From positions 6,434 to 70,433 of the forward strand of contig JAUVXR010000014.1 in NCBI GenBank assembly GCA_030603495.1: DNA of 64,000 nt, written 5' to 3'. The notes beneath the pieces are model-generated. The model was not told the DNA's origin and did not search any database. It saw only the letters and a program-made list of their open reading frames with translations. Below, piece after piece: positions 1 through 64,000 of the stretch. Made by a program: the position numbers and the translations under genes. This DNA is from a bacterium (GTDB lineage Bacteria > Armatimonadota > Zipacnadia > Zipacnadales > Zipacnadaceae). Position 1 is the first letter of the stretch; each line of letters opens with the position of its first letter.

Positions 1-1
1 A

Positions 2-241
2 CACGACGGGATGCAACTGGCCGAAGAGATAGTGCAGATTTACTCCCAGTACGACTTTGATACTGAGATAATCGTCGCCGCCGCGCGTCATCCTTTGCAT
101 GTGCTGCAGGCCGCCTTGATAGGCGCGCAGATAACTACTATGCGCTTTGATATCCTCGAGCAGATGTTCGATCATCCCTTGACGGACGCGGGTGTGGAGC
201 AATTCCTGGCTGACTGGAATGCTGCCGGCCTATCTCTATAG
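2..241 (+). CDS. Transaldolase / fructose-6-phosphate aldolase family, 3' end only
   Basis: This is the C-terminal 79 residues of a small transaldolase of the TalC/FSA type; the gene begins left of the window. The frame is open from base 2 and reads [17 protein letters not shown]. It continues with [20 protein letters not shown], the last barrel strands and helix of the family, and ends in the usual [13 protein letters not shown] tail. The family transfers or cleaves dihydroxyacetone units on sugar phosphates in the cytoplasm. The catalytic lysine lies upstream, so transaldolase and aldolase activity cannot be told apart. Confidence 0.85.
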
Positions 242-440
242 TGGTTGGGGGCGAACTTGCCGAGTTTGCAGCAATACGTGATGTCGTCGAGTCTGGCATA
301 ACGAGTGCGGCGCAGGCTCGATCGGCCGCGTAAGTTGGGCCGGCGATGAAGGCACTGGCCGCAACAATCACCAGGATCAAGAGCAGCTCTGACCACGACA
401 ACCTCGGTGCCTTCAACAGCTTCGCAATACTATGAGACAT
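138..440 (-). CDS. Possible small exported or prepilin-like protein
   Basis: This is a weak candidate. An ATG at 440 follows a GGAGGG Shine-Dalgarno sequence on the minus strand. The 100-residue product starts with about 13 polar residues and then a hydrophobic run, [18 protein letters not shown]. The glutamate five residues into that run recalls the Glu+5 of type IV prepilins, although the residue before it is Arg, not Gly. The rest is low-complexity, rich in Ser, Pro and Ala, and unlike anything I recognise. The last 100 bases overlap the 3' end of the transaldolase gene on the other strand, so the true end may be earlier or the gene may be a relic. Confidence 0.3.
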
Positions 441-644
441 AGTAACCCTCCGTTGGCTCTGCTGACTACTACATTGCTCATGATAGCCTCGATAGACACC
501 GGTGTTATGCCTTCTTATGCTGCCAGGAGTCACGCACACTGCTCTGGTGCCAAGACACCTGGCGGGTGGACATCCCCCGCGCCGCTGGCGAACGATACTG
601 CGTCATTGGCCAGAAGTCACAGACTGAACAGAGGAGGAAGATGT

Positions 645-1781
645 ATGACTGCGCGCGAGCGAGTGTTGATGGCGCTCAATCATGAAGAAGCCGATCGAAT
701 ACCCATCCATGACAGCCCCTGGGCGGCAGCGATCGAGCGTTGGCACAACGAAGGACTCCCTGAGGAAGTCAACCCGGCAGAGTACTTCGACTATGAGTTG
801 GTGGGCTTCGGCGCCGATACTTCACCGCGCCTCCCCATAGAAACCGTGGGTGAGGATGAAGAGTACATCCTCAAGACTACGCAATACGGTGGGCTTCGGC
901 GCGACCACAAAGATTACTCATCTACTCCTGAGATCATTGACTACCCCTGCAAAACGCGGGAAGATTGGGAAGAAATAAAGGAGCGTCTGACTCCGGATCG
1001 TGATCGAGTTGATTGGGAGGGCGCCGGGCTGGCGGGGGCTGGTGAGGATCAGCGTGGGGATGACTCAGTGTTGGAGACCGAGCGCTGCGACTGCTGTCTG
1101 GGTCTGCCCGGTTGGCAACAGGCCTACGACGCAGGCCGGTTCGTCTTTTATCCGGCGGCCTTCGGCTATGACAAGATTCAATGCTACGTAGCTTCCGAGC
1201 AGTTGCTGATAGCGATCGCGAGTGAGCCGGATTGGGTCCGCGATATGTACGAGACGGATGCGACTCTGGCGATTCAGATGTACGAGATAATGACCGAAGG
1301 CGGTTTCCAGTTCGACGGTGCCTACCTTTTCTGCGACCTGGGCTACCGTAACGGCTTGCTCTTCTCACCGCACCACTATGATGAGCAGCTCCGTCCTACC
1401 TTCCAGCGGCTGGTGGATTACTTCCATTCCCAGGGGCTGCCCGTGCTCCTGCACAGTTGCGGCTGCGTCACAGAGCTTATCCCCAGGTTTATTGAGGACG
1501 GCCTGGACTGCTTGCAGCCGCTTGAGCAAAAAGCCGGAATGGACCTGCTAGAGGTGAAGAAGGAATTCGGCAACACGCTGGCCCTGATGGGGGGCATTGA
1601 TGTCAGGACCATGGCTGATTCTGATCCTACGGCAATAGAACAAGAGATTCAGACAAAGATTCCCCTCGCCAAACAGGGCGGCGGATATATCTACCACTCT
1701 GACCACTCCGTGCCCAACAACGTTAGTTTTGATCGGTATTGCCGAACCCTCGAACTGGTCCGCGAACATGGTGCTTATTAA
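645..1781 (+). CDS. Uroporphyrinogen decarboxylase (URO-D) family protein
   Basis: The 378-residue protein belongs to the URO-D superfamily. It opens with TARERVLMALNHEEADRIPI, the typical start of the methyltransferase-like branch (MtaA/CmuA-like), and ends with a barrel segment, LLHSCGCVTELIPRFIEDG, then LALMGGIDVRTM. Members of this branch usually move methyl groups to or from corrinoid proteins rather than making haem. The start is set by GAGGAGGA at 631-638, six bases before ATG 645. The frame is also open upstream, but that stretch lacks family similarity. No corrinoid protein gene is adjacent, so the substrate is unknown. Confidence 0.85.
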   Translation: MTARERVLMALNHEEADRIPIHDSPWAAAIERWHNEGLPEEVNPAEYFDYELVGFGADTSPRLPIETVGEDEEYILKTTQYGGLRRDHKDYSSTPEIIDYPCKTREDWEEIKERLTPDRDRVDWEGAGLAGAGEDQRGDDSVLETERCDCCLGLPGWQQAYDAGRFVFYPAAFGYDKIQCYVASEQLLIAIASEPDWVRDMYETDATLAIQMYEIMTEGGFQFDGAYLFCDLGYRNGLLFSPHHYDEQLRPTFQRLVDYFHSQGLPVLLHSCGCVTELIPRFIEDGLDCLQPLEQKAGMDLLEVKKEFGNTLALMGGIDVRTMADSDPTAIEQEIQTKIPLAKQGGGYIYHSDHSVPNNVSFDRYCRTLELVREHGAY

Positions 1782-1791
1782 CCGACCAGCG

Positions 1792-1812
1792 CGACAGGCG
1801 GGACGCCTGTCG
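1792..1812. repeat. Perfect 9-bp inverted repeat, REP-like
   Basis: The arms CGACAGGCG and CGCCTGTCG are separated by GGA, between the URO-D gene and the sensor kinase. There is no T-run, so it is not a classical terminator. Its compact palindromic form resembles short dispersed intergenic palindromes. I saw no second identical copy in this window. Confidence 0.6.
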
Positions 1813-1854
1813 TACCGGAAAGAGAGAGGCGACAGGAGGAGCAGCAGGCGGGCG

Positions 1855-3441
1855 GTGCTGGGCGCTTTCGTAGTGGCGGTCATCATTGTAGCCCCTGATC
1901 ACTTGATAACCGATCGGGTGGCGCTTTGGAGTGCAGCCGCGCTGGCCGGGCTGCTCACCCTCTGGGCTTGGGTGTTGCCCCGCGTGCGGATCATGTGGGC
2001 GAGGGCCCATCTGCGCACGGCGGCGGGCATCCTCCTGCTTGCCGACGTCATGTGGCTGACTCTATTCGTGTACGGCACTGGTGGCTTTCGCAGCCCCTTC
2101 GAAGGCCTGTTGCTTCTGGTGATCCTCTTTGCTGCCGCCTTCTTCGGTGGGCTGCCCACCGCGCTGCCGTCAGTTGCGTGGGTCGTGGCGCTGATCCACG
2201 TCTGCTTCGTAACCTCAGCTAATGGGGAAGCGGCGAGCGCGTGGCACGTGTCCGGGCGACTGATGAGCATCTTCGCAGTGGCCTGGCTGGCCTACGGCCT
2301 ATCCTGGGTCCTAGAGCGCGAACGCCGGGCGAATGACAGTGTGGTTCGCAACCTCACCGAGGGTATCCTGCTTATTGACGGTGACCAAACGATCGCACTG
2401 GCCAATCCTCGGATTGCCAAGCTTTGCGGCTTGCCGAATGAGCTGCTTGTAGGCGAAGTGATACGTGACATTCCCCGCAAGCCGGTTTATGAACCTCTGT
2501 TGGCGATGGTGGCCGACGTCGGAAAGACGCAAGGGGATACGCTTCTGCGTCGGGATATCACACTGACACTGCCCGAACACGTGGACTTGCGCATTACCAC
2601 GATTCCGTGTGTCATGAGCGACACCCTCGTCGTGGGCTGGGTGGTGATCTGCCATGACATTACGGATTCGAAGACCGCCGATCGCATGCGGGACGAGGGT
2701 ATGGCCGTTCTCTCACACGAACTGCGCTCGCCGTTGAGCACGCTGCGCGCGGTGGCCCATGTGCTGTCCACTCTGACCGAGAACCTCGACTCGGAGGAAC
2801 GGGCCACATACGTTGACGCCATTGACCGGGAAACGGACCGACTGGTGAATCTAGTCACTAGACTGCTGGACGTCACCACTCTGGAGCAGGGGCCGTCCAC
2901 GCTGGAACTCGAGTCGGTGCAGATAGAGAAGCTGATTGCCAAGGTGGCCGATGTCTTCAGGGTCAAGGCACGTCTGCAGGGCATCGCGGTGCGCACCGGC
3001 TTCGGAGCGTGGCTGCCCGATATCACGGCTGACGCTGGCCGCCTCGAGCAGGTACTAGTTAATCTGTGCCAGAATGCCCTGAAATACACCCCCGCAGGCG
3101 GTACTATCAAGCTCAGTGCCATCAGCAAGGGGGACGAGATACAAATTGCGGTGAGTGACAGCGGCTGTGGGATTTCACCGGAACAACTGGAAGCCATTTT
3201 CGACAAGTTCAGTCAGGCCGACGAAGGGGCGGACGTACCTCTCATGGAACGCGGCATGGGGCTGGGCCTGTACATTGCCCGGACCATCGTCCAGCTCCAC
3301 GGCGGAGAAATATCGGTAGACAGCACAATCGGCGAGGGCACGACCTTCTACGTCATCCTCCCAGTAGTGCCCTTGAAGCTACCGCCGGGCATCCACCCTC
3401 GGACACACCACCCGGCATCCTCTTACGCCCAGGTGTCATAG
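1855..3441 (+). CDS. Membrane sensor histidine kinase with PAS-like domain
   Basis: The protein of about 528 residues has five or six hydrophobic segments in the first 150 residues, then a PAS-like sensor (NLTEGILLIDGDQTIALANP). A HisKA domain follows, with the phosphoacceptor His near residue 287 in VLSHELRSPLSTL. The HATPase domain shows the N box NLCQNALKYTP, G1 DSGCGISPEQ and G2 GMGLGLYIARTIV. It should autophosphorylate and pass phosphate to a response regulator, but no partner gene adjoins it. The start is uncertain: GTG 1855 follows GGAGGA at 1835-1840 by a long 14 bases. ATG 1768 would also fit, but it would make the palindrome at 1792-1812 coding and has no visible ribosome site. Confidence 0.85.
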   Translation: MLGAFVVAVIIVAPDHLITDRVALWSAAALAGLLTLWAWVLPRVRIMWARAHLRTAAGILLLADVMWLTLFVYGTGGFRSPFEGLLLLVILFAAAFFGGLPTALPSVAWVVALIHVCFVTSANGEAASAWHVSGRLMSIFAVAWLAYGLSWVLERERRANDSVVRNLTEGILLIDGDQTIALANPRIAKLCGLPNELLVGEVIRDIPRKPVYEPLLAMVADVGKTQGDTLLRRDITLTLPEHVDLRITTIPCVMSDTLVVGWVVICHDITDSKTADRMRDEGMAVLSHELRSPLSTLRAVAHVLSTLTENLDSEERATYVDAIDRETDRLVNLVTRLLDVTTLEQGPSTLELESVQIEKLIAKVADVFRVKARLQGIAVRTGFGAWLPDITADAGRLEQVLVNLCQNALKYTPAGGTIKLSAISKGDEIQIAVSDSGCGISPEQLEAIFDKFSQADEGADVPLMERGMGLGLYIARTIVQLHGGEISVDSTIGEGTTFYVILPVVPLKLPPGIHPRTHHPASSYAQVS

Positions 3442-3602
3442 GAACTGATTGCTGGCTGACTCGCCGGGTAGTACCGAGTAGACCGCCGTGTGCCGTCGCG
3501 ACTTTCTTCAGTAGCATAAGCTCCAGTCCACCACGCCGGCCGGGACGACTGCCGGCTCACTTTCGACGGTCTGGCGGCCCTCAGCGTCTGCAGGGTTATC
3601 GG

Positions 3603-4317
3603 TCAATTCGTGGATGGCGGGGGTGGAGGAGGTGGAGAGATGTCGTCCACCATACGCAGGAAGAAGTCTTCAATGATGGTTCTCGTAGACCGGCACCTTG
3701 ATCCGCCGCTTCTGGAGCTCATAGTGACGCTTCCAGACCACCATAGCTGCCGGACCCGACGGTACGGTCAGCCGGTAGTTCCCACGCCGGTCGGTAAGCG
3801 TGTGGAAGACCTGCCATACAATGTCCGGAGGCACAATGTTGTCGGGGTCCGGAGGCACGTCCCCTGCTGGGGAGCCAATAACGGATATCGCGTCTATAGG
3901 CGGTGGTGGCCGCCAGTTGTTATCACAGATTATCGTCACATGTGCTGCCACCAGAGGAATGCGGTTCCCGGCGGAGCTTTCCCCGTATACCGTGCCAGTG
4001 ACCGTCCCGACTGGCTGGACGAGCGGCACCAGGACAAAATCCGCCACGGCAGTGTGGTAGGGCCTCACTATGACATAGGCCTGGCCGGTGGTCAGGCCGG
4101 GAACTACGACGACAACGAAGTATGGGCCTGGGCGCACGCCACGCATGCGGTAGGTCCCGTCTTCTTCGGTGAAAGCGAAATAGGTGGCCCCGGGCGGAGG
4201 CGGGCCAACTCCTTGGGGGTTGTTGCTGGGTGGGCCCGGGGCTGCTAAGCAGTGCAGGCGCGCCTGGTGGGGTCTATTCTCGAATGAGACGTGTCGGATT
4301 GCACTCGATGAAATTGC
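3603..4317 (-). pseudogene. Broken carboxypeptidase-regulatory-like domain protein
   Basis: On the minus strand the frame holds two repeats of the carboxypeptidase regulatory-like beta-sandwich. The first reads FTEEDGTYRMRGVRPGPYFV, and the second contains LTDRRGNYRLTVPSGPAAMV. The frame is open from about 4317, but the first ATG (4146) lies inside repeat one, and in-frame stops sit directly upstream, so the N-terminus is lost or lies elsewhere. The reading stops at 3670. Shifting frame there gives a natural ending, EDFFLRMVDDISPPPPPP, closing at 3603. A one-base indel near 3670 is therefore likely. Intact relatives are secreted surface proteins. Real decay and assembly error both remain possible. 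Confidence 0.6.
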
Positions 4318-4441
4318 TCAGCAGCCATCGGGCTCCGCAACTATTTCCGGTTGCTGCGAGGTGATGTCAACTGTTTCCCACGAGTCGGTGCGCAGGTCCC
4401 CGATTCAACGGTCCGGTGCAACTGCCCAGCCAGCTCGGACG

Positions 4442-5677
4442 TTATGGGCCGTCCACGTCTTGCAGCGCCTGTGCGTACATCTCGGGCATCATGCTGTTGT
4501 CCACGAAGTTGAGGAAGTCGTTTTTTTCGTTGGAGCGATTGTAGCCGTCGTCGAAGGATATCTTCTTTTCGTTGACCAGCCTGGCGAGGGCAGCTTCCAT
4601 AAGCTGCATCCCCATCGACTGTCCGCTGCTCTGGATAACTGCGCGCATCAGTGAGGTCTTTCGCTCGCGGATGAGGTTGCCAATAGCCGGTGAACCGCCT
4701 GCTTCGCCGACCATTATCTCGTAGGCGGCGATGCGGCCCTCCTGGTCGATCCGCGGGATCAGCTCCTCCGTGAACACGGCGGCCAGGGAGGTGGAGGTCA
4801 TCGCCCGGATCTCTTCCTGCTCGATGGCGGGAAAGGCGGTAACGAGCCGATCAATAGTCTTCGGCGCGCTGACCGTATGCAGGGTCGAGAAGACCAGATG
4901 ACCGGTTTCCGCAGCCTGGAGGCACGCCCGCATCGTCTCCAGATCGCGCATCTCGCCCACCAGCATCACGTCAGGGTCCGAACGCATGTTGCGCCGGACC
5001 GCCTCCGCGAAGCTCATTACGTCCACGCCCACCTCGCGCTGGTTCATAATACTCTGCTTGCCCTCGTGGTAATACTCGATTGGGTCTTCGATCGTGATGA
5101 TGTGGACGTCGCGCTCGCGGTTGATGTAGTCAATCATCGAGGCGATGGTAGTGGTCTTGCCGCAACCGGTCGGCCCGGTCAGCAGAACGATACCGCGCTG
5201 GCGGTGACACAATTCTGTAACGTGGTCAACCGGCAAGCCGAGCTGCTCGAAGGTGAGTATGTCGGTAGGAATCAGACGCAAGGCGATCGCGAGGGTGCGC
5301 TTCTGGCCGAAGACGCTGATCCGGAAGCGGCCGCGGTCCTCGAAGGCGTGACCGATGTCACTGCCGCCGGTTTCATGGTAGTCATTCCAGTAGCGATTCT
5401 CGCCGGTGTCTTCGCCCAGGAAGAAAACCGAGGCCGCAAGCAAGTCCTGGGCATCCAGGTCGCGATAGCCCTCTACGTCATGCAGGTGTCCGTGCCGCCG
5501 GTAGATAGGCGGCTCGCCCACGGTCATATGTATGTCCGACGCCCCCAGCTTCACGCAGCCGTCCAGAAGCGCCTCCATCACCTCCCCGTCCAGGGTCTGC
5601 CCGGCTTTGTTTACTAGCACGTCCGGAGCTTGGACCGTCTTACGATACTGTTGTCCCGCTTGACTCTGCTCTGTCAT
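4442..5677 (-). CDS. pilT: Type IV pilus retraction ATPase PilT
   Basis: The 411-residue protein belongs to the GspE/PilT family of hexameric secretion ATPases, which power pilus retraction from the inner face of the membrane. The N-terminal domain carries LGASDIHMTVGEPPIYRRHG. The core shows Walker A GPTGCGKTTT, the Asp box ITIEDPIEYYH, Walker B DPDVMLVGEMRD and the His box AAETGHLVFSTLHT. The start at 5677 is chosen because AGGTGA lies seven bases upstream; an ATG 60 bases further up lacks such a site. It is divergent from the prepilin gene at 5944, which suits a pilus role. Its C-terminus is somewhat longer than in most PilT proteins. Confidence 0.93.
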   Translation of the reverse strand: MTEQSQAGQQYRKTVQAPDVLVNKAGQTLDGEVMEALLDGCVKLGASDIHMTVGEPPIYRRHGHLHDVEGYRDLDAQDLLAASVFFLGEDTGENRYWNDYHETGGSDIGHAFEDRGRFRISVFGQKRTLAIALRLIPTDILTFEQLGLPVDHVTELCHRQRGIVLLTGPTGCGKTTTIASMIDYINRERDVHIITIEDPIEYYHEGKQSIMNQREVGVDVMSFAEAVRRNMRSDPDVMLVGEMRDLETMRACLQAAETGHLVFSTLHTVSAPKTIDRLVTAFPAIEQEEIRAMTSTSLAAVFTEELIPRIDQEGRIAAYEIMVGEAGGSPAIGNLIRERKTSLMRAVIQSSGQSMGMQLMEAALARLVNEKKISFDDGYNRSNEKNDFLNFVDNSMMPEMYAQALQDVDGP

Positions 5678-5864
5678 TTGACTCACCTCTGCCAGAAGTC
5701 GGTTGCTCTCTTCAAATGTGTGAAACCTTGGCCGCACTACAGCGCCTTCGCTGAACTGCCTTTGCTTCTATTCCCCGGCGCTGCGGTTATCTCCTCTATT
5801 CGCTGGCTGCCCTGGTTTCTCCTCCTTCTGTGTTCGGGCAGGTACTTCCGACTGATATGGAGGC

Positions 5865-5893
5865 TTGACAGCGCGCGCTATCTGTGCTACGAT
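5865..5893 (+). promoter_or_regulatory. Sigma-70-type promoter of the prepilin gene
   Basis: TTGACA at 5865-5870 is followed, after exactly 17 bases, by TACGAT at 5888-5893. Transcription would begin near 5900, ahead of the ATG at 5944. This argues against starting the protein further upstream. Confidence 0.6.
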
Positions 5894-5943
5894 TATGGAA
5901 ATCGTGGCACGCATCCCTCTCTGGAGAGGAGAGCTATACTGCT

Positions 5944-6600
5944 ATGCACAAAGGCTTCACACTCATTGAACTGCTCGTGGTCATTGCCATAATCGCCATC
6001 CTAGCGGCGATTATGTTTCCCGTCTTCGCCCGTGCCAAGGCGAAGGCTCAGTCCACGCAGTGTCTGTCGAATATGAAGCAGCAGGGCATGGCTATTATGA
6101 TGTACTGCTCAGACTGGGATAGCCGCTATCCACCAGCCTATCAGTGGAAGAGCAGGTGCGACGAGTATCTCGGCAGCCGAGAACTGTGGAAGTGCCCCGT
6201 CCGCCCGGAGTTGCCCTGGTACTACGGGCACGGCTATAATATTGGCTGTCCAGAGCCAGATTGTGATCCGCCGGTGGAGGGCTTTCCGGAGAAGATTGAT
6301 ACCAGGGTGAAGCAGCCGAGCAAAAAGATACTCGCTGTCGAATGGGACAAGTGTTTGTCGGGGCCGCCGGTGGGCCCGACCGGCCTTCTTCGCGGAGGTC
6401 AGCTGTGCTACTGGGCGGTTTGCCGCGTGCATGGCGATGGTTCGAATATCATCTTCGGCGATGGTCATGCTAAGTGGATAAAGCCGGAACACTACCACAG
6501 CACCACCGAGCGGATCGACAGCGCGGGCAATCCCGAGCCGGCCAGCCCGACCGTTGTGGAGGAATCAGTCTGGCGCTCGTACTGGGACACTGCCTACTAA
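5944..6600 (+). CDS. Prepilin-type protein with H-X9-DG motif (DUF1559-like)
   Basis: The 218-residue protein begins with a textbook class III signal, KGFTLIELLVVIAIIAILAA. Cleavage should fall after the Gly, leaving Phe+1 and Glu+5, and the product should join a type IV pilus or pseudopilus. The head continues with FARAKAKAQSTQCLSNMKQQ, typical of the large prepilin families of Armatimonadota and Planctomycetota. Near the C-terminus HGDGSNIIFGDGHAKW gives the H-X9-DG signature. GGAGAGGAG lies about 13 bases before the ATG. It is divergent from pilT and followed 12 bases later by the ECF operon. Confidence 0.93.
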   Translation: MHKGFTLIELLVVIAIIAILAAIMFPVFARAKAKAQSTQCLSNMKQQGMAIMMYCSDWDSRYPPAYQWKSRCDEYLGSRELWKCPVRPELPWYYGHGYNIGCPEPDCDPPVEGFPEKIDTRVKQPSKKILAVEWDKCLSGPPVGPTGLLRGGQLCYWAVCRVHGDGSNIIFGDGHAKWIKPEHYHSTTERIDSAGNPEPASPTVVEESVWRSYWDTAY

Positions 6601-6612
6601 AAGAAGGCCTGT

Positions 6613-7242
6613 ATGTGCAATCACGTGACTAGCGGCCCAACCTCCTCCTTCCTGAAGGCTAGAGACATCAGCCTGGCCGGACTGCTGGGGGCTTTGGGAT
6701 TAGTACTACCCATGCTATTCCACTTGATCGGCTTAGGAAAAGTCTTCCTGCCGATGTTCATACCCATCTTGATGGCCGGACTACTTATCTCGCCATGGAT
6801 GGCCGCACTACTGGGGATAGTGGTACCGCTATTGTCGGCCTTACTGACCGGAATGCCACCGCTGGTGCCTCCTATTGCTATACTCATGGCTATTGAACTG
6901 CCAGTTATAGCTATGGTTGCCCATCTACTGTACAGGCGTTGGCGGCTGCATATTGTTATCGCCGTAGTGGGAGCTCTGGTGGCAGGCAAGCTAGTGACAG
7001 GCATAGAGATAGTGACCATCGCACCCCTATTGGGTCTACAAAGGGCAGCTATTCCTTACCTGGTTGTCACCACAGTCACTTCTCTACCCGGTATTATCCT
7101 TAATATTGTGGTGGTCCCGCTGGCAGTTAGAGCTATCGAGCGAGTGACTTTGGTACCCCCGCGAGGTCCAAGTGGGCCCCCGACGCCACTCTCGTCGCTA
7201 CCATCAAATCAGGAGAATGGGACACCGTGGCTAGATTGCTAG
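6613..7242 (+). CDS. ECF transporter substrate-binding (S) component
   Basis: This 209-residue, very hydrophobic protein has about six membrane segments, the size and shape of an ECF-type S component. It overlaps the T-component gene by 16 bases, and the ATPase follows, so it very likely supplies the substrate specificity of this importer. The ligand is not evident: there is no riboswitch upstream (only 12 bases separate it from the prepilin gene) and I recognise no diagnostic binding motif. The downstream FmdE-like gene hints at a metal or metal-cofactor link, which is inference only. The last 30 residues are Pro- and Ser-rich. Confidence 0.7.
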   Translation: MCNHVTSGPTSSFLKARDISLAGLLGALGLVLPMLFHLIGLGKVFLPMFIPILMAGLLISPWMAALLGIVVPLLSALLTGMPPLVPPIAILMAIELPVIAMVAHLLYRRWRLHIVIAVVGALVAGKLVTGIEIVTIAPLLGLQRAAIPYLVVTTVTSLPGIILNIVVVPLAVRAIERVTLVPPRGPSGPPTPLSSLPSNQENGTPWLDC

Positions 7243-8006
7243 GCTGGGCTAGCTGGAATGCTCATACTGGCGACGAAAGCCTTATGCATCGGTTGGATGC
7301 CCGCGTTAAGGTGCTCTGTGCTGTGGGCCTGGTGGCCGCAGTTTTGGTCGTTCCGGTGGTCTCCGGTTGGGCCAAGCACCTGGTTCTGGCTGCATTGGTG
7401 GTGGCCGTGCTTGTCGTGGGTAGGCTGCCGGCAACTGGGTTGCTGCGCCAGTTGCGGTGGATAGCAATCTTTTGTCTAGGCCTGTCCGTTCTTTTGCCCT
7501 TCTTTCGCCCTCATAGCCCTCAGGATGTACTGGCGTTGCCCCTGGCAGGCTTAACCGGTTCCCGGCAGGCAGCCCAACTCATCCTCAGCTTCACTGTCAA
7601 GGGGACTATGGTGGTGAGTACGATATTTGTATTGACTGCCACCACTGGCCTGCGCAAACTAACGGTAGCCTTGTCTGACCTGCGGGTGCCCCACTGCTTG
7701 GTGGAGCTGCTTAGCTTCATCCAGCGCTATGTAGTTGTCCTGGGCCAGGAAGCGCAACATATGGACCGAGCCCGCCGCCTGCGGGGTGGGGGGCGCACCC
7801 TCGCTCTGCGATTTAAAGCCGGAGCAGGTCTAGCCGCAAGCCTGCTTATCCGCACTTGTTTGCGCGCCGAACGGGTGGCTGCTGCCATGGTGACGCGGGG
7901 CTACACCGGCAGACTTCCTCGGATAACTCAAGCCAAAATGAGCGTCGGGGCAATTGCGCTGGTTGTAAGCTTATGGACAGCGCTAGCGGCGCTGGTGATG
8001 TGGTGA
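7227..8006 (+). CDS. ecfT: ECF transporter transmembrane (T) component, EcfT/CbiQ family
   Basis: The 259-residue membrane protein carries the two Arg-containing coupling motifs of EcfT: MDRARRLRGGG near residue 180 and AAMVTRGYTG near 220. These dock on the ATPase. DARVKVLCAVGLV near the N-terminus matches the CbiQ/EcfT opening. The start is GTG 7227 with AGGAGA ten bases upstream, overlapping the S-component gene, which points to translational coupling. It should link the S component to ATP hydrolysis in the membrane. Confidence 0.88.
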   Translation: MARLLGWASWNAHTGDESLMHRLDARVKVLCAVGLVAAVLVVPVVSGWAKHLVLAALVVAVLVVGRLPATGLLRQLRWIAIFCLGLSVLLPFFRPHSPQDVLALPLAGLTGSRQAAQLILSFTVKGTMVVSTIFVLTATTGLRKLTVALSDLRVPHCLVELLSFIQRYVVVLGQEAQHMDRARRLRGGGRTLALRFKAGAGLAASLLIRTCLRAERVAAAMVTRGYTGRLPRITQAKMSVGAIALVVSLWTALAALVMW

Positions 8007-8755
8007 ACACAGCTAGCGAGGCCATAACCGTTGAAGAGCTATCGTACACCTACCCGGATGGCACTGTAGCTCTGCAAAGTCTCTCCTTCCGGATTCACGT
8101 CGGTGAGTGCTTTGGCCTTATCGGGCCTAACGGCGCGGGGAAATCCACGTTGTTGCTACTTCTGAATGGTGTTATTGAGGGGCCAGGGCGTGTATGGTTA
8201 TTGGGCCAGAGCCTGGCCCTATTCAATGAACAGAAACTGCCTCGCCGAATGAGCATGGTATTTGAAAACCCCGACGACCAGTTATTCATGTCTACAGTAT
8301 TTGACGACGTAGCGTTCGGCGCCCTAAACTTAGGGTTGGACGACAATACTGTGAGACAGCGGGTACAGGCAGCTCTCGAGGCGGTGGGGATGGAGGACTT
8401 TGCGGCCAAGCCACCGTATCACCTCAGTTTGGGCGAGAAAAAGCGCGTAGCACTAGCTACTGTGCTAGTAATGGACTGTGAGATTATCGCTCTGGACGAG
8501 CCGACTAATGGTCTGGATCCAGCAGGTCGCGAGGAGTTTATCCAGCTTCTGGACTCCTTGCCGATGACCAAGATCATCGCTGCTCATGATATGGAGTTGA
8601 TCGAGCAACTGTGTGACAGGGTTGCTGTCTTGGATGAGGGTAAGATAGCAGCGGTTGGGCCGGCTTCGGATATCCTGGGCGACGAGGAGCTGCTACGAGA
8701 CCACAAGCTGCGCTGTCCGCTAACCTACCACCGAGTTGCCAAACTTGGTGGTTAG
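7973..8755 (+). CDS. ECF transporter ATPase (A component)
   Basis: This is an ABC ATPase of about 260 residues with Walker A GPNGAGKST, Q-loop VFENPDDQLF, signature LSLGEKKRVALA, Walker B IIALDEPTNGLDP and switch His AAHDMELI. The FENPDDQ form of the Q-loop is characteristic of ECF/CbiO ATPases. Only one ATPase gene is present, so it probably acts as a homodimer, as CbiO does. ATG 7973 gives a 34-base overlap with ecfT. GTG 8003, overlapping the ecfT stop codon, is an equally good start and would remove ten residues that precede the domain. Confidence 0.9.
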   Translation: MDSASGAGDVVNTASEAITVEELSYTYPDGTVALQSLSFRIHVGECFGLIGPNGAGKSTLLLLLNGVIEGPGRVWLLGQSLALFNEQKLPRRMSMVFENPDDQLFMSTVFDDVAFGALNLGLDDNTVRQRVQAALEAVGMEDFAAKPPYHLSLGEKKRVALATVLVMDCEIIALDEPTNGLDPAGREEFIQLLDSLPMTKIIAAHDMELIEQLCDRVAVLDEGKIAAVGPASDILGDEELLRDHKLRCPLTYHRVAKLGG

Positions 8756-8847
8756 TGATGCAACAGCAATATCCGAGTTGGCTTGCTCACCGTATTGGCC
8801 TGTCTCGTACGGCAACAGCTAGAGTATCAATAGAGGAGGCTAAAGCA

Positions 8848-9387
8848 ATGATGGTGGGTCTTGAATTTATTGGCGCCATTGTAGGGTGCATGCTGGCTTG
8901 CGAATGCTGCTCAGGAAAGAAACACCCCCAGGTTACTGCCGTTGACGAGGACCTTTCGCCTGCCGAGACTTTGCACCGCCTGCGCCAGTTCCACGGGCAC
9001 ATTGGCCCTTATGCAATTCTGGGCTATCGGCTGGGCAACTGGCTGCTGGAGCAGTTGGGCTGCGGCAAGTACTTCGGTGCCCACCTGACCGTCGCTGGCC
9101 CGGGCACCACTCCGTATACCTGTCTGCTTGATGGCCTCCAGGTCGCCACCGGCCATACTCTGGGCAAGGGCAACCTGGAGCTGGTCGCCAATGCCAGTCG
9201 CGCCCCCGATGTGCTGTTTGAGATCGAAGCTATTGCCGATGACGGCACCGCCCCGTTGCGCGTGAACATCCCGGCCAGCGTCGCCGATCTGTTCTCGGAG
9301 TGGATGGGCGGGGAGCTTTCCGAGGAAGAGATTTTCCACAAGACGCTCTCCTGGCCGCAGAACGAGCTGTGGCAGAAGGTTTGCTGA
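8848..9387 (+). CDS. FmdE-like protein in the ECF operon
   Basis: The 179-residue protein resembles the FmdE family (formylmethanofuran dehydrogenase subunit E region). The signature reads FHGHIGPYAILGYRLGNWLL near residues 48-67. In metal-binding members the motif is HGH.CPG; here the Cys is Gly, so that metal site is altered. A separate Cys cluster, CMLACECC, lies near residues 12-19. The start at 8848 is set by GGAGG at 8834-8838; an upstream GTG/ATG at 8755/8758 lacks the site. It sits 92 bases after the ATPase on the same strand and is probably co-transcribed. There is no methanofuran pathway here, so the name reflects homology only. Confidence 0.75.
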   Translation: MMVGLEFIGAIVGCMLACECCSGKKHPQVTAVDEDLSPAETLHRLRQFHGHIGPYAILGYRLGNWLLEQLGCGKYFGAHLTVAGPGTTPYTCLLDGLQVATGHTLGKGNLELVANASRAPDVLFEIEAIADDGTAPLRVNIPASVADLFSEWMGGELSEEEIFHKTLSWPQNELWQKVC

Positions 9388-9571
9388 ATTCGCTGTCCAA
9401 CAGCATCTGGCGTTGGAGTTTCGTTACTCCAGTTCGCAAGTGCATCGGTCCGGCCCTCTCTTTGCTTGGCTTGTTCTGAAGAAGGGATACTGACAGGTTG
9501 TCGCGAACCCCCTCACTGTACTCGGTGCTTCTTACACCAAGTTATTGGTCATCTTTATTCAGGAGGCAAAG

Positions 9572-10981
9572 ATGGAAAGGGCAGACAATGGCAAGTTCGA
9601 TATCGGTATCATCGGCGGTGGCCCCGCCGGGTATGTGGCAGCAATCCGGGCCGCCCAGCTTGGCGCGAAGACTGCGGTGGTCGAGGCGCGGGAGTTGGGT
9701 GGCACCTGCCTCAACCGCGGCTGCATACCCTCCAAGGCTCTGCTGCGCTGCATGGAGGCCATCGAACTGGCCAAGAGCGCCCGCCGCATGGGCCTCAAGT
9801 TCGCCGAGCCCGAAATAGACTTCGACGGTGTCCGTCGCCATGCCGCCCGCGCGATCAAGACGCTTGTCTCCGGTGTGGAGACGCTGATGGCGAGCAACGG
9901 CATAACCGTCTTCGGCGGTCATGGCAGGATGCTTGATTCTACGCACGTCGAGGTCGTTGGTCCCGATCAGACTGTCAGCTTTGAAGCTGGCAAGATTATC
10001 CTCTGCACCGGCTCGGTGCCGTTCATTCCCCCCATCCCCGGCGCTGATGGCACGGGCATAATTGACAGCGACCAGGCTGTGGCTCTGCCTGGGCCGCCGG
10101 AGAGCTTGGCGGTAATCGGGGGCGGCGCAGTCGGCTCGGAGTTGGCCCAGGTCTACGCCTGCTTGGGGACTAAAGTCACGCTGGTGGAGATGCTCGACCG
10201 ACTTGCTCCGACCGAAGACCCTGAGGCCAGTGCCCTGCTGGAAAGCACAATGAAGAAGCAGGGCATCCGGGTGCTGACGAGCTCGAAAGCGGTCGAAATC
10301 GAAGACGTGGGCGACCTCAAGCACCTGGCGTTGGAGTGCGACGGGCAAGTCGAGACCGTCGAGGTGCAGATGGTGCTGATGGCTACCAGTCGGAAGGCCT
10401 ACACGGAAGGTCTGGGCATTGAGGAGTTGGGAGTTGATACCGAGCGCGGACAGATCGTGGTCAACGACTACATGCAAACCAATATTGACAACATCTACGC
10501 GGCCGGTGACGTACGACGCGGGGTGGGGCTAGCCCACCTGGCCTCCCACGAGGGCATCGTCGCGGTCGAGAATGCTCTGGACGTTGCTGGGGCTGGGGCC
10601 ATCAACTATGACGCTGTGCCCGCGGTCATCTACACGCATCCCGAGATCGGTTCAGTCGGTGTGCAGGAGCATGAAGTGGCCACTTGCGGCAGGGACTGCC
10701 AGATCGGCACCTTCCCGTTGAGTGCAAGCGGCCGGGCGGCGGCCTATGGCGAGCGCCAGGGCTTTGTTAAGCTCATTGCTGACTCGGCCACGGACGTCAT
10801 TATCGGTGGTACCGTCGTGGGCCTGTTCGCCAGTGAGTTGATTGCGGGGATCACTCTGGCGGTGCGGATGGGCCTGACCCTAAGTGATGTCGGGGAGACC
10901 ATCCACAGCCACCCGACGGTCAGCGAGGCAATTGGCGAGGCCGCACTGGCGGGCCTGGGCCGTGCCATACACTTGCCGTGA
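9572..10981 (+). CDS. lpdA: Dihydrolipoamide dehydrogenase family flavoprotein
   Basis: The 469-residue class I pyridine nucleotide-disulfide oxidoreductase has FAD motif GIIGGGPAGYVAAIRAAQLG, redox cysteines in GGTCLNRGCIPSK (residues about 46 and 51), NAD motif GGGAVGSELAQVY and the FAD loop IYAAGDVRRG. The catalytic His-Glu pair lies in HSHPTVSEA near residue 444. This is the full set for an E3-type enzyme that reoxidises protein-bound lipoamide with NAD. AGGAGG lies five bases before ATG 9572. No 2-oxoacid dehydrogenase or glycine cleavage genes adjoin it, so its partner is unknown. It follows the FmdE-like gene after 184 bases that hold nothing I recognise. Confidence 0.92.
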   Translation: MERADNGKFDIGIIGGGPAGYVAAIRAAQLGAKTAVVEARELGGTCLNRGCIPSKALLRCMEAIELAKSARRMGLKFAEPEIDFDGVRRHAARAIKTLVSGVETLMASNGITVFGGHGRMLDSTHVEVVGPDQTVSFEAGKIILCTGSVPFIPPIPGADGTGIIDSDQAVALPGPPESLAVIGGGAVGSELAQVYACLGTKVTLVEMLDRLAPTEDPEASALLESTMKKQGIRVLTSSKAVEIEDVGDLKHLALECDGQVETVEVQMVLMATSRKAYTEGLGIEELGVDTERGQIVVNDYMQTNIDNIYAAGDVRRGVGLAHLASHEGIVAVENALDVAGAGAINYDAVPAVIYTHPEIGSVGVQEHEVATCGRDCQIGTFPLSASGRAAAYGERQGFVKLIADSATDVIIGGTVVGLFASELIAGITLAVRMGLTLSDVGETIHSHPTVSEAIGEAALAGLGRAIHLP

Positions 10982-11268
10982 TACGGCGGGTGGCCAGTGA
11001 GCGGCCTAGATCGCCGCACGATAGCGGGGAGCACCCGAGAACGACTTCTATCCTTGAGCAGGTCGGATGCTGTGAAGATCTCCGCTCCAGAAAGCAGCAT
11101 GTGATCCCCAATTCGAAGTCCATGATTCCGGCCCCACGGCAAGGGTCAAGCAAGGTCCTCGCGATGGCGCACACGACCCCGTGGGGTCTACTGAGTTTCG
11201 CATAACTGCAAGCGTTCTTGTTCGGAGATGAGGCTGGCATGTGAGGCATTCGGGGTGAGAAAGTAGTC
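10982..11268. other. Non-coding or eroded sequence after lpdA
   Basis: No open frame here has a ribosome site, a start and protein-like composition at once. Short frames on both strands are interrupted. Together with the fragments that follow, it looks like the remains of former genes rather than a regulatory region. Confidence 0.5.
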
Positions 11269-11397
11269 ATGCAGAACTGCAGGGCTCTGATTTCTACTCG
11301 CAACCGAGCGGGGGAGGAATTCATTCTCGACTCAAGGAACGCCAATATAACTAGAATCCAAGAGACAGAGATTACCGACCTGAAGATGGGTAGCTAA
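11269..11397 (+). pseudogene. C-terminal gene remnant of unknown family
   Basis: A 42-codon frame ends seven bases before the glycosyltransferase fragment at 11404. Its last part, GEEFILDSRNANITRIQETE, has balanced, protein-like composition. The frame is closed by a TGA just upstream, and there is no ribosome site. The tight spacing to the next start suggests it was the 3' end of the preceding gene of an operon. I do not recognise the family. Confidence 0.25.
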
Positions 11398-11403
11398 ATC
11401 GGC

Positions 11404-11590
11404 ATGCGCATACTGTTCATAACAAGAACTGCCGGCCTCGGTGGGGGCATTACGTATCTGCGGACGTTGATCCCTGGCCTGCAGCGCCGGGGGCACCACT
11501 GTGGGGTGATGACACGAGGGGGACCAGGTCGCTGATCGATTTGAGTCAGCCTTAGACCGATGGGGCTTGGGTACCGGCGCTGACGAGTAA
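11404..11590 (+). pseudogene. Fragment of a family 4 glycosyltransferase
   Basis: An ATG at 11404 opens MRILFITRTAGLGGGITYLR, followed by TLIPGLQRRGHHCGVMTRGG, the usual N-terminal Rossmann start of GT4 enzymes with the GGG nucleotide-sugar loop. The frame stops at 11535 after 43 codons. In the next frame the text continues as ADRFESALDRWGLGTGADE, also typical of the family, and stops at 11590. Complete enzymes have about 350-400 residues, so this is a frameshifted and truncated relic. The missing C-terminal domain is not found nearby. Confidence 0.6.
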
Positions 11591-11719
11591 CTTGAATGGG
11601 ATAATAAGGCTGTTGCGATGTAGACAGATGAGGGAGGTTGTTCCTGCTTCGAGGGCAATATCAGCGACACCGCCCGGAGTGGGTTGGGTCGTTCTGCCAC
11701 GAGCAATACAATAACCAAT

Positions 11720-12556
11720 CTAGTGCCTTAACTTTCCCTCTACAGGCTCGCTGTGCGTTCCCCCGGCTATTCCTCGCCCTCCGCGGTTAGAATGAGGAAA
11801 ATACTTGCTCTGCACACTTACCCCGGAGTGCAACTCCACTGCTTGGGCATAGGCAAGCAGATCATAGTTAGCAGCTAGGGCAGCATACACCACGCCCCGC
11901 CACCCATCGAGAACGCCGCCTTTGACTAGCACGTGGCGAAAAAAACTCCAGGCGCTGTGAAAGGCTGCAGTTGCCAGAGTAACTGGTCGGCCACGGGCCT
12001 GAAGCTGCTGCGCCTTCAGTATGGCATAATGGGCCTGCCGGGCTACGAAGTGATTAAGGTCCCTGCAAGTGTAATGTAGCAGCACGCCTGGTAGCCGTCC
12101 CGGTCTGTACCCGCCCAGCTCGAGAGATTCGTGCACGGGGGCAGTACTCCATCTAAACCCTCGTTGGTAAAGACGACTTACATAGGCAGAAGAGGCTCCA
12201 AAGCGCAGTGGCTTGCCAAAGAACACCTCCCGACGCCGAAATGCATACACGGGATGGTCCGGCCCGCGCCTAAGCTTAGCCTGAATTTCCTCGGCAAGTT
12301 TCGGAGAGACCTCTTCATCTGCATCGATAGCCAGGATCCAATCTCCGCGACACTGATCCCTGCCGAAGTTGCGCTGGGCCCCATAGCTAGGCCATGGATT
12401 ATGAATCACTCGGGCTCCACAAGCGCGAGCGATCTCACAGGTGGCATCAGTGCTACCGCAATCAATGACGACGCGCTCGTCAGCGAAGTTTAACGCTGAC
12501 AAGCACCGCTCAATTGCTGCCTCTTCATTCTTCGTAATTACCAACGCGGATAGCAT
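11720..12556 (-). CDS. Family 2 glycosyltransferase, WaaE/KdtX-like
   Basis: The 278-residue protein starts MLSALVITKNEEAAIERCLS and has the acceptor-site Asp pair in the form ILAIDADEEVS. The downstream KLAEEIQAKLRRG region and the C-terminal block MLHYTC..LNHFVARQAHY-type helices place it with the WaaE-like beta-1,4-glucosyltransferases of lipopolysaccharide or surface-glycan synthesis. The usual D.GSTD.T motif is present as IDCGSTDAT. It lies among broken glycosyltransferase genes on the other strand but itself looks full length. The last 25 residues are extra and poorly structured. Donor and acceptor sugars cannot be read from the sequence. Confidence 0.8.
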   Translation of the reverse strand: MLSALVITKNEEAAIERCLSALNFADERVVIDCGSTDATCEIARACGARVIHNPWPSYGAQRNFGRDQCRGDWILAIDADEEVSPKLAEEIQAKLRRGPDHPVYAFRRREVFFGKPLRFGASSAYVSRLYQRGFRWSTAPVHESLELGGYRPGRLPGVLLHYTCRDLNHFVARQAHYAILKAQQLQARGRPVTLATAAFHSAWSFFRHVLVKGGVLDGWRGVVYAALAANYDLLAYAQAVELHSGVSVQSKYFPHSNRGGRGIAGGTHSEPVEGKLRH

Positions 12557-12606
12557 CGATTATGGCCTCCGCTGCTTGCAGGACGGCGAACTGCACCGCG
12601 TCGCTA

Positions 12607-13116
12607 CTACTTTATTGCTCGCAATACAAACTGTATCTTCTTCGGGCGAAAAAGGAAGCACAGATTATCTTCGTAGAAACGTGGCGCTAGGTTGGCCAAT
12701 TTCTCAACACCAAGGAACCGCCATATCCCCCTCACAACGATATACCGCTGCTCAATCTTGAACCTAGCCCGCGAGTAGAAGTTGTAGCGGTTGTGCTCCG
12801 TAAAATAGTCAAAGGTTCTTACCGAAAAGAACCCCATGTGCGTGGGATCGACATAAGCCTCGCTAGCGGCAAAATGGGGCACCCCTATCTGTACCACGGC
12901 TTCTTGTTGGGCGACACGCCAGATTTCTTCCATCAGGCCAACGAAGTTTTTGGCGTGCTCGAGTACCCCGCTGCAGACAATTGCCGAAAACACCTCTGAT
13001 TTGAAGGGCAGGCCCTCTTCAATATCAGCAATTACGTCAGCCTGGGTGCCCGAGACCCTGTCGAGGCCTATTGCGCCAGGCTGTTTTCGGTTGCCGCAGC
13101 CAATATCAAGAACCAA
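12607..13116 (-). CDS. SAM-dependent methyltransferase, possibly 5'-shortened
   Basis: The 169-residue class I methyltransferase begins almost at motif I (LDIGCGNRKQPGAIGLD), the usual position in the small MTases of O-antigen clusters, and has SGVLEHAKNFVGLMEEIWRV for motifs IV-V. An in-frame stop lies two codons upstream. The best start is TTG 13116, about 11 bases after GGGAGG. The gene is therefore probably complete but weakly initiated; loss of a few N-terminal residues is the alternative. It is co-directional with the family 2 glycosyltransferase 50 bases downstream. The substrate is unknown, most likely a sugar. Confidence 0.7.
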   Translation of the reverse strand: MVLDIGCGNRKQPGAIGLDRVSGTQADVIADIEEGLPFKSEVFSAIVCSGVLEHAKNFVGLMEEIWRVAQQEAVVQIGVPHFAASEAYVDPTHMGFFSVRTFDYFTEHNRYNFYSRARFKIEQRYIVVRGIWRFLGVEKLANLAPRFYEDNLCFLFRPKKIQFVLRAIK

Positions 13117-13404
13117 TACCTAAGATGCCTCCCAAAGAGTATAACTTATTTGCCCTAACTGTACGTCCTCAGCGCAGATTGGACACCACAGCCTGGTAGT
13201 AAAGCTAAACTGGTAAGCGTCCTGCCAACATCGACAGCTGTACGCCCTCAGAACTTCTTGGACATTTGAGACCTAAAGATAAGGTGCACCTTGGCCCCTT
13301 CTTGGTTAACTCACCCAGTACTGCTGGTTAGCGCCAGGTTATGTTGGCGCCGGGCTTGTACCATTCGCCCTTGCACCTGCTTTCTCCTGCTAAGAACTTG
13401 CTAG
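13117..13404. other. Gene-free stretch with a small hairpin
   Basis: Both strands are broken by stops and I see no coding pattern. A perfect 6-bp inverted repeat (GCGCCA, eight-base loop, TGGCGC) sits at 13331-13350 without a T-run. The missing first quarter of the adjacent glycosyltransferase (13405 onward) should have been here on the plus strand but is not recognisable. Confidence 0.5.
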
Positions 13405-14106
13405 GCGCAGCCCTTTGACTACTTCGCTCACCAGCGGAACTACGCATTGGCGCGGGCGAACTGTACCTGGACCTTATCATTGGACTGCGATGAGCAGGTA
13501 TCGCCCGAATTGGCCGAGGAGATTCAGCAACTGCTGGCCGCAGGCCCGCCGCCGTATGACATCTACAAAATACCCCGCAAGTTAGTTGACCATGGCCGCT
13601 GGCTGCGCTGCTGCGGCACCTACCCTGACTATCAACTGCGCTTTTTCCGGACCGGCCACACTGTTCGTACCCTGGGGAGAGTGCATGATTCTTCTGTACC
13701 GAATGAGCCTTGTGGCAAGCTGCGCAATGCTATCTTGCATTACTCCTTTGATGACCTGGCCGATCATATTGCCCGAATGAATCAGTACACTACGCTGTCA
13801 GCACTCGACTACTACCACCGGGGCAAGCGGCCAGGGCTACTGTACCTACTGGCCAGATTCTGGCTCACCTTCGGGCAAGAGTACCTCCTACGCGGCGGAA
13901 TCCGCGAGGGGATACCTGGGCTCATGTACTCAGTAGTGCGGGCTACAGAGGTTTTCACCAAGTATGCCAAGGTCTGGGAACTAGCTGATGGCACATCCTC
14001 AATAGACATCGAAGCTGAGCTGGCACGCAAGCAGGCAGCCGATAAGGATATACTGGCCGATGAGCGGCAGCCGGAACTCCTGCGCGAGATCATCCCGCCT
14101 GATTAG
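13405..14106 (+). pseudogene. Family 2 glycosyltransferase lacking its N-terminus
   Basis: The open frame starts directly after a TAG and reads PFDYFAHQRNYALARANC, then WTLSLDCDEQVSPELAEEI. These are the mid-domain FA.QRN and D.DE motifs of WaaE-like GT2 enzymes. The rest is intact, including LHYSFDDLADHIARMNQYTT. The first 75 or so residues of the family, with the nucleotide-binding start and the D.GSTD motif, are missing from all frames upstream. An ATG at 13447 exists but would begin inside the catalytic domain. I read it as a 5'-deleted pseudogene; a shortened but expressed protein is less likely. Confidence 0.65.
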
Positions 14107-14126
14107 GTCGTTCTGCGATTGGTGCG

Positions 14127-14189
14127 TTAGCTTCTCAATCGTCCCAGACTACCTGATTCTGGAGAAATCGTCATCGTCATCACCTCCTT
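14127..14189 (-). other. Perfect Shine-Dalgarno followed by a 15-codon frame
   Basis: On the minus strand AAGGAGGTGA (14180-14189) stands five bases before ATG 14174. The frame reads MTISPESGSLGRLRS and stops at 14127. It may be a leader peptide or the surviving start of a deleted gene. There is no downstream gene in the right orientation nearby for a leader to control. Confidence 0.3.
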
Positions 14190-14333
14190 CTCCCAGCTTG
14201 GAAAGGTATATTGCCTCCCGAGGCGAATAATAGTATTGGCTGTGCACCTGGTGCGGCCTAAGCTGACTTAGATTGCGCTTCCTGACAGTTGCCATCGGCG
14301 GCAAGTCGTCAGAAAAGAGGTGAGATATGTCTT

Positions 14334-15200
14334 ATGTTAGAGAGTGACCTGCTTAACCGCGAACTGTTTATTATCAATGCCGCTCTGACCGGCATGGTCC
14401 CGACCAAGGCGGACACACCCCATGTGCCCGTCTCGGTTGAGGAAACTGCTGATGATGCCGAGGCCGCCGCCGAAGCTGGTGCGGCGATTATCCACCTTCA
14501 TCCTCGTGACAACAAGGGACGCCCGACCTCTGATCCGGATATCTACCGAAGACTGATAGCAGCAGTCCGTGAGCGTTGCCCGGACCTCGTCATCTGCGCC
14601 AGTTGTAGCGGCAGGAATGAGCAAGATGGGGAACGGCGGGCCGCACCCTTGACCTTCGAAGACGAGCTCAAGCCCGAACTGGCCAGCCTCACGTGCGGCT
14701 CAATGAACTTCGCCCGTCAGGCCTCTCTCAATGCTCCCGACACCATAGTGGAGCTGGCCAGGCGTATGCAGGATAACGGGATCAAAGCGGAAGTTGAGGT
14801 CTTCGAGCCGGGTATGATTAACTATGTCTGCTACTTGATCAGCAAGGGCATTCTGGAAGAGTCACTGTACTGCAACATCCTGCTGGGTAACCTGGGAACT
14901 AGCCGCGGGACTGGACTGGACCTAAGCTACATGGTCAACTGCTTGCCCGAGGGCACCACCTGGGGCGCCGCCGGAATCGGCCGGTATCAACTGCCTGTCA
15001 CCGCTATGGCCTTGGCCATGGGCGGCAGCGTCAGGACCGGCCTAGAGGATAACATCCACTACGACTGGCAGGAGCGGGCGCTGGCCACCAACCGGATGCT
15101 TATCGAACGAGTCGTGCGCATAGGCCATGAGTTGGGGCGTCGTCCTGCGACCCCGCAGGAGACCCGGGAGATGATCGGCCTGCCGACGAAGAGACTATGA
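14334..15200 (+). CDS. Beta-keto acid cleavage enzyme (BKACE, DUF849)
   Basis: The 288-residue protein is a member of the BKACE family, whose founder Kce cleaves 3-keto-5-aminohexanoate with acetyl-CoA. The zinc motif HLHPRD lies near residue 59 in AGAAIIHLHPRDNKGRPT. EVEVFEPGM and the C-terminal GLEDNIHYDW are also family hallmarks. AGAGGTGAG at 14316-14324 fixes the start at ATG 14334. It overlaps the next gene by four bases (ATGA). Its place ahead of surface-sugar genes is unusual; no lysine fermentation genes are present. The keto acid it acts on cannot be inferred. Confidence 0.88.
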   Translation: MLESDLLNRELFIINAALTGMVPTKADTPHVPVSVEETADDAEAAAEAGAAIIHLHPRDNKGRPTSDPDIYRRLIAAVRERCPDLVICASCSGRNEQDGERRAAPLTFEDELKPELASLTCGSMNFARQASLNAPDTIVELARRMQDNGIKAEVEVFEPGMINYVCYLISKGILEESLYCNILLGNLGTSRGTGLDLSYMVNCLPEGTTWGAAGIGRYQLPVTAMALAMGGSVRTGLEDNIHYDWQERALATNRMLIERVVRIGHELGRRPATPQETREMIGLPTKRL

Positions 15201-15850
15201 AACTGGTAATTGTTGGCGCAAGAGCTGACGGCCAGGCCCATGTAGTACTGGAGTGTATTGAGGAGTCCGGCGCACACGAGGCTGTGGCCTTCGCGGACGA
15301 GACGCCGAGACTGAAGGGGCAGCAGGTCCTGGGCCTGCCGGTGCTGGGCGACCCCAACGAGGTGGCCCAGCAGGTTCAGGAACTGGGCATAACCGGTGCC
15401 TTCGTGGCGGTCGGCGATATGCAGGCCCGCGCGCGCCTGGCGGAGCTCTGCTCGTCCATGGGGCTTTCGCTGCCCACGCTCGTCCATCCGTCTGCTTACG
15501 TCTCTCTCCACGCCCAGATTGGCGCGGGCGGCTTCGTCGGGGCGGGAGTCGTGGTGCTGCCGGGAGCGGTCGTAGACGAGCTGGCTCGGATTAACGCGGG
15601 AACTGTCGTCAGCCACCATGTCCACGTCGGCGGAGCCAACACCATCGGCCCCAACGCGACTCTGGCTGGCAGGTCGTCCACTGGCGCCTTTGTGCTACTG
15701 GGCGCAGGCTGCACGCTCCTGCCGGAGGTCAGGGTAGCGGACGGCGTGACCGTAGGAGCTGGTGCGGTCGTAACTCGGGACACACCTCCTAACGTCACCG
15801 TCGTCGGCATGCCCGCCAAACCACTTGATCCCGAGCGCACTACTGCGTAG
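15197..15850 (+). CDS. NeuD/PglD-family sugar O- or N-acyltransferase
   Basis: The 217-residue protein has the two-part plan of this family. An N-terminal Rossmann-like domain (MKLVIVGARADGQAHVVLEC) is followed by a left-handed beta-helix of hexapeptide repeats, beginning near residue 98 (HPSAYVSLHAQIGAGGFVGA) and ending GAGAVVTRDTPPNVTVVGMP. The conserved helix His appears in AGTVVSHHVHVGG. Such enzymes transfer acetyl groups from acetyl-CoA to nucleotide or amino sugars. Translation is coupled to the upstream BKACE gene by an ATGA overlap. The precise sugar is unknown. Confidence 0.85.
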   Translation: MKLVIVGARADGQAHVVLECIEESGAHEAVAFADETPRLKGQQVLGLPVLGDPNEVAQQVQELGITGAFVAVGDMQARARLAELCSSMGLSLPTLVHPSAYVSLHAQIGAGGFVGAGVVVLPGAVVDELARINAGTVVSHHVHVGGANTIGPNATLAGRSSTGAFVLLGAGCTLLPEVRVADGVTVGAGAVVTRDTPPNVTVVGMPAKPLDPERTTA

Positions 15851-15860
15851 GAGACAAGTA

Positions 15861-16874
15861 ATGCAAGTGGAATTGACCGATCCCGGCAGTGAGCAAGCCA
15901 CTGGGACGGTGGAGTTCTCGGTCGTGATACCAGTCTACAACGCCGAGCGGACCCTGGCACCGCTGGTCGAGGGCCTCGGCGACGTATTCACCAGCCTCGG
16001 CCGCGCCTACGAGATCGTGCTCGTTGACGACGGCAGCCGGGACAGCTCCTGGCAGGTGATCGAGTCGCTCCACGCTCGGGGAGTCCCCATCCGGGCCTTT
16101 CGCCTGATGCGGAATCACGGCCAGCACTGCGCCCTCAAGTGCGGCCTGGACCACTGCGCGGGGCGCTACGCCATCACTATGGACGACGACCTCCAGCACC
16201 CGCCCGAGGAGATCCCTAAACTCATCGAAGCCACAGAGTCGGACCCGGATGTAGACGTGGTGATGGGCAGGTACGTGACCAAGAAGCATTCCGCCTTCCG
16301 CAATGCTGGAACCTGGCTGCATGATCGGTTACAGCGGATCATCTTCAACAAGCAGCCGGGCCTGGCGCTGACGAGTTTTCGCATCATCAATCGTGCTGTG
16401 CTTGACGAGATTCGCCAGACCCGCCACGCCCGGCCGCGCATCGGGCTAATTATCCTCTCGATAACCAGCCGCATAAAGAACGTGCTGGTGCAGCATGAAC
16501 CGCGCAGTGCCGGACGGTCTGAATATACACTGCGACGTATGGTAAGTGATACGCTGGACAGCATCCTGAACTACAGCTCCTTACCCCTGCGGATGATGAG
16601 CTGGTTTGGCATCGGCAGCGCGCTGTTCAGCCTGTTACTGGGGCTCTATTTTCTGGTCAAGAAATTGCTTGGGCAGGTCGCGGTGTCAGGGTTCACCAGC
16701 ACAATTCTGGTGGTCCTATTCACGGGCGGCGTGATCCTGTTCTCCTTCGGCCTGGTAGGAGAATATCTAGAAAGAATCGTCTCCCAGCAGATGCTGTCTA
16801 CCCAGTACCACATCCGGACGGAGCTATCCGTAGGCGGTACTGGCACGCAGGAGGAGACTGATGATGGGAAGTGA
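15861..16874 (+). CDS. Polyprenyl-phosphate glycosyltransferase (GT2, ArnC/GtrB-like)
   Basis: The 337-residue protein has a GT2 domain with FSVVIPVYNAERTLAPLVEG, VLVDDGSRDSSWQVIE and MDDDLQHPPEEIPKLIE. Two C-terminal membrane segments follow (residues about 240-300). This is the architecture of enzymes that load a sugar onto undecaprenyl phosphate, such as ArnC, GtrB and the dolichol-phosphate mannose synthase relatives. TAGGAGA eight bases ahead sets ATG 15861. It overlaps the downstream GNAT gene by 14 bases. With WecD- and WecE-like enzymes in the locus, the donor may be an amino-deoxy sugar nucleotide; that is inference. Confidence 0.87.
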   Translation: MQVELTDPGSEQATGTVEFSVVIPVYNAERTLAPLVEGLGDVFTSLGRAYEIVLVDDGSRDSSWQVIESLHARGVPIRAFRLMRNHGQHCALKCGLDHCAGRYAITMDDDLQHPPEEIPKLIEATESDPDVDVVMGRYVTKKHSAFRNAGTWLHDRLQRIIFNKQPGLALTSFRIINRAVLDEIRQTRHARPRIGLIILSITSRIKNVLVQHEPRSAGRSEYTLRRMVSDTLDSILNYSSLPLRMMSWFGIGSALFSLLLGLYFLVKKLLGQVAVSGFTSTILVVLFTGGVILFSFGLVGEYLERIVSQQMLSTQYHIRTELSVGGTGTQEETDDGK

Positions 16875-17604
16875 TTCGGCTGAGGTAAGCCTCTCGGACC
16901 TCGACGAAAAGAGGTTCGGGATCAAGGCGGCCAAGGCGCTCACGGTAACTACCGCAAATCTATCGGCAGTGCTCCGATTCTGTACAGACCACAATGTAGT
17001 CCTGCTAATTTCCCGCTGCTCTGCTGACGACCTCTGCACGGCTCAAGCCATGGAAAGAGCGGGCTTCCTGCTGATGGACACTCTGGTCTACTGGTCGCGT
17101 GATTTGGTCGATACGCCGCTCCCCAATGACAAAGGGCCGGCCCCTATCCGGCCAGTGAGGCCAGGGGAGGCGCAGCAGGTCAAACAGGTTGCGGCGGCCG
17201 CCTTTCGCGGTTACTTTGGGCATTATCATGCCGATGAGCGACTTGACAACCAAGCGTGCGACGAACTCTATGCCGATTGGGCTTATCGAGCCTGTAGCTC
17301 GGCCGGGGTGGCCGACGTTGTTCTGGTGGCGAAGCTAAATCAAGAGATTGTGGGATTCGCAACCGGTGAACTGAACAATCCAGAGGAAGGTGAAGGGCGC
17401 CTTTTGGGCGTCGCTCCCACATACCGACGCCGCGGCATTCATCGCTCCTTGATGATTGGAAGGCTTAGGTGTTTCCGCGAACATGGTGCAGAGCGGATGG
17501 TAATCTCTACACAGCTCACCAATATCGCAGCACAGATGGGTTGGCTCCGCTTGGGATTCGAGCCCAGCCATGCGCTCTACACCTTCCACAAGTGGTTTGA
17601 TTGA
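16861..17604 (+). CDS. GNAT N-acetyltransferase, WecD-like
   Basis: The 247-residue protein has the layout of WecD (RffC). An N-terminal half-domain (residues 1-80, with FCTDHNVVLLISRCSADD) precedes a GNAT core. The acetyl-CoA loop is LLGVAPTYRRRGIHRSLM, matching the Q/RxxGxG/A pattern. WecD acetylates dTDP-4-amino-4,6-dideoxygalactose, the product of WecE, and a WecE homologue lies at 18465-19601. That pairing supports the assignment. GGAGGAG lies five bases before ATG 16861. Confidence 0.78.
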   Translation: MMGSDSAEVSLSDLDEKRFGIKAAKALTVTTANLSAVLRFCTDHNVVLLISRCSADDLCTAQAMERAGFLLMDTLVYWSRDLVDTPLPNDKGPAPIRPVRPGEAQQVKQVAAAAFRGYFGHYHADERLDNQACDELYADWAYRACSSAGVADVVLVAKLNQEIVGFATGELNNPEEGEGRLLGVAPTYRRRGIHRSLMIGRLRCFREHGAERMVISTQLTNIAAQMGWLRLGFEPSHALYTFHKWFD

Positions 17605-17606
17605 AA

Positions 17607-18461
17607 ATGCCCTCCGATTTCTCTGATCTGCTGAGTTGCGATCTCTCTAGGGACCTTGCCGTTGTCACTCCCCTTGACGACGAACTTGCCCGCAGCCACA
17701 CTGAGCAGCAGCTCTACGACGAGCAGGCGGGCGCGGCGTACCTCAGACTGGAGGACACGGGCTGGTGGCACCGCCATCGCCTGGTGGAGTCGCTTCTAAC
17801 TCGTTTCTCGCCGCCTCCCGGTGCAGTTCTAAACGTCGGCTGCGGGACCAATCTCCTGGGCAGGAGGCTGGCCGACCAGGGCTATCGGGTGGCCGCGATT
17901 GACTCGTCTCATCCTATGTTAATGAGCCGTCCGCCCCATCAGCGCATCGCGCGGCTACACGGTTTTGCGCCTTGCCGCGAAGTGTGCGCGAATGTCTGGG
18001 ACGTGGTCACCGCTCTCGACCTGCTCGAGCACGTCAAGGACGAACAGAAGCTCCTGGCCTGGATGCGGGAACGCCTCAAGCCCGGAGGAGTGCTGATACT
18101 CACCGTCCCCGCCTACCAGTGGCTTTCTTGCAGCTATTTCGACTCCACACATCACCGGCGATACAGCTGTGGATCACTAATCAGGTCGCTGCGTCAGGCA
18201 GGCTTCGATGTAGAACTAAGCGGGTATGTGTTTGGCTTTGTCTTCCCTCTTTTGCTGCTCCATCGCTTGCCCTGGATGTTGCGCGACCGTCTGGGGAGGG
18301 CTTTCAAACCCAGCAGCGGACATAGGCCAGCGCTTAGGGTTCCTCCCTCCTGGGAAAGCGCGGTGCTCGGCGCCGTCTGCGCAGGGGAGATGCCTTGCGC
18401 GCGGCGAGGTCTATTGCCTTGGGGAAGCAGCATCTTTGCAGGAGCAAGACGGCCTGCGTGA
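17607..18461 (+). CDS. SAM-dependent methyltransferase
   Basis: The class I methyltransferase of about 284 residues has motif I LNVGCGTNLLGRRLADQG, then TALDLLEHVKDEQKLLAWMR and the post-motif block LKPGGVLILTVPAYQWL. The following FDSTHHRRYS segment and the hydrophobic tail FPLLLLHRLPWML are shared in pattern with the methyltransferase at 62937. Proteins of this type commonly sit next to polyprenyl-phosphate glycosyltransferases. The start is ATG 17607, with TTG 17601 as alternative; both abut the end of the GNAT gene. Its 3' end meets wecE convergently, with a three-base gap. Confidence 0.82.
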   Translation: MPSDFSDLLSCDLSRDLAVVTPLDDELARSHTEQQLYDEQAGAAYLRLEDTGWWHRHRLVESLLTRFSPPPGAVLNVGCGTNLLGRRLADQGYRVAAIDSSHPMLMSRPPHQRIARLHGFAPCREVCANVWDVVTALDLLEHVKDEQKLLAWMRERLKPGGVLILTVPAYQWLSCSYFDSTHHRRYSCGSLIRSLRQAGFDVELSGYVFGFVFPLLLLHRLPWMLRDRLGRAFKPSSGHRPALRVPPSWESAVLGAVCAGEMPCARRGLLPWGSSIFAGARRPA

Positions 18462-18464
18462 CCC

Positions 18465-19601
18465 TTAGCCGAGGTAGAACTCACGGATAGCGTCTGTCAC
18501 TTGCAGGACTTCTCTTTCCGTGAGTTCATAATACAACGGAAGGCGCAGTATGCGCTCAGCCAGTTCCTCGGTAATCGGCAGTTGGCCCTGGCGGTAGCCC
18601 AGTCTCTGGCCCATCGGCGAAGTGTGCAGGGGCACGTAGTGGAAGACAGCGATAATATCGTGCGCAGCGAGGTGCTTGATGAGCGCCTGGCGCTCGTCAA
18701 TGTCGGCGGTGAGAATGTAATAAATATGCGCGTTGGGCGAGCAGTGTTCGGGCCATTGCGGCCGAAGCAGGAAGCCCTCCTGCTCCAGATCAGCAAGCGC
18801 CTCGTGGTACGTACGCCACAGTTCCATGCGCTGGGCGTTTATCATTTCTTCGTTCTCCAACTGGGCCAGCAGGAAAGCTGCAATTATCTCTGAGGGCAGA
18901 TACGATGAACCGACGTCCACCCAGCTATACTTGTCTACCTCCCCGCGCAGAAACTGAGCGCGGTTGGTGCCTTTCTGGCGAATGCTCTCCGCCTGTTCCG
19001 CGAACTCAGGAGAATTGACGGCCAGAGCTCCGCCCTCCCCCGAGATCAAGTTCTTAGTCTCGTGGAACGAGTAGCAGCCCAGCTCGCCGAAGGTGCCCAG
19101 GTAGCGCCCCCGGTAGTTAGCCCCCAGCGCTTGAGCTGCGTCCTCGACGACATACAGTCCGTGCCTTTCGGCCAGTGCTATGATCGCGTGCATCTCGCAG
19201 CCCACACCTGCGTAGTGCACCGGCACGATGACTTTGGTGCGGTCGGTGATGGCACCTTCGATAAGCTTCTCGTCGAGGTTAAGGGTGTCGTGACGGATGT
19301 CAATGAACCGGGGCCGAGCGCCCCGCAGTACGAAGGCATTAGCGGTCGAGACGAAGGTGTAACTGGGCATAATCACCTCGTCGTCCGGGCCAACGTCGCA
19401 GAGCAAAGCGCTCATCTCCAGAGCTCCCGTGCATGAGTGAGTCAGCAGCGCCTTAGGGATGTCGTAGCGCTGTTCGAGCAGGCGATGGCATTCCGCGGTG
19501 AACCGGCCGTCCCCGGCAATCCAGCCATCAGCAACTGCATCAGCTATGTTGGAGAGTTCGTTGCCAACGATGAAGGGCTTATTGAAGGGAATCCGAACCA
19601 G
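18465..19601 (-). CDS. wecE: dTDP-4-amino-4,6-dideoxygalactose transaminase, CTG start
   Basis: The 378-residue PLP enzyme follows E. coli WecE (376 residues) closely from end to end. It starts RIPFNKPFIVGNELSNI, continues PSYTFVSTANAFVLRGARP and VIVPVHYAGVGCEMHAI, and has the PLP lysine in CYSFHETKNLISGEGGA near residue 180. It makes dTDP-4-amino-4,6-dideoxygalactose from dTDP-4-keto-6-deoxyglucose and glutamate. The conserved N-terminus begins one codon after CTG 19599-19601. No ATG, GTG or TTG lies in frame between the upstream stop and codon 63. AGGAGGTGA precedes the CTG by six bases, so CTG is the likely start. Confidence 0.9.
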   Translation of the reverse strand: MVRIPFNKPFIVGNELSNIADAVADGWIAGDGRFTAECHRLLEQRYDIPKALLTHSCTGALEMSALLCDVGPDDEVIMPSYTFVSTANAFVLRGARPRFIDIRHDTLNLDEKLIEGAITDRTKVIVPVHYAGVGCEMHAIIALAERHGLYVVEDAAQALGANYRGRYLGTFGELGCYSFHETKNLISGEGGALAVNSPEFAEQAESIRQKGTNRAQFLRGEVDKYSWVDVGSSYLPSEIIAAFLLAQLENEEMINAQRMELWRTYHEALADLEQEGFLLRPQWPEHCSPNAHIYYILTADIDERQALIKHLAAHDIIAVFHYVPLHTSPMGQRLGYRQGQLPITEELAERILRLPLYYELTEREVLQVTDAIREFYLG

Positions 19602-19965
19602 CGTTGTTCACCTCCTAACACTCCAGTACCTTGTCCTGTAGTGCGATCTGGACGGGGCACTTCTGGACAATAACTCTCTCAGTCACCGACAACCTAGCAC
19701 TCACGACTTTCGCCGCGAGCGGACAGTTATCCTTGTCCGGGCTCTATATCTATACTGGATGATAATCTGCTGCAGGCGGCCATGTGTTGGTCCCCGAGCT
19801 CGCCTTCTCTCAGCTCGCCATTCGCCCACCCCATATTCATCGCGATACCTACTTGTCGGTGAAGTCGGGCCACGCCCAGGGCACGGGCGAAGCAAGGGTT
19901 CGTCCCTCGTTGGGAGAATATCACCATCAGGAACAACTCATCTGGGCAATCCTGAAGGAGGCGAG
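19602..19965. other. Divergent intergenic region between wecE and the cyclase-like gene
   Basis: Apart from the wecE ribosome site at 19608-19616, I see no convincing gene. AT-rich stretches near 19740-19765 (TATATCTATACT, GATAAT) could hold a minus-10 element for the plus-strand gene, but no good minus-35 is correctly spaced. Confidence 0.5.
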
Positions 19966-20637
19966 ATGCAAGCCATGGCACAGGAACGGTACATACTGGT
20001 GACAGATGTGTCCGGTTCGACAAAGTTGGGGGTAGAGTCGAATTCCCAAGCGTTTGAGGAGGCATTCGACGACCTAGCACAGTTACTGCAAGGCAGAGTG
20101 GAGTATCAAGACGTGGCTAGCAAGGGCTTGGCAGGGGAGGCCATCGAGGAGATAGAGGACGTTTGTGTGGCTAGTTACACCGGTGATGGGTTCATAGTGC
20201 TATGCAAGCAGCCCAGCCACGTCTTGGCATTAGGCTCCTGGTGGGTAACGAAAGGCGGAGATGATTTTGGAGACTCCCTGCGGAAGTGTGGTATCCGCGA
20301 CAGCCTACTCCAATCAGTCGGCACGCGAGCCGCGATCCACTACGGCTCCGTTGAGAAGAAGCCATTCTCCGACGGATGCGGTTCCTCGCCCCGTTGGCTT
20401 TTTCGCAGCCTGGCCATTACCTTCGCGTGCCGGCTTGCGGACTCTGATCTAGCTAGGTATGCGATTTACTCGGCCGTGGTATCTGAGCAAGCATATCAAG
20501 CACTGGCCAACGATCGAGAGGCCATGCAGACTATCTGGCTACCCCAGGAACCTTCAGCAGAGCCTTGGTGGCAAGTTATCAAGGACTTCGGTCTTCAACC
20601 CGTCCGCTTGGCCCACTGGAAGCCCCAATTCGCCTAG
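19966..20637 (+). CDS. Class III adenylate/guanylate cyclase-like domain protein
   Basis: The 223-residue protein is a stand-alone class III cyclase-like domain. It starts RYILVTDVSGSTKLG, where the first metal Asp falls, and has the second in SYTGDGFIVL near residue 72. RAAIHYG marks a following beta strand. The transition-state motif, normally a variant of VN.AaRL, reads SLAITFACRLADSD: the Arg is kept but the Asn is replaced. Activity is therefore uncertain, and it may be a binding domain or a weak cyclase. AAGGAGGC just before ATG 19966 sets the start. No effector or cyclic-nucleotide-binding gene is adjacent. Confidence 0.65.
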   Translation: MQAMAQERYILVTDVSGSTKLGVESNSQAFEEAFDDLAQLLQGRVEYQDVASKGLAGEAIEEIEDVCVASYTGDGFIVLCKQPSHVLALGSWWVTKGGDDFGDSLRKCGIRDSLLQSVGTRAAIHYGSVEKKPFSDGCGSSPRWLFRSLAITFACRLADSDLARYAIYSAVVSEQAYQALANDREAMQTIWLPQEPSAEPWWQVIKDFGLQPVRLAHWKPQFA

Positions 20638-20760
20638 ACGGTCCGCGAACTTAGACATCTCCAGGCCGACTGGCGACAGCACCTGAAGAGTTTCATCGTA
20701 GATCTGCTCCAGTTGCCCTTCGCCAAAGCCGCCCTCAAGCTCTAGAGTAACCAACTGCAT
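20554..20760 (-). pseudogene. N-terminal fragment resembling MttB-type methyltransferase
   Basis: This 68-codon frame lies 19 bases downstream of the large glycosidase-like gene on the same strand. It contains EGQLEQIYDETLQVLSPVGL, then FADRLGELGLPVGQ. The pattern I...L.VL..VG at the N-terminus is typical of MttB-family trimethylamine:corrinoid methyltransferases, which have about 450-500 residues. It runs into the 3' end of the cyclase-like gene and stops. I read it as a truncated relic; coincidence is possible because the match is short. Confidence 0.35.
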
Positions 20761-20779
20761 CACCTCTTTTCAATTGCTG

Positions 20780-23700
20780 CTACGCCAGCTTGAACCGCAC
20801 CGTCTTGTGCGGCACAATCCACACCCCGCCGAGCAGGCCGGAGGGTTTGGGCTTCTGCACCAGCAGGTTCTGTAGCGAGTTGGCCACCTTGATTTCCAGC
20901 TCGTTCTGCCCTGTCTTCACCGCAGAGGAGACGTCCCAGGCGAACGGCTCCCAGGCGCGTGCGCCGCAGCTCTTGCCGTTGACAATCACCTCGGCCAAGT
21001 CGCCCGGGTTGTCCATCTCCAGGTGCAGTCGTGTGGTCTTCTGCGCAGCCGTCACCTTGAACTGCTGGCGGTAGGTGGCGATGCCCGAGTAGTAGGGGTA
21101 GCCCCGCTTATCCCAGGGGCCGGTCTGAATCTGTCCGGGCTCAGCAATCATCCGCGGGTGACTCCGTCCGGCCAGCGCAAAGCGCCCGGTCATAATCACG
21201 GGGTGATACACGGTCGCCGGCTCGAAGTAGTAGAAGATCGGGGATACGATCTTGACCTCGTTCTTGCCCCTGCGCAGCAAACCAGTCAGATCGGCCTCGT
21301 AGATGTAGTGGTCCAGATACTGACCGGGCTCGAAATCACTCACCGGCTGGTCGTTGACGAAGATCTCGTGGTCGCGGACGTGGGCATTGTGCCAGACATT
21401 GTCCGTCTCGAGGCCGTCGAGCAGTATTCGCGCCTCTTCGGGAACGATCTCGGCCTGGAAGGTGGCGGTGAAGATGCGCCGGGCGTTGGCTGAGTCCGGG
21501 CCGGTAATGTCCGTAGCCATCTGGTAGTTCCAGTCAACCAGAGGCAGGGCATTGGGCTTGTCGGTCGCAAACTCCCAGGTCTCGCCCAGTTCAATCGGCG
21601 CCGGCATCGAGCGCACCCGGGCGCGGACCACTCGCGGCTTGCCCTCGAGCGACCCCACCGTTACGCTGTAGCCCCCCGGCTCCGAGACCAGGCCAACCGC
21701 CTCTTTATTGTTGACTTCCAGTATCTGGACATCGGCGTCGATCAGCGAGGTGCTCGGGCACTCGGCCAGCGGCTCGATCATCAGCACCGTAGCGCCCACT
21801 GGGGGCAGGCTCACGGGAATGTGCAGGCGATCTGCGTCCCCACGCACGACCGGCGCAGGCCTGGTCTCGCCGGTCTCAGCATCCCAGATGCTGACGTCGC
21901 CCAAGGCATCAACTGAAACGGTGCAGTCGTAGCTGCATTCCTGGCTGGTATTTTGCACCAGCAAAAAGTGTCTGAACTCGCGGCAGTAGTGATAGTGCAC
22001 AATGTCCGGAATGCGCTGCCCCTCGCTGTCGGTGATCATCACATCCGGCTCGATGAGCGCATCGATGCCCTCCGCCAGCGGCTCGAGCATCTCTTCGTCG
22101 TCAATCCACAGCGGTGCGCCGACCAGGACGCCACCAGGCCCCGTTGAAAGATCATGTGTGGTCAGCACGGGTTTCTTGGCACCGGCGACGCTCAAGCTCA
22201 GTTCATAGTCGTCACCGAAGAGGCGGCGAAAGATCTCTGCCACTGCCTTGTCTTCGCCCTGCTCCACTGACTTCGTGGGTAGGCTGCCCAGCGCGATGAT
22301 CTTGCCGCCCGCCTGCGCCCACCGGTTGAAAGCTCTCAAGGTCTCGGTGCCAATGGTAGTCATCGCGGGCATAACCAGCACCTTGAACCTCTCGGTGGGC
22401 TCGCCATCGGGACCGTTGATGATTATCTCACCGTCGGCGAAGGTGGCCTCTTGCAGCATCTCCTCGCTGACGAAATCGTAGTCGTAGTTGAGCTTGAGCA
22501 GCAGGCGGGTGAGCTGGTCGAAGCTGGAATTCAGCCGCGTTGTCTGATCGTTGTGGTGCGGGTCCATCTCGGCCCACATTGACTTCACGGGGTAGAAGAA
22601 GGCGACATCGGCGATATGCTCGCCGTCGCGGAACAGCGCCGACAGCCTTCCGACGTAATCAGACAGGGTGCGGTAGTACGACCAGAACGGCGACTGGTAA
22701 AACTCGCCGGGTGGACACTCCCACTTGCGGAAGCCCTGGATGGAATAGTAGAAGGCGTGCGGCTGGAGCAGATTGGTGCCCAGCGCGATAACGAAATCGC
22801 CCATCCACTTAAGGGTGCGCAGGTCAATAGCCCACTGCATCCCCAGCCCAAAGCATTCGTTCATTACTACCGGTTTGTTCATCAGATGAGATGTAGAGGC
22901 AGCGAACTTGACCGCGGCGATATTGTTGAGCGGCTGGGGGTGCTCAGGGGTGGGCGGCTCGGGCCAGGTGCGCGAGCAGAGGTAGTCACAGCCGCCCCAG
23001 TGCAGCCACTGCGCCGCCTGGAAATAGTCGCCCGAGCAGCGGGTGCCGTCCAGCAGTTCCCCGTCGCAGAGCAGATGACCAATCGAGTTGAGCTTGTGCG
23101 CGTTGCAGAAGTCGTAGATTTGCTTCATATAGTTGGTGGCGAACAGATCAGCGACGGTGCGCCGGTAGTCGCTGCGGAACTTGGCTGTTTGCGGGCCCAT
23201 ATCGCGGAACAGGGCTGGCAGCACCGGTAGCAGGAGACAGCCGGTGCGCCACTCAAATTCGCCGGGCAAGTTGCCGGTCCAGACGACGCTGTCATCGCGA
23301 TGAGGCCACATGTGTGGCTCATCGGTGAATATACCGTCCACTGTAGCACCAAACTCGTCGGAAAAGCGCTCTGCGTATTGCGTATGAGTCAGTTCAATAA
23401 ATCTGGCGATGGCATCGGCGTTGAGTGTATCCACGTATCCGTCAAAGAAGCCCCCGCGCTTGTCCCACTCCCTGGCGAAGACAAATACCCGCCAGTCGCC
23501 ATTGGCTTTCCATGTCAGAGTCTGGCCCTCTACATAGCCAGCCAGGCTCAAGCAGTCTTCGGGAAAACCCACCGGCTGGCCGTTTTCGAGGGGCACGGCG
23601 ATGACGGCGAGCAGTTCGTCACCGGTATCAATCTCCCGCTCCACTTTCTGGGACGAGACATCAAACTCTTCGCTAACATAACAGGCCGACATGCGATACT

Positions 23701-24019
23701 GAGGATTTTCGTGGAAAACCTGCCCGTCGGCAGGCCCGCTGGGCCAGTTATTCTCATCGTAAAGGTAGGCCTTCATACCCAGCTTCTTACCCTCGTCAAT
23801 GGCCGCCGCGAGGTTCTTCATCCACTCCTCACCCAGATAGGGGGTAATCAGCCCGTGCCGGGCATGCAGGACAAAACCACCTACCCCGTGCTCATTCATT
23901 TCCCGCACCTGCCAGCGGGTCTCTGACTCGCTTAGCTCGTGATTGAGGAACCAGAACGGGGCAAAGCGGAAGCGGTTGTCGGGACTGGCAAATTCTTGCT
24001 TGACGTTGTCCAGAGCCAT
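20780..24019 (-). CDS. Large glycoside hydrolase-like protein (GH106-like architecture)
   Basis: The 1079-residue protein starts with a TIM-barrel module (residues about 1-420) containing FRFAPFWFLNHELSESETRW, MKAYLYDENNWPSGPA and the acidic strand end GIFTDEPHMWPH near 230. A Rossmann-like domain around 540-590 (FKVLVMPAMTTIGTETLRAF) resembles the trimerisation domain of beta-galactosidases. Two galactose-binding-like domains follow, near 860-940 and 990-1075; the last has AEVIVNGKSCGARAWEPFAW. This order fits GH106-type rhamnosidase-like proteins, but the substrate is not certain. No signal peptide is visible, so it is probably cytoplasmic. AGGAGGG lies six bases before ATG 24019. Confidence 0.75.
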   Translation of the reverse strand: MALDNVKQEFASPDNRFRFAPFWFLNHELSESETRWQVREMNEHGVGGFVLHARHGLITPYLGEEWMKNLAAAIDEGKKLGMKAYLYDENNWPSGPADGQVFHENPQYRMSACYVSEEFDVSSQKVEREIDTGDELLAVIAVPLENGQPVGFPEDCLSLAGYVEGQTLTWKANGDWRVFVFAREWDKRGGFFDGYVDTLNADAIARFIELTHTQYAERFSDEFGATVDGIFTDEPHMWPHRDDSVVWTGNLPGEFEWRTGCLLLPVLPALFRDMGPQTAKFRSDYRRTVADLFATNYMKQIYDFCNAHKLNSIGHLLCDGELLDGTRCSGDYFQAAQWLHWGGCDYLCSRTWPEPPTPEHPQPLNNIAAVKFAASTSHLMNKPVVMNECFGLGMQWAIDLRTLKWMGDFVIALGTNLLQPHAFYYSIQGFRKWECPPGEFYQSPFWSYYRTLSDYVGRLSALFRDGEHIADVAFFYPVKSMWAEMDPHHNDQTTRLNSSFDQLTRLLLKLNYDYDFVSEEMLQEATFADGEIIINGPDGEPTERFKVLVMPAMTTIGTETLRAFNRWAQAGGKIIALGSLPTKSVEQGEDKAVAEIFRRLFGDDYELSLSVAGAKKPVLTTHDLSTGPGGVLVGAPLWIDDEEMLEPLAEGIDALIEPDVMITDSEGQRIPDIVHYHYCREFRHFLLVQNTSQECSYDCTVSVDALGDVSIWDAETGETRPAPVVRGDADRLHIPVSLPPVGATVLMIEPLAECPSTSLIDADVQILEVNNKEAVGLVSEPGGYSVTVGSLEGKPRVVRARVRSMPAPIELGETWEFATDKPNALPLVDWNYQMATDITGPDSANARRIFTATFQAEIVPEEARILLDGLETDNVWHNAHVRDHEIFVNDQPVSDFEPGQYLDHYIYEADLTGLLRRGKNEVKIVSPIFYYFEPATVYHPVIMTGRFALAGRSHPRMIAEPGQIQTGPWDKRGYPYYSGIATYRQQFKVTAAQKTTRLHLEMDNPGDLAEVIVNGKSCGARAWEPFAWDVSSAVKTGQNELEIKVANSLQNLLVQKPKPSGLLGGVWIVPHKTVRFKLA

Positions 24020-24064
24020 TTGTGGCCCTCCTATTTGACTGACTGATCTATTGCGTCCGTGATC

Positions 24065-24871
24065 TTACGTCAGCGCGACATAGAAAACCCGGTCCGACTC
24101 GCTAGTCGGACGGTCGAAGGTGTACCCGTTGTAAGTGCTAAACTCGCTGAACCCCGCTGTCGCCAGCATCTGCTCGACTTGCGCATTGGGATAGGCGCGT
24201 TCGTAGTGGACCTCCTCGAACTCTTTGGGGCCGCCGGGTCCCTCCCAGCAAAACCACATATCTATTCGACAGAGCCTGCGGTCGGGATACCAGTACGATT
24301 TCCACGAATACTTCAGGGGCTCGCGGCTGCGCAGGTTGTTCTGCGTGAACAGGCCGGCGCGCAGGGCCAGCTCAGTGTTCAGGTCAAAGATTAGTATGCC
24401 ATTATCAGCCAGTCCAACATACGTGCCCTGGAAACAGCCCAGTAGACCTTCCGGCTCCAGAATATAGTTGAGGCTATCGTAAAGAGAAACGACCAAATCA
24501 ACGCTCTCGGGCGCCAGCGCTAAACTCCGGGCGTCCATCACCGCACTGGGCAGAGGCGGATATTGGGAGGAGCAGTAGCGCACCATCGGCTCTGACAGGT
24601 CCAGCCCCACTGCCTCGTAGCCCCGCCCGATCAGTTCCGCGCCGACCCGGCCGGTGCCACAAGCCAGGTCCAGCACGCGCCGGGGCTGGCGCTGATGGCG
24701 ACGCAGCAGCGCCTCCACGTAGTCCACCCACCGGCGGTACGGCACGGTGCTCATCAGCCGGTCATAGTGCTCAGCCACATCCTCAAACTCACCGTGCCCC
24801 GGCCTGCTGAACTCCGGCGGCAGCGGGGGCCTGGCCACTCTTAAACCACGCCACAACTGGGCGAATCTCAT
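24065..24871 (-). CDS. Class I SAM-dependent methyltransferase
   Basis: The 268-residue protein has motif I VLDLACGTGRVGAELIGRG near residue 67, motif II VGLDLSEPMVRYC and VVSLYDSLNYILEP. An inserted beta-rich segment (YSWKSYWYPDRRLCRIDMWF) follows, as in the YdaC/CcbJ-like methyltransferases. The target is unknown. It lies 45 bases upstream of the glycosidase-like gene on the same strand, so the two are probably co-transcribed. Confidence 0.8.
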   Translation of the reverse strand: MRFAQLWRGLRVARPPLPPEFSRPGHGEFEDVAEHYDRLMSTVPYRRWVDYVEALLRRHQRQPRRVLDLACGTGRVGAELIGRGYEAVGLDLSEPMVRYCSSQYPPLPSAVMDARSLALAPESVDLVVSLYDSLNYILEPEGLLGCFQGTYVGLADNGILIFDLNTELALRAGLFTQNNLRSREPLKYSWKSYWYPDRRLCRIDMWFCWEGPGGPKEFEEVHYERAYPNAQVEQMLATAGFSEFSTYNGYTFDRPTSESDRVFYVALT

Positions 24872-24941
24872 CGTATGCTCTTGCTGATCCTGCTCTCCAG
24901 AGTAGATTTGCTACGTAGGACGAGTATTTCCCAGCAGGCGG

Positions 24942-27077
24942 CTATGTTCCATTCAGATATTTTATTGCCACAAAGGTTCTGGGCAGATCCGCACGCCTCT
25001 TCTCACCGAACTCGCCGGCTGCCCAGTTCACCCGTGCCGCCACCATATAGCGGTTCGCCCGCGTCGCATCCGCACGGGTGATGCGTACGCTCAGCGGCAC
25101 AGTGTGGCTCTCACCCGGGCCCAGTTCCGCCACCCGTCGCTCCCGCTGCCCCACCGGGCTGATGTGCTCGGTCTCCTCGAGCTTGATGAGGATGTCCCTT
25201 ACCGTCGCCTCGGTAGTGTTCTCAACGGCTACCGCCGCCGTGAAGGTCGCGCCGATACCGGCGCTGTCAGGCACGGACATCTTGACCGTGATGGGATACA
25301 GTTCCCACGACTGGCGAATCTGGGAGAAGGCTGCAGCGCCGGCCAGCGCCCATTCAGTGCCGGGATAGGGCCCGCGTCGGCCCAGTACCGCTGCCCGGGA
25401 GATGTCGTGCCAGAATCCGCCGATGGTCCGCTCTCCCTCGACCATTTCCCCGTGCGCCCGGACCATGCGCTCGTAGAGGACCTCGGGAGCTGCCGGGTTG
25501 CGCGAGCCCTTTGTCGCTCCGCGTGTGGGCTTGTGCCAGAAATCGTCAACCTGGTCGCCCGCGGCCAGGTTGAGGTGGCCGGGCTGAGCATATTCATTCC
25601 AGAACTCGAGCAAGAAATCAAAGTCCCGGTCACTTGGGGACTGGTACAACATCGGCGCGATCAGGGCTACCCCGGCATCGTTAAACATAAAGGCATCCTG
25701 GCCGTGCTGGGCCCCATGCATCCAGCTCAATTGGAACAGCCACACTGGCTTCTCCACACCACTCTGGGTAATAATCTGCTCGACGTTACCGGCGTTGAGG
25801 TGCGCCCGCCACCAGTTCCACTGTTCGTAGAAGTCTTTACCAGCGACAGAATCGAACTCACTTTCCACCTTTTGCGCAAGGTGCTTCCACCGCTGTTTGC
25901 GACTGTAGTTCACCCAGTTATCGGGCAGCCTAACGGGCATTTCTGAGGTGAACCGATCAACTATCTCGTAGCCCCCGGGCGGATCATCGCGCAGATAGTC
26001 CAGCCCCACGAAGTCAACCTCGCGGATGCGCGCCATCTGCCGGAAGAAGCCGGCTAGGTGACTAATGCGATCCTGGTCGAATAGCGAAATGTACGCCTGA
26101 TCGGAGATAGTGCCGGTGCGGCGGGAAATATCCTGTCCCCACTCATACCTCGGTAGCCCACGGTTGTCGCTGCGCCGTTCGGGATAGGTCACGTATGCCG
26201 TCGCCCAGACGCCGAACTTAAGGCCGCGCTTGTGGGCGGCGGCAGCCAGGCGAGCAACCGCCTCAAGGTTTCTGCCGACGAAGGGTCGTTCCGCCGTACA
26301 GCCCTGGCGTGTCACCCCAGCCCGGAACCATAGGGCATCCGCGCCGACAAACTCACACCAGTCCAGGATCACCCGCCAGTCACCTGTCGTGCCATCTGGT
26401 CGCCGCAGCGCCACATCCTGGGGGAAATCAGGCTCCCACGTGGCGACACACAATCCCGGCGGAATATCTCGGCGCGCCCGGTGGGCAACCTCGAAGGCCG
26501 ACTGGGCAATGCAGTAGGCCGTGCCATCCTCGTAGCTGCGCTGCTGTTGGTCAGGCGGAATCTGCAACTCCCACGGCCAGGCCGCGGGATCAGCTATCTT
26601 CATCTCGGCCTCGGCTACATACACGCCTGACTCCGCCGACCACGGAATCGGCCAGTGGCACACGTATGACTTGCTCTGTGCATCCCAGGCCGGAACCAGG
26701 CGACGCACACCACCGACAGTGATGACTACATCCCCATCGTGGCGGACAATGATGCGGGGAGGCTCGTCCAGCTTGACCGGCTGGCCCTGGGGGTTTACCA
26801 CGCGCACCGCCAGACGCACGAGGTTGTGTCGGTAGTAGACCCGGGCATTGGCCTGGAGGTCCAGAGGGAACATCTCGACAACTGCGGGGGCCGTACGGAC
26901 CTCGTGCCGCTGCCGACGCCAATCGGCGACCGGCCGCCAGAGCACAATAAGCGCAATCAGCGCGGAGACGACCACGAGCATACAACTGCAACACGTGGAC
27001 TGCTGCTCGCTTTGCCGACGGCGCCGCCGCGCGGCGGGCGATTCCCTGTCCCATAGATACAGCGGCTGCTGATCCAT
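24942..27077 (-). CDS. Membrane-anchored TIM-barrel protein with C-terminal beta domain
   Basis: The 711-residue protein has a basic N-terminus, one membrane segment (SCMLVVVSALIALIVLW, residues about 32-48) and a large outside part. A beta domain around 70-180 is followed by a barrel-like domain with DWCEFVGADALWFRAGVT, RGLKFGVWATAYVTYPE and VDFVGLDYLRDDP. A C-terminal Ig-like domain (residues about 610-700) contains AVAVENTTEATVRDILIKLE. The plan suggests a surface glycosidase or carbohydrate-binding protein; I do not recognise a named family. The start at 27077 has GGAG six bases upstream; an ATG four codons earlier does not. It is 18 bases after the aminotransferase gene. Confidence 0.6.
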   Translation of the reverse strand: MDQQPLYLWDRESPAARRRRRQSEQQSTCCSCMLVVVSALIALIVLWRPVADWRRQRHEVRTAPAVVEMFPLDLQANARVYYRHNLVRLAVRVVNPQGQPVKLDEPPRIIVRHDGDVVITVGGVRRLVPAWDAQSKSYVCHWPIPWSAESGVYVAEAEMKIADPAAWPWELQIPPDQQQRSYEDGTAYCIAQSAFEVAHRARRDIPPGLCVATWEPDFPQDVALRRPDGTTGDWRVILDWCEFVGADALWFRAGVTRQGCTAERPFVGRNLEAVARLAAAAHKRGLKFGVWATAYVTYPERRSDNRGLPRYEWGQDISRRTGTISDQAYISLFDQDRISHLAGFFRQMARIREVDFVGLDYLRDDPPGGYEIVDRFTSEMPVRLPDNWVNYSRKQRWKHLAQKVESEFDSVAGKDFYEQWNWWRAHLNAGNVEQIITQSGVEKPVWLFQLSWMHGAQHGQDAFMFNDAGVALIAPMLYQSPSDRDFDFLLEFWNEYAQPGHLNLAAGDQVDDFWHKPTRGATKGSRNPAAPEVLYERMVRAHGEMVEGERTIGGFWHDISRAAVLGRRGPYPGTEWALAGAAAFSQIRQSWELYPITVKMSVPDSAGIGATFTAAVAVENTTEATVRDILIKLEETEHISPVGQRERRVAELGPGESHTVPLSVRITRADATRANRYMVAARVNWAAGEFGEKRRADLPRTFVAIKYLNGT

Positions 27078-27095
27078 GACGCTCCACAATCTACC

Positions 27096-28367
27096 CTACA
27101 TTTCGAGTATGGCTGCGGTCTGCGCCAGGGCCTGAGAGGTAGCATGCACTACCTCGTCCACTTGCCCGGCAGTGATGATCGCGGGCGGCTCGAATCTCAG
27201 CGTTTTCGGGTCATTGAGCGCAAACGCGGTCAGCACCCCCCGCTGGGCCAGAGCACTTATCGTCAGCCCCCCCAGATCACTGTCGCTGAACTCCATACCC
27301 ACGAGCAGCCCCTTGCCCCGGACCTCAGTGACCATATCCGGATGGTTCGCAGCGGCCGTCCGCAGACCTTCCCGGAGCTGCTGCCCCCGGGCCAGGGCCC
27401 TATCGGGCAGCTTTTCCCCCTCGAGAACATCCAGCCCAGCCAAGGCCGCAGCGCAGGCCAGAGGGTTGCCGCCGAAGGTGGAGCTATGGATGATGGGATT
27501 CTCCTCAAACATCGTCCACACCTCTGGCCGGGCCACAATAGCCCCAATCGGCATCACCCCGCCTCCCAGCGCTTTGCCGAGCGTGATGATGTCGGGCGAG
27601 ACCTCTTCCCAGTCGCACGCGAACATCCGACCCGTGCGCCCCAGGCCAGTCTGAATCTCATCGAGAATGAGCAACACCCCGGCCTCGTCACAAATGTCCC
27701 GGACTCGCCGCAGGTAACCGTCGGGCGGAATGACTATCCCTGCCTCGCACTGAATCGGTTCTAAGATGACCGCCGCCGTCTGGTCGTCAAGAGCTTCAGC
27801 CAACGCCTCAGCGTCACCGAAGGGGACATGAACAAAGCCCTCGAGCAGTGGCTGGAAGGGCTGCTTGTAAACGTCCCGCCCGGAGGCGCTGAGCGCACCC
27901 AGTGTCTTGCCGTGAAAGGCCCCCTCGGCCGCCACAAACTTGGGCCGGCCGGTGTGGGCGCGAGCCACCTTCAGCGCGGCTTCGACGGCCTCAGCGCCCG
28001 AATTGCACACAAAGCAGCACTGCAGGTTACCGGGGGTGATAACAGCCAGGCGCTCGGCCAGTTCAGCATAAAGCGGATTCAGGAGCAGGTGACTGCTCAG
28101 GGGCATGCGGGCCGCCTGCTCCTGAACAGCCGCGACGATGCGCGGATGGCAGTGCCCCATGGTAAAGACGCCTGGCCCGCCCAGACAGTCTAGGTAACGG
28201 GTACCCTCCGAGTCGGTAACATAGCAGCCTTCAGCGGCAGTCTCAACAGCATCTAGTCCCATAAACTTCGTCAACGCCGCCAGGCCCGGGTTGATATGCT
28301 TCTCATAACGAGAAAAGGTCAATTCAACCAGAGCTTCGCTGGCTTCTGGGGTTGGCTTAATACTCAT
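27096..28367 (-). CDS. Class III aminotransferase (acetylornithine/putrescine type)
   Basis: The 423-residue PLP enzyme has GHCHPRIVAAVQEQAARMP, the phosphate-binding CNSGAEAVEAALKVARAHTG, the Asp of ILDEIQTGLGRTG and the PLP lysine in ITLGKALGGGVMPIGA near residue 265. The N-terminal stretch FSRYEKHINPGLAALTKFMG resembles putrescine aminotransferases more than ArgD. It would move an omega-amino group to 2-oxoglutarate or pyruvate. No arginine or polyamine genes surround it; it shares the strand with the anchored barrel protein. The start at 28367 has a G-rich site ten bases ahead; ATG 28385 is an alternative. Confidence 0.87.
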   Translation of the reverse strand: MSIKPTPEASEALVELTFSRYEKHINPGLAALTKFMGLDAVETAAEGCYVTDSEGTRYLDCLGGPGVFTMGHCHPRIVAAVQEQAARMPLSSHLLLNPLYAELAERLAVITPGNLQCCFVCNSGAEAVEAALKVARAHTGRPKFVAAEGAFHGKTLGALSASGRDVYKQPFQPLLEGFVHVPFGDAEALAEALDDQTAAVILEPIQCEAGIVIPPDGYLRRVRDICDEAGVLLILDEIQTGLGRTGRMFACDWEEVSPDIITLGKALGGGVMPIGAIVARPEVWTMFEENPIIHSSTFGGNPLACAAALAGLDVLEGEKLPDRALARGQQLREGLRTAAANHPDMVTEVRGKGLLVGMEFSDSDLGGLTISALAQRGVLTAFALNDPKTLRFEPPAIITAGQVDEVVHATSQALAQTAAILEM

Positions 28368-28468
28368 CGTTGGTCGCCCCCTCATGATGATCAACGGTCT
28401 CACGACCCCCAAACACTGGCACCGCGCCTTGTTGTGCCCGGGCAATTCGGCATCTGATCTTTGCCGAA

Positions 28469-28509
28469 AAGGCCGCTGCCCGGTTCACAAACCCGTCGGG
28501 AGCGGCCTT
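28469..28509 (-). terminator. Rho-independent terminator after the HU/tRNA-Pro unit
   Basis: A perfect 9-bp stem (AAGGCCGCT with AGCGGCCTT) encloses a second CCCG/CGGG stem. On the minus strand it ends in four T residues. It lies between tRNA-Pro and the aminotransferase gene, separating the two transcription units. Confidence 0.6.
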
Positions 28510-28582
28510 GATACAACACTTAAATGAGATAAGGCACTATCCATCGCCCAGCCAGCGCACCGCAGAGCAACCCCGCTACCAA

Positions 28583-28660
28583 TGGTCGGGGCGGCCGGAT
28601 TTGAACCGGCGACCTTTTGACCCCCAGTCAAACGCGCTAACCAAACTGCGCCACGCCCCG
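28583..28660 (-). tRNA. tRNA-Pro (anticodon GGG), CCA encoded
   Basis: On the minus strand the acceptor stem pairs CGGGGCG with CGCCCCG. The anticodon arm is TTTGA-CTGGGGG-TCAAA, giving GGG at positions 34-36 with G37. The T arm GCCGG-TTCAAAT-CCGGC is perfect. The discriminator A is followed by a genomic CCA. It reads CCC proline codons. Confidence 0.95.
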
Positions 28661-28689
28661 ACCAGTTCGCTACGCCACGATGATTGTCC

Positions 28690-28706
28690 GGCAGGTACCT
28701 CCTGCC
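28690..28706. repeat. Short inverted repeat behind the HU gene
   Basis: GGCAGG and CCTGCC flank TACCT, at the HU stop codon and before tRNA-Pro. It lacks a T-run. It may be a processing signal or a small palindromic element. Confidence 0.4.
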
Positions 28707-29074
28707 TACGCCGGTCCTGCGCCCCACGGCGGCGCCGGCGTTACCGGCGGTGAGACATCTTCACACGGCACCGCGGGAGGTTCTGCCGAGGCGACCTCAT
28801 CCTTAAGCGCCTTGCCCGCCTTGAAGGCGGGCGCCCACTTCCCGGCGATGTCGACTTGCTCACCTGTCTGTGGGTTGCGACCTCTGCGCGGCTCACGCCA
28901 CCGGGCTTCGAATGCACCAAACCCGGCAATCTGGACCTTGTCCCCGCGCTTGAGTGCTCCGCTAATCTGCGCTAGCAACGCTTCGAGCGCATCTCCCGCC
29001 GCTACCTTCGTCAGGTCCGCCTTCTGAGCGATAACTTCCACGAGCTCTGCCTTGTTAACTGTGCGACCAGCCAT
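28706..29074 (-). CDS. hup: HU family DNA-binding protein with C-terminal extension
   Basis: The first 90 residues are a standard HU, with VNKAELVEVIAQKADLTKVA and the DNA-clasping arm VQIAGFGAFEARWREPRRGR followed by NPQTGEQVDI. It should dimerise and bend DNA as a nucleoid protein. A tail of about 30 residues rich in Pro, Ala and Glu follows the usual end (FKAGKALKD); most HU proteins stop there. GGGAGGTGG lies six bases before ATG 29074. The gene is 86 bases downstream of gpsA on the same strand and just upstream of tRNA-Pro. Confidence 0.93.
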   Translation of the reverse strand: MAGRTVNKAELVEVIAQKADLTKVAAGDALEALLAQISGALKRGDKVQIAGFGAFEARWREPRRGRNPQTGEQVDIAGKWAPAFKAGKALKDEVASAEPPAVPCEDVSPPVTPAPPWGAGPA

Positions 29075-29119
29075 TGAGCCACCTCCCGCCAGATTTGAAC
29101 GGCAAGCCTATATGGTGAA

Positions 29120-29138
29120 TTCGCCCCGAACGGGCGAA
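29120..29138. repeat. Perfect 7-bp hairpin between gpsA and HU
   Basis: TTCGCCC and GGGCGAA flank CGAAC. It is stable as RNA on either strand but no T-run follows, so an attenuator or processing site is as likely as a terminator for gpsA. Confidence 0.45.
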
Positions 29139-29159
29139 GACCTCCCCACAATGCCCGAA

Positions 29160-30215
29160 TCATTCTGCTTTACTGTTGCCCGACTGCCACGGCTCGACCT
29201 CCGCCTTCTCCGGACGGCTCATCAACTGCGTCACTGCCTGCGTCGGGCTGACACCTTCGAATAGAATCCGGTAAACAGCATTGGTGACGGGGGCCTCTAT
29301 TCCCAGTCGCGTGGCGATCTGACGGCCGGCAACCGTAGTGTGTATGCCTTCGGCTACCGCCGTCGTGCTGTCCTGGATAGCGCTGAGACTCTCGCCACGG
29401 GCCACACGCGCCCCGACCTGCCAATTACGGCTGAGTCGGCTGTTGCAAGTCGCAATCAGGTCACCAACGCCAGCAATTCCCCAGAAGGTAGCCGGCTGGG
29501 CGCCCAACTTCACACCCAAGCGCCCGATTTCGGCCAGTCCCCGCGTGATCAGCGCCGCCTTGGCGTTATCGCCAAATCCCAGGCCATCGCACATCCCCGC
29601 AGCAAGGGCAATGATGTTTTTCAAAGCGCCACATAGCTCCACGCCTATTATATCATAATTGCAGTAAACGCGAAAGCGGCTGGAGTTCAAGAGCGCCTGT
29701 ACACGCCGTGCCGCCGCCGGATCCGATGAGGCAGCCACACTGATTGCCGGCATTCCCTGCACTATCTCGCCAGAGAGATTGGGACCAGAAAGAGCGACAA
29801 GGGGATACGCATTGGGCTCACCAAGCTCTTCGGCCAGGATCTCGCTCATCCGCATCCCGCTACCCCGCTCCAGGCCCTTGCCTGCGTTCACCATCAGGCG
29901 ACCGGCCCCGATGTACGGCGCAGCGCGAACCACCACGTCCCGGAAGCCATGCGAGGGAACTGCCACAAGGACGGGGGCATCGCCGGCTAGCGCAACCTGC
30001 AGATCAGAGGTCACCATCACCAGAGCGGGCAACTCTACGCCTGGCAAGTAGATCTGATTCTCCCGGCTCTCACGCATATCTTCGGCCAGTTCCGGCTCAC
30101 GCACCCACAAGGCGACCGATTTTCCCTGCTCCGCCAGCAGCCACGCCAGCGTCGTGCCCCATGCGCCGGCACCGACTATCGTTGCTTCGCGCTTAGCCTC
30201 TTCTATGCTTGTCAT
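29160..30215 (-). CDS. gpsA: Glycerol-3-phosphate dehydrogenase [NAD(P)+]
   Basis: The 351-residue enzyme makes sn-glycerol 3-phosphate from dihydroxyacetone phosphate for phospholipid synthesis. It has the dinucleotide motif VGAGAWGTTLAWLLAEQG, NAGKGLERGSG, ALSGPNLSGEIVQGMP and the catalytic-lysine region LCGALKNIIALAAGMCDGLG. The start at 30215 overlaps plsY by 23 bases. A longer upstream frame exists only because it reads through plsY. Coupling to plsY, which uses the product, is the common arrangement. Confidence 0.95.
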   Translation of the reverse strand: MTSIEEAKREATIVGAGAWGTTLAWLLAEQGKSVALWVREPELAEDMRESRENQIYLPGVELPALVMVTSDLQVALAGDAPVLVAVPSHGFRDVVVRAAPYIGAGRLMVNAGKGLERGSGMRMSEILAEELGEPNAYPLVALSGPNLSGEIVQGMPAISVAASSDPAAARRVQALLNSSRFRVYCNYDIIGVELCGALKNIIALAAGMCDGLGFGDNAKAALITRGLAEIGRLGVKLGAQPATFWGIAGVGDLIATCNSRLSRNWQVGARVARGESLSAIQDSTTAVAEGIHTTVAGRQIATRLGIEAPVTNAVYRILFEGVSPTQAVTQLMSRPEKAEVEPWQSGNSKAE

Positions 30216-30861
30216 CGGCCTGTTCAGTGAGCCCTTTCGCTTTCTGCCCGATTCTCGTCTCCGCCCCCGCAACCAGCCGCCCAATATTGGGCCGGTGACG
30301 TTCAATAACAAGAATCGCCAAGACAAACCCCAGGACCAAATAATACTCCGAGTCACTATACAATGCAAAGAACAGGACAGCGCTGGCCGCAGCCAGGATA
30401 GAGGCCAGCGAGATATAACGAGTGACCAGCAGTACGATGAGCCATACCACAAAGACCGACGACCCCACCCGCCAGTCTAGCGCCAGCAACGTCCCCAGGC
30501 TGGTGGCAACGCCCCGTCCTCCACTCAGCTTCAGGTACGGCGAAAAGCAGTGGCCCAGAACCGCGGCGCCGGCAACCAGACTCAGAAACAGCTCCGGCCC
30601 AGCCGACCACGGAACTCTACCCGCCATGATTCCGGACAGAGCCACCGGGGCAAATCCCTTCAGAACGTCCAATATCCAGACGACCACACCGGTCTTCGCC
30701 CCCAGCGTCCTGAATACGTTGCTGGCGCCGATGTTGCCGCTGCCGTACTGGCGGATATCCACTCCCCGCATCCGACCTGCCAACACGCCCACCGGAATTC
30801 CTCCGACCAGGTAAGCGATAATAATCAAGCCCACCGTCACCACGACGTCGCCGCTGGTCAT
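30193..30861 (-). CDS. plsY: Acyl-phosphate:glycerol-3-phosphate acyltransferase PlsY
   Basis: This 222-residue membrane protein acylates glycerol 3-phosphate with acyl phosphate. The three active-site loops are visible: [32 protein letters not shown] and [18 protein letters not shown] lies six bases before ATG 30861. It overlaps der upstream by four bases and gpsA downstream, forming a tight operon. Confidence 0.95.
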
Positions 30862-32237
30862 CGTCTATCACCTCTTCGCCGCCCGGAGCGTCCGTGCACC
30901 AGAAGCCTTATCGGTGTCCCCTCAAAGCCGAAGGCCTTACGCAACTGGTTGACCAAGTAACGTTTGTAGGAGAAGTGCATAAGCTTGGGGTCGTTGATTA
31001 ATAGCGCGAAGGTCGGCGGCTGTGTCGCCACCTGCTCGAGGCTGTGCACCTTGAGCCGTCGTGTACCGCGATACGCCGGCTGGTGGGCCATCAGCGCCTC
31101 GCGCAGCACCTGGTCAAGCAGCACGGGGTCCACCTCTCGAGCATACTGCTGGGCGGCCCACTGCGCCGCCGGCAAGATTTCCATCAGACCCTCGCCGGTA
31201 ACTGCCGAGGTCAAGAGCAGTTCGGCATAGCCGGCAAAGCTGAGCTTCTGGCGTAGAATACGGGCAAAGTCTTCGCGCAGGGTCTCTTCGATATCTGCTG
31301 GTTCGTCGGCCGCCGGATCCGCCTCCCGAAACGCGTGATCCCGCACCAGGTCCCACTTGTTAGCCACCAGCAGCAGACCACGGCCGGCATCTATAACCTC
31401 GCCAACGATATGCGCATCCTGCTGGGTGACGCTCTCCAGCGCGTCAATCACGACAACCCCGACATCAGCGCGTTGCAGGGCCCGCAAGGTGCGCAGACTG
31501 CTATAGTACTCCAGCCCCTGGCTACGCTTGCCGCGGCGCCGCAGGCCAGCGGTATCCACCAGGCAGAACGGTTCGCCCATTACCTCCACAGCGATGTCCA
31601 CCGCATCGCGGGTGGTGCCCGGCTCATCGCTGACTATCACCCGCTCCTCGCCGAGCAGAGCGTTGATTATTGCCGATTTGCCCACATTCGGCCGCCCCAC
31701 CAAGGCTACTGCTGTCTCGTCCGCTACGGCCTCCGGTTCGGTCTCCTCCGGCAGATTCGCCAGGATCGCATCGATCAACTCGCCGATTCCCTGCCCCTGA
31801 AGCGCGGACAGGCGCAGAGGCACCCCCAAGCCCAACTCGGCGAACTCATTCACATCCAGTTGCGGGCTTTCCATCTTGTTGGCGACAAAAACGACCGGCT
31901 TGCCGCTGCGGCGGACTACCTCGGTCACTTCCCAGTCCAGCGACACCAGCCCCTCGCGCCCGTCCACCATGAGCAGGAGCAAATCCGCCTCCTGCAGCGC
32001 CAGCGCTGCCTGCTCCTTCACCTTAGTGATTAACTGGTCGTTCTCCGCACCAGCCAGCCCGCCAGTGTCAACCAGCACCATCTGCCGACCGTCCAGCTCT
32101 ACCTCCTCATACAGGCGATCACGGGTCACACCAGGCACGTCTTCGACCACCGCCAACCTCCGCCCAACCAGGCGATTGAACAGCACCGACTTGCCAACGT
32201 TGGTCCGGCCTACAATGGCCACGATGGGGGCGGGCAT
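30858..32237 (-). CDS. der: Ribosome biogenesis GTPase Der (EngA)
   Basis: The 459-residue protein has two tandem GTPase domains. The first opens with [18 protein letters not shown] (residues about 8-25), with DTGG and NKME; the second has [18 protein letters not shown] near 183, with DTAGL and NKWD. A KH-like C-terminal domain contains [20 protein letters not shown]. Der acts late in assembly of the 50S subunit. A GGGAGGGTGG site lies in the end of the upstream TPR gene, three bases away. This operon position before plsY-gpsA is found in many bacteria. Confidence 0.96.
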
Positions 32238-32240
32238 CGC

Positions 32241-35129
32241 CTAGCCACCCTCCCCTAGCCGTCGGGGGTGATTCACTAGCCATTGCTCCACAGCAGCCTG
32301 GTCCCCCCAGTTGGCGAGTTGTAATACCAGGTCGCGAATCACCTCAGGTCGCCCGGTAACCGCGTACGTATAGCTCAGCGCGGTAAGCACCATTGGCCAC
32401 GGCGGGCTACCCTCCTTGACCATCGCCACGACCGAAGCGCCCGCATCTGCGATCTCGGGATCGAGGATTAGCACCTGGCAGAACTCCCAGAGAGCTTCCT
32501 CGTACCTGCCGACCTCGTGCAGCACACTGGCCCGCAATAGCGCCGCTTGCAGATCCCTCGGTTGGGCAACCAGAGCTTGCCCCAGTTCGTCGAGCGCCTT
32601 ATGGGGGTATCCTGCTTCGGCCAGAACCGTAGCCTTGAACGTGCGCAGCCCCGGATCAGTGCCGGCTTCAGTCGGTATCCGCTCCAACTGCGTCAGAGCA
32701 TCCGCTGGCCTGCCTTGCAGCCACAGTGTATAAGCCAGCGCGGCTCGGAGCGCCCAGTTGTCCGGCTCAGCCAGGACCGCCACCGCCAGGTTGGCCTCCG
32801 CCTGGACCAGCCGGCCCGCCAGCCTCAGCAGAGCCACCTTGGCAATCTCGTAATCAGCGCTCTGCGGCGGGCGGTCCAGCAGTCTCGCCAGGGCGCCCTT
32901 ATGCGCCTCCGTGAGTTGCTTGGTGCTGACCTGGAGCTCAACGACCAGAGCCAGCGCCTCGTCATCCTGGACAACTCGGACCAGGTAACCGTTGGCCGCC
33001 GCCAGGGCAGCTCCGGGATGATCCTCCAACTGAAGCAGTGCCGCTTCGGCCAGGGCTTGGCCGTACTTCGGCGACCGTGCCGCCCGTTCGTAGTACCTAC
33101 CGGCCGCTACCACTTCGCCGGCACTAACCATCACCCGTGCTACCTCCAGCGCCAGCGCCGCTGAGCGCGGGAAAGCATCGGACAGCGCCGCCAGCTCGGT
33201 TACTGCCTGCCCTTCGCCATCGGTGTGCTTGCTGATGCGGGCTAGGTAGGTGACAATCAGGTGAATGGCGTGCTCGACATCTTGCTCCGAACCCAGCACA
33301 TCCGCGAGCACAGCCGTCAGAAAGTCGCCGGCTTCCGCCAGGGAATTATTCGCCTCGGCACACGCCACCAACGCATCGTAGGACTCTCGCGCGCTGGGTT
33401 GCCCCAGGATGGCGGTACGCAGATAGGCAAGCGCCGCCGCGTAGCTTTGTCGCTCCTGCTCGACTCGGCCCATCAGGTAGTTGGCCTGGGCGTGCTGGGG
33501 GTCTCCGGCCAGAATTTCGCGCAGCACCGCGGCTGCCTGGTCGAGCTCCTCCGTTTCCAGATAGAACTCGCCCAGCAGCGCTTTGATATCGAGGTCGTCA
33601 GGATTCCTGCTGATCAAGCCTTCAATCCGCTCTTTGGTTGCCTGGAGGTCAGCGTCATCGCTCAGCAGATCTGCCGGCGTGTCTCGATCAGTTGCGGCCG
33701 TCTGCCGGCTCTGGTCCCGCTGCAACTGTTCCTCGTATGCGTCATTGCCCGTCCGCTGCGCCAGCGCCATCAACCTAAAGCGGGCCCCTTCCACTAACTC
33801 CTCATCGCCACTGTTGCCCACAACCTGGTTGAACTGGTACATGGCCGCTCCGAATTTGCCGGCCAGGGCAAGCTGGTCAGCTAGCATCATCCGCGCCAGC
33901 GGGTCTTGGGGCGTTAGCGCCACCAACCGCCGCAGCCAGGGCACTGTCTGCGCGGTCAACCCGAGCTGTGCGCCGATCTGGCAGGCCGCGCGCAGCGCCG
34001 GCAGATAGTCGCGCTCCGCGGCCAGCGCCTGCTCGTAAGCCTCCAGGGCCTTGCTGAGCTCCTCGCGCCCCAGGTGCAGATCGCCCAGCATCGTCGCCAG
34101 CTCCGGGTGCGGCGGGCCCTGCTTGAGCGCTTTCTCCAGCACCTCCAGAGCCCGCTGCTGTCGACCCAGGTTGAGGTAACATCGCACCAGCGTGGCCGTG
34201 AAGCCGGCGTCCTTCGGGCGGGCCTGGTGCAGCATCTCCAGGTAGGGCAGCGCCTGCTCGTAGCGACCCTCTACCAGATACTCATCGGCAAGCTGTGCCC
34301 GCGCCGCCAGCGCCTCTTGCTGGGGCAACTGGTCGAGCAGCGCTTCCTGAGCCTGTCGTCTTTCGCGACTAAGCCCCAGCCCCTCATAGATCTTCACCTG
34401 CGCCGCCAGCAGTTGCTGGTCGCGGGGATGCTTGGCCACCAGCTCCTTGGCCAGCGGTTCAGCCGACAAGAATCGCCCCGACTCCACATAGAACCTGAGC
34501 AGCTCTCGCTTGATCTGTTCCGAGTCGGGCTTAAGCTTACGGGCCTTGAGCAGATGCAGCTCGGCCTCCGCCAGCCGGTCGGTGAGAGTCAGCGCCTGCG
34601 CCAGGTACAGGTGAGCCAGCGGATCATCAGCCCGCAGCTTCGTAGCCTGTTGCAGCGGCGCAATCGCCTTAGCCGACTGCTCCAGCCGCAAATACGCAGC
34701 GCCTAGCTGCAAGGCGGCTTCGGCGTCATCAGGCTGCTTCCTAAGCAAATCTGCGAAGACCGCCGCCGCCTGTTGCCACTTGTTCTGCGCAGCATAGGCT
34801 AGCCCCAGACCCCGTTGGGCCTGGATATCGCTGGGGTCGAGCTTAAGCGCCTCGTAGTAGTAGCCAACCGCTTTCGCCGGCTTACCCATCTGGTGGTAAA
34901 TGAACCCGAGATTGTAGTAGGCCGACGGCAGGCGGGGGTCAAGCTTGAGGGCCTTGTTGATAGCCTCGATAGCGGCGGTGTACCTTTCCTCCTGGGCCTC
35001 CTTGACGCCGTGCTCCAGCCAGTACTGGGCCTGCTCTTTGGGATCCGTCGGCAGTAGCTCGACGCCCCAGACTGAGGTAGACGCTAGGAGCAGGATCAGC
35101 GGCACGAATTGTCGGCACCGGCGAAGCAT
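32241..35129 (-). CDS. Exported tetratricopeptide-repeat protein
   Basis: The protein of about 962 residues has a signal peptide (LRRCRQFVPLILLLASTSVW) and then TPR units throughout, for example AYYNLGFIYHQMGKPAKAVG and AQRGLGLAYAAQNKWQQAAA. It is probably a periplasmic or surface scaffold. The start at ATG 35129 is preferred because AGAGGTGG lies eight bases upstream; GTG 35141 would overlap that site. It follows hisI by 24 bases and precedes der by three. No catalytic domain is seen. Confidence 0.85.
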   Translation of the reverse strand: MLRRCRQFVPLILLLASTSVWGVELLPTDPKEQAQYWLEHGVKEAQEERYTAAIEAINKALKLDPRLPSAYYNLGFIYHQMGKPAKAVGYYYEALKLDPSDIQAQRGLGLAYAAQNKWQQAAAVFADLLRKQPDDAEAALQLGAAYLRLEQSAKAIAPLQQATKLRADDPLAHLYLAQALTLTDRLAEAELHLLKARKLKPDSEQIKRELLRFYVESGRFLSAEPLAKELVAKHPRDQQLLAAQVKIYEGLGLSRERRQAQEALLDQLPQQEALAARAQLADEYLVEGRYEQALPYLEMLHQARPKDAGFTATLVRCYLNLGRQQRALEVLEKALKQGPPHPELATMLGDLHLGREELSKALEAYEQALAAERDYLPALRAACQIGAQLGLTAQTVPWLRRLVALTPQDPLARMMLADQLALAGKFGAAMYQFNQVVGNSGDEELVEGARFRLMALAQRTGNDAYEEQLQRDQSRQTAATDRDTPADLLSDDADLQATKERIEGLISRNPDDLDIKALLGEFYLETEELDQAAAVLREILAGDPQHAQANYLMGRVEQERQSYAAALAYLRTAILGQPSARESYDALVACAEANNSLAEAGDFLTAVLADVLGSEQDVEHAIHLIVTYLARISKHTDGEGQAVTELAALSDAFPRSAALALEVARVMVSAGEVVAAGRYYERAARSPKYGQALAEAALLQLEDHPGAALAAANGYLVRVVQDDEALALVVELQVSTKQLTEAHKGALARLLDRPPQSADYEIAKVALLRLAGRLVQAEANLAVAVLAEPDNWALRAALAYTLWLQGRPADALTQLERIPTEAGTDPGLRTFKATVLAEAGYPHKALDELGQALVAQPRDLQAALLRASVLHEVGRYEEALWEFCQVLILDPEIADAGASVVAMVKEGSPPWPMVLTALSYTYAVTGRPEVIRDLVLQLANWGDQAAVEQWLVNHPRRLGEGG

Positions 35130-35153
35130 CGCCTTGGCCACCTCTGTCAGTTA

Positions 35154-35525
35154 CTAGTAAACTTCGTCGGGTTCGAAGACCTTCTCGGCAATGACTTCCC
35201 ACCGGCCATCGTGCAGCTCACGGAAGAAGCAACTGCGGTAGCCCAGGTGACAGGCTCCTACATGCTGCTCGACCCCAATTAGCAAGGTATCCCCGTCGCA
35301 GTCCAGACGGATCCACTTGACCTCCTGGAGATGCCCGGAGCCTTCGCCCTTCACCCAGAACTCCTGACGCGAGCGACTCCAGAAAGTGGTCCGGCCACTC
35401 TCCACGGTCCGCCGCAGCGCTTCTTCGTTCATATAGCCGACCATCAGCACTTCATTAGTCCGGTAGTCGCAGATAACCGCCGGTATTAGACCCTTGTCAT
35501 CAAATTTCAGTTCGGAGATGCACAT
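35154..35525 (-). CDS. hisI: Phosphoribosyl-AMP cyclohydrolase
   Basis: The 123-residue zinc enzyme opens the purine ring of phosphoribosyl-AMP in histidine synthesis. [20 protein letters not shown], then [16 protein letters not shown] and [12 protein letters not shown], carry the metal ligands and active-site residues. It is the single-function form without the HisE domain. GGGAGG lies nine bases before ATG 35525. It is downstream of hisA on the same strand. Confidence 0.95.
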
Positions 35526-35611
35526 GAAGAAACCTCCCTACGGTCGGCACAGAAAGAGCGTCCCCGGCGGCGCACTACGCGCGGCAGGAATGCCGCTCCC
35601 TCGACCTAAGC

Positions 35612-36340
35612 TTACTCCGCCGCTGCGATTGCTTCACCAAGCGACAGGTCCCCGGTGTAGAGCGCCCGGCCGACGATACAGCCCAGCAGCCCCAGCGGCT
35701 CCAGCTCACGCAGTGCATTGACATCCTCAACACTGCGTATCCCACCCGAGGCGACTATCGGGATACGAACCGCCTGGCAAAACTGACGCATCGCCGATAC
35801 ATTCGGGCCGGTCAGCATCCCATCGGTGGCGATATCGGTGCAGATAAGCCGCCCCACGCCCCACTGCTGCATCTGTTGGGCGAGCTCAACAGCATCAATA
35901 TCGCTGTATTGGGTCCAGCCCTCGAATGCTACTTTGCCGCCGCGGGCGTCAATACCAACTATGATCCGGTCGCCGAATTGGACTATCGCCTCTTCCAGTT
36001 CTAAGCGGGTACGCATACTCAGGGCAGCAGTGCCCATTATTGCCCACTTCACACCCAACGCCAGCACATCCTGTACGTCTTCTACTGTGCGCAGTCCTCC
36101 GCCGAGCTCCACAGGAATGTCAATGGCCTCGACGATCTTGGCCACCTCCGCCCGGTTCGCCGGCTGGCCGCTGATCGCGCCGTCGAGGTCCACGACGTGC
36201 AGGACCTGCGCACCTTCGTCCGCCCAGCGCCGAGCGATCGCGGCGGGATCGTCGCTGTAGACGGTCTTCTCTTTCATATCCCCCCGCGCCAGGCGCACTA
36301 CCTGACCTGCGGAGATGTCAACAGCGGGGATGACCAGCAT
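35612..36340 (-). CDS. hisA: ProFAR isomerase (HisA)
   Basis: The 242-residue TIM barrel catalyses the Amadori isomerisation of ProFAR in histidine synthesis. It has the N-terminal catalytic Asp in MLVIPAVDISAGQVVRLARG, then VVDLDGAISGQPANR, and the second Asp in ICTDIATDGMLTGPN. GGGAGGG stands 12 bases before ATG 36340. hisH and hisF, usual neighbours, are not in the window. Confidence 0.95.
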   Translation of the reverse strand: MLVIPAVDISAGQVVRLARGDMKEKTVYSDDPAAIARRWADEGAQVLHVVDLDGAISGQPANRAEVAKIVEAIDIPVELGGGLRTVEDVQDVLALGVKWAIMGTAALSMRTRLELEEAIVQFGDRIIVGIDARGGKVAFEGWTQYSDIDAVELAQQMQQWGVGRLICTDIATDGMLTGPNVSAMRQFCQAVRIPIVASGGIRSVEDVNALRELEPLGLLGCIVGRALYTGDLSLGEAIAAAE

Positions 36341-36379
36341 CGGGACTGATTACCCTCCCAACAGCGTTTCGTAGTCAGG

Positions 36380-36489
36380 CTACTTACTCACCCACGGCTT
36401 GACATACTTTATAAAGCCTTTGGCGTACTTGTCGAAGTTATCGAGTGAGCCGTCGCCGAGCAGCAGCGCGCGCTTCCTGGAGCCTGGCC
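36380..36489 (-). pseudogene. Orphan C-terminal fragment between hisB and hisA
   Basis: Directly after the hisB stop, another frame reads RALLLGDGSLDNFDKYAKGF, then IKYVKPWVSK, and stops at 36380. The composition looks coding, but there is no start or ribosome site. It occupies the place where hisH often lies, yet it does not resemble HisH. The family is unknown. Confidence 0.25.
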
Positions 36490-37080
36490 CTAAAGCTGAC
36501 CCTTGGTCGAAGGCACATCCGTCCTGCGCGGGTCAAGCTGAGTGGCCTGGTCCAGGGCCCGGGCAAAAGACTTAAACGCAGACTCGATGATGTGGTGGCT
36601 ATTGATGCCGGCCTGCTGGATTAGATGCAAGCTGATGCCGGCGTGGGCGACAAGCGCAGTAAAGAACTCGCGCACCAGCTCGGTATCGAACTCACTCACA
36701 CTGGCAGTTGGCAGGCTGAGATTGCAGCCCAGGTACGCCCGGCCTCCGAAGTCGAGCGCCACAGCGACCAGCGCTTCGTCCATCGGGCAGGCCGCCAAGC
36801 CGAAGCGGGCCATACCATGCTTATCACCGACCGCCTCACGCAGCGCCTGGCCCAGGACGATCCCGACGTCCTCGACAGTGTGATGGGCATCAACCTCCAG
36901 GTCGCCTTCGGCCTGAATCTTCAGGTCGAAGTAGGCGTGCTTGGCGATGTGGGTCAGCATATGGTCAAAGAAGCCCACACCCGTGGCTATTTCGCTCTGG
37001 CCCGTGCCGTCCAGGACCAGTTCTACGATTATCTTAGTCTCCGCGGTTTCGCGGACTAGTTCGGCTCTTCGCTCACTCAT
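36490..37080 (-). CDS. hisB: Imidazoleglycerol-phosphate dehydratase
   Basis: The 196-residue manganese enzyme dehydrates imidazoleglycerol phosphate. Its His-rich metal motifs are clear: GFFDHMLTHIAKHAYFDL, DAHHTVEDVGIVLGQAL and INSHHIIESAFKSFARALDQ. It is the single-function form without a phosphatase domain. It is the first gene of the minus-strand housekeeping run and has a good promoter 60 bases upstream. Confidence 0.96.
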   Translation of the reverse strand: MSERRAELVRETAETKIIVELVLDGTGQSEIATGVGFFDHMLTHIAKHAYFDLKIQAEGDLEVDAHHTVEDVGIVLGQALREAVGDKHGMARFGLAACPMDEALVAVALDFGGRAYLGCNLSLPTASVSEFDTELVREFFTALVAHAGISLHLIQQAGINSHHIIESAFKSFARALDQATQLDPRRTDVPSTKGQL

Positions 37081-37140
37081 CTATCTCACCCGGTCCTACA
37101 ATGTTGAATAGACTCACTGATCCGGCAATCATTGTACCCG

Positions 37141-37170
37141 ATTATACGCTACAAACGCCGCTTGTGGCAA
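37141..37170 (-). promoter_or_regulatory. Promoter of the hisB operon
   Basis: On the minus strand TTGCCA is followed after 18 bases by a perfect TATAAT. Transcription would start near 37133, about 50 bases ahead of hisB. Confidence 0.55.
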
Positions 37171-37200
37171 GTGTTGGGGGCTTGCCGGCATATCTGCAAC

Positions 37201-37229
37201 TTGACAGTGGACCTTCGCTACGGTAGAAT
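37201..37229 (+). promoter_or_regulatory. Promoter of the zinc-ribbon TPR gene
   Basis: A perfect TTGACA at 37201 is followed after 17 bases by TAGAAT at 37224. The transcript would start near 37236, giving a leader of about 80 bases. It is back to back with the hisB promoter. Confidence 0.6.
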
Positions 37230-37315
37230 TAACCTGGTGTTTTGTGCAAGAGTGGTCTATATAGTGGAGCAAAGTTACACCACTCTTAGCAGGGCAGCGG
37301 GGAGATAGTGGAGCA

Positions 37316-38593
37316 ATGATAAGATGCCCCAGATGCGGCGCACAAAACCCAGACGACGCAGCGGAGTGTGACAGTTGCCTGGGGCCCCTGAGTGAGCGCG
37401 AGGACGAAGTCACCCGCGAGCCGGAACCAGATGAGACCACCTCTCTGCTCGCGGTGACCTCTGACTGGTCGGGAGACCTGCTGCGGCAGGCCACTAACTT
37501 ACTGATGGCAGGGAAGAGCCGCGAGGTCGCCCGTCTGTGCCACGAGATAACTGACCGCGAGCCCCACAACATCGCCGCATACGAACTGCTGGGAATGGCC
37601 GAAGAGGAGAACGGTAACCTCCACCTCGCTATCCAGGCCTATGAGCAAGTAGTCGCTCTCGAACCGGGACGTAATCGCGAAAAAGAAAAGGTCTCAGCGC
37701 TACGCGAAAAACTAGCCGAACAGCCGCCCGAGCAGGAAGAAGATAAGGAGACGCGACGCATTAAGCGGCTCAATCGCTGGGCGACGGTAGTCCTAGCGGC
37801 TTCCCTGATGCTGCTGATGCTGGCAGTTGCTGCGATGTTTGCAGTCAGGGCACGCAACGCCCGGCTCGCCCAGGAAAGCAGAGAACAGGTCTTTGCCGCC
37901 GCGATGACTCGCGGTCGCAAACTCCTCGAGCAGGAGCGCTACGATCGCGCCGTTCTGGCCTTCCGGGATGCCGACCGGATCAAGCCGGGCGACAGCCAGG
38001 CCCGTGAGCTGTGGCAAAAAGCTTACCAGGAGCATCTGGCAGCGGTGGATCGAGATAAACGTAGCCTGGGCGGCAAGCTCTCGCTGGAGAGCCGCCTGAA
38101 CCCCTTCCAAGACGTCTGGATCGGCCCGAAAGAGACGAATTCCTCGGCCACTACCAGTTCAGGGGATAGACCGGTTGTCCCGCCGCCTCCGGTCCGCGTG
38201 GGGGAACTCCCCCCGCCGCTGTCCGAGGACGAACAGGACCCACTGGGCTTTCTGAGCACCGGGACCAGTGAGCCGGCAGAGGAGTCGGGCCCAATTGCCC
38301 CTCCCCCTGAGCTGCTACCCCCGGTGGACGAGGGTGTACCCCGGCCGGCCACAGGGGTAATCAATATCTGGGTAGGTGAGCCGACAGAGACCGTTGCACC
38401 ACGGTCATCCGGCAATAAGCTACGCCTGGATGCGGATAACTTGCGTCATCTGGGCAAACTTGATCAGGCCAAAGCCAAGTACGAGCAGGCTATTGTGCAG
38501 TATCGTGAGGAGATAGGCAAGGACCCATCCACACGCGCTGTCAAAGAGGTAGCTATCGAAACGGTCCAGAGATCAATAGGACTATGCGAGTAA
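37316..38593 (+). CDS. Zinc-ribbon, TPR and single-TM protein
   Basis: The 425-residue protein starts with a zinc ribbon, MIRCPRCGAQNPDDAAECDS, plus a fourth Cys position close by. A TPR-like stretch follows near residues 60-130, then one membrane segment (ATVVLAASLMLLMLAVAAMF, about 160-180). The outer part has one more TPR-like unit, a Pro-rich linker and a final TPR-like helix pair. It probably senses or scaffolds at the membrane. TGGAG precedes ATG 37316. It overlaps the next TPR gene by ten bases, so the two are an operon. I do not know its function. Confidence 0.75.
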   Translation: MIRCPRCGAQNPDDAAECDSCLGPLSEREDEVTREPEPDETTSLLAVTSDWSGDLLRQATNLLMAGKSREVARLCHEITDREPHNIAAYELLGMAEEENGNLHLAIQAYEQVVALEPGRNREKEKVSALREKLAEQPPEQEEDKETRRIKRLNRWATVVLAASLMLLMLAVAAMFAVRARNARLAQESREQVFAAAMTRGRKLLEQERYDRAVLAFRDADRIKPGDSQARELWQKAYQEHLAAVDRDKRSLGGKLSLESRLNPFQDVWIGPKETNSSATTSSGDRPVVPPPPVRVGELPPPLSEDEQDPLGFLSTGTSEPAEESGPIAPPPELLPPVDEGVPRPATGVINIWVGEPTETVAPRSSGNKLRLDADNLRHLGKLDQAKAKYEQAIVQYREEIGKDPSTRAVKEVAIETVQRSIGLCE

Positions 38594-39774
38594 CAGCCCG
38601 AAATCCAGAACTTACACCCGCGCTTCTACGAGGGTCAATAGCTGTATTGGCTTGGCTCCTAGTAGCGACTGCCTGCGGGGCGGCCTTGCCCACCGATAGA
38701 GGGCCCTTGAACGTCACCACCACACCCGCCCCTCCCGCCGAGGACGAGGCTCAGCCGCAGGCCGACCTGCTGGCGCCGGCTTGGGCTGCGCTAGCCGATG
38801 GTCGGCCCCAGCAAGCCCTGGAACTAGCTGCCGGGGCTCAGCAAGCCGGCGCGGACCGCGTGCAGGTAGTGCTGCTCAAGGCCGCAATCTACGCCCAGAT
38901 GCAGGACCCCACGAAGCAGCGGCAGATGCTCCAGGCAGCAATTGTTCTCGATGATACGCTCTGCCTGCCCCGGCTGCTTCTGGCCAATATCGAGGAGCAG
39001 CGCGGCTTGTGGCAGCGCGCGGCAGAACTATACGATGAGGCGATTGCGAAAGACAGCACCTGCCGGAATGCCTACCTGCGACTAGCTCGTCTGTACGAAC
39101 GACACAACCAGCCGATGCGCGGGCTGAACGTCCTCGAACAGGGCGTAGCAAATAACCCCGATGATATGGTCTTATTGATGGCCCTAGCGAATACTTGCCG
39201 AGCGCGCGGGCTGTGCCAGCAGGCAGAGACTGTCTACGGACGTATCATACTCCAGGGCGACAAAGAAACGCAGGCGCTGGCTTACCGGCACCTGGCCGAC
39301 ATATACGCCGAGGTGGGCCAGTTTGGCGATGCTTTCGACTGTTACGTGCTAGCCGAAGAGCTGGTAGGCGAACCGGTGGGCGAAGAAGGCTATCGCCGGG
39401 TCTTTTTGGCCGCGGATGGCGCAATTGCCAACACGCTGGAGACGGTCTGGCAGCTCTTTACCGCTTTTACTGAAGAAGGGCCGGTAGCCCGGGAGGAGGC
39501 CTACACCGCGCTGGCGCAAAGCGCCACCGAGATAGCACGTATCAAGCAATTCGGTGAGGAGGCTGAGCCGCCCACGCGAATGCGGGAGGCCCATGCCCAA
39601 CGACAACTCTTCTACGCCGTCGCACACGAGGCAGTGGTAACTGCCCAGATCTACCTGGACACCGGCGACTTGAACCTGCTAACCGCCGCGCAACAGCGCC
39701 GGGCCCAGGCGTATAAGGAGCGCCAGAATATAAGGGAGCCGGCCCCTGCCGCTGGTAACGGGCCTGGTACTTAG
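38584..39774 (+). CDS. Exported TPR protein
   Basis: The 396-residue protein has an N-terminal hydrophobic segment (SIAVLAWLLVATACGAALP) that ends near a Cys, so it could be a signal peptide or a lipoprotein signal. TPR units follow, including AELYDEAIAKDSTCRNAYLR and ALAYRHLADIYAEVGQFGDA. It is coupled to the upstream zinc-ribbon TPR gene by a ten-base overlap. Function is unknown. Confidence 0.75.
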   Translation: MRVTARNPELTPALLRGSIAVLAWLLVATACGAALPTDRGPLNVTTTPAPPAEDEAQPQADLLAPAWAALADGRPQQALELAAGAQQAGADRVQVVLLKAAIYAQMQDPTKQRQMLQAAIVLDDTLCLPRLLLANIEEQRGLWQRAAELYDEAIAKDSTCRNAYLRLARLYERHNQPMRGLNVLEQGVANNPDDMVLLMALANTCRARGLCQQAETVYGRIILQGDKETQALAYRHLADIYAEVGQFGDAFDCYVLAEELVGEPVGEEGYRRVFLAADGAIANTLETVWQLFTAFTEEGPVAREEAYTALAQSATEIARIKQFGEEAEPPTRMREAHAQRQLFYAVAHEAVVTAQIYLDTGDLNLLTAAQQRRAQAYKERQNIREPAPAAGNGPGT

Positions 39775-39793
39775 TATATTGCTTACCGTACTG

Positions 39794-39821
39794 TTGACAC
39801 TGCTGGCGCGTTTCCTACAGC
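39794..39821 (+). promoter_or_regulatory. Possible promoter before the HTH gene
   Basis: TTGACA is perfect at 39794. After 16 bases TACAGC (39816) is a poor minus-10. It lies in the 100-base gap before the HTH gene. Confidence 0.3.
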
Positions 39822-39874
39822 GTTGACGATACCTTGAAACAATCTGCACAGCTCGGAGGAGTGTCGGATAAACA

Positions 39875-40348
39875 ATGCTGATGCACGAATGGATCAAATA
39901 CCGAGATCGGCAACTGGAGCAAGCCAAAGCCACACGCGATGGGAAAGAACCTGATCCCGACACACCCAGTGCTGACACCCAGCGCGATCAACAGGCTGAA
40001 GCCCTCCAGGTTGCCGAGGCGGTGTCCCAGCGCGCCGACGAGGCCCAGGCCAAGCGCCTACAGGCCCTCATTTCGCGGCAACAGCGACTGCCCTTAGAGG
40101 TCGAAGCGGCTGTCGTACCCCCACAGCTACGGGAAGCCGGAGCCAAGGAGAGCCGTGAGGAGCTTGTCGAGCGCCTGCTCGACCCGACCCTGACTCTCAG
40201 CGAGACGGCCATTCTACTGGGCGTCTGTCCGACCACAGTACGTCGTTACACCAAGCGTGGTGTGCTCAAGTGCTTCCGAACACCAGGGAATCAACGACGC
40301 TTTCGGCTTTCCGACGTCCTTGACTTCATTGAGCGACAACAGAGCTGA
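39875..40348 (+). CDS. MerR/excisionase-type helix-turn-helix protein
   Basis: The 157-residue protein has a charged, probably coiled N-terminal half (residues 1-95) and a MerR-like DNA-binding domain at the end. That domain reads LTLSETAILLGVCPTTVRRY, then TKRGVLKCFRTPGNQRRFRL and SDVLDFI. It is probably a transcription factor. The BldC/excisionase style of the domain does not imply a prophage here, since no integrase is near. GGAGGAG is present about 13 bases before ATG 39875. The next gene, a response-regulator-like protein, starts 30 bases later. Confidence 0.8.
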   Translation: MLMHEWIKYRDRQLEQAKATRDGKEPDPDTPSADTQRDQQAEALQVAEAVSQRADEAQAKRLQALISRQQRLPLEVEAAVVPPQLREAGAKESREELVERLLDPTLTLSETAILLGVCPTTVRRYTKRGVLKCFRTPGNQRRFRLSDVLDFIERQQS

Positions 40349-40378
40349 GCTCCCAAGCTTCCCTCCGGAGGCCGTCAA

Positions 40379-41071
40379 ATGACCCAGCAAGTGCTAATGC
40401 TAGCGTCAGATGAACTCGCCCAGTCTCTGGTGTCGGTGGGGATGGCCAGCGGCGCACTGAGCTTCATCTGCGCAGGCTCTCCCGGCGATTTGCTGACCGC
40501 GCTCCAAGAGCAGCCAGCGGACGCGATACTGCTTGAACTAGAGACCATCCCTGGTCCAGCCGACGAGTTGCTGGGCCAGCTTCGGGCCGACACGCGGGCA
40601 CCGATTATGGTGCTGGCCGAGGAGCCAGACGTTGACACCGTCGTCGAGGTGCTGGGCTGGGGTGCGGACGAATGTCTTGACGCTGCACTCTCGGTTCGCG
40701 AAATACTCACCCACCTGCGCGCTCAGATTCGTCGCGCTACCCAGTACCGTCAGCCGGCTGCGGAGAAGACTCGGTTAGTCGCAGGGCCGCTGGAAATTGA
40801 TCTGACTCGGCACGCGGTTACTATGGGTGACCGGGCTGTGGCACTCACTCCCCGCGAATTTGACCTGCTGGCCTATCTGGCGTGCAACGCGGGACGGGTC
40901 GTGCCCCGCCAGGAACTCGTCGAGCAGGTGTGGCACGGTGAGATCAACGCGAATAGCCGCAGTTTGGACGTCCACATTGGGCGCCTGCGCACCAAGATCG
41001 AACGTGATCCCCAGCAGCCCACCTTGCTCGTCACCGTCGCGGGCGTGGGTTACCGGCTGGATGCGCCGTAA
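40379..41071 (+). CDS. OmpR-type regulator with degenerate receiver domain
   Basis: The 230-residue protein has a receiver-like domain (1-115) and a winged-helix DNA-binding domain (about 135-228). The latter has VALTPREFDLLAYLACNAGR and SRSLDVHIGRLRTKIERDP. The receiver lacks its active site: the acidic pair near the N-terminus is ASDE, the phosphoacceptor strand reads AILLELETIPG with Glu in place of Asp, and the Thr and Lys positions are not conserved. It probably acts without phosphorylation, controlled by another ligand or by its own level. GGAGG lies eight bases before the ATG. No kinase is adjacent. Confidence 0.85.
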   Translation: MTQQVLMLASDELAQSLVSVGMASGALSFICAGSPGDLLTALQEQPADAILLELETIPGPADELLGQLRADTRAPIMVLAEEPDVDTVVEVLGWGADECLDAALSVREILTHLRAQIRRATQYRQPAAEKTRLVAGPLEIDLTRHAVTMGDRAVALTPREFDLLAYLACNAGRVVPRQELVEQVWHGEINANSRSLDVHIGRLRTKIERDPQQPTLLVTVAGVGYRLDAP

Positions 41072-41151
41072 ACCAACTCAATTCCCAACTGTCGGACCAT
41101 TCTTCCGGAGGAATCAGTGGGCAAGAGTCGTTCCACCCTCGTCCCGATTAT

Positions 41152-42216
41152 ATGAACATGGCTGCCGCGCATCCTATCACGATTCGCTCGGTGACAGCCG
41201 AGCACAGGGCTGGGGCAATTTGCCATTTGCTGCGCATCGAGAGCGACAGCGGGCAGAGCAGCTTCGGCGAGGCGCTTGTGCCCACAGGGCAGCACCTGGC
41301 CGAAGCCATCGAGCTGTTCGAGCCGGTGCTCATCGGCGCCCAGGTCCGCGACCGGGGGGAGTTATGGGAGCGGCTATTGCGGGCTCTTCTGTCGGAGAAA
41401 TGGCCGTTGGCTGAGTACATCGGCGCGCTGAGCGCTGCGGATCTGGCTCTCTGGGACCTGGCGGCCAGGTCCTATGAGGTCCCACTGTATCAGCTCCTGG
41501 GGGGAGCACATTTCTCCGCGGTAGACACTTACCTGCTGCCACCCCAGGGCATGTCGGAGCCACGGAAGCTGCCAAGTTGGCTGGCCAGTCACGACGAGCA
41601 GGTCCTGGGCGGCGTGGGCATCAGCCTCCCGGATGGCGCTCCCCAGAACCTGCAGATAGTGCGGCAAGTTCGCAAGCAGATTGGCCCCAGCCGCCGTCTG
41701 GTGGTGAGGCTGGGGGAAAGTTGCTCCGACCTGGCAGCAGCGGAAGCCGTAGCCCGCCAGTTGGGGAAGGCAGAGGTGTTCTGGGCGGAGAATATCCTCC
41801 CCAGTAGCGCGCAGGAAGACTACGCCAAGCTGCACCAGGGCGTGGAGATCGCGCTGGCTGCGGGCCGGGATCTCTATGGGATCAAGCAGTTCTACCAACT
41901 CGTCAGGGCCCGGGCCGTGGATGTTGTGACTGTGGACTTGCGCCGCTGCGGCGGCATCACCGGGGCCCGGCGTGTAGCTGACCTCGCGCGGCTCGAGGGA
42001 ATGCGCGTGGCCTTCACCGCAGGCGTCTCGCCACTGACGACGCTCGCCGCTGCCCATCTATCGGCGCACTGCCCGATGGCTATGCCAATGGGTCTGCCTG
42101 CAAGCTTCGTAGACGGGCGGGGAGATCTCTTTACCACCTCAGCCCAACTGAGCGACGGCTTTCTACGCCTCAGCGATGCCCCCGGCGTGGACGGGGAGAT
42201 AGAGCTGAGCAACTGA
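41152..42216 (+). CDS. Enolase-superfamily protein lacking canonical catalytic residues
   Basis: The 354-residue protein follows the mandelate racemase/muconate cycloisomerase fold. It has an N-terminal capping domain with SDSGQSSFGEALVPTG, then LSAADLALWDLAARSYEVPL, and a barrel with VDVVTVDLRRCGGITGARRV. The usual chemistry is missing. The K.K base motif reads GVGISLPDG; the first metal Asp position reads VVRLGESC; the third ligand, normally in GE, reads AAGRDLYG; and the final His region reads VAFTAGVS. Only FWAENI keeps a ligand. It is probably a binding protein or an altered enzyme. It lies upstream of the YkgJ-like gene on the same strand. Confidence 0.8.
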   Translation: MNMAAAHPITIRSVTAEHRAGAICHLLRIESDSGQSSFGEALVPTGQHLAEAIELFEPVLIGAQVRDRGELWERLLRALLSEKWPLAEYIGALSAADLALWDLAARSYEVPLYQLLGGAHFSAVDTYLLPPQGMSEPRKLPSWLASHDEQVLGGVGISLPDGAPQNLQIVRQVRKQIGPSRRLVVRLGESCSDLAAAEAVARQLGKAEVFWAENILPSSAQEDYAKLHQGVEIALAAGRDLYGIKQFYQLVRARAVDVVTVDLRRCGGITGARRVADLARLEGMRVAFTAGVSPLTTLAAAHLSAHCPMAMPMGLPASFVDGRGDLFTTSAQLSDGFLRLSDAPGVDGEIELSN

Positions 42217-42244
42217 GAAGTCCAGCCCGATCCAGAGGTACTCG

Positions 42245-43345
42245 ATGACGCATCTGACAGAGACAGTCAGGGAATCAGCCGAGAAGCTCGACCGCATCAT
42301 TGACCGAGTCTGCGGAGCCTGCGGCAATAGCTGCTGCCACCAGGGCACGATGATGGGCAGCCAGGACCTGCTCCGCCTTCACAAGGGCATGATCCTGGAA
42401 GAGGGACGCGAGTTGATCGTGCGCGAGGGGCTCAAGCGCCGCTCTGCCGAATTGCGTACGGACCTGGCCGCCCTAGAGCAAGCCGCGGCACGACCCGCCG
42501 ATACTGCCCCCGCGGAACAGCAAGATACGCTGGGCAAGCTTGCCCGGCACCTCCATGCATGGCGCGAGTTCTGCGACTTCCTGGAGTCAGATTTCGCCAT
42601 TGCCCGGGATAACCTGCGCTACCTGCTGCGCTTCTCAGGGATTCGGGCCAATGCCCTGCGGGCCCTGCGGGCGCTGCCCGGTGGCACCGAGGCCCTGGCC
42701 GCGTTCTCCGAGGCCGCTGGCGCCAGCTTCCGGCTGACGGGCCGGCGGGTCGCGCCACACCGCTGCCTGTTTCACGTTGCCGGCTGCCTGGCGGGGAGTT
42801 GGAAACCAGCCAAGTGCGCCAGTTTCTTCTGCACTTCCGAGCCTAACGTGCTGCGGGCGATTGCCCAGGGCATGAGCTTCGAAGAGTTTGTCCTGGCCAA
42901 TTTCCGCCCGGCCACTGAGGAGCAGGTGCTGCGGGCCGTCGAGGTGGAACTGGAACTGGGCCGCGAGTACCTATCCCCCAAGATTATCATCGGCACTTGC
43001 GATGAGTTGATCACCAAAGTCACGGCCGCTCTGCAAGGGCACTTCAAGGTAGTCGAAGTCAAGCGCGAACAATCGGCCTTTATGCTGTCCAGCCGCGAGG
43101 CCTACTTGCTGCTGGACAACCTGCCCGATTCTATGGCCTACGTACGCGGCAGCCGCGGTGTAGACGGCGGCGCGCTTTACGAACTAGTCGTAGCCCTGGA
43201 CGGTCTCCGCATCGCCAGCAAGGCCTTGCCCTTCTATCTGTTCGCCGAGCAGCTCAATCCGCCCACTGTCCTGGCCCATCCCCTGTGGGCTGACAGCGTA
43301 ATGAGCCAGCCGCTGGGGACACTGGAGCTGTACGCGGTTGAGTAG
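42245..43345 (+). CDS. Cys-rich YkgJ-like (zinc/iron-chelating domain) protein
   Basis: The 366-residue protein carries CGACGNSCCHQGTMM near residue 25, and CLFHVAGCLAGSWKPAKCAS, then FFC, near 175-200. This spacing resembles the CxxxCxxCC domain of YkgJ-like putative zinc- or iron-binding proteins, here spread apart by a helical insert. The C-terminal third, with TCDELITKVTAALQGHFKVV, is unfamiliar. It follows the enolase-like gene by 28 bases and probably shares its transcript. The function is unknown. Confidence 0.6.
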   Translation: MTHLTETVRESAEKLDRIIDRVCGACGNSCCHQGTMMGSQDLLRLHKGMILEEGRELIVREGLKRRSAELRTDLAALEQAAARPADTAPAEQQDTLGKLARHLHAWREFCDFLESDFAIARDNLRYLLRFSGIRANALRALRALPGGTEALAAFSEAAGASFRLTGRRVAPHRCLFHVAGCLAGSWKPAKCASFFCTSEPNVLRAIAQGMSFEEFVLANFRPATEEQVLRAVEVELELGREYLSPKIIIGTCDELITKVTAALQGHFKVVEVKREQSAFMLSSREAYLLLDNLPDSMAYVRGSRGVDGGALYELVVALDGLRIASKALPFYLFAEQLNPPTVLAHPLWADSVMSQPLGTLELYAVE

Positions 43346-43438
43346 CAGGCCGCCGCGATAGCCCACCGACAGAGCGAGGTCGCTGTCGCGGTCATCGAGA
43401 CGAAGCAACCCTGGCCCACTCCCGCCAGGCCCTGGCTG

Positions 43439-43467
43439 TTGACAACGGCGCACGGATAACATATACT
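43439..43467 (+). promoter_or_regulatory. Promoter of the ffh operon
   Basis: TTGACA at 43439-43444 and TATACT at 43462-43467 are separated by exactly 17 bases, a near-consensus promoter. Transcription would start near 43474. An ATG at 43472 in the ffh frame therefore cannot be the start. Confidence 0.75.
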
Positions 43468-43510
43468 AATCATGATGTTAGGCGGCCAATTGTTGATTTG
43501 GGCGCCAGGC

Positions 43511-43540
43511 AGCGCCGGTACCAGTGGGCCGGCGCTTTGT
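43511..43540 (+). terminator. Terminator-like hairpin in the ffh leader
   Basis: A perfect 8-bp stem (AGCGCCGG with CCGGCGCT) with a ten-base loop is followed by TTGTT. It lies about 40 bases after the inferred transcription start and before the ffh start codon, so it could act as an attenuator for the operon. Confidence 0.45.
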
Positions 43541-43594
43541 TATCCGTACGCTTGTACGCAAGTCCGACAATTCCTAAGGGTGTCCACAGCCAAC

Positions 43595-44926
43595 GTGTTC
43601 GAAGCACTGACCAACAAATTACAGGCTGCCTTTCGCCAGCTCAGCAGCCGGGGCAAGCTGACGCCTCGGGACGTGCGCGATGGGCTTAAAGAGGTCCGCC
43701 TGGCCTTGCTGGAAGCCGACGTCCACTACCAGGTGGTCAAGGATTTCATCAAGCAAGTCCAGAACGAGGCGCTGGGCGAGGATATCCTGACAGGCCTGAA
43801 TCCCACTCAGCAGATCGTCAATATCGTGCACGAACAACTCGTGCACCTGCTGGGCGACTCGGCGGTCCCGATAGACTATGCGCCGGACCCACCCACCGTC
43901 ATCATCCTCTGTGGCCTGCAGGGCAGCGGTAAGACGACCACCGCGGGCAAATTAGCGCTATCGCTCAAGAACGAGGGTCGTAGCCCGCTGCTGTGTGCCA
44001 CAGACGTCTACCGACCAGCCGCGATCGAGCAGCTCCAGCAGGTCGGCGAGCAGGTTGACGTGCCGGTCTTCAGCACAGGCGGGGACGACCCCGTAGACAT
44101 CGCACGTGCAGCGGTCAGTCACGCCGAGTCTGCCAATCTGGACCCCATCATCATTGACACAGCCGGCCGCCTGCACATTGACCAGGAGATGATGGCCGAG
44201 ATCGAGCAGATCGAAGGCAGCTTCGACCAGCCAGAGACGCTGCTGGTGCTTGACGCACTCACCGGGCAAGACGCGGTGAACGTAGCCGAGGAGTTTGGCG
44301 ACCGCCTGGAACTTGACGGCCTTATCCTGACGAAGCTGGATGGCGACGCCCGCGGCGGGGCGGCACTGTCAGCCCGCGCGGTGACCGGCGTGCCGATAAA
44401 GCTAGTCGGCGTCGGGGAAAAGATGGAAGCACTAGATGTCTTCCATCCTGACCGCATGGCGCAGCGCATCTTGGGAATGGGCGATGTCTTATCGCTCGTT
44501 GAAAAGGCTCAGCAGACGCTTGACGCCGAGGAGGCTGCGCAGCTTCAGCAGAGACTACTCTCGGCCCAGTTTGACCTGGATGACTTCCGCACTCATCTCG
44601 GGCGGGTGCGCGGCATGGGCCCGCTGGACCAAATACTGAAGATGCTCCCCGGCACGGCCGGACTGTCCGACCTGTCGGACATCGAGATAGACGAACGCGA
44701 GTTGGATATGGTGGATGCTGTGATTAACTCCATGACCCCAGCAGAGCGTCAGAATCCTGAACTGCTCAATGCCAGCCGCAAACGCCGCATTGCCCACGGT
44801 AGCGGCACCTCGGTTCAGGATGTGAACATTGTACTTAAGCAACATCGCCAGCTTGGCGAGATGATGCAGGCGATGACCCAGGGCAAAGGGATACAGCTCG
44901 GCAGGGCGCAACTGGGCGGGCTATGA
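43595..44926 (+). CDS. ffh: Signal recognition particle protein Ffh
   Basis: The 443-residue GTPase targets nascent membrane and secreted proteins to the translocon. The N domain starts VFEALTNKLQAAFRQLSSRG. The G domain has CGLQGSGKTTTAGKLA, the DTAGRL box and TKLDGDARGGAALS. The M domain includes GMGPLDQILKMLPG and ends ASRKRRIAHGSGTS. Family alignment favours GTG 43595; GTG 43580 is the alternative. The frame upstream to 43472 lies partly before the transcript start and lacks similarity. rpsP follows 50 bases later. Confidence 0.95.
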   Translation: MFEALTNKLQAAFRQLSSRGKLTPRDVRDGLKEVRLALLEADVHYQVVKDFIKQVQNEALGEDILTGLNPTQQIVNIVHEQLVHLLGDSAVPIDYAPDPPTVIILCGLQGSGKTTTAGKLALSLKNEGRSPLLCATDVYRPAAIEQLQQVGEQVDVPVFSTGGDDPVDIARAAVSHAESANLDPIIIDTAGRLHIDQEMMAEIEQIEGSFDQPETLLVLDALTGQDAVNVAEEFGDRLELDGLILTKLDGDARGGAALSARAVTGVPIKLVGVGEKMEALDVFHPDRMAQRILGMGDVLSLVEKAQQTLDAEEAAQLQQRLLSAQFDLDDFRTHLGRVRGMGPLDQILKMLPGTAGLSDLSDIEIDERELDMVDAVINSMTPAERQNPELLNASRKRRIAHGSGTSVQDVNIVLKQHRQLGEMMQAMTQGKGIQLGRAQLGGL

Positions 44927-44976
44927 CCCGCGAACTTGTGGGGTAGCGCCCCCCCACAGGAAGGGAGCAACCGAAG

Positions 44977-45249
44977 TTGGCAACTAGGATCAGATTGAAG
45001 CGAACCGGGTCGCGCCATCAGCCCCATTACCGGGTCGTAATAATGGACGGAGCTAAGCCGAGGGATGGGCGATCTATCGAGGAGATTGGCTACTATAATC
45101 CGCGTACTGAACCGCCGACTATTGATCTTAACGAGGAGCGGGCACTGTACTGGCTCGAGGTCGGAGCACAACCTACCGATACGGTCCGTTCCCTGTTGAA
45201 GAAATCGGGTGTTCTGAAGTCGTTTCGGCAGAGCAGCAAGGCGGAGTAG
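44977..45249 (+). CDS. rpsP: 30S ribosomal protein S16
   Basis: The 90-residue protein starts [20 protein letters not shown] and has [13 protein letters not shown], the S16 hallmark. It initiates at TTG 44977, with AAGGGAG nine bases upstream. The position after ffh and before khpA is the usual one. Confidence 0.96.
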
Positions 45250-45285
45250 CTTCCGCTCCACAACGATTCTGCGAGGTCTTCTAGC

Positions 45286-45516
45286 ATGCAAGAGTTGGTC
45301 AAGTATCTGGTTGCAGCGATAGTGGACGAGCCCGAGGCGGTACACGTTACAGCCAGCGAGCAGGGGGGCATGACCGTCTACCAGGTGGAAGTGGCCGCGC
45401 CGGACCTGGGTAAGGTCATCGGCCGCCATGGCCGCACTGCCGACGCCCTGCGCACCCTGGTCAGTACCGCGGCCAAAAGACGCGACCAGCGGGCGACCTT
45501 AGACATACTATCCTAA
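45286..45516 (+). CDS. khpA: KH-domain RNA-binding protein KhpA
   Basis: The 76-residue protein has a single KH domain with the GXXG loop in GKVIGRHGRTADALRTLV. KhpA binds RNA, often with KhpB (Jag), and affects cell wall synthesis and cell length in Gram-positive bacteria. It is 36 bases after rpsP, the normal place. Confidence 0.93.
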   Translation: MQELVKYLVAAIVDEPEAVHVTASEQGGMTVYQVEVAAPDLGKVIGRHGRTADALRTLVSTAAKRRDQRATLDILS

Positions 45517-45588
45517 GCCCGGCAACTGGGGCCCTCCGCTCAAATGGTCGCCCGGCAGGGCCAAGCCGGCATGGGAGGATTGCCGATA

Positions 45589-46086
45589 ATGGGCGTTATT
45601 ATCAAGCGCAACGTCATACTCAGGTCCATCGTGACCGAGCAGCTCAAGGAGCAACTGAAAGAAGAGCTGCAACACAGCATTGACGAAATTGACCAGCGCG
45701 TCCGGCAGATTGACTTCCGTACGCAGTCGTATATCACTGAGCTGCAGCGCAGCAACATTCAGCAGGCGATGGCTGTGCGCCAGCAAGTCGAGCAGGAGAA
45801 GCAGCGGCAGCGTGGCTTGCGTGAGGCCCTGTTGGAGAATATGGAGCAGGTCGAGAAGCTGGAAGATGGCCAGGAGATCGCCCGCGGTGTGCTGGAGAGC
45901 GAAGTCGAGATAAACGAAGGCGACAGCCTGGCCGAGGCTCTCAGCGGTCAGGAGATTGTCACCAAGGACGACATAGTAGTCGAGATCCGCCAGCGCGCTC
46001 TTACCGAAGACGAGGCAACCCCGACCATCATCACCGCCCCCGCGGAGACGGCGGCCGGCAGAGATCTGATCCTGCCGACCAGGTGA
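45589..46086 (+). CDS. ylqD: YlqD family protein
   Basis: This protein of about 165 residues matches the YlqD family by position (after khpA) and by its coiled-coil middle, [20 protein letters not shown], then [12 protein letters not shown]. The N-terminus is [24 protein letters not shown] about 11 bases upstream supports ATG 45589. The molecular function of the family is not established. The C-terminal end is acidic. A 127-base gap without a gene follows, where rimM would be expected. Confidence 0.75.
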
Positions 46087-46213
46087 ACATACCGCCCACC
46101 GGGGGCCAGGTCAGTCTTCTCGCTGGCGCAACTGGGCCCGGACAGCGCTTTTGGCAAGTGGCGGCGGGGGCCATCCAGCCGACGGATCGCCGTCTAAGCG
46201 GCGGGGCCGAGCC

Positions 46214-46987
46214 ATGCACATAGATATCATTACAATCTTTCCAGAGTTTTTCACGTCGCCCCTGGACTGCAGCATTGTGGCACGCGCTCAGCAGTCCGGT
46301 GTTGTTGATGTTGTCATACACAACCTGCGCGACTATACTAACGACAAACACCAGGTGGTTGACGACTACCCGTACGGCGGCGGGGCGGGGATGGTTATGA
46401 AGCCCGAGCCGCTGGTACGCGCTGTCGACAACCTGCTCAGCCAGGCGCCAGCGGACACCCCGGTAGTCCTGCTTACGCCGCAGGGGCAGCGCTTGGACCA
46501 GGCCAAGGCCCAAGAGATGTCGGGGCAGCAGCACCTGATTCTGATCTGCGGCCACTACGAGGGAATAGACGAACGGGTGCGGCAGACAGTGGTGACCGAG
46601 GAGCTCTCGATCGGCGACTACGTCTTGACCGGCGGAGAACCCGCCGCACTTGTCATCATTGACGCGGTCATCCGCCTGCTGCCCGGCGCGCTGGGAAACC
46701 CCGGCTCCGTGCACAGCGAGTCGTTTGCGGACGGGCTGCTAGAGCACCCGCAGTACACCCGCCCCGCTGAGTGGCGGGGCATGAAGATACCCGATATCTT
46801 GCTCAGCGGCCACCATGAGAATATCCGTCGCTGGCGCCGGAAGCAGACATTGCGCCGTACGCTCGAGCGTCGCCCGGACTTGCTGAAAAGCGCCAAGTTG
46901 ACCGAAGAAGACAACAAGCTTCTGACCGAAATCAAAGAGGCTGCACAGCCCGAAGTCGTGGCTGGCCAGGAGAATACTGATGAATGA
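46214..46987 (+). CDS. trmD: tRNA (guanine-N1)-methyltransferase
   Basis: The 257-residue SPOUT methyltransferase makes m1G37 in tRNAs that read CUN, CCN and CGG codons, so tRNA-Pro(GGG) in this window is a likely substrate. It starts [20 protein letters not shown] and has [14 protein letters not shown]. The trefoil knot carries [14 protein letters not shown] and [13 protein letters not shown]. The start is ATG 46214; the longer frame has no similarity. It overlaps rplS by eight bases. Confidence 0.96.
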
Positions 46988-47573
46988 TTTGATTGCCAAA
47001 GTCGAAAGCAAGTATATGAAGAAAGAGATCCCCGCAGTTGAGCCGGGTGATACCGTGCGCGTGCAACTGCAAGTCACCGAAGGCGAGGGCGAAGAGCAGT
47101 CTACACGTAGCCACACCTTCGAGGGCACAGTCATCGCCTGTCGCGGGGGCGGCATCAACCGGAGCATTACGGTCCGCCGGGTGACCTTCGGAATCGGCGT
47201 GGAGCGGACCTTCCCGTTGCATTCGCCGACAGTGACCGACGTGGAAATAGTCCGCCGCGCCCAGGTCCGACGCGCCAAGCTCTACTACCTGCGCGGCCGC
47301 CACGAGCGCGCCGCCCGCCTTAAGGAGCGCAAAACCGCACCCCGTGCCGCGACCGTCCCGGAAGCCGAAGCAGAAGCAGAAGAGACTGTCCCGGAAGCCG
47401 AGGCCGAAGTTCCCACTGAGGTAGCCGACGAGTCTGAAGAAGCAGCTCTCGCCCTGGTTGCCGAAGAGGAGACGGCAGAGGGCGCCGAAGCCGAAGTGGT
47501 GGCAGAAGAAGAGGCGGCAGAGGAGACCAAGCCCGAAGAGCAGCCGGAAGCCGCAGACGAGGAGCCGTCTTGA
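46980..47573 (+). CDS. rplS: 50S ribosomal protein L19 with long acidic tail
   Basis: Residues 1-115 are a normal L19, with [40 protein letters not shown] and [17 protein letters not shown]. About 80 further residues are almost entirely Glu, Ala, Val and Pro, with repeated EAEAE-type units. Most L19 proteins end near residue 115-120. The tail is in frame and followed by a normal stop, so it is probably real. L19 sits at the 30S-50S interface; an acidic extension there is unexpected. The gene overlaps trmD and precedes lepB by 18 bases. Confidence 0.94.
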
Positions 47574-47591
47574 AGGTAGGTTGTCCAGGCA

Positions 47592-48227
47592 ATGCAACCG
47601 ATGCTGGCCTTTGAAAACCCTTGGCAGATGCTGGAGTTACTCGGCATTATCGTGCTGCTGCGCGCGGCCATTCCCCGAATTCCGTTCATTCACAGCCGGC
47701 GGGGTGCGGTGCTGGAGTTCATTGACTCCGGCCTGGTAGCAGTGCTGCTGGTCTTCTTCATCCTGCGGCCGTTCGTCGTCCAGGCCTTCTACATCCCCTC
47801 GGGCTCCATGGAGCCAACCTTGCTAATAAGTGACCGCCTCCTGGTCAACAATGCCGTCTATTACTTCCGCGACCCACGGGCCGGCGACATCGTGGTCTTC
47901 GCTGCGCCGCCTGAGGCATCACCGGTGGAGAAGGACTTCATCAAGCGTGTCGTCGGTGTGCCTGGAGACGTTCTGGATGAGAGGTACGGCAAGCTGTATC
48001 GCAACGGCAAGCCATTAGATGAGCCCTATGTTGCTGGACCTACGAACTCCCACTGGTCCGGGCTATCCAAGCCCTATACCGTACCGCCGGGCTACGTCGT
48101 GGTGTTCGGCGATAACCGCGGCAACTCCAATGACGGCCGCAAGTGGGGGCCACTGCCTCGGACCAATATCCAAGGGAAGGCCTTCGTCAAATTCTGGCCC
48201 CCGAACCGTATCGGCCTCGTACATTGA
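47592..48227 (+). CDS. lepB: Signal peptidase I
   Basis: The 211-residue membrane protease cleaves signal peptides from exported proteins. After N-terminal membrane segments (up to about residue 66) the catalytic Ser lies in FYIPSGSMEPTLLISDRLLV. The Lys base is in EKDFIKRVVGVPGD, and VVVFGDNRGNSNDGRKWGP forms the last conserved box. It follows rplS, a common arrangement. Confidence 0.95.
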   Translation: MQPMLAFENPWQMLELLGIIVLLRAAIPRIPFIHSRRGAVLEFIDSGLVAVLLVFFILRPFVVQAFYIPSGSMEPTLLISDRLLVNNAVYYFRDPRAGDIVVFAAPPEASPVEKDFIKRVVGVPGDVLDERYGKLYRNGKPLDEPYVAGPTNSHWSGLSKPYTVPPGYVVVFGDNRGNSNDGRKWGPLPRTNIQGKAFVKFWPPNRIGLVH

Positions 48228-48284
48228 ACCCATTGGCAGGCAAAACCGCACAGACTGGCAGTCCCTGGGACCGAGCGGGATACG

Positions 48285-48977
48285 ATGCGGCTATTCATCC
48301 GACATAGACCCAGGCCCACCACACCACCTCGAATAAAATGCCGTGGCCTACCGCGCACCCTCGAACAGCAGGCCCGAGCCCAAGGTTATCGCCTGGTAGC
48401 CGGAGTGGACGAGGCTGGACGCGGTGCGCTGGCCGGGCCGGTAGTGGCTGCCGCGATCGTCCTGCCCCCTGACCGCCGCGTTGCCCACATCGTAGACTCC
48501 AAGCGCCTCGACGCACCTCAGCGGGAATACCTCTTCGATGAGTTGCTGTCACAGGCAGTGGCCTGCACGGTGGGGATCGTCCCGGCCAACCAGATTGACC
48601 GCCTCAATATCCGCCGCGCCTCACTGGAGGCAATGCGCCGGGCGATTGCCCGTCTTGACCCCGCGCCCGACTTGGTCCTGATAGATGGTAACGACAGCCC
48701 ACCGCTGTCCCTGCCTCACCGCACGATAACCAGCGGTGACGCCAAATGCTACTGCATCGCCGCGGCCTCGATCATCGCCAAGGTCTACCGCGACCGACTC
48801 ATGGACTATCTGGCGGACCTTTATCCCGGGTACGGCTTCGCACACAACCGGGGCTACGGGACCCCTGAGCACCTGCTATCTTTGCGCGAATTCGGCCCCT
48901 GCTTCATTCACCGGCAGAGCTTCGCGCCGGTCGCGTTAACCGCCCAGGGCCTCCTGGACCTGGAAATCACGGAGTAA
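48285..48977 (+). CDS. rnhB: Ribonuclease HII
   Basis: The 230-residue enzyme removes ribonucleotides from DNA and RNA from hybrids. The metal site shows in VAGVDEAGRGALAGPVVAAA, then IVDSKRLDAPQREYLFDEL, DLVLIDGND, and the final Asp in SIIAKVYRDRLMDYL. The ATG at 48285 gives about 35 extra N-terminal residues before the core; a later start is possible. It closes the ffh operon. Confidence 0.94.
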   Translation: MRLFIRHRPRPTTPPRIKCRGLPRTLEQQARAQGYRLVAGVDEAGRGALAGPVVAAAIVLPPDRRVAHIVDSKRLDAPQREYLFDELLSQAVACTVGIVPANQIDRLNIRRASLEAMRRAIARLDPAPDLVLIDGNDSPPLSLPHRTITSGDAKCYCIAAASIIAKVYRDRLMDYLADLYPGYGFAHNRGYGTPEHLLSLREFGPCFIHRQSFAPVALTAQGLLDLEITE

Positions 48978-49162
48978 GATCTCTTCTCACAAGCTCAGGA
49001 TCCCGTCTCCACAGCTTTAGCTCGTTTCACAACCGCTGGCTCGCGCCGCGGCTGGTATTCCCCTTCGTATGCAACAGGCCGAGAAAGAAGCAGGAGCTAA
49101 GATAGTAACCGGAGAACTTGATACGGATAGATAGAAGGGAAAAGCACCGAGGACGCCGACCT

Positions 49163-49258
49163 GTGGCCAGGCAATACAAGAAGCTTTCGATAATCATTCC
49201 GGTATGCAGCGAAGAGAGATCCGTCTATGCAAACCGTAATCCTGATACCAGCATATAA
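49163..49258 (+). pseudogene. Start of a lost family 2 glycosyltransferase
   Basis: From GTG 49163 the frame reads ARQYKKLSIIIPVCSEERSV, which is the standard N-terminus of GT2 enzymes, and then stops at 49258. Its end overlaps the start of the intact GT2 gene (49227) in another frame. It looks like a leftover from deletion or replacement of an earlier GT2 gene at the same spot. Confidence 0.4.
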
Positions 49259-49940
49259 TGAAGAACGTAATATTCTCTCAACCATAAGTGCCACCCAGCA
49301 GGCCGTACCTGGGGTGGATATTGTGGTCATAGATGATGGCTCCACTGACGAGACGGCGGTGATAGCGAGGCAGCAAGGAGCCACAGTTCTATCCTTGTCG
49401 TTCAACTTGGGCTACGGTGCGGCTCTGCAGACTGGATTCCGGTACGCCCAAATGAACAACTGCCACGAGGTCGTGCAGATTGATGCTGATGGCCAACATG
49501 ATGCAGATTGTATTCCCAATCTCCTCGACGAGTTGCGTAAAGCTGACGCGGACGTCATTATCGGTTCGCGGTTCTTGGCCGAAGGCAACTACCGCCTCCC
49601 CCTGCTACGCCTTTTGGGGATCCATATTATGCGCGCTCTCATCCGGCTTACCACCGGGCAGATCATTACCGACCCAACCTCCGGCTACCAAGCCTTGGGC
49701 CCTCGGGCTATCGCGCTTTGCGCGAGTGAGGCATACCCTGCCGATTATCCTGATGCTGACGTGCTTATTATGATACATCGAAGGGGTGTGCGAGTGCGTG
49801 AGATCCCTGTCCGAATGTACCAATCAGCGGACGGCAAATCAATGCACAGCGGCCTCCGGCCGGTGTGGTACATGTTTAAGATGCTACTGTCAATACTAGT
49901 AACCTTGCTGCGCCCGCGGCCAAGAACAGACAGAGGATGA
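49227..49940 (+). CDS. Family 2 glycosyltransferase (DPM1-like)
   Basis: The 237-residue protein has ILIPAYNEERNILSTISATQ, VVIDDGSTDETAVIARQQGA and VVQIDADGQHDADCIPNLLD, then DVIIGSRFL. Only the C-terminal end is hydrophobic. These features fit polyprenyl-phosphate mannosyl- or glucosyltransferases of the DPM1 class. It overlaps the DUF2304 gene by four bases, a very common pairing in surface-glycan loci. Confidence 0.88.
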   Translation: MQTVILIPAYNEERNILSTISATQQAVPGVDIVVIDDGSTDETAVIARQQGATVLSLSFNLGYGAALQTGFRYAQMNNCHEVVQIDADGQHDADCIPNLLDELRKADADVIIGSRFLAEGNYRLPLLRLLGIHIMRALIRLTTGQIITDPTSGYQALGPRAIALCASEAYPADYPDADVLIMIHRRGVRVREIPVRMYQSADGKSMHSGLRPVWYMFKMLLSILVTLLRPRPRTDRG

Positions 49941-50317
49941 GGACTATGATTACCACTATGACGCCTGCTCAACGATTGTTTGCTGTGACGGTGGGAGTGC
50001 TTCTGCTCATCTTCATCATTGACATGGTGAGACGACGTCAATTGCGAGAAGAATACTCCTGGCTCTGGATACTAGCGGGGACTGCTATATTGGTGATTGT
50101 TGCCTGGCCGAAAGCACTGACCACGGTAACTGTGTTCACGGGTGCAAAAACCCACACCACGGCTGTCTTCACCTTCGGCATTCTATTCTTGATAGTAGTA
50201 TGTATCCACTTGTCCAGCAAACTCTCAAGGGTAGATAATCAGCTCAAACGACTGGCTCAAACGATGGCAATTATGAGTACCGAAGAGGGCAACCAAACGG
50301 CAAGGAAAGACCAGTAG
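49937..50317 (+). CDS. DUF2304 family membrane protein
   Basis: The 126-residue protein has three membrane segments, with QLREEYSWLWILAGTAILVI in the middle and FGILFLIVVCIHLSSKLSRV before a short coiled end, as in DUF2304. The family nearly always follows a DPM1-like glycosyltransferase, as here, and probably helps it at the membrane. The start at 49937 overlaps the upstream stop codon. Confidence 0.82.
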   Translation: MRTMITTMTPAQRLFAVTVGVLLLIFIIDMVRRRQLREEYSWLWILAGTAILVIVAWPKALTTVTVFTGAKTHTTAVFTFGILFLIVVCIHLSSKLSRVDNQLKRLAQTMAIMSTEEGNQTARKDQ

Positions 50318-50320
50318 CGC

Positions 50321-51184
50321 GTGTTCTGGTGGCCAGACCTGGTCCTCGGTCTCCAATCAGTAACGGAGGCGACCATCCCCATAACTAAGCCGGAGCGGTT
50401 AGCTAAGGAAGATAGTCTCAGCGCCAGCCAGCGCGCCTTGTTCGACGAGCAAGCAGATAGTTGGGTCCAGGCACGGTGGTCGAACAAAGCCCCCATGATG
50501 TTCTCGGACTTCTGGGCTAACTCCCTGCTTGAGCTCGTAGACGGGCGCCATCGGGGGATGAAAGTGCTTGACAACATGTGCGGCGCTGGGGATATGCTCA
50601 GGACGCTCGTGCGCCACTTCCAACAGGTCTACGCTGCCGACCTTAATGAGAAGCTTGTGCGCGCCATCCCAGCGGCTGTCCGCCAGCGCGTAGGAATACA
50701 GGTGGCCGATACGCGGTATCTGCCCTTCAAGGACGAATCGTTTGACGTTGTCTTTGTACGCGGAGGTCTGCACCACATTTTCAACGATCTGTCTGGCGCT
50801 TTGGAAGAAATCCACCGGGTCATCAGGCCCGGGGGACAATTCATCTGTAGCGAGCCGCGCAGTGACTCATTGCTTATCAGGACCGCTAGAGCAGCTTTGT
50901 ATAATTGGTCTACAAAGGTCCACGCAGGTGAGGAACACCCCTTCTTCCAGCAAGAGCTTGTTGCTACCCTTGAACGCCACGGTTTTGCGGTCGAGTTGGC
51001 TCTGCCTTTCGGCTATCTTGCGTATACACTCATCGGTTTTCCCAATATCCTGCCTTGCTTGTTCGCGCCGCTGGGAAACGAGTTCGTGATCAGGTTGCTT
51101 CTCCGGTTTGATCGCATCTCAAGCAAGGTGCCGCTTTGGAGAAACTTGGCTACCGCCGTGAATCTGCGGGCGCGCCGCCGGTAG
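50321..51184 (+). CDS. SAM-dependent methyltransferase (type 11)
   Basis: This protein of about 287 residues has LFDEQADSWVQARWSNKAPM, motif I VLDNMCGAGDMLRTLVRHF, and DESFDVVFVRGGLHHIFND, then VIRPGGQFICSEPR. It is a class I methyltransferase with the usual order of motifs. GTG 50321 lies three bases after the DUF2304 stop. It probably modifies a glycan or lipid intermediate of this locus. Confidence 0.82.
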   Translation: MFWWPDLVLGLQSVTEATIPITKPERLAKEDSLSASQRALFDEQADSWVQARWSNKAPMMFSDFWANSLLELVDGRHRGMKVLDNMCGAGDMLRTLVRHFQQVYAADLNEKLVRAIPAAVRQRVGIQVADTRYLPFKDESFDVVFVRGGLHHIFNDLSGALEEIHRVIRPGGQFICSEPRSDSLLIRTARAALYNWSTKVHAGEEHPFFQQELVATLERHGFAVELALPFGYLAYTLIGFPNILPCLFAPLGNEFVIRLLLRFDRISSKVPLWRNLATAVNLRARRR

Positions 51185-51253
51185 GGGGACGAGCACCGCG
51201 CGGCCAAACGAAGCAGACACGACTGCTCAACACAACCCCGACTCTAAGCTGTC

Positions 51254-52894
51254 GTGAGGTCGAGATTGCAGTACCAATCAGACAATGTGACAACAAGTGG
51301 GAACGCAGATAAGCAACCTCTACTCAAGCCGGCGATTGTGCTTGCTCTCGCCCTGTCTTTCGCCCTGCTTGCTGTTATCTGGCACATCCACGTGGGGCAC
51401 ACGTCTCCCCTATTGAATTTCGATGCCATGCAGCGGGCCGGAGGCGCTCGTCAGCTCGTGCAGACGGGCCAATGCGCCACGCTGACGCTTCGCTACTGGG
51501 AATTGGTGGGCCATGAGCACGTGGCCCGAGACCGCGCCTGGCCGGCGCATATCTGGTCGTTAGGCTACCCGCTGCTCCTGGCTGCAGGCTTTGCGCTTTT
51601 CGGTGTCACCGACTCCGTGGTCATCGGATTGCCGGTCCTGGGGTACTTAGCATGTGTCGTTCTGGTCTTTGTGCTGGGCTGGCGGCTGTGGAATCTGCGC
51701 GTGGCGGCCCTGGCGCTGGTACTGTTGCTGGCTGAGGCGGGCCTAATGCGAGCAACGGTCCACGGTCACGTGGAGTCTGTCTATATTGCTTTCATCCTGG
51801 CCGCACTGCTGCTCCTACTGAGCAAACGACGAATCCTCCTGGCAGCGACGGCAGGCGGGGTAATGCTGGGATTCGCCTACTTCATTCGCCCGACCGCCCT
51901 GGCCTGGCTGCCGATGATTCTGCTTGCCGGTCTCTTTGGCATGCCTGCTCTGCGCCGACGGGCAATCCTGGCAGCGCTGGGGGGCTTGGTGGTGATGCTA
52001 CTAGCGAACCTGGCACTAACGCGGCTGTTGTCGCCGCCTCCCCTGCCCTCAACAGGCCCAGCCATAAGCTACTCGCAGTGGCTGCTACGCGATGAAACGC
52101 CACTGGCAGTGACCGACGCACTACCCTTCGCCCTTTCCTGGCAGGAAATCTTGCGCCAAGGGCCGGTGGTCATCAATAAGCTGCTGCGGGGTACGTATCG
52201 TGCCATTCTCGAGGTAGGCAGACTGTTTCCTCTCAACCTGTTGCTCCTGGCTCCGCTGGGCATAGTGCTGGGGCTGAAGGAACAGCGCAAACGTCTCTTG
52301 GTGGGGGCCTTGGCTGCCACTATTGTGTTGGGCCTGGGGGCTTCTATGGCTACCGCCTATTGGGGGATGGAGCGCTACGCCTCCAATTTCCTGCCGCTGC
52401 TGTCACTGTTCGGTGGCGCCGGCCTGCTCTGGGCATACGAACAGGCACGTTCCCACCTGGCTGCCAGTGGGCGCGTCTTCTTTGCCATGCTGGTCGCTTT
52501 CATTATCGCAGCCCCCTTCCTGGGCGCAGTACATGGCTGGCGCTCGGTGTACCGCCCACCGGAGGGCTATTATCTCAGCCGCCAGATAGAGCAGGTTCTG
52601 CCCCCTGGCGCAATCGTGGCCAGCCCGATGGCTGTAGACATCTCCTGGCACAGTGGCCAACGCGGCATCCAGATTCCATTAAGCTTTGGACCGGAGCAAG
52701 TCCTGCAAATAGATCGGCGGCTTATCAAACTGGACGCCCTGGTGCTCCGGGAGGAAGCTTTCCCGACGGGCAGCATGCCCCAGGATGTTGGCGACTTCCG
52801 CAAAGTCGCATCCGCTACTGTTCCCTGGCGCATAACCAAAGGATACACAGAATACCACCGCTATGGTGTATACCTGCGCGAGCCCAAACACTGA
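51254..52894 (+). CDS. Multi-pass GT-C-type membrane glycosyltransferase
   Basis: The protein of about 546 residues has ten or more membrane segments, an early extracellular loop with the acidic residue in SPLLNFDAMQRAGGARQLVQ, and a soluble C-terminal end. The plan is that of polyprenyl-phosphate-sugar-dependent (GT-C) transferases such as the PMT/ArnT group. It starts at GTG 51254 without a clear ribosome site. It lies in the same strand series as the DPM1-like enzyme, which could supply its donor. Confidence 0.65.
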   Translation: MRSRLQYQSDNVTTSGNADKQPLLKPAIVLALALSFALLAVIWHIHVGHTSPLLNFDAMQRAGGARQLVQTGQCATLTLRYWELVGHEHVARDRAWPAHIWSLGYPLLLAAGFALFGVTDSVVIGLPVLGYLACVVLVFVLGWRLWNLRVAALALVLLLAEAGLMRATVHGHVESVYIAFILAALLLLLSKRRILLAATAGGVMLGFAYFIRPTALAWLPMILLAGLFGMPALRRRAILAALGGLVVMLLANLALTRLLSPPPLPSTGPAISYSQWLLRDETPLAVTDALPFALSWQEILRQGPVVINKLLRGTYRAILEVGRLFPLNLLLLAPLGIVLGLKEQRKRLLVGALAATIVLGLGASMATAYWGMERYASNFLPLLSLFGGAGLLWAYEQARSHLAASGRVFFAMLVAFIIAAPFLGAVHGWRSVYRPPEGYYLSRQIEQVLPPGAIVASPMAVDISWHSGQRGIQIPLSFGPEQVLQIDRRLIKLDALVLREEAFPTGSMPQDVGDFRKVASATVPWRITKGYTEYHRYGVYLREPKH

Positions 52895-52924
52895 GCAAAC
52901 AGGTATCTCGGCTCGGTGGGCAGT

Positions 52925-54466
52925 ATGGCTCAGGCGAGGCCATCAAGTCTGGAGCAAGCTATGGACCAACCGAGCGAAGCCAGGCCCAGAGCATCTGCTG
53001 CCACAGTCGTGCTGTACATCTTCATAGTACTGACGGCTATCGCATTGCCGCTGATCTTGCTGGGCCTGAAGGTACCACTCGTGGATGAGTGGGACGAGAG
53101 GACGATCGCCTTCCTCTGGCTGGCGTGCTGCGGTTCCCTGGCGATCGTAATCATCGCCGGCATCGAGCTGAAGCGCCTAAGAGGCCAACCCTTTCCGGAG
53201 CTGCTCCCGTTGGTCCTGTGGGTGCTGGTGAGTCTTCACTTTCTCGCTATCACGACTCACCATCCCCACAAAAGCGGTGATTTCATGGACTACACTCGGG
53301 CAGCAGACCAGGTTCTCGCCGGCGAAAGCCCTTACACACAAGGCTCAGAGAAATACCCCCACAGCACCTACGTGTACCCCCCGCTTCAGGCGCAGGTGAT
53401 GGCCGGGCTGTATCGGACGATCGAAGATTCTGCCCGAGTGTTGGGGGTCAACACACAGACGCTGAATCCATGGAACGCGGTCTTCTACCTCTTTCAGTGC
53501 ATGCAGCTTCTCCTGGTCATCGCGACTTACTGGCTCGCTTACCATTTCACCAGAAACCTGGGCCTGGGCAAGGTAGCGGCAGCCGTGGTCGTTGCGGCCC
53601 TGCTGGTTTTCAACAACCCGCTCTTGGACATGCTCAAGTGGAATCAAGTGAATTTGTGGGTGGCTGACTCAATACTGCTCGCCATAGTCTTGCTCCGGCG
53701 CCATCCTGTTCTCAGCGGACTGCCCCTCGCACTAGGTACCCATATCAAGCTATTCCCAGTGATTCTTCTGCTGCCCTGGACTATGGCCAAACGCTGGAAA
53801 ACCGTTCTGGGATTCCTCATCGGGGTCTCCGTGATCGTGTTGGTACAGACTAATTGGGGCCAGGATTGGCAACTATACCGGGAGTTTCTGGCCTACTACG
53901 GCTCGAATACACCGTATCGTACGGGCTTTTACTGCAGTAGTTCATACAATCTGCTCTATTTCCTGCTACGGCCAATATACCATCTTGCCAATATGGATGC
54001 GTCAGCCTATGCAGCCGTCGTGAGCACCACGACCAAGGTAGTCAGCCTGATCATCCTGGGCTGGTTTGCTGCTCGCTTTCTTCAGCGGGAGCGAGCGTAC
54101 TCCAAGCTCATCGAACAAGAAGAGCGCAACAGAGAAACTATCTGGGCCTTTCATTTTCGCTTTTGCGGACACGCAATGGACGCAGTAGCGCTAGCTGTGC
54201 TCATTTCGCCGACCGTGTTCGTGCACTACTGGGTGATGGCTATCCCCATAGTGCCGTGGGCTATTGCCACACGCGGTTCTACCAAGCCTTGGCACGTCGG
54301 AGTTGCCTCGTTCTTGACCCTTTGCCTGCCAACTATGGCAGTTGCATTTTTTCCGTACCACAGAGTCGTAGGGCTTATCATGTTGGTGGTTCTCACCGCA
54401 CCCAAGAACGTCATCCTACCTCTGCAATCGCAGAAAGGGCGACTGGCTCGGCTGCTGCGGACGTGA
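52925..54466 (+). CDS. GT87 family membrane glycosyltransferase (DUF2029)
   Basis: The protein of about 513 residues has ten or so membrane segments. An acidic first outer loop reads HHPHKSGDFMDYTRAADQVL, followed by GESPYTQGSEKYPHSTYVYP, and then KWNQVNLWVADSILLAIVLL and LALGTHIKLFPVILLLPW. These are the recurring motifs of GT87 mannosyltransferases, which use polyprenyl-phosphate mannose to extend surface glycans. It starts 30 bases after the preceding GT-C gene. GTG 52916 is an alternative start. Confidence 0.82.
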   Translation: MAQARPSSLEQAMDQPSEARPRASAATVVLYIFIVLTAIALPLILLGLKVPLVDEWDERTIAFLWLACCGSLAIVIIAGIELKRLRGQPFPELLPLVLWVLVSLHFLAITTHHPHKSGDFMDYTRAADQVLAGESPYTQGSEKYPHSTYVYPPLQAQVMAGLYRTIEDSARVLGVNTQTLNPWNAVFYLFQCMQLLLVIATYWLAYHFTRNLGLGKVAAAVVVAALLVFNNPLLDMLKWNQVNLWVADSILLAIVLLRRHPVLSGLPLALGTHIKLFPVILLLPWTMAKRWKTVLGFLIGVSVIVLVQTNWGQDWQLYREFLAYYGSNTPYRTGFYCSSSYNLLYFLLRPIYHLANMDASAYAAVVSTTTKVVSLIILGWFAARFLQRERAYSKLIEQEERNRETIWAFHFRFCGHAMDAVALAVLISPTVFVHYWVMAIPIVPWAIATRGSTKPWHVGVASFLTLCLPTMAVAFFPYHRVVGLIMLVVLTAPKNVILPLQSQKGRLARLLRT

Positions 54467-54607
54467 CCATAGTACCTCGTCCGGCTGGGTAAGCGAAGAA
54501 TCGCTGTATCACCGGCCCCCAACGCCACCTCTGTTCTCTAGAAGGTCTACTTGCCGAACCGGCGAATCGTATTGACATGTGATACAACGTTAGCGAGAGG
54601 GTTTCCT

Positions 54608-56140
54608 ATGCTGGCTCGCATCAACAGCGCTGCAGTTCTGGGTGTTGACGCCTATCCGGTCCAGGTGGAGGTGGATATCTCCCGCGGCCTGCGCAGCTTC
54701 ACCACAGTAGGGCTACCTGACGCGGCGGTGCGCGAGAGCCGCGAGCGCGTCGAGTCGGCCATCCGCAACAGCGGCTTTGAATTCCCCATCGAGCGCATCA
54801 CCGTGAACCTGGCACCCGCTGACGTCCGTAAGGAAGGGCCCTCCTTCGACCTGCCCATTGCCCTGGGCATCATCGTCGCCACTGGCCAAGTCAGTATAGA
54901 CAATCTCGACGACGTGGTGCTAGTGGGCGAGCTATCCCTGGACGGGCACCTTCGCCGGGTGGCGGGAGCGCTGCCGGTGGCACTGGGTGCTCGAGCCTGG
55001 GACTACCAGGCGCTGGTCGTCCCGCCCGATAACGGCAAGGAAGCAGCAGTCGTGGACGACTTCGAGGTCTACACAGCCGAGAACCTCTACGACTGCGTCT
55101 GCCTGCTGGAACAGGAACTGATGGCCGAGCCGGTCCAGGTCACTCAGGAAGACCTCAACCTGGACACACCTGATTATGCGGTGGACTTCTCCGAGGTCAA
55201 GGGCCAGCAGCACGTCAAGCGCGCCCTGGAGATTGCCGCCGCCGGCGGGCACAACGTCATAATGATGGGCCCGCCGGGAGCGGGGAAGACGATGCTGGCC
55301 CGGCGCATGCCGACGATCCTCCCGCCCATGGCTCTGGCCGAGGCGCTTGAAGTAACCAAGCTGTACAGCGTCGCCGGGCTGGTGGGTCGGCATACAGCTC
55401 TGGTCACTACCCGGCCCTTCCGCCATCCCCACCACACTGTCAGCATCGCGGGACTAGTTGGCGGGGGCAGCATCCCCAAACCCGGCGAAATAAGCCTGGC
55501 CCACAACGGTGTGCTCTTCCTGGACGAGCTGCCGGAGTTCCGCCGGGACGCGCTCGAGGTCTTGCGCCAGCCGCTGGAAGACGAAATCGTAACCATTGCC
55601 CGCGCCCAGCAGACGCTGACCTTCCCGGCCAACTTCCAGATGATCGCCTCGATGAATCCGTGCCCTTGCGGCTACTACACCGACCCAGTGAAGCAGTGCA
55701 CGTGCAGCTCGGGTGAGATATCTCGCTACCGTAAGCGCATTAGCGGGCCGCTGCTTGACCGGATTGATATCCATCTCGAGGTGCCTCGACTGACGCCAGA
55801 TGAGCTCTTCCAGCACGAGCTCGGCGAGCCGTCGGTGGCTATTCGTGAGCGGGTTTTACGCGCGCGCCAAATCCAGCAGGAGCGCTTCGCGGACACCGAT
55901 ATACACGCCAATGCCCAGATGAGCAGCCGGGCAATGCGCAAGTTCTGCGCACTGACCGACGAAGTCGAGTCGCTGCTGCGCACGGCCATTGATCAATTCG
56001 CTCTCTCCGCCCGCGCCCACGACCGGATCATCAAGCTGGCCCGCACCGTCGCGGACCTGGACGGCAGCGAGAGTATCGAGGTCCCGCACATCGCCGAGGC
56101 CGTCCAGTACCGCAGCCTCGACCGCAAGCTGTGGGGGTAG
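54608..56140 (+). CDS. comM: YifB/ComM family Mg-chelatase-like AAA+ ATPase
   Basis: The 510-residue protein has an N-terminal Lon-protease-like domain (ARINSAAVLGVDAYPVQVEV to about 170). The AAA+ core has Walker A GPPGAGKTMLARRMP, Walker B LFLDELPEFRR, and the zinc-finger-like insert MNPCPCGYYTDPVKQCTCS. ComM is a branch-migration helicase that extends recombination tracts during natural transformation. The start at 54608 fits the family; the longer frame does not. It sits between glycan genes without functional relation to them, and its uptake role could connect with the pilT and prepilin genes far upstream. Confidence 0.93.
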   Translation: MLARINSAAVLGVDAYPVQVEVDISRGLRSFTTVGLPDAAVRESRERVESAIRNSGFEFPIERITVNLAPADVRKEGPSFDLPIALGIIVATGQVSIDNLDDVVLVGELSLDGHLRRVAGALPVALGARAWDYQALVVPPDNGKEAAVVDDFEVYTAENLYDCVCLLEQELMAEPVQVTQEDLNLDTPDYAVDFSEVKGQQHVKRALEIAAAGGHNVIMMGPPGAGKTMLARRMPTILPPMALAEALEVTKLYSVAGLVGRHTALVTTRPFRHPHHTVSIAGLVGGGSIPKPGEISLAHNGVLFLDELPEFRRDALEVLRQPLEDEIVTIARAQQTLTFPANFQMIASMNPCPCGYYTDPVKQCTCSSGEISRYRKRISGPLLDRIDIHLEVPRLTPDELFQHELGEPSVAIRERVLRARQIQQERFADTDIHANAQMSSRAMRKFCALTDEVESLLRTAIDQFALSARAHDRIIKLARTVADLDGSESIEVPHIAEAVQYRSLDRKLWG

Positions 56141-56169
56141 TAGTCCTCTGTGTCTTCGTGGCCTGCTTC

Positions 56170-57744
56170 TCAGTCTACACCCCCGGCGGCAGTCTCATCA
56201 GTAAGCTTCTTCAGTTCCCCGCGCAGCTCGTCCTGAGGGCCCAGAATCAAGGGGGTATTCGGCTCGAGGCGAACTAGATATACGTGAGCAAAGCTATTCG
56301 CGACAACCAGGGCCTTGGGTGTTCCAGGCGGTAAGAACTGGCGCAAATCGGGGTCCAGTAGTAGTAGATTATGCACACCCGACAGCGTGACAGGCGGTTC
56401 CACTCTGCCACTCACCAGCCGATGGCCGTAGTTGGGGGGATCACCACAACGTCGTGCGAGTTCGAGGGGGAAGATGTAGGTACGTATGTGGGGTAGCAGG
56501 TACATCGCATAGCGAAACTCCAGCATCAGCCGCTCCGCCTGGCGCTCCCTGAAGCCTCGAATGCTGGTCAGGGCGACGGTATCTGTAGCGCTGAACTGGC
56601 TGAGAGCGGCCTGGATCTGGCGCATATCGGCCTCTCGCTGGCGCTCGTGGGCGATAAGCACTGACCAAGTAAAAGCCGTGTTAAGGGCAACTACCAATAT
56701 CAGCAGTGCACAGAGTTGCATGTTGCTCATCACCTGCCAGAGCCGCACTAGGCCAATGGTAGCGACCAGCACCGCCGGTGGTAGCACGAGCATCAGATAG
56801 CCAGCCTGGCCGAAATGCACCAGGATGGAAAAAAGGACGCCAGGCCCCGCCCACAGGAGAAGAAAGAGCCACGCATTCGGGGCGTTAAGGGCGCGCGGGA
56901 CGGATTGCCGCCCGGCAAACAGGACGAACAGCCAGGCAGCTAGCAGCAGGGCAGAGCCGGACGCAAGCAGGCCTCCTGAAAACTCGTGAAGTGCGCCCAT
57001 ATTTCCTAGCAGGGGGGCAAATCGCCACAGCCACTTGGCCAGTTCCCCGGAAACAGCCCGGTAGCTGCTCCAGCCTCCCGCGCTTGCGATCATCGGAAAC
57101 AGCCACGCGGCAGTGATCAGGCCAAGAATGACCAGGCCGACGACTAGCTGTGCTACTTTCTTGCGGCGGGCGCACCACAGCCACAGCGGGAAGAGAAACA
57201 AGGCATCCGTGGGTCGGAAGCCTCCCGCCAGACCCAAAGCAACTGCTGATCGCCACATCGGCTCAGCCCGAACGGTAGTGAGCCGCCAGCACAGGTAGCC
57301 GACCAGTGTCGAAGAGAAGGCTGAGACAGCGTAGGTGTCTCCGTGCGTGCCGTAGACCCAGGCCAGGGGGCTGAACAGAGCCAAGATAGCTGCCCCGACC
57401 GCCCCGCGCATGCCCATCAGCCTGCCTGCCCACCAAGTCAACAGGGCTACGGTCAGGCCCCGGGTCAGGAGACTGATGACTGCCAACGCAGTATAGGGGC
57501 CCAGGCCGAGGCTTACCAGCAGCTTGGCGGTATGCACGTAAAGATAGGAGCCGGGGGGCTGGGGCTGGTGCATTGTGATGTCGTAATGAAGCACCCCCAG
57601 CACATACTGAATGCTGTCCCAGGTAGGGGGCAAATGCGTGCGGAGGGGCCAGCATAGAAGAATCGCGGCTAGCCCCGCGGCGCAACCCACAAAGGTCAGT
57701 CGCCTGGAAGCAAATTGCTCATTGTACTCGGCATTGCCGGTCAT
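56170..57744 (-). CDS. Multi-pass membrane glycosyltransferase-like protein
   Basis: The protein of about 524 residues has 10-12 membrane segments and a C-terminal outer domain of about 150 residues. PPTWDSIQYVLGVLHYDITM puts an acidic residue in the first outer loop, and MGMRGAVGAAILALFSPLAW and LGLAGGFRPTDALFLFPLWL are typical of GT-C/GT39-like proteins. The start is uncertain: ATG 57744 is adopted, while ATG 57837 and earlier codons would add a polar stretch. It converges with comM and diverges from the next GT-C gene. Confidence 0.65.
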   Translation of the reverse strand: MTGNAEYNEQFASRRLTFVGCAAGLAAILLCWPLRTHLPPTWDSIQYVLGVLHYDITMHQPQPPGSYLYVHTAKLLVSLGLGPYTALAVISLLTRGLTVALLTWWAGRLMGMRGAVGAAILALFSPLAWVYGTHGDTYAVSAFSSTLVGYLCWRLTTVRAEPMWRSAVALGLAGGFRPTDALFLFPLWLWCARRKKVAQLVVGLVILGLITAAWLFPMIASAGGWSSYRAVSGELAKWLWRFAPLLGNMGALHEFSGGLLASGSALLLAAWLFVLFAGRQSVPRALNAPNAWLFLLLWAGPGVLFSILVHFGQAGYLMLVLPPAVLVATIGLVRLWQVMSNMQLCALLILVVALNTAFTWSVLIAHERQREADMRQIQAALSQFSATDTVALTSIRGFRERQAERLMLEFRYAMYLLPHIRTYIFPLELARRCGDPPNYGHRLVSGRVEPPVTLSGVHNLLLLDPDLRQFLPPGTPKALVVANSFAHVYLVRLEPNTPLILGPQDELRGELKKLTDETAAGGVD

Positions 57745-57899
57745 TGACTTTCGCTGTAAGTGCTGGGTGGCGCACTCTTCGTTAGCCGTATTGCATTGGG
57801 TAATCTTATTATTGGCTGAAAGAGTCGTCCGCTTCATCCTGCAGCTCACGATTTGCGCATCATGCTCTTCTCGTCTGCGCTGGACTTTGCCTGCCGAGA

Positions 57900-59351
57900 A
57901 TGATTCGCTTGACCACGGGACAGGTGCACGGTAAACTTGAGTTGGGCAGAACTTGCCGCCAGCACAGTCCCGGCCCAAGCACAGAGGTGGTGGATCTGCA
58001 GATTCCGCGCCATAGCGAACTGGTTTTGGCCTTGCTCATCTACGTCGCGCTCTCGGCGTGGTGCCAGTCCGTGATCCCACTTGATTATGGGCCCGACGAG
58101 CCCTACCACATGCAGTACATTCACAGCCTAGCCGAGCACCGACGCCTGCCGCTGCCCAGTGAGACCTACCAGGCCCACCACCCGCCCACCTACTACCTGC
58201 TGGCTGTGCCGCTGTACAAGCTCAGCGGCAATCGCGTCGAGCCACTCGGACCTCGCCCAGCGTGGGTAGTTGACAAGCACTTCCGCCCCCAGGAGATTAC
58301 CGCCCGGCGCTTGATTCGACCACTGTCCACACTACTGGGAGCGATGACGATCACAGTGATCTACGCTCTGCTGGTGGTCATCGGCGTCCCGCGCATGTGG
58401 CGGTTGGCGCTGTTGCTGGTGGCCGGCGGCCTACCAATGTTCATCTACACTACTTCACTGGTCAACAACGAGGCGCTGACTTATCTGTGGTCGGCCGTGG
58501 TCGCCCTGGGGTTGGTGCAACTGGTTTACCGGAAGCGGCCGCCGCGCTGGCAGGAGGCCGCTATTATCGGGGCGCTCGTCGGCGCCGGACTGCTCATCAA
58601 GCAGACTACACTGTTCGCGCTGCCGGTCGCGCTGTTGGTGATCTGGATGTGCTATCGCCCCCAACGCGCCCGTCGCCAGGCCCTGCTGACGTTCGCCGCC
58701 TTCTTCCTGCTCTTGGGCATCTGGTGGCCGCTGCACAGCTTTATGGCAGCCGGGGAGCTATTCCCGAACTATGCCCCACATCCCTCCGACCAGGGCTCCA
58801 CGTTCCACGAGATGATGACCTACCCCGACGGCCTGATATTGCTCCGTTTCTGGACGCGGAACATCCTGGCCGGCACAGTAGCCCCAGACTGGCTCTGGGT
58901 GGAAGGCTTGGCGGACCAGGAGGTGTTGCTGGCCGTCGGGCGCGTATTCGTTCTCCTAGCAGTAGTAGCAGCGCTGGTCGTGCTGCGCCGGGCTTACAGG
59001 AGTAAAGTCGAGACGAATGTCGCCGGAGCGTTGCGCCGCGACGTCCTATGCGTGTGGGCCGGCTTGCTGGCCGCCACAGCGCTGTGGGCAGGTATCATCT
59101 GGTTCTGCATCTCGGTAGACTATCGCGCCCAGTCCGGCGGCCGCTACCTGCTCAACGCTGTGCCTTATCTGCTAGTAGTGCTGGCCGTCGGCCTGCGCCG
59201 CCCCGGCCGTCAAGTGTCAGTCGCGACAGGCCCAGAGGCCAGGCTGCGCCGATTGCTCATAGTTGGGGGAATTATCATCTTCACCGTTGCAGTGATTGCC
59301 CTCAATGCCTCGTGGCTGCTCAGCGCCGGCCTCCACTACACCTCACTGTAA
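57900..59351 (+). CDS. Multi-pass GT-C-type membrane glycosyltransferase
   Basis: The protein of up to 483 residues has ten or so membrane segments. The first outer loop, IPLDYGPDEPYHMQYIHSLA, has the D.DE-type acidic pair of GT-C enzymes, followed by QAHHPPTYYLLAVPLYK, a motif shared with the PMT-like group. RAQSGGRYLLNAVPYLLVV near the end matches the same group. The start may be ATG 57900 or GTG 57987/57990, which follow AGAGG. It converges on the PHP-like gene. Confidence 0.68.
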   Translation: MIRLTTGQVHGKLELGRTCRQHSPGPSTEVVDLQIPRHSELVLALLIYVALSAWCQSVIPLDYGPDEPYHMQYIHSLAEHRRLPLPSETYQAHHPPTYYLLAVPLYKLSGNRVEPLGPRPAWVVDKHFRPQEITARRLIRPLSTLLGAMTITVIYALLVVIGVPRMWRLALLLVAGGLPMFIYTTSLVNNEALTYLWSAVVALGLVQLVYRKRPPRWQEAAIIGALVGAGLLIKQTTLFALPVALLVIWMCYRPQRARRQALLTFAAFFLLLGIWWPLHSFMAAGELFPNYAPHPSDQGSTFHEMMTYPDGLILLRFWTRNILAGTVAPDWLWVEGLADQEVLLAVGRVFVLLAVVAALVVLRRAYRSKVETNVAGALRRDVLCVWAGLLAATALWAGIIWFCISVDYRAQSGGRYLLNAVPYLLVVLAVGLRRPGRQVSVATGPEARLRRLLIVGGIIIFTVAVIALNASWLLSAGLHYTSL

Positions 59352-59369
59352 CAGCCACCGGGGCAGCGG

Positions 59370-60134
59370 TCACAGGCGCGTCAGGTCCACGAGTTGAGAT
59401 AGTTCCACGCCAGCCTCCTGCATCAGCCGACGCACGTACCTGAGGTTGCCCACGCCGCTGACGTCGCGACTGTCACTGCCAACAATGAACTTGACCCCGC
59501 CGCGCGAGAAGGCCCGCAGGACCTGGGCGAAATCCTCGGTGAACTGCGCTACGGTCAGCTCCGGATACCACCACCAGGCGCGGTTGGATAACTCGCAGGC
59601 GACCTCCGCTTCGGCCATCGCTTCGCCGAGCTGTTCCACGCGCTCGACCGGGAGCTGAGCAGGGGTTATTGGTGCGGGGAACCGGCCCAGGTTAAACGGA
59701 TACGCCAGGACATTGCATCGCCCCTCATCCACTACACCCAGCAGGGCCGCGAAGATATTGTCCACCAGCCGTTCCCAGCGCACTGGCACATCGTGCCCGA
59801 TGCCAGCAGTTCGCTCGCTCAGGTGTGCCAGCACCAGGGGGAACTGCTCCGCGGCGCTCGAGGAGATATCCAGGTGGCCGCTGGCGTCGAGGAGCTCGGC
59901 CTGCACACCCGCGAGGAGCTGCACCGGGCTGCTGCGCCCCAGCTGCCCCAACCGCTCCCGCCACTGGTCCGGGCTGCTTTGAACCTCGCCGAAGCGTGCT
60001 ACCAGGCCCACTGCCTGTAGACCCGCAGCTTCCGCGGCCCGCAGGCATTGCTCCGGGGCTAGTCCCTGCTCGTCCAGGGAGGTATTCACGTGGGCGTCAT
60101 AGGGAATCAGCCGCATCGTTGTCTGCCGATCCAT
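59370..60134 (-). CDS. PHP-domain-like protein with altered metal site
   Basis: The protein of about 254 residues follows the PHP barrel. It opens MRLIPYDAHVNTSLDEQGLA, where active members have D.H.H..SDG, and ends with KFIVGSDSRDVSGVGN in place of GSDAH. Several metal-ligand His residues are thus replaced (HVN, GSDS). It may still bind one metal or may have become a binding protein. It directly follows pcm on the minus strand, eight bases away. ATG 60116 is an alternative start. Confidence 0.7.
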   Translation of the reverse strand: MDRQTTMRLIPYDAHVNTSLDEQGLAPEQCLRAAEAAGLQAVGLVARFGEVQSSPDQWRERLGQLGRSSPVQLLAGVQAELLDASGHLDISSSAAEQFPLVLAHLSERTAGIGHDVPVRWERLVDNIFAALLGVVDEGRCNVLAYPFNLGRFPAPITPAQLPVERVEQLGEAMAEAEVACELSNRAWWWYPELTVAQFTEDFAQVLRAFSRGGVKFIVGSDSRDVSGVGNLRYVRRLMQEAGVELSQLVDLTRL

Positions 60135-60142
60135 CGGCAACT

Positions 60143-60811
60143 CTACCAGCCATGCTCGCCCACCAGGGGCACGAACACACAGCTAATGTTCTTCTGGATG
60201 GATAGCTCGCCTTGCTCTTTTGTCGCCGCTATGCAGGTCTGCACACCCCGGTCGCCCACCGGCGCCACCAGCCGACCGCTCTCGACAAGCTGCTCGGCCA
60301 GCGGCTCCGGAATGCACGGGGCGGCAGCCGCCACAATTATTCGATCATACGGTGCTGCTGGCGGATAGCCCAGGCTCCCGTCACCCAATACGACGAGAAC
60401 GTTGTCATAGCCCAAGCGGGCCAGGACCTCGTTCGCGCGCTCGGACAACGACTCGACTATCTCAATCGCATAGACCTCCGCGGCCAGCTCGCCCAGCAGC
60501 GCTGCCTGGTAGCCCGAGCCCGCGCCTATCTCCAGCACGCAATGGTCGCGATGGCAGTCGAGCAGTTCGAGCATCTTGGCCACCATATACGGTTGGGAGA
60601 TCGTCTGACCCTCGCCGATAGACAAAGCGCTGTCATCATAGGCAAAGCGCCGCTGGCCTTGGGGAAGGAACTGCTCGCGTGGCACCTCGAGCATCGCCGC
60701 CAGCACCCGCTCATCTTTGATGCCCCGCCGCCGGAGTTGGTGCTCGACCATCTCCGCACGCTGTCCCCCAAAGTCGGGATGAATTGAGCTGTCTGTCCTT
60801 CTCCTCAGCAT
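60143..60811 (-). CDS. pcm: Protein-L-isoaspartate O-methyltransferase
   Basis: The 222-residue enzyme repairs isoaspartyl damage in proteins using SAM. It has MVEHQLRRRGIKDERVLAAM, the active-site GEGQTISQPYMVAKMLELL, motif I VLEIGAGSGYQAALLGELA and DGSLGYPPAAPYDRIIV. The first 20 residues precede the family core, so a later start is possible. It diverges from the RsbU-like phosphatase. Confidence 0.94.
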   Translation of the reverse strand: MLRRRTDSSIHPDFGGQRAEMVEHQLRRRGIKDERVLAAMLEVPREQFLPQGQRRFAYDDSALSIGEGQTISQPYMVAKMLELLDCHRDHCVLEIGAGSGYQAALLGELAAEVYAIEIVESLSERANEVLARLGYDNVLVVLGDGSLGYPPAAPYDRIIVAAAAPCIPEPLAEQLVESGRLVAPVGDRGVQTCIAATKEQGELSIQKNISCVFVPLVGEHGW

Positions 60812-60934
60812 CTTAGGCTGTGCCAGTGATCGGCCAGTGCTACCCCTAGCAGGAATAATCAGTCTGCGCAGAGAACTATTAAGCTGGCAGTTGGGTCAAA
60901 CAATATTGAATTGACTGAAAGGAGGTGAAGAGAC

Positions 60935-62224
60935 CTGCCCACATTCGATCTGCCCCGGGGTTCCGACCGATTCCTCCCAATATGGGAAACTGACATCTTT
61001 GTGGGGCTATTCCGCACCGCCTTTATCATCGCATTTGTGGTCTACGGAACTCAGTCGCAGTTTAGTCTAGAGTTCCGCACGGCTGTCTGGGCCCTGCTGC
61101 TGATAGCCACCGTCTTCACCGTGGCGATCTTTCTGGCCTTCGGTGCCGGCCGCTCACTGCCCTATCAACGTTATTTTGCCCTGTCTGTTGACTTGATGTT
61201 GGTCACTGCCGCCCTGCTCATGACCGGTCCCGAGCAAGGCCAGGCGCTCTTTCCGGTCTATTACATAATCGTCCTGATCGGCGCGATATGGTTCCAGTTG
61301 GCCGGCGCAATTCTAACCGCAGTCTGCGCCATCGGCTTGTTTATGCTGATTCAGTATCTCTCGAATCCGAACCTACTTCTCTCTGATGCCGCCTTCAGCG
61401 TTTTGGATCACGGCGGACTGTTCCTGTTCCTAATCGCGGTGATTGGCGGCTTCCTCGTCCGGGCGCTTGACCGCCAGTACCGCGCCTCCGCCCAGTTCGT
61501 GCAGGAGCTACAATTGGCCCGTGCTGTCCAAGATACTATTCTCCCTGCGTCCCTGCCGAACGTGCCCGGCTGGGAGTTGGCCCTCCGCTTCGAACCGGCC
61601 CGTTGGGTCGGCGGCGACCTGTACGAAGTCGCCGAACTGCCTGACGGCCAATACCTGATCTGCCTGGGCGACATGCCTGGCAAGAGTGCTTACGGCCTAG
61701 TTCACCTGTCACTTGTCTACTCGCACGTCCGCACCAGCGCCTTCGCCGGGTTGTCGCCAGCAGCGGTAGCCAACCGTGTAAACCAGGCCGTCTATGACGT
61801 GCTGCAGCCATATAGTTACGCGCCCCTGTTCATCGGCATGCTCGCGCCGGCCTCCGCTATAATCAGTTTCGTCTCCTGCGGCCATCCTCCTCCCCTGCTG
61901 TTGGGCAGTGACGGCTCTCTGAAGCTACTCACCACCAACGGGATCGTCATTGGCGGCCTACGCAATCCTGACTACCAGCAGCAGCAGCACGCCGTCCAGC
62001 CGGGGGACATAGTAATCTGCTATACGGACGGCGTCTCGGGAGTGCGCGACCACGCCGGGGAGGAATTCGGTGAAGAGCGCATCGTCCAGGCGGCCAGAGC
62101 AGTCCAGGCGGAGGGTGGCTCGCTTGAAGACATCTGTCAGGGAATCATCGAGCAGTCCCAACGCTTTGCCGCCGATTCGCATGGGGATGACGCAACACTG
62201 CTGCTGCTGCGCCGCGCTGGCTAG
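60935..62224 (+). CDS. Membrane-bound RsbU/SpoIIE-type PP2C phosphatase, CTG start
   Basis: The protein of about 429 residues has six membrane segments in the first 170 residues and a PP2C-like SpoIIE domain after a short coil. The phosphatase shows ARAVQDTILPASLPNVPGWE, WVGGDLYEVAEL, LGDMPGKSAYGLVHLSL and ADSHGDDATLLLL. Relatives dephosphorylate anti-sigma-factor antagonists in stress signalling. The frame begins after a TGA at 60926. AAGGAGGTGA (60919-60928) stands six bases before CTG 60935, and the residues PTFDLPRGSDRFLPIW lead into the first membrane segment. GTG 61001 is the conventional alternative but has no ribosome site. Confidence 0.85.
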   Translation: MPTFDLPRGSDRFLPIWETDIFVGLFRTAFIIAFVVYGTQSQFSLEFRTAVWALLLIATVFTVAIFLAFGAGRSLPYQRYFALSVDLMLVTAALLMTGPEQGQALFPVYYIIVLIGAIWFQLAGAILTAVCAIGLFMLIQYLSNPNLLLSDAAFSVLDHGGLFLFLIAVIGGFLVRALDRQYRASAQFVQELQLARAVQDTILPASLPNVPGWELALRFEPARWVGGDLYEVAELPDGQYLICLGDMPGKSAYGLVHLSLVYSHVRTSAFAGLSPAAVANRVNQAVYDVLQPYSYAPLFIGMLAPASAIISFVSCGHPPPLLLGSDGSLKLLTTNGIVIGGLRNPDYQQQQHAVQPGDIVICYTDGVSGVRDHAGEEFGEERIVQAARAVQAEGGSLEDICQGIIEQSQRFAADSHGDDATLLLLRRAG

Positions 62225-62832
62225 CCCAGTGTCCGGATTACGCCGACAACCTTGCCGATGATCCGTACATTCTGGCTAATGATCGGCTCCATAGTCGCAT
62301 TTGCTGGGCGCAGTTCAATGGCGTCTTCGCGGGGATAGAAATGCTTGACAGTGGCTTCATCGTCCAGGAGCGCCACTACTACTTCGCCGGGCTGAGCGGT
62401 GGGTTGGTGACTGACCACCACCAGATCGTTGTCGAGAATGCCGGCCTCGACCATACTTTCACCGCTAACCCGCAGCATAAACAACTCGTCGCCAGCGAAC
62501 ATGCCCTCCGGGATGGGCAGACGGGTCTCGATATTCTCGGCCGCCAGGAGCGGCTCGCCGGCGGGTACCGTACCCAGAACGGGTACATAGCGGGCACTGG
62601 CCCGGGCATCGGCGGCGACCAGCGGCTTGACCGCGCGGTTCAAAGTGGGCACGCGCTCAATAAAGCCATCCTTTTCCAGAACACGCAGGTGAAAGAGTAC
62701 TGTGGACGGCGACTTGAGACCGACAGCAGCGGCAGTCTCTCGCATTGATGGGGGGTAACCGCGTTGCTGAGTCGTCTCGATCAGGTAGTCCAGGATTCGT
62801 CGTCGGCGGCCGATGAGTTCGGCGTCAGCCAC
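62221..62832 (-). CDS. lexA: SOS repressor LexA
   Basis: The 203-residue repressor has an N-terminal winged helix (RRRRILDYLIETTQQRGYPP, then SMRETAAAVGLKSPSTVLFH) and a self-cleavage domain. The Ala-Gly scission site is in LGTVPAGEPLLA, the Ser in RVSGESMVEAGI and the Lys in DDEATVKHFYP. It represses SOS genes until RecA triggers cleavage. It begins at GTG 62832 with AGGTGGTGA six bases ahead. It meets the phosphatase gene convergently with a four-base overlap. Confidence 0.96.
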   Translation of the reverse strand: MADAELIGRRRRILDYLIETTQQRGYPPSMRETAAAVGLKSPSTVLFHLRVLEKDGFIERVPTLNRAVKPLVAADARASARYVPVLGTVPAGEPLLAAENIETRLPIPEGMFAGDELFMLRVSGESMVEAGILDNDLVVVSHQPTAQPGEVVVALLDDEATVKHFYPREDAIELRPANATMEPIISQNVRIIGKVVGVIRTLG

Positions 62833-62871
62833 AACTGCTCACCACCTTTGACTGGCGTTGAGTACCATACG

Positions 62872-62903
62872 ACAAGTTTAGCAGATTTACTCGAACTTGT
62901 CAA
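62872..62903 (-). promoter_or_regulatory. lexA promoter with overlapping inverted repeat (candidate operator)
   Basis: On the minus strand TTGACA (62898-62903) and TAAACT (62875-62880) are 17 bases apart. A perfect inverted repeat, ACAAGTT at 62872-62878 and AACTTGT at 62894-62900, covers parts of both hexamers. A repressor bound there would block lexA, as expected for autoregulation. It is not the classical CGAAC-N4-GTTCG box. Confidence 0.55.
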
Positions 62904-62925
62904 ACATTCGTTCCACCAGTATGAT
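62897..62925 (+). promoter_or_regulatory. Divergent promoter of the methyltransferase gene
   Basis: TTGTCA (62897-62902) and TATGAT (62920-62925) are 17 bases apart. The start of transcription would be near 62932, leaving a leader of about five bases. Its minus-35 shares bases with that of lexA, so the two promoters exclude each other or share regulation. Confidence 0.5.
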
Positions 62926-62936
62926 ATAGCAGAGCA

Positions 62937-63677
62937 ATGGAATATCCGCAGCTTAAGCAGATGTATGAACTAGAGGAATCGTACTGGTGGTTTGTAGCCC
63001 GGCGCAAGCTGGTCCGCGATCTGGTCGCCAGGCATAGTGCCGGCGCGGACATCAAAATCCTTGACGCGGGTGCGGGCACCGGCGGCACTATGCAGGCCTT
63101 GGCAGACCTGGGCGAGGTCTGGGGGTGTGACCTGTCGCCGCAGGCGCTGGCGTTTTGCCGGCAGCGAGGCCTGGACAGGCTGGTGCAGTGCAGTGTCGAG
63201 GAGCTGGAATTTGCTGATAGCACCTTCGACGCAGTTACGAGCTGCGACGTGATCGAGCACGTTGAGCACGATCAACAAGCCCTGGGAGAGATCTACCGCG
63301 TGCTGCGCCCGGGGGGCGTAGCGGTAATTACTGTGCCCGCTCTCCGCTTTCTGTGGAGCTCCCACGACGAGGTGCTTCATCATCTCCGTCGCTATGACAG
63401 AAGGCCGCTGTCACGGATGCTGCGGCTCGCCGGATTTGAAGAGTTGAAGCTGACCTACGTCGTCAGCTTCCTGATGCCATTGATGGTCATCCATCGCCTA
63501 TTCATGAAGATTATCCGCCGCGGGCCACCCCAAATCGGCATCACCCTAATGCCTGGCTGCATCAACAGGCTTTTCCTGGCTGCCCAACAATTGGAATCCT
63601 TTTTCCTTCACACCATTGGGCTGCCGTGGGGCGCCTCCCTGGTAGCAGTGGTACGCAAACCCAAGCCAGACCAGTAA
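62937..63677 (+). CDS. SAM-dependent methyltransferase
   Basis: The 246-residue class I methyltransferase has LDAGAGTGGTMQALADLGEV, SCDVIEHVEHDQQALGEIYR and VLRPGGVAVITVPALRFLWS, then HDEVLHHLRRYDR. FLMPLMVIHRLFMKII and the ending LPWGASLVAVVRKPK repeat the pattern of the methyltransferase at 17607. The family often works with polyprenyl-phosphate glycosyltransferases. ATG 62937 lies only a few bases after the inferred transcription start, so translation may be nearly leaderless. Confidence 0.85.
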   Translation: MEYPQLKQMYELEESYWWFVARRKLVRDLVARHSAGADIKILDAGAGTGGTMQALADLGEVWGCDLSPQALAFCRQRGLDRLVQCSVEELEFADSTFDAVTSCDVIEHVEHDQQALGEIYRVLRPGGVAVITVPALRFLWSSHDEVLHHLRRYDRRPLSRMLRLAGFEELKLTYVVSFLMPLMVIHRLFMKIIRRGPPQIGITLMPGCINRLFLAAQQLESFFLHTIGLPWGASLVAVVRKPKPDQ

Positions 63678-63700
63678 TCGGCAAGACAGGGGCAATTGCT

Positions 63701-64000
63701 ATGGACATCGGCCTAGCCATCACTGGCGGAATCAAGTCGCTGGCCCAGGTCAAGCTCACCACCCTGGCCCACAGCGGCATCAAGAGCCTGCTGATCGGCT
63801 GCTATGAGGACGATTTGCGCTGGGAAGCGGAGCGGCTGGCTTCCTTTGTGCGCGATGCCCGACGGCAAGGCCTGGAATGCTACGCCATCCCCTGGGGCTA
63901 CGGCCGACTGCTCGACCCCGACCCCAGCATCCCCAGCCTCTATACCCACACCTGGCCGCAAACGCTCCAGGTGGACAGTCGCGGCCGCCACTGCCCCAAG
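63701..64000 (+). CDS. Possible TIM-barrel protein, 5' part only
   Basis: From ATG 63701 the frame is open for 100 codons to the window edge. It reads MDIGLAITGGIKSLAQVKLT, SGIKSLLIGCYEDDLRWEAE and LASFVRDARRQGLECYAIPW, and ends near WPQTLQVDSRGRHCPK. The alternating strands and helices, with an aromatic GYGR loop and the DSRGR.CP end, recall the barrels of putative glycosidases of surface proteins. A G-rich site lies about ten bases upstream. No signal peptide is present. The family cannot be fixed without the rest. Confidence 0.65.
   Translation, partial: MDIGLAITGGIKSLAQVKLTTLAHSGIKSLLIGCYEDDLRWEAERLASFVRDARRQGLECYAIPWGYGRLLDPDPSIPSLYTHTWPQTLQVDSRGRHCPK

Follow-up and report, generated by a model that had tools for sequence, protein, structure and literature searches.

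In Escherichia coli, infC starts with an AUU codon, which is part of the autoregulation of IF3. This factor discriminates against codons other than AUG, GUG and UUG (reviewed in PMC4611024), and structures show that a variant initiator tRNA can be accommodated on CUG in the P site, its first pair being weak (PMC11497404). Among the closest described systems are those of Staphylococcus aureus, where infC (AUA), cvfC1 (AUU) and ccpN (AUA) combine a weak start codon with a near-complete Shine-Dalgarno sequence. Such non-canonical starts with extended Shine-Dalgarno sequences are conserved across related species, are gene-specific and not genome-wide, and yield approximately 10% of the expression obtained with AUG (PMC13009471). 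More generally, weak starts are associated with stronger Shine-Dalgarno sequences, purifying selection for AUG starts has been reported in bacteria, and a switch from AUG to CUG was recorded for 2 of 61,358 starts (PMC5622118).

The gene considered here lies in a window of 64 kb (the whole stretch of DNA analysed) from a bin of Candidatus Zipacnadia, a marine-sediment class of the Armatimonadota (PMC10290634). The source genome (G000) comprises 2.67 Mb in 62 contigs; its congeners, as far as they are named, are mostly Candidatus Zipacnadia bins as well. The gene encodes a membrane-anchored SpoIIE/RsbU-type PP2C phosphatase of 429 codons (60935–62224, forward strand) and very probably begins with a rare CTG behind a near-perfect ribosome-binding site. 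Its Shine-Dalgarno sequence AAAGGAGGTGA (60918–60928, +) is full-length, with a predicted anti-SD duplex of −17.8 kcal/mol, and is separated by the six bases AGAGAC (60929–60934) from CTG at 60935–60937 (+), such that the start region reads GAAAGGAGGTGA AGAGAC CTG CCC ACA. The frame is open from this CTG to 62224, and the in-frame stop TGA (60926–60928) within the Shine-Dalgarno sequence closes it upstream, so that only two codons precede the CTG. The original prediction had proposed this geometry, a Shine-Dalgarno sequence followed after six bases by CTG 60935, and the sequence bears it out. The site is among the strongest in the genome sample: the median anti-SD pairing of sampled genes is −8.5 kcal/mol, and only 8 of 372 reach −15 kcal/mol. 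Masking of the Shine-Dalgarno sequence by a leader hairpin is unsupported, as the predicted fold pairs it only partly and with a stability close to that of shuffled sequences (z = −0.14). A consensus search found no promoter-like or terminator-like sites.

The SpoIIE phosphatase domain (61640–62215, +; residues 238–429 of the translated protein, P0001) matches PF07228 with E = 9.9e-37 and 127 bits, against a curated cut-off of 25. Judged from the translation, the N-terminal half is hydrophobic and apparently membrane-spanning, unlike RsbU. Homologues are found in 57 of 61 relatives. The gene is flanked by a divergent gene that we take, from sequence similarity, to be a pcm-type methyltransferase (60143–60811, −), and by a convergent gene, presumably lexA as named from its sequence (62221–62832, −); no anti-anti-sigma gene adjoins the phosphatase at this locus. 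The order pcm, phosphatase, lexA (60143–62832) is retained in most relatives examined, with no known functional link.

The first in-frame ATG, GTG or TTG is GTG 61001 (61001–61003, +), 22 codons downstream of CTG 60935. As a standard start codon that is also present in G001, G008 and G013 besides the source genome, it would be the conventional choice, and the upstream Shine-Dalgarno sequence and CTG would then be coincidental. This is very improbable. The GTG has no ribosome site, as had been noted before: its predicted pairing is −4.3 kcal/mol, as against −17.8 kcal/mol upstream. The codon is GTC or GTT in G002–G006, and hence no start codon in five of the seven congeners, and across these genomes and G011 it reads GTC, GTT or GTA. 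A start at this position would also lose the conserved ETDIF residues of the WETDIF segment (60983–61000, +), which lies upstream of the GTG and is conserved in the congeners; the 12 codons around it show 68 synonymous versus 49 non-synonymous pair differences. Finally, members across the order share the upstream Shine-Dalgarno sequence and the NTG column. Judged by this comparison, GTG 61001 is not the start and is rejected. The further in-frame near-cognates CTG 60950, ATA 60980 and ATC 60995 likewise have no ribosome site.

The orthologues strongly support CTG 60935 as the probable start of the phosphatase. Nearly every member of the order has a near-complete Shine-Dalgarno sequence at the homologous place, followed by 5–6 bases and an NTG codon. 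Among 39 callable orthologues (the calls in L016, L021, L118 and L121 being less certain), the start column holds TTG in 22, CTG in nine, GTG in five and ATG in three. CTG is found in six of the seven congeners as well as in G011, G013 and G021, and the Shine-Dalgarno sequences of these nine orthologues range from −16.1 to −17.8 kcal/mol, with a spacing of 5–6 bases. On the protein tree CTG requires at least four changes, and is thus not a single inherited quirk; the four start codons together require at least ten. An assembly or base error behind the CTG is very unlikely, because it appears in six species whose genomes were assembled separately. Codon-by-codon compensation within the family was also considered and is rejected, since the three ATG orthologues have equally strong Shine-Dalgarno sequences; these are likewise present with TTG and GTG, and the strong site therefore belongs to the gene itself and does not serve to make up for CTG only. 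The first 11 residues of the protein are poorly conserved in sequence, hence the argument that they are translated relies on the conservation of the Shine-Dalgarno sequence and start column. In G002–G006 the spacing is five bases and an in-frame GTG inside the Shine-Dalgarno sequence constitutes a formal alternative start. We note that this GTG (L007–L011) might mislead gene callers.

The neighbouring genes served as controls. The lexA orthologues on the same contigs start with ATG in 24 and with GTG in two of 26 cases, and the pcm orthologues with ATG in 16 of 28 cases and otherwise mostly with GTG. For the pcm gene of the window itself the scoring chose an internal ATT, the natural start being ATG 60811. 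Overall start usage among sampled genes, with approximate start choice, is about 71% ATG, 21% GTG and 7–8% TTG. The weak start thus looks like a preserved feature of the phosphatase gene, and not like a sequencing error or a genome-wide habit.

A second gene of the window shows the same arrangement. The wecE-type transaminase (18465–19601, −; NF008687 E = 5.7e-175, TIGR02379 E = 4.9e-166) reaches the equivalog level for WecE, a dTDP-4-amino-4,6-dideoxygalactose transaminase, with 581 bits in NF008687 against a cut-off of 375. Its leader reads AGGAGGTGA-ACAACG-CTG, with the Shine-Dalgarno sequence at 19616–19608 and the CTG at 19601–19599 of the reverse strand, so that the six-base spacing claimed to match that of the phosphatase is indeed present. 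Its first standard start codon is reached only 62 codons into the conserved enzyme and therefore cannot be the start. The start column is conserved as CTG in G000 and G001, GTG in G013, TTG in G002, G003, G005 and G011, and ATG in G025, which strongly supports the CTG as the putative start of wecE. A close copy is absent from G004 and G006, hence the gene is patchy.

The original prediction went further and proposed that the whole lineage tolerates CTG initiation when the Shine-Dalgarno sequence is full-length. In favour of this reading, the window contains two unrelated genes whose starts are conserved as CTG or another weak codon, and CTG recurs in G011, G013 and G021; yet we consider the reading improbable. 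Shine-Dalgarno-CTG sites number two in the 64 kb, against 0.36 expected, and 5 of 100 shuffles reach two. The genome-wide scan that had been suggested, run as AGGAGGTGA-N4-8-CTG, gave four matches, and the reversed control pattern gave two. Two of the four are the phosphatase and wecE; the others (L001 and L004) are chance matches, antisense to genes or internal and away from gene starts. The site count is not significant by itself, and support comes from the orthologues. The genome-wide counts combine pattern searches with 864 kb of stretches and the window; within these, approximately 700 genes were sampled (373 and 327, called in 464 kb of the source genome and 400 kb of one congener). By a noisy measure, these sampled genes show no clear enrichment of CTG at Shine-Dalgarno distance over codon usage. 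On inspection only the phosphatase (in both genomes) and wecE were convincing, and neither the approximately 700 genes nor 83 orthologous pairs yielded a further convincing CTG start. Among the pairs, conserved rare starts with a strong Shine-Dalgarno sequence are restricted to the phosphatase (CTG/CTG) and a translin/TRAX-like gene (ATT/ATT). The scans cover CTG starts with a strong Shine-Dalgarno sequence, and a CTG without one would escape them. With two gene starts by pattern and no further convincing case, CUG initiation appears gene-specific: the orthologues uphold the CTG start in each of the two genes, and the extension to the lineage does not pass the genome-wide test that the original prediction had set for it.

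Other rare starts occur in the order. The translin/TRAX-like gene (L084, 15785–16420 of G000:C7), whose best solved relative is AfTRAX, has an ATT start after GAGGTGA-N6; at its start column, congeners and others have ATT, several relatives ATA and the rest ATG. The apparent start of infC is ATA or ATC across the order (L151, G000:C24:118145–118645, and L127–L156), six bases after a site of the type GGGGTGA or GGGAGTGA, which agrees with the rare start already described for this gene.

A single initiator-type tRNA was found in the genome, and its anticodon is CAU (L079, 10049–10125 of G000:C20). Its anticodon stem is AGG/CCT, in which A29-U41 replaces the first of three G-C pairs; the same stem occurs in all order members with a match, one of which has a second, GGG/CCT copy-like match, and most other Armatimonadota examined have GGG/CCC. 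A search by the GGG-CCC stem pattern found no initiator tRNA with a CAG anticodon; the matches to the pattern all carried CAT and were not tRNAs. The infC, translin-like and initiator tRNA data would be compatible with a lineage in which several rare starts are conserved. It is conceivable, if improbable, that the phosphatase, wecE, the translin-like gene and infC form a regulon set by initiation fidelity (the level or state of IF3) in a lineage with an A29-U41 initiator tRNA. Like infC, the phosphatase couples a rare, conserved start to a good ribosome site; the autoregulatory loop of infC belongs to IF3 itself, and a role of IF3 at the phosphatase would be hypothetical.

The best-supported mechanism would be direct initiation at CUG by fMet-tRNA, held in place by the extended Shine-Dalgarno sequence. 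The ordinary initiator tRNA with its CAU anticodon would read CUG 60935 via a first-position mismatch, and the near-perfect Shine-Dalgarno sequence would keep the 30S subunit in register on this codon, so that initiation would be possible, yet below the level of AUG. A weak NUG start with a maximal Shine-Dalgarno sequence would be an old trait of the phosphatase gene in the order, in which the codon may drift among UUG, CUG and GUG with AUG being rare. This pattern suggests that selection keeps initiation at a set, modest rate. We consider it quite likely that translation of the phosphatase begins at CUG 60935, with the weak start, the maximal Shine-Dalgarno sequence and selection for a modest rate as parts of one explanation. 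The geometry and its conservation are direct observations, from which we infer a translation start at this codon, a low yield and a possible regulatory role.

The main rival concerns only the regulatory part, namely whether the weak start was selected to hold expression low. The codon might be near-neutral under a near-perfect Shine-Dalgarno sequence and drift between TTG and CTG, which are a single transition apart. Site strength that is equal for every codon and the repeated changes on the tree would be expected under such drift, which we regard as possible, though the less probable account. Drift under purifying selection for AUG (PMC5622118) predicts more ATG than the three of 39 found here, and ATG is kept by lexA and most genes of the same genomes. 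The phosphatase shares with the reported GUG/UUG compensation the association of a weak start with a strong Shine-Dalgarno sequence; the latter is a statistical trend in which CUG is nearly absent (PMC5622118), whereas the phosphatase is a whole orthologous group with weak starts and, unlike that trend, retains a strong site even with ATG.

The combination of a conserved weak start and a maximal Shine-Dalgarno sequence is a known principle (infC, ccpN, cvfC1); what appears new is the lineage and the use of CUG. The S. aureus cases involve AUU and AUA and are proven experimentally, whereas the CUG, UUG and GUG starts of the Armatimonadota phosphatase and wecE are predicted from sequence. The usual gene callers generally disallow CTG starts, and bacterial annotations contain almost no CUG starts; genes with such starts would therefore be truncated or lost. 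An orthologous group with weak starts and maximal Shine-Dalgarno sequences would provide a clean natural test of whether the weakness of a start codon sets expression, and would extend a principle shown experimentally in Staphylococcus to the Armatimonadota.
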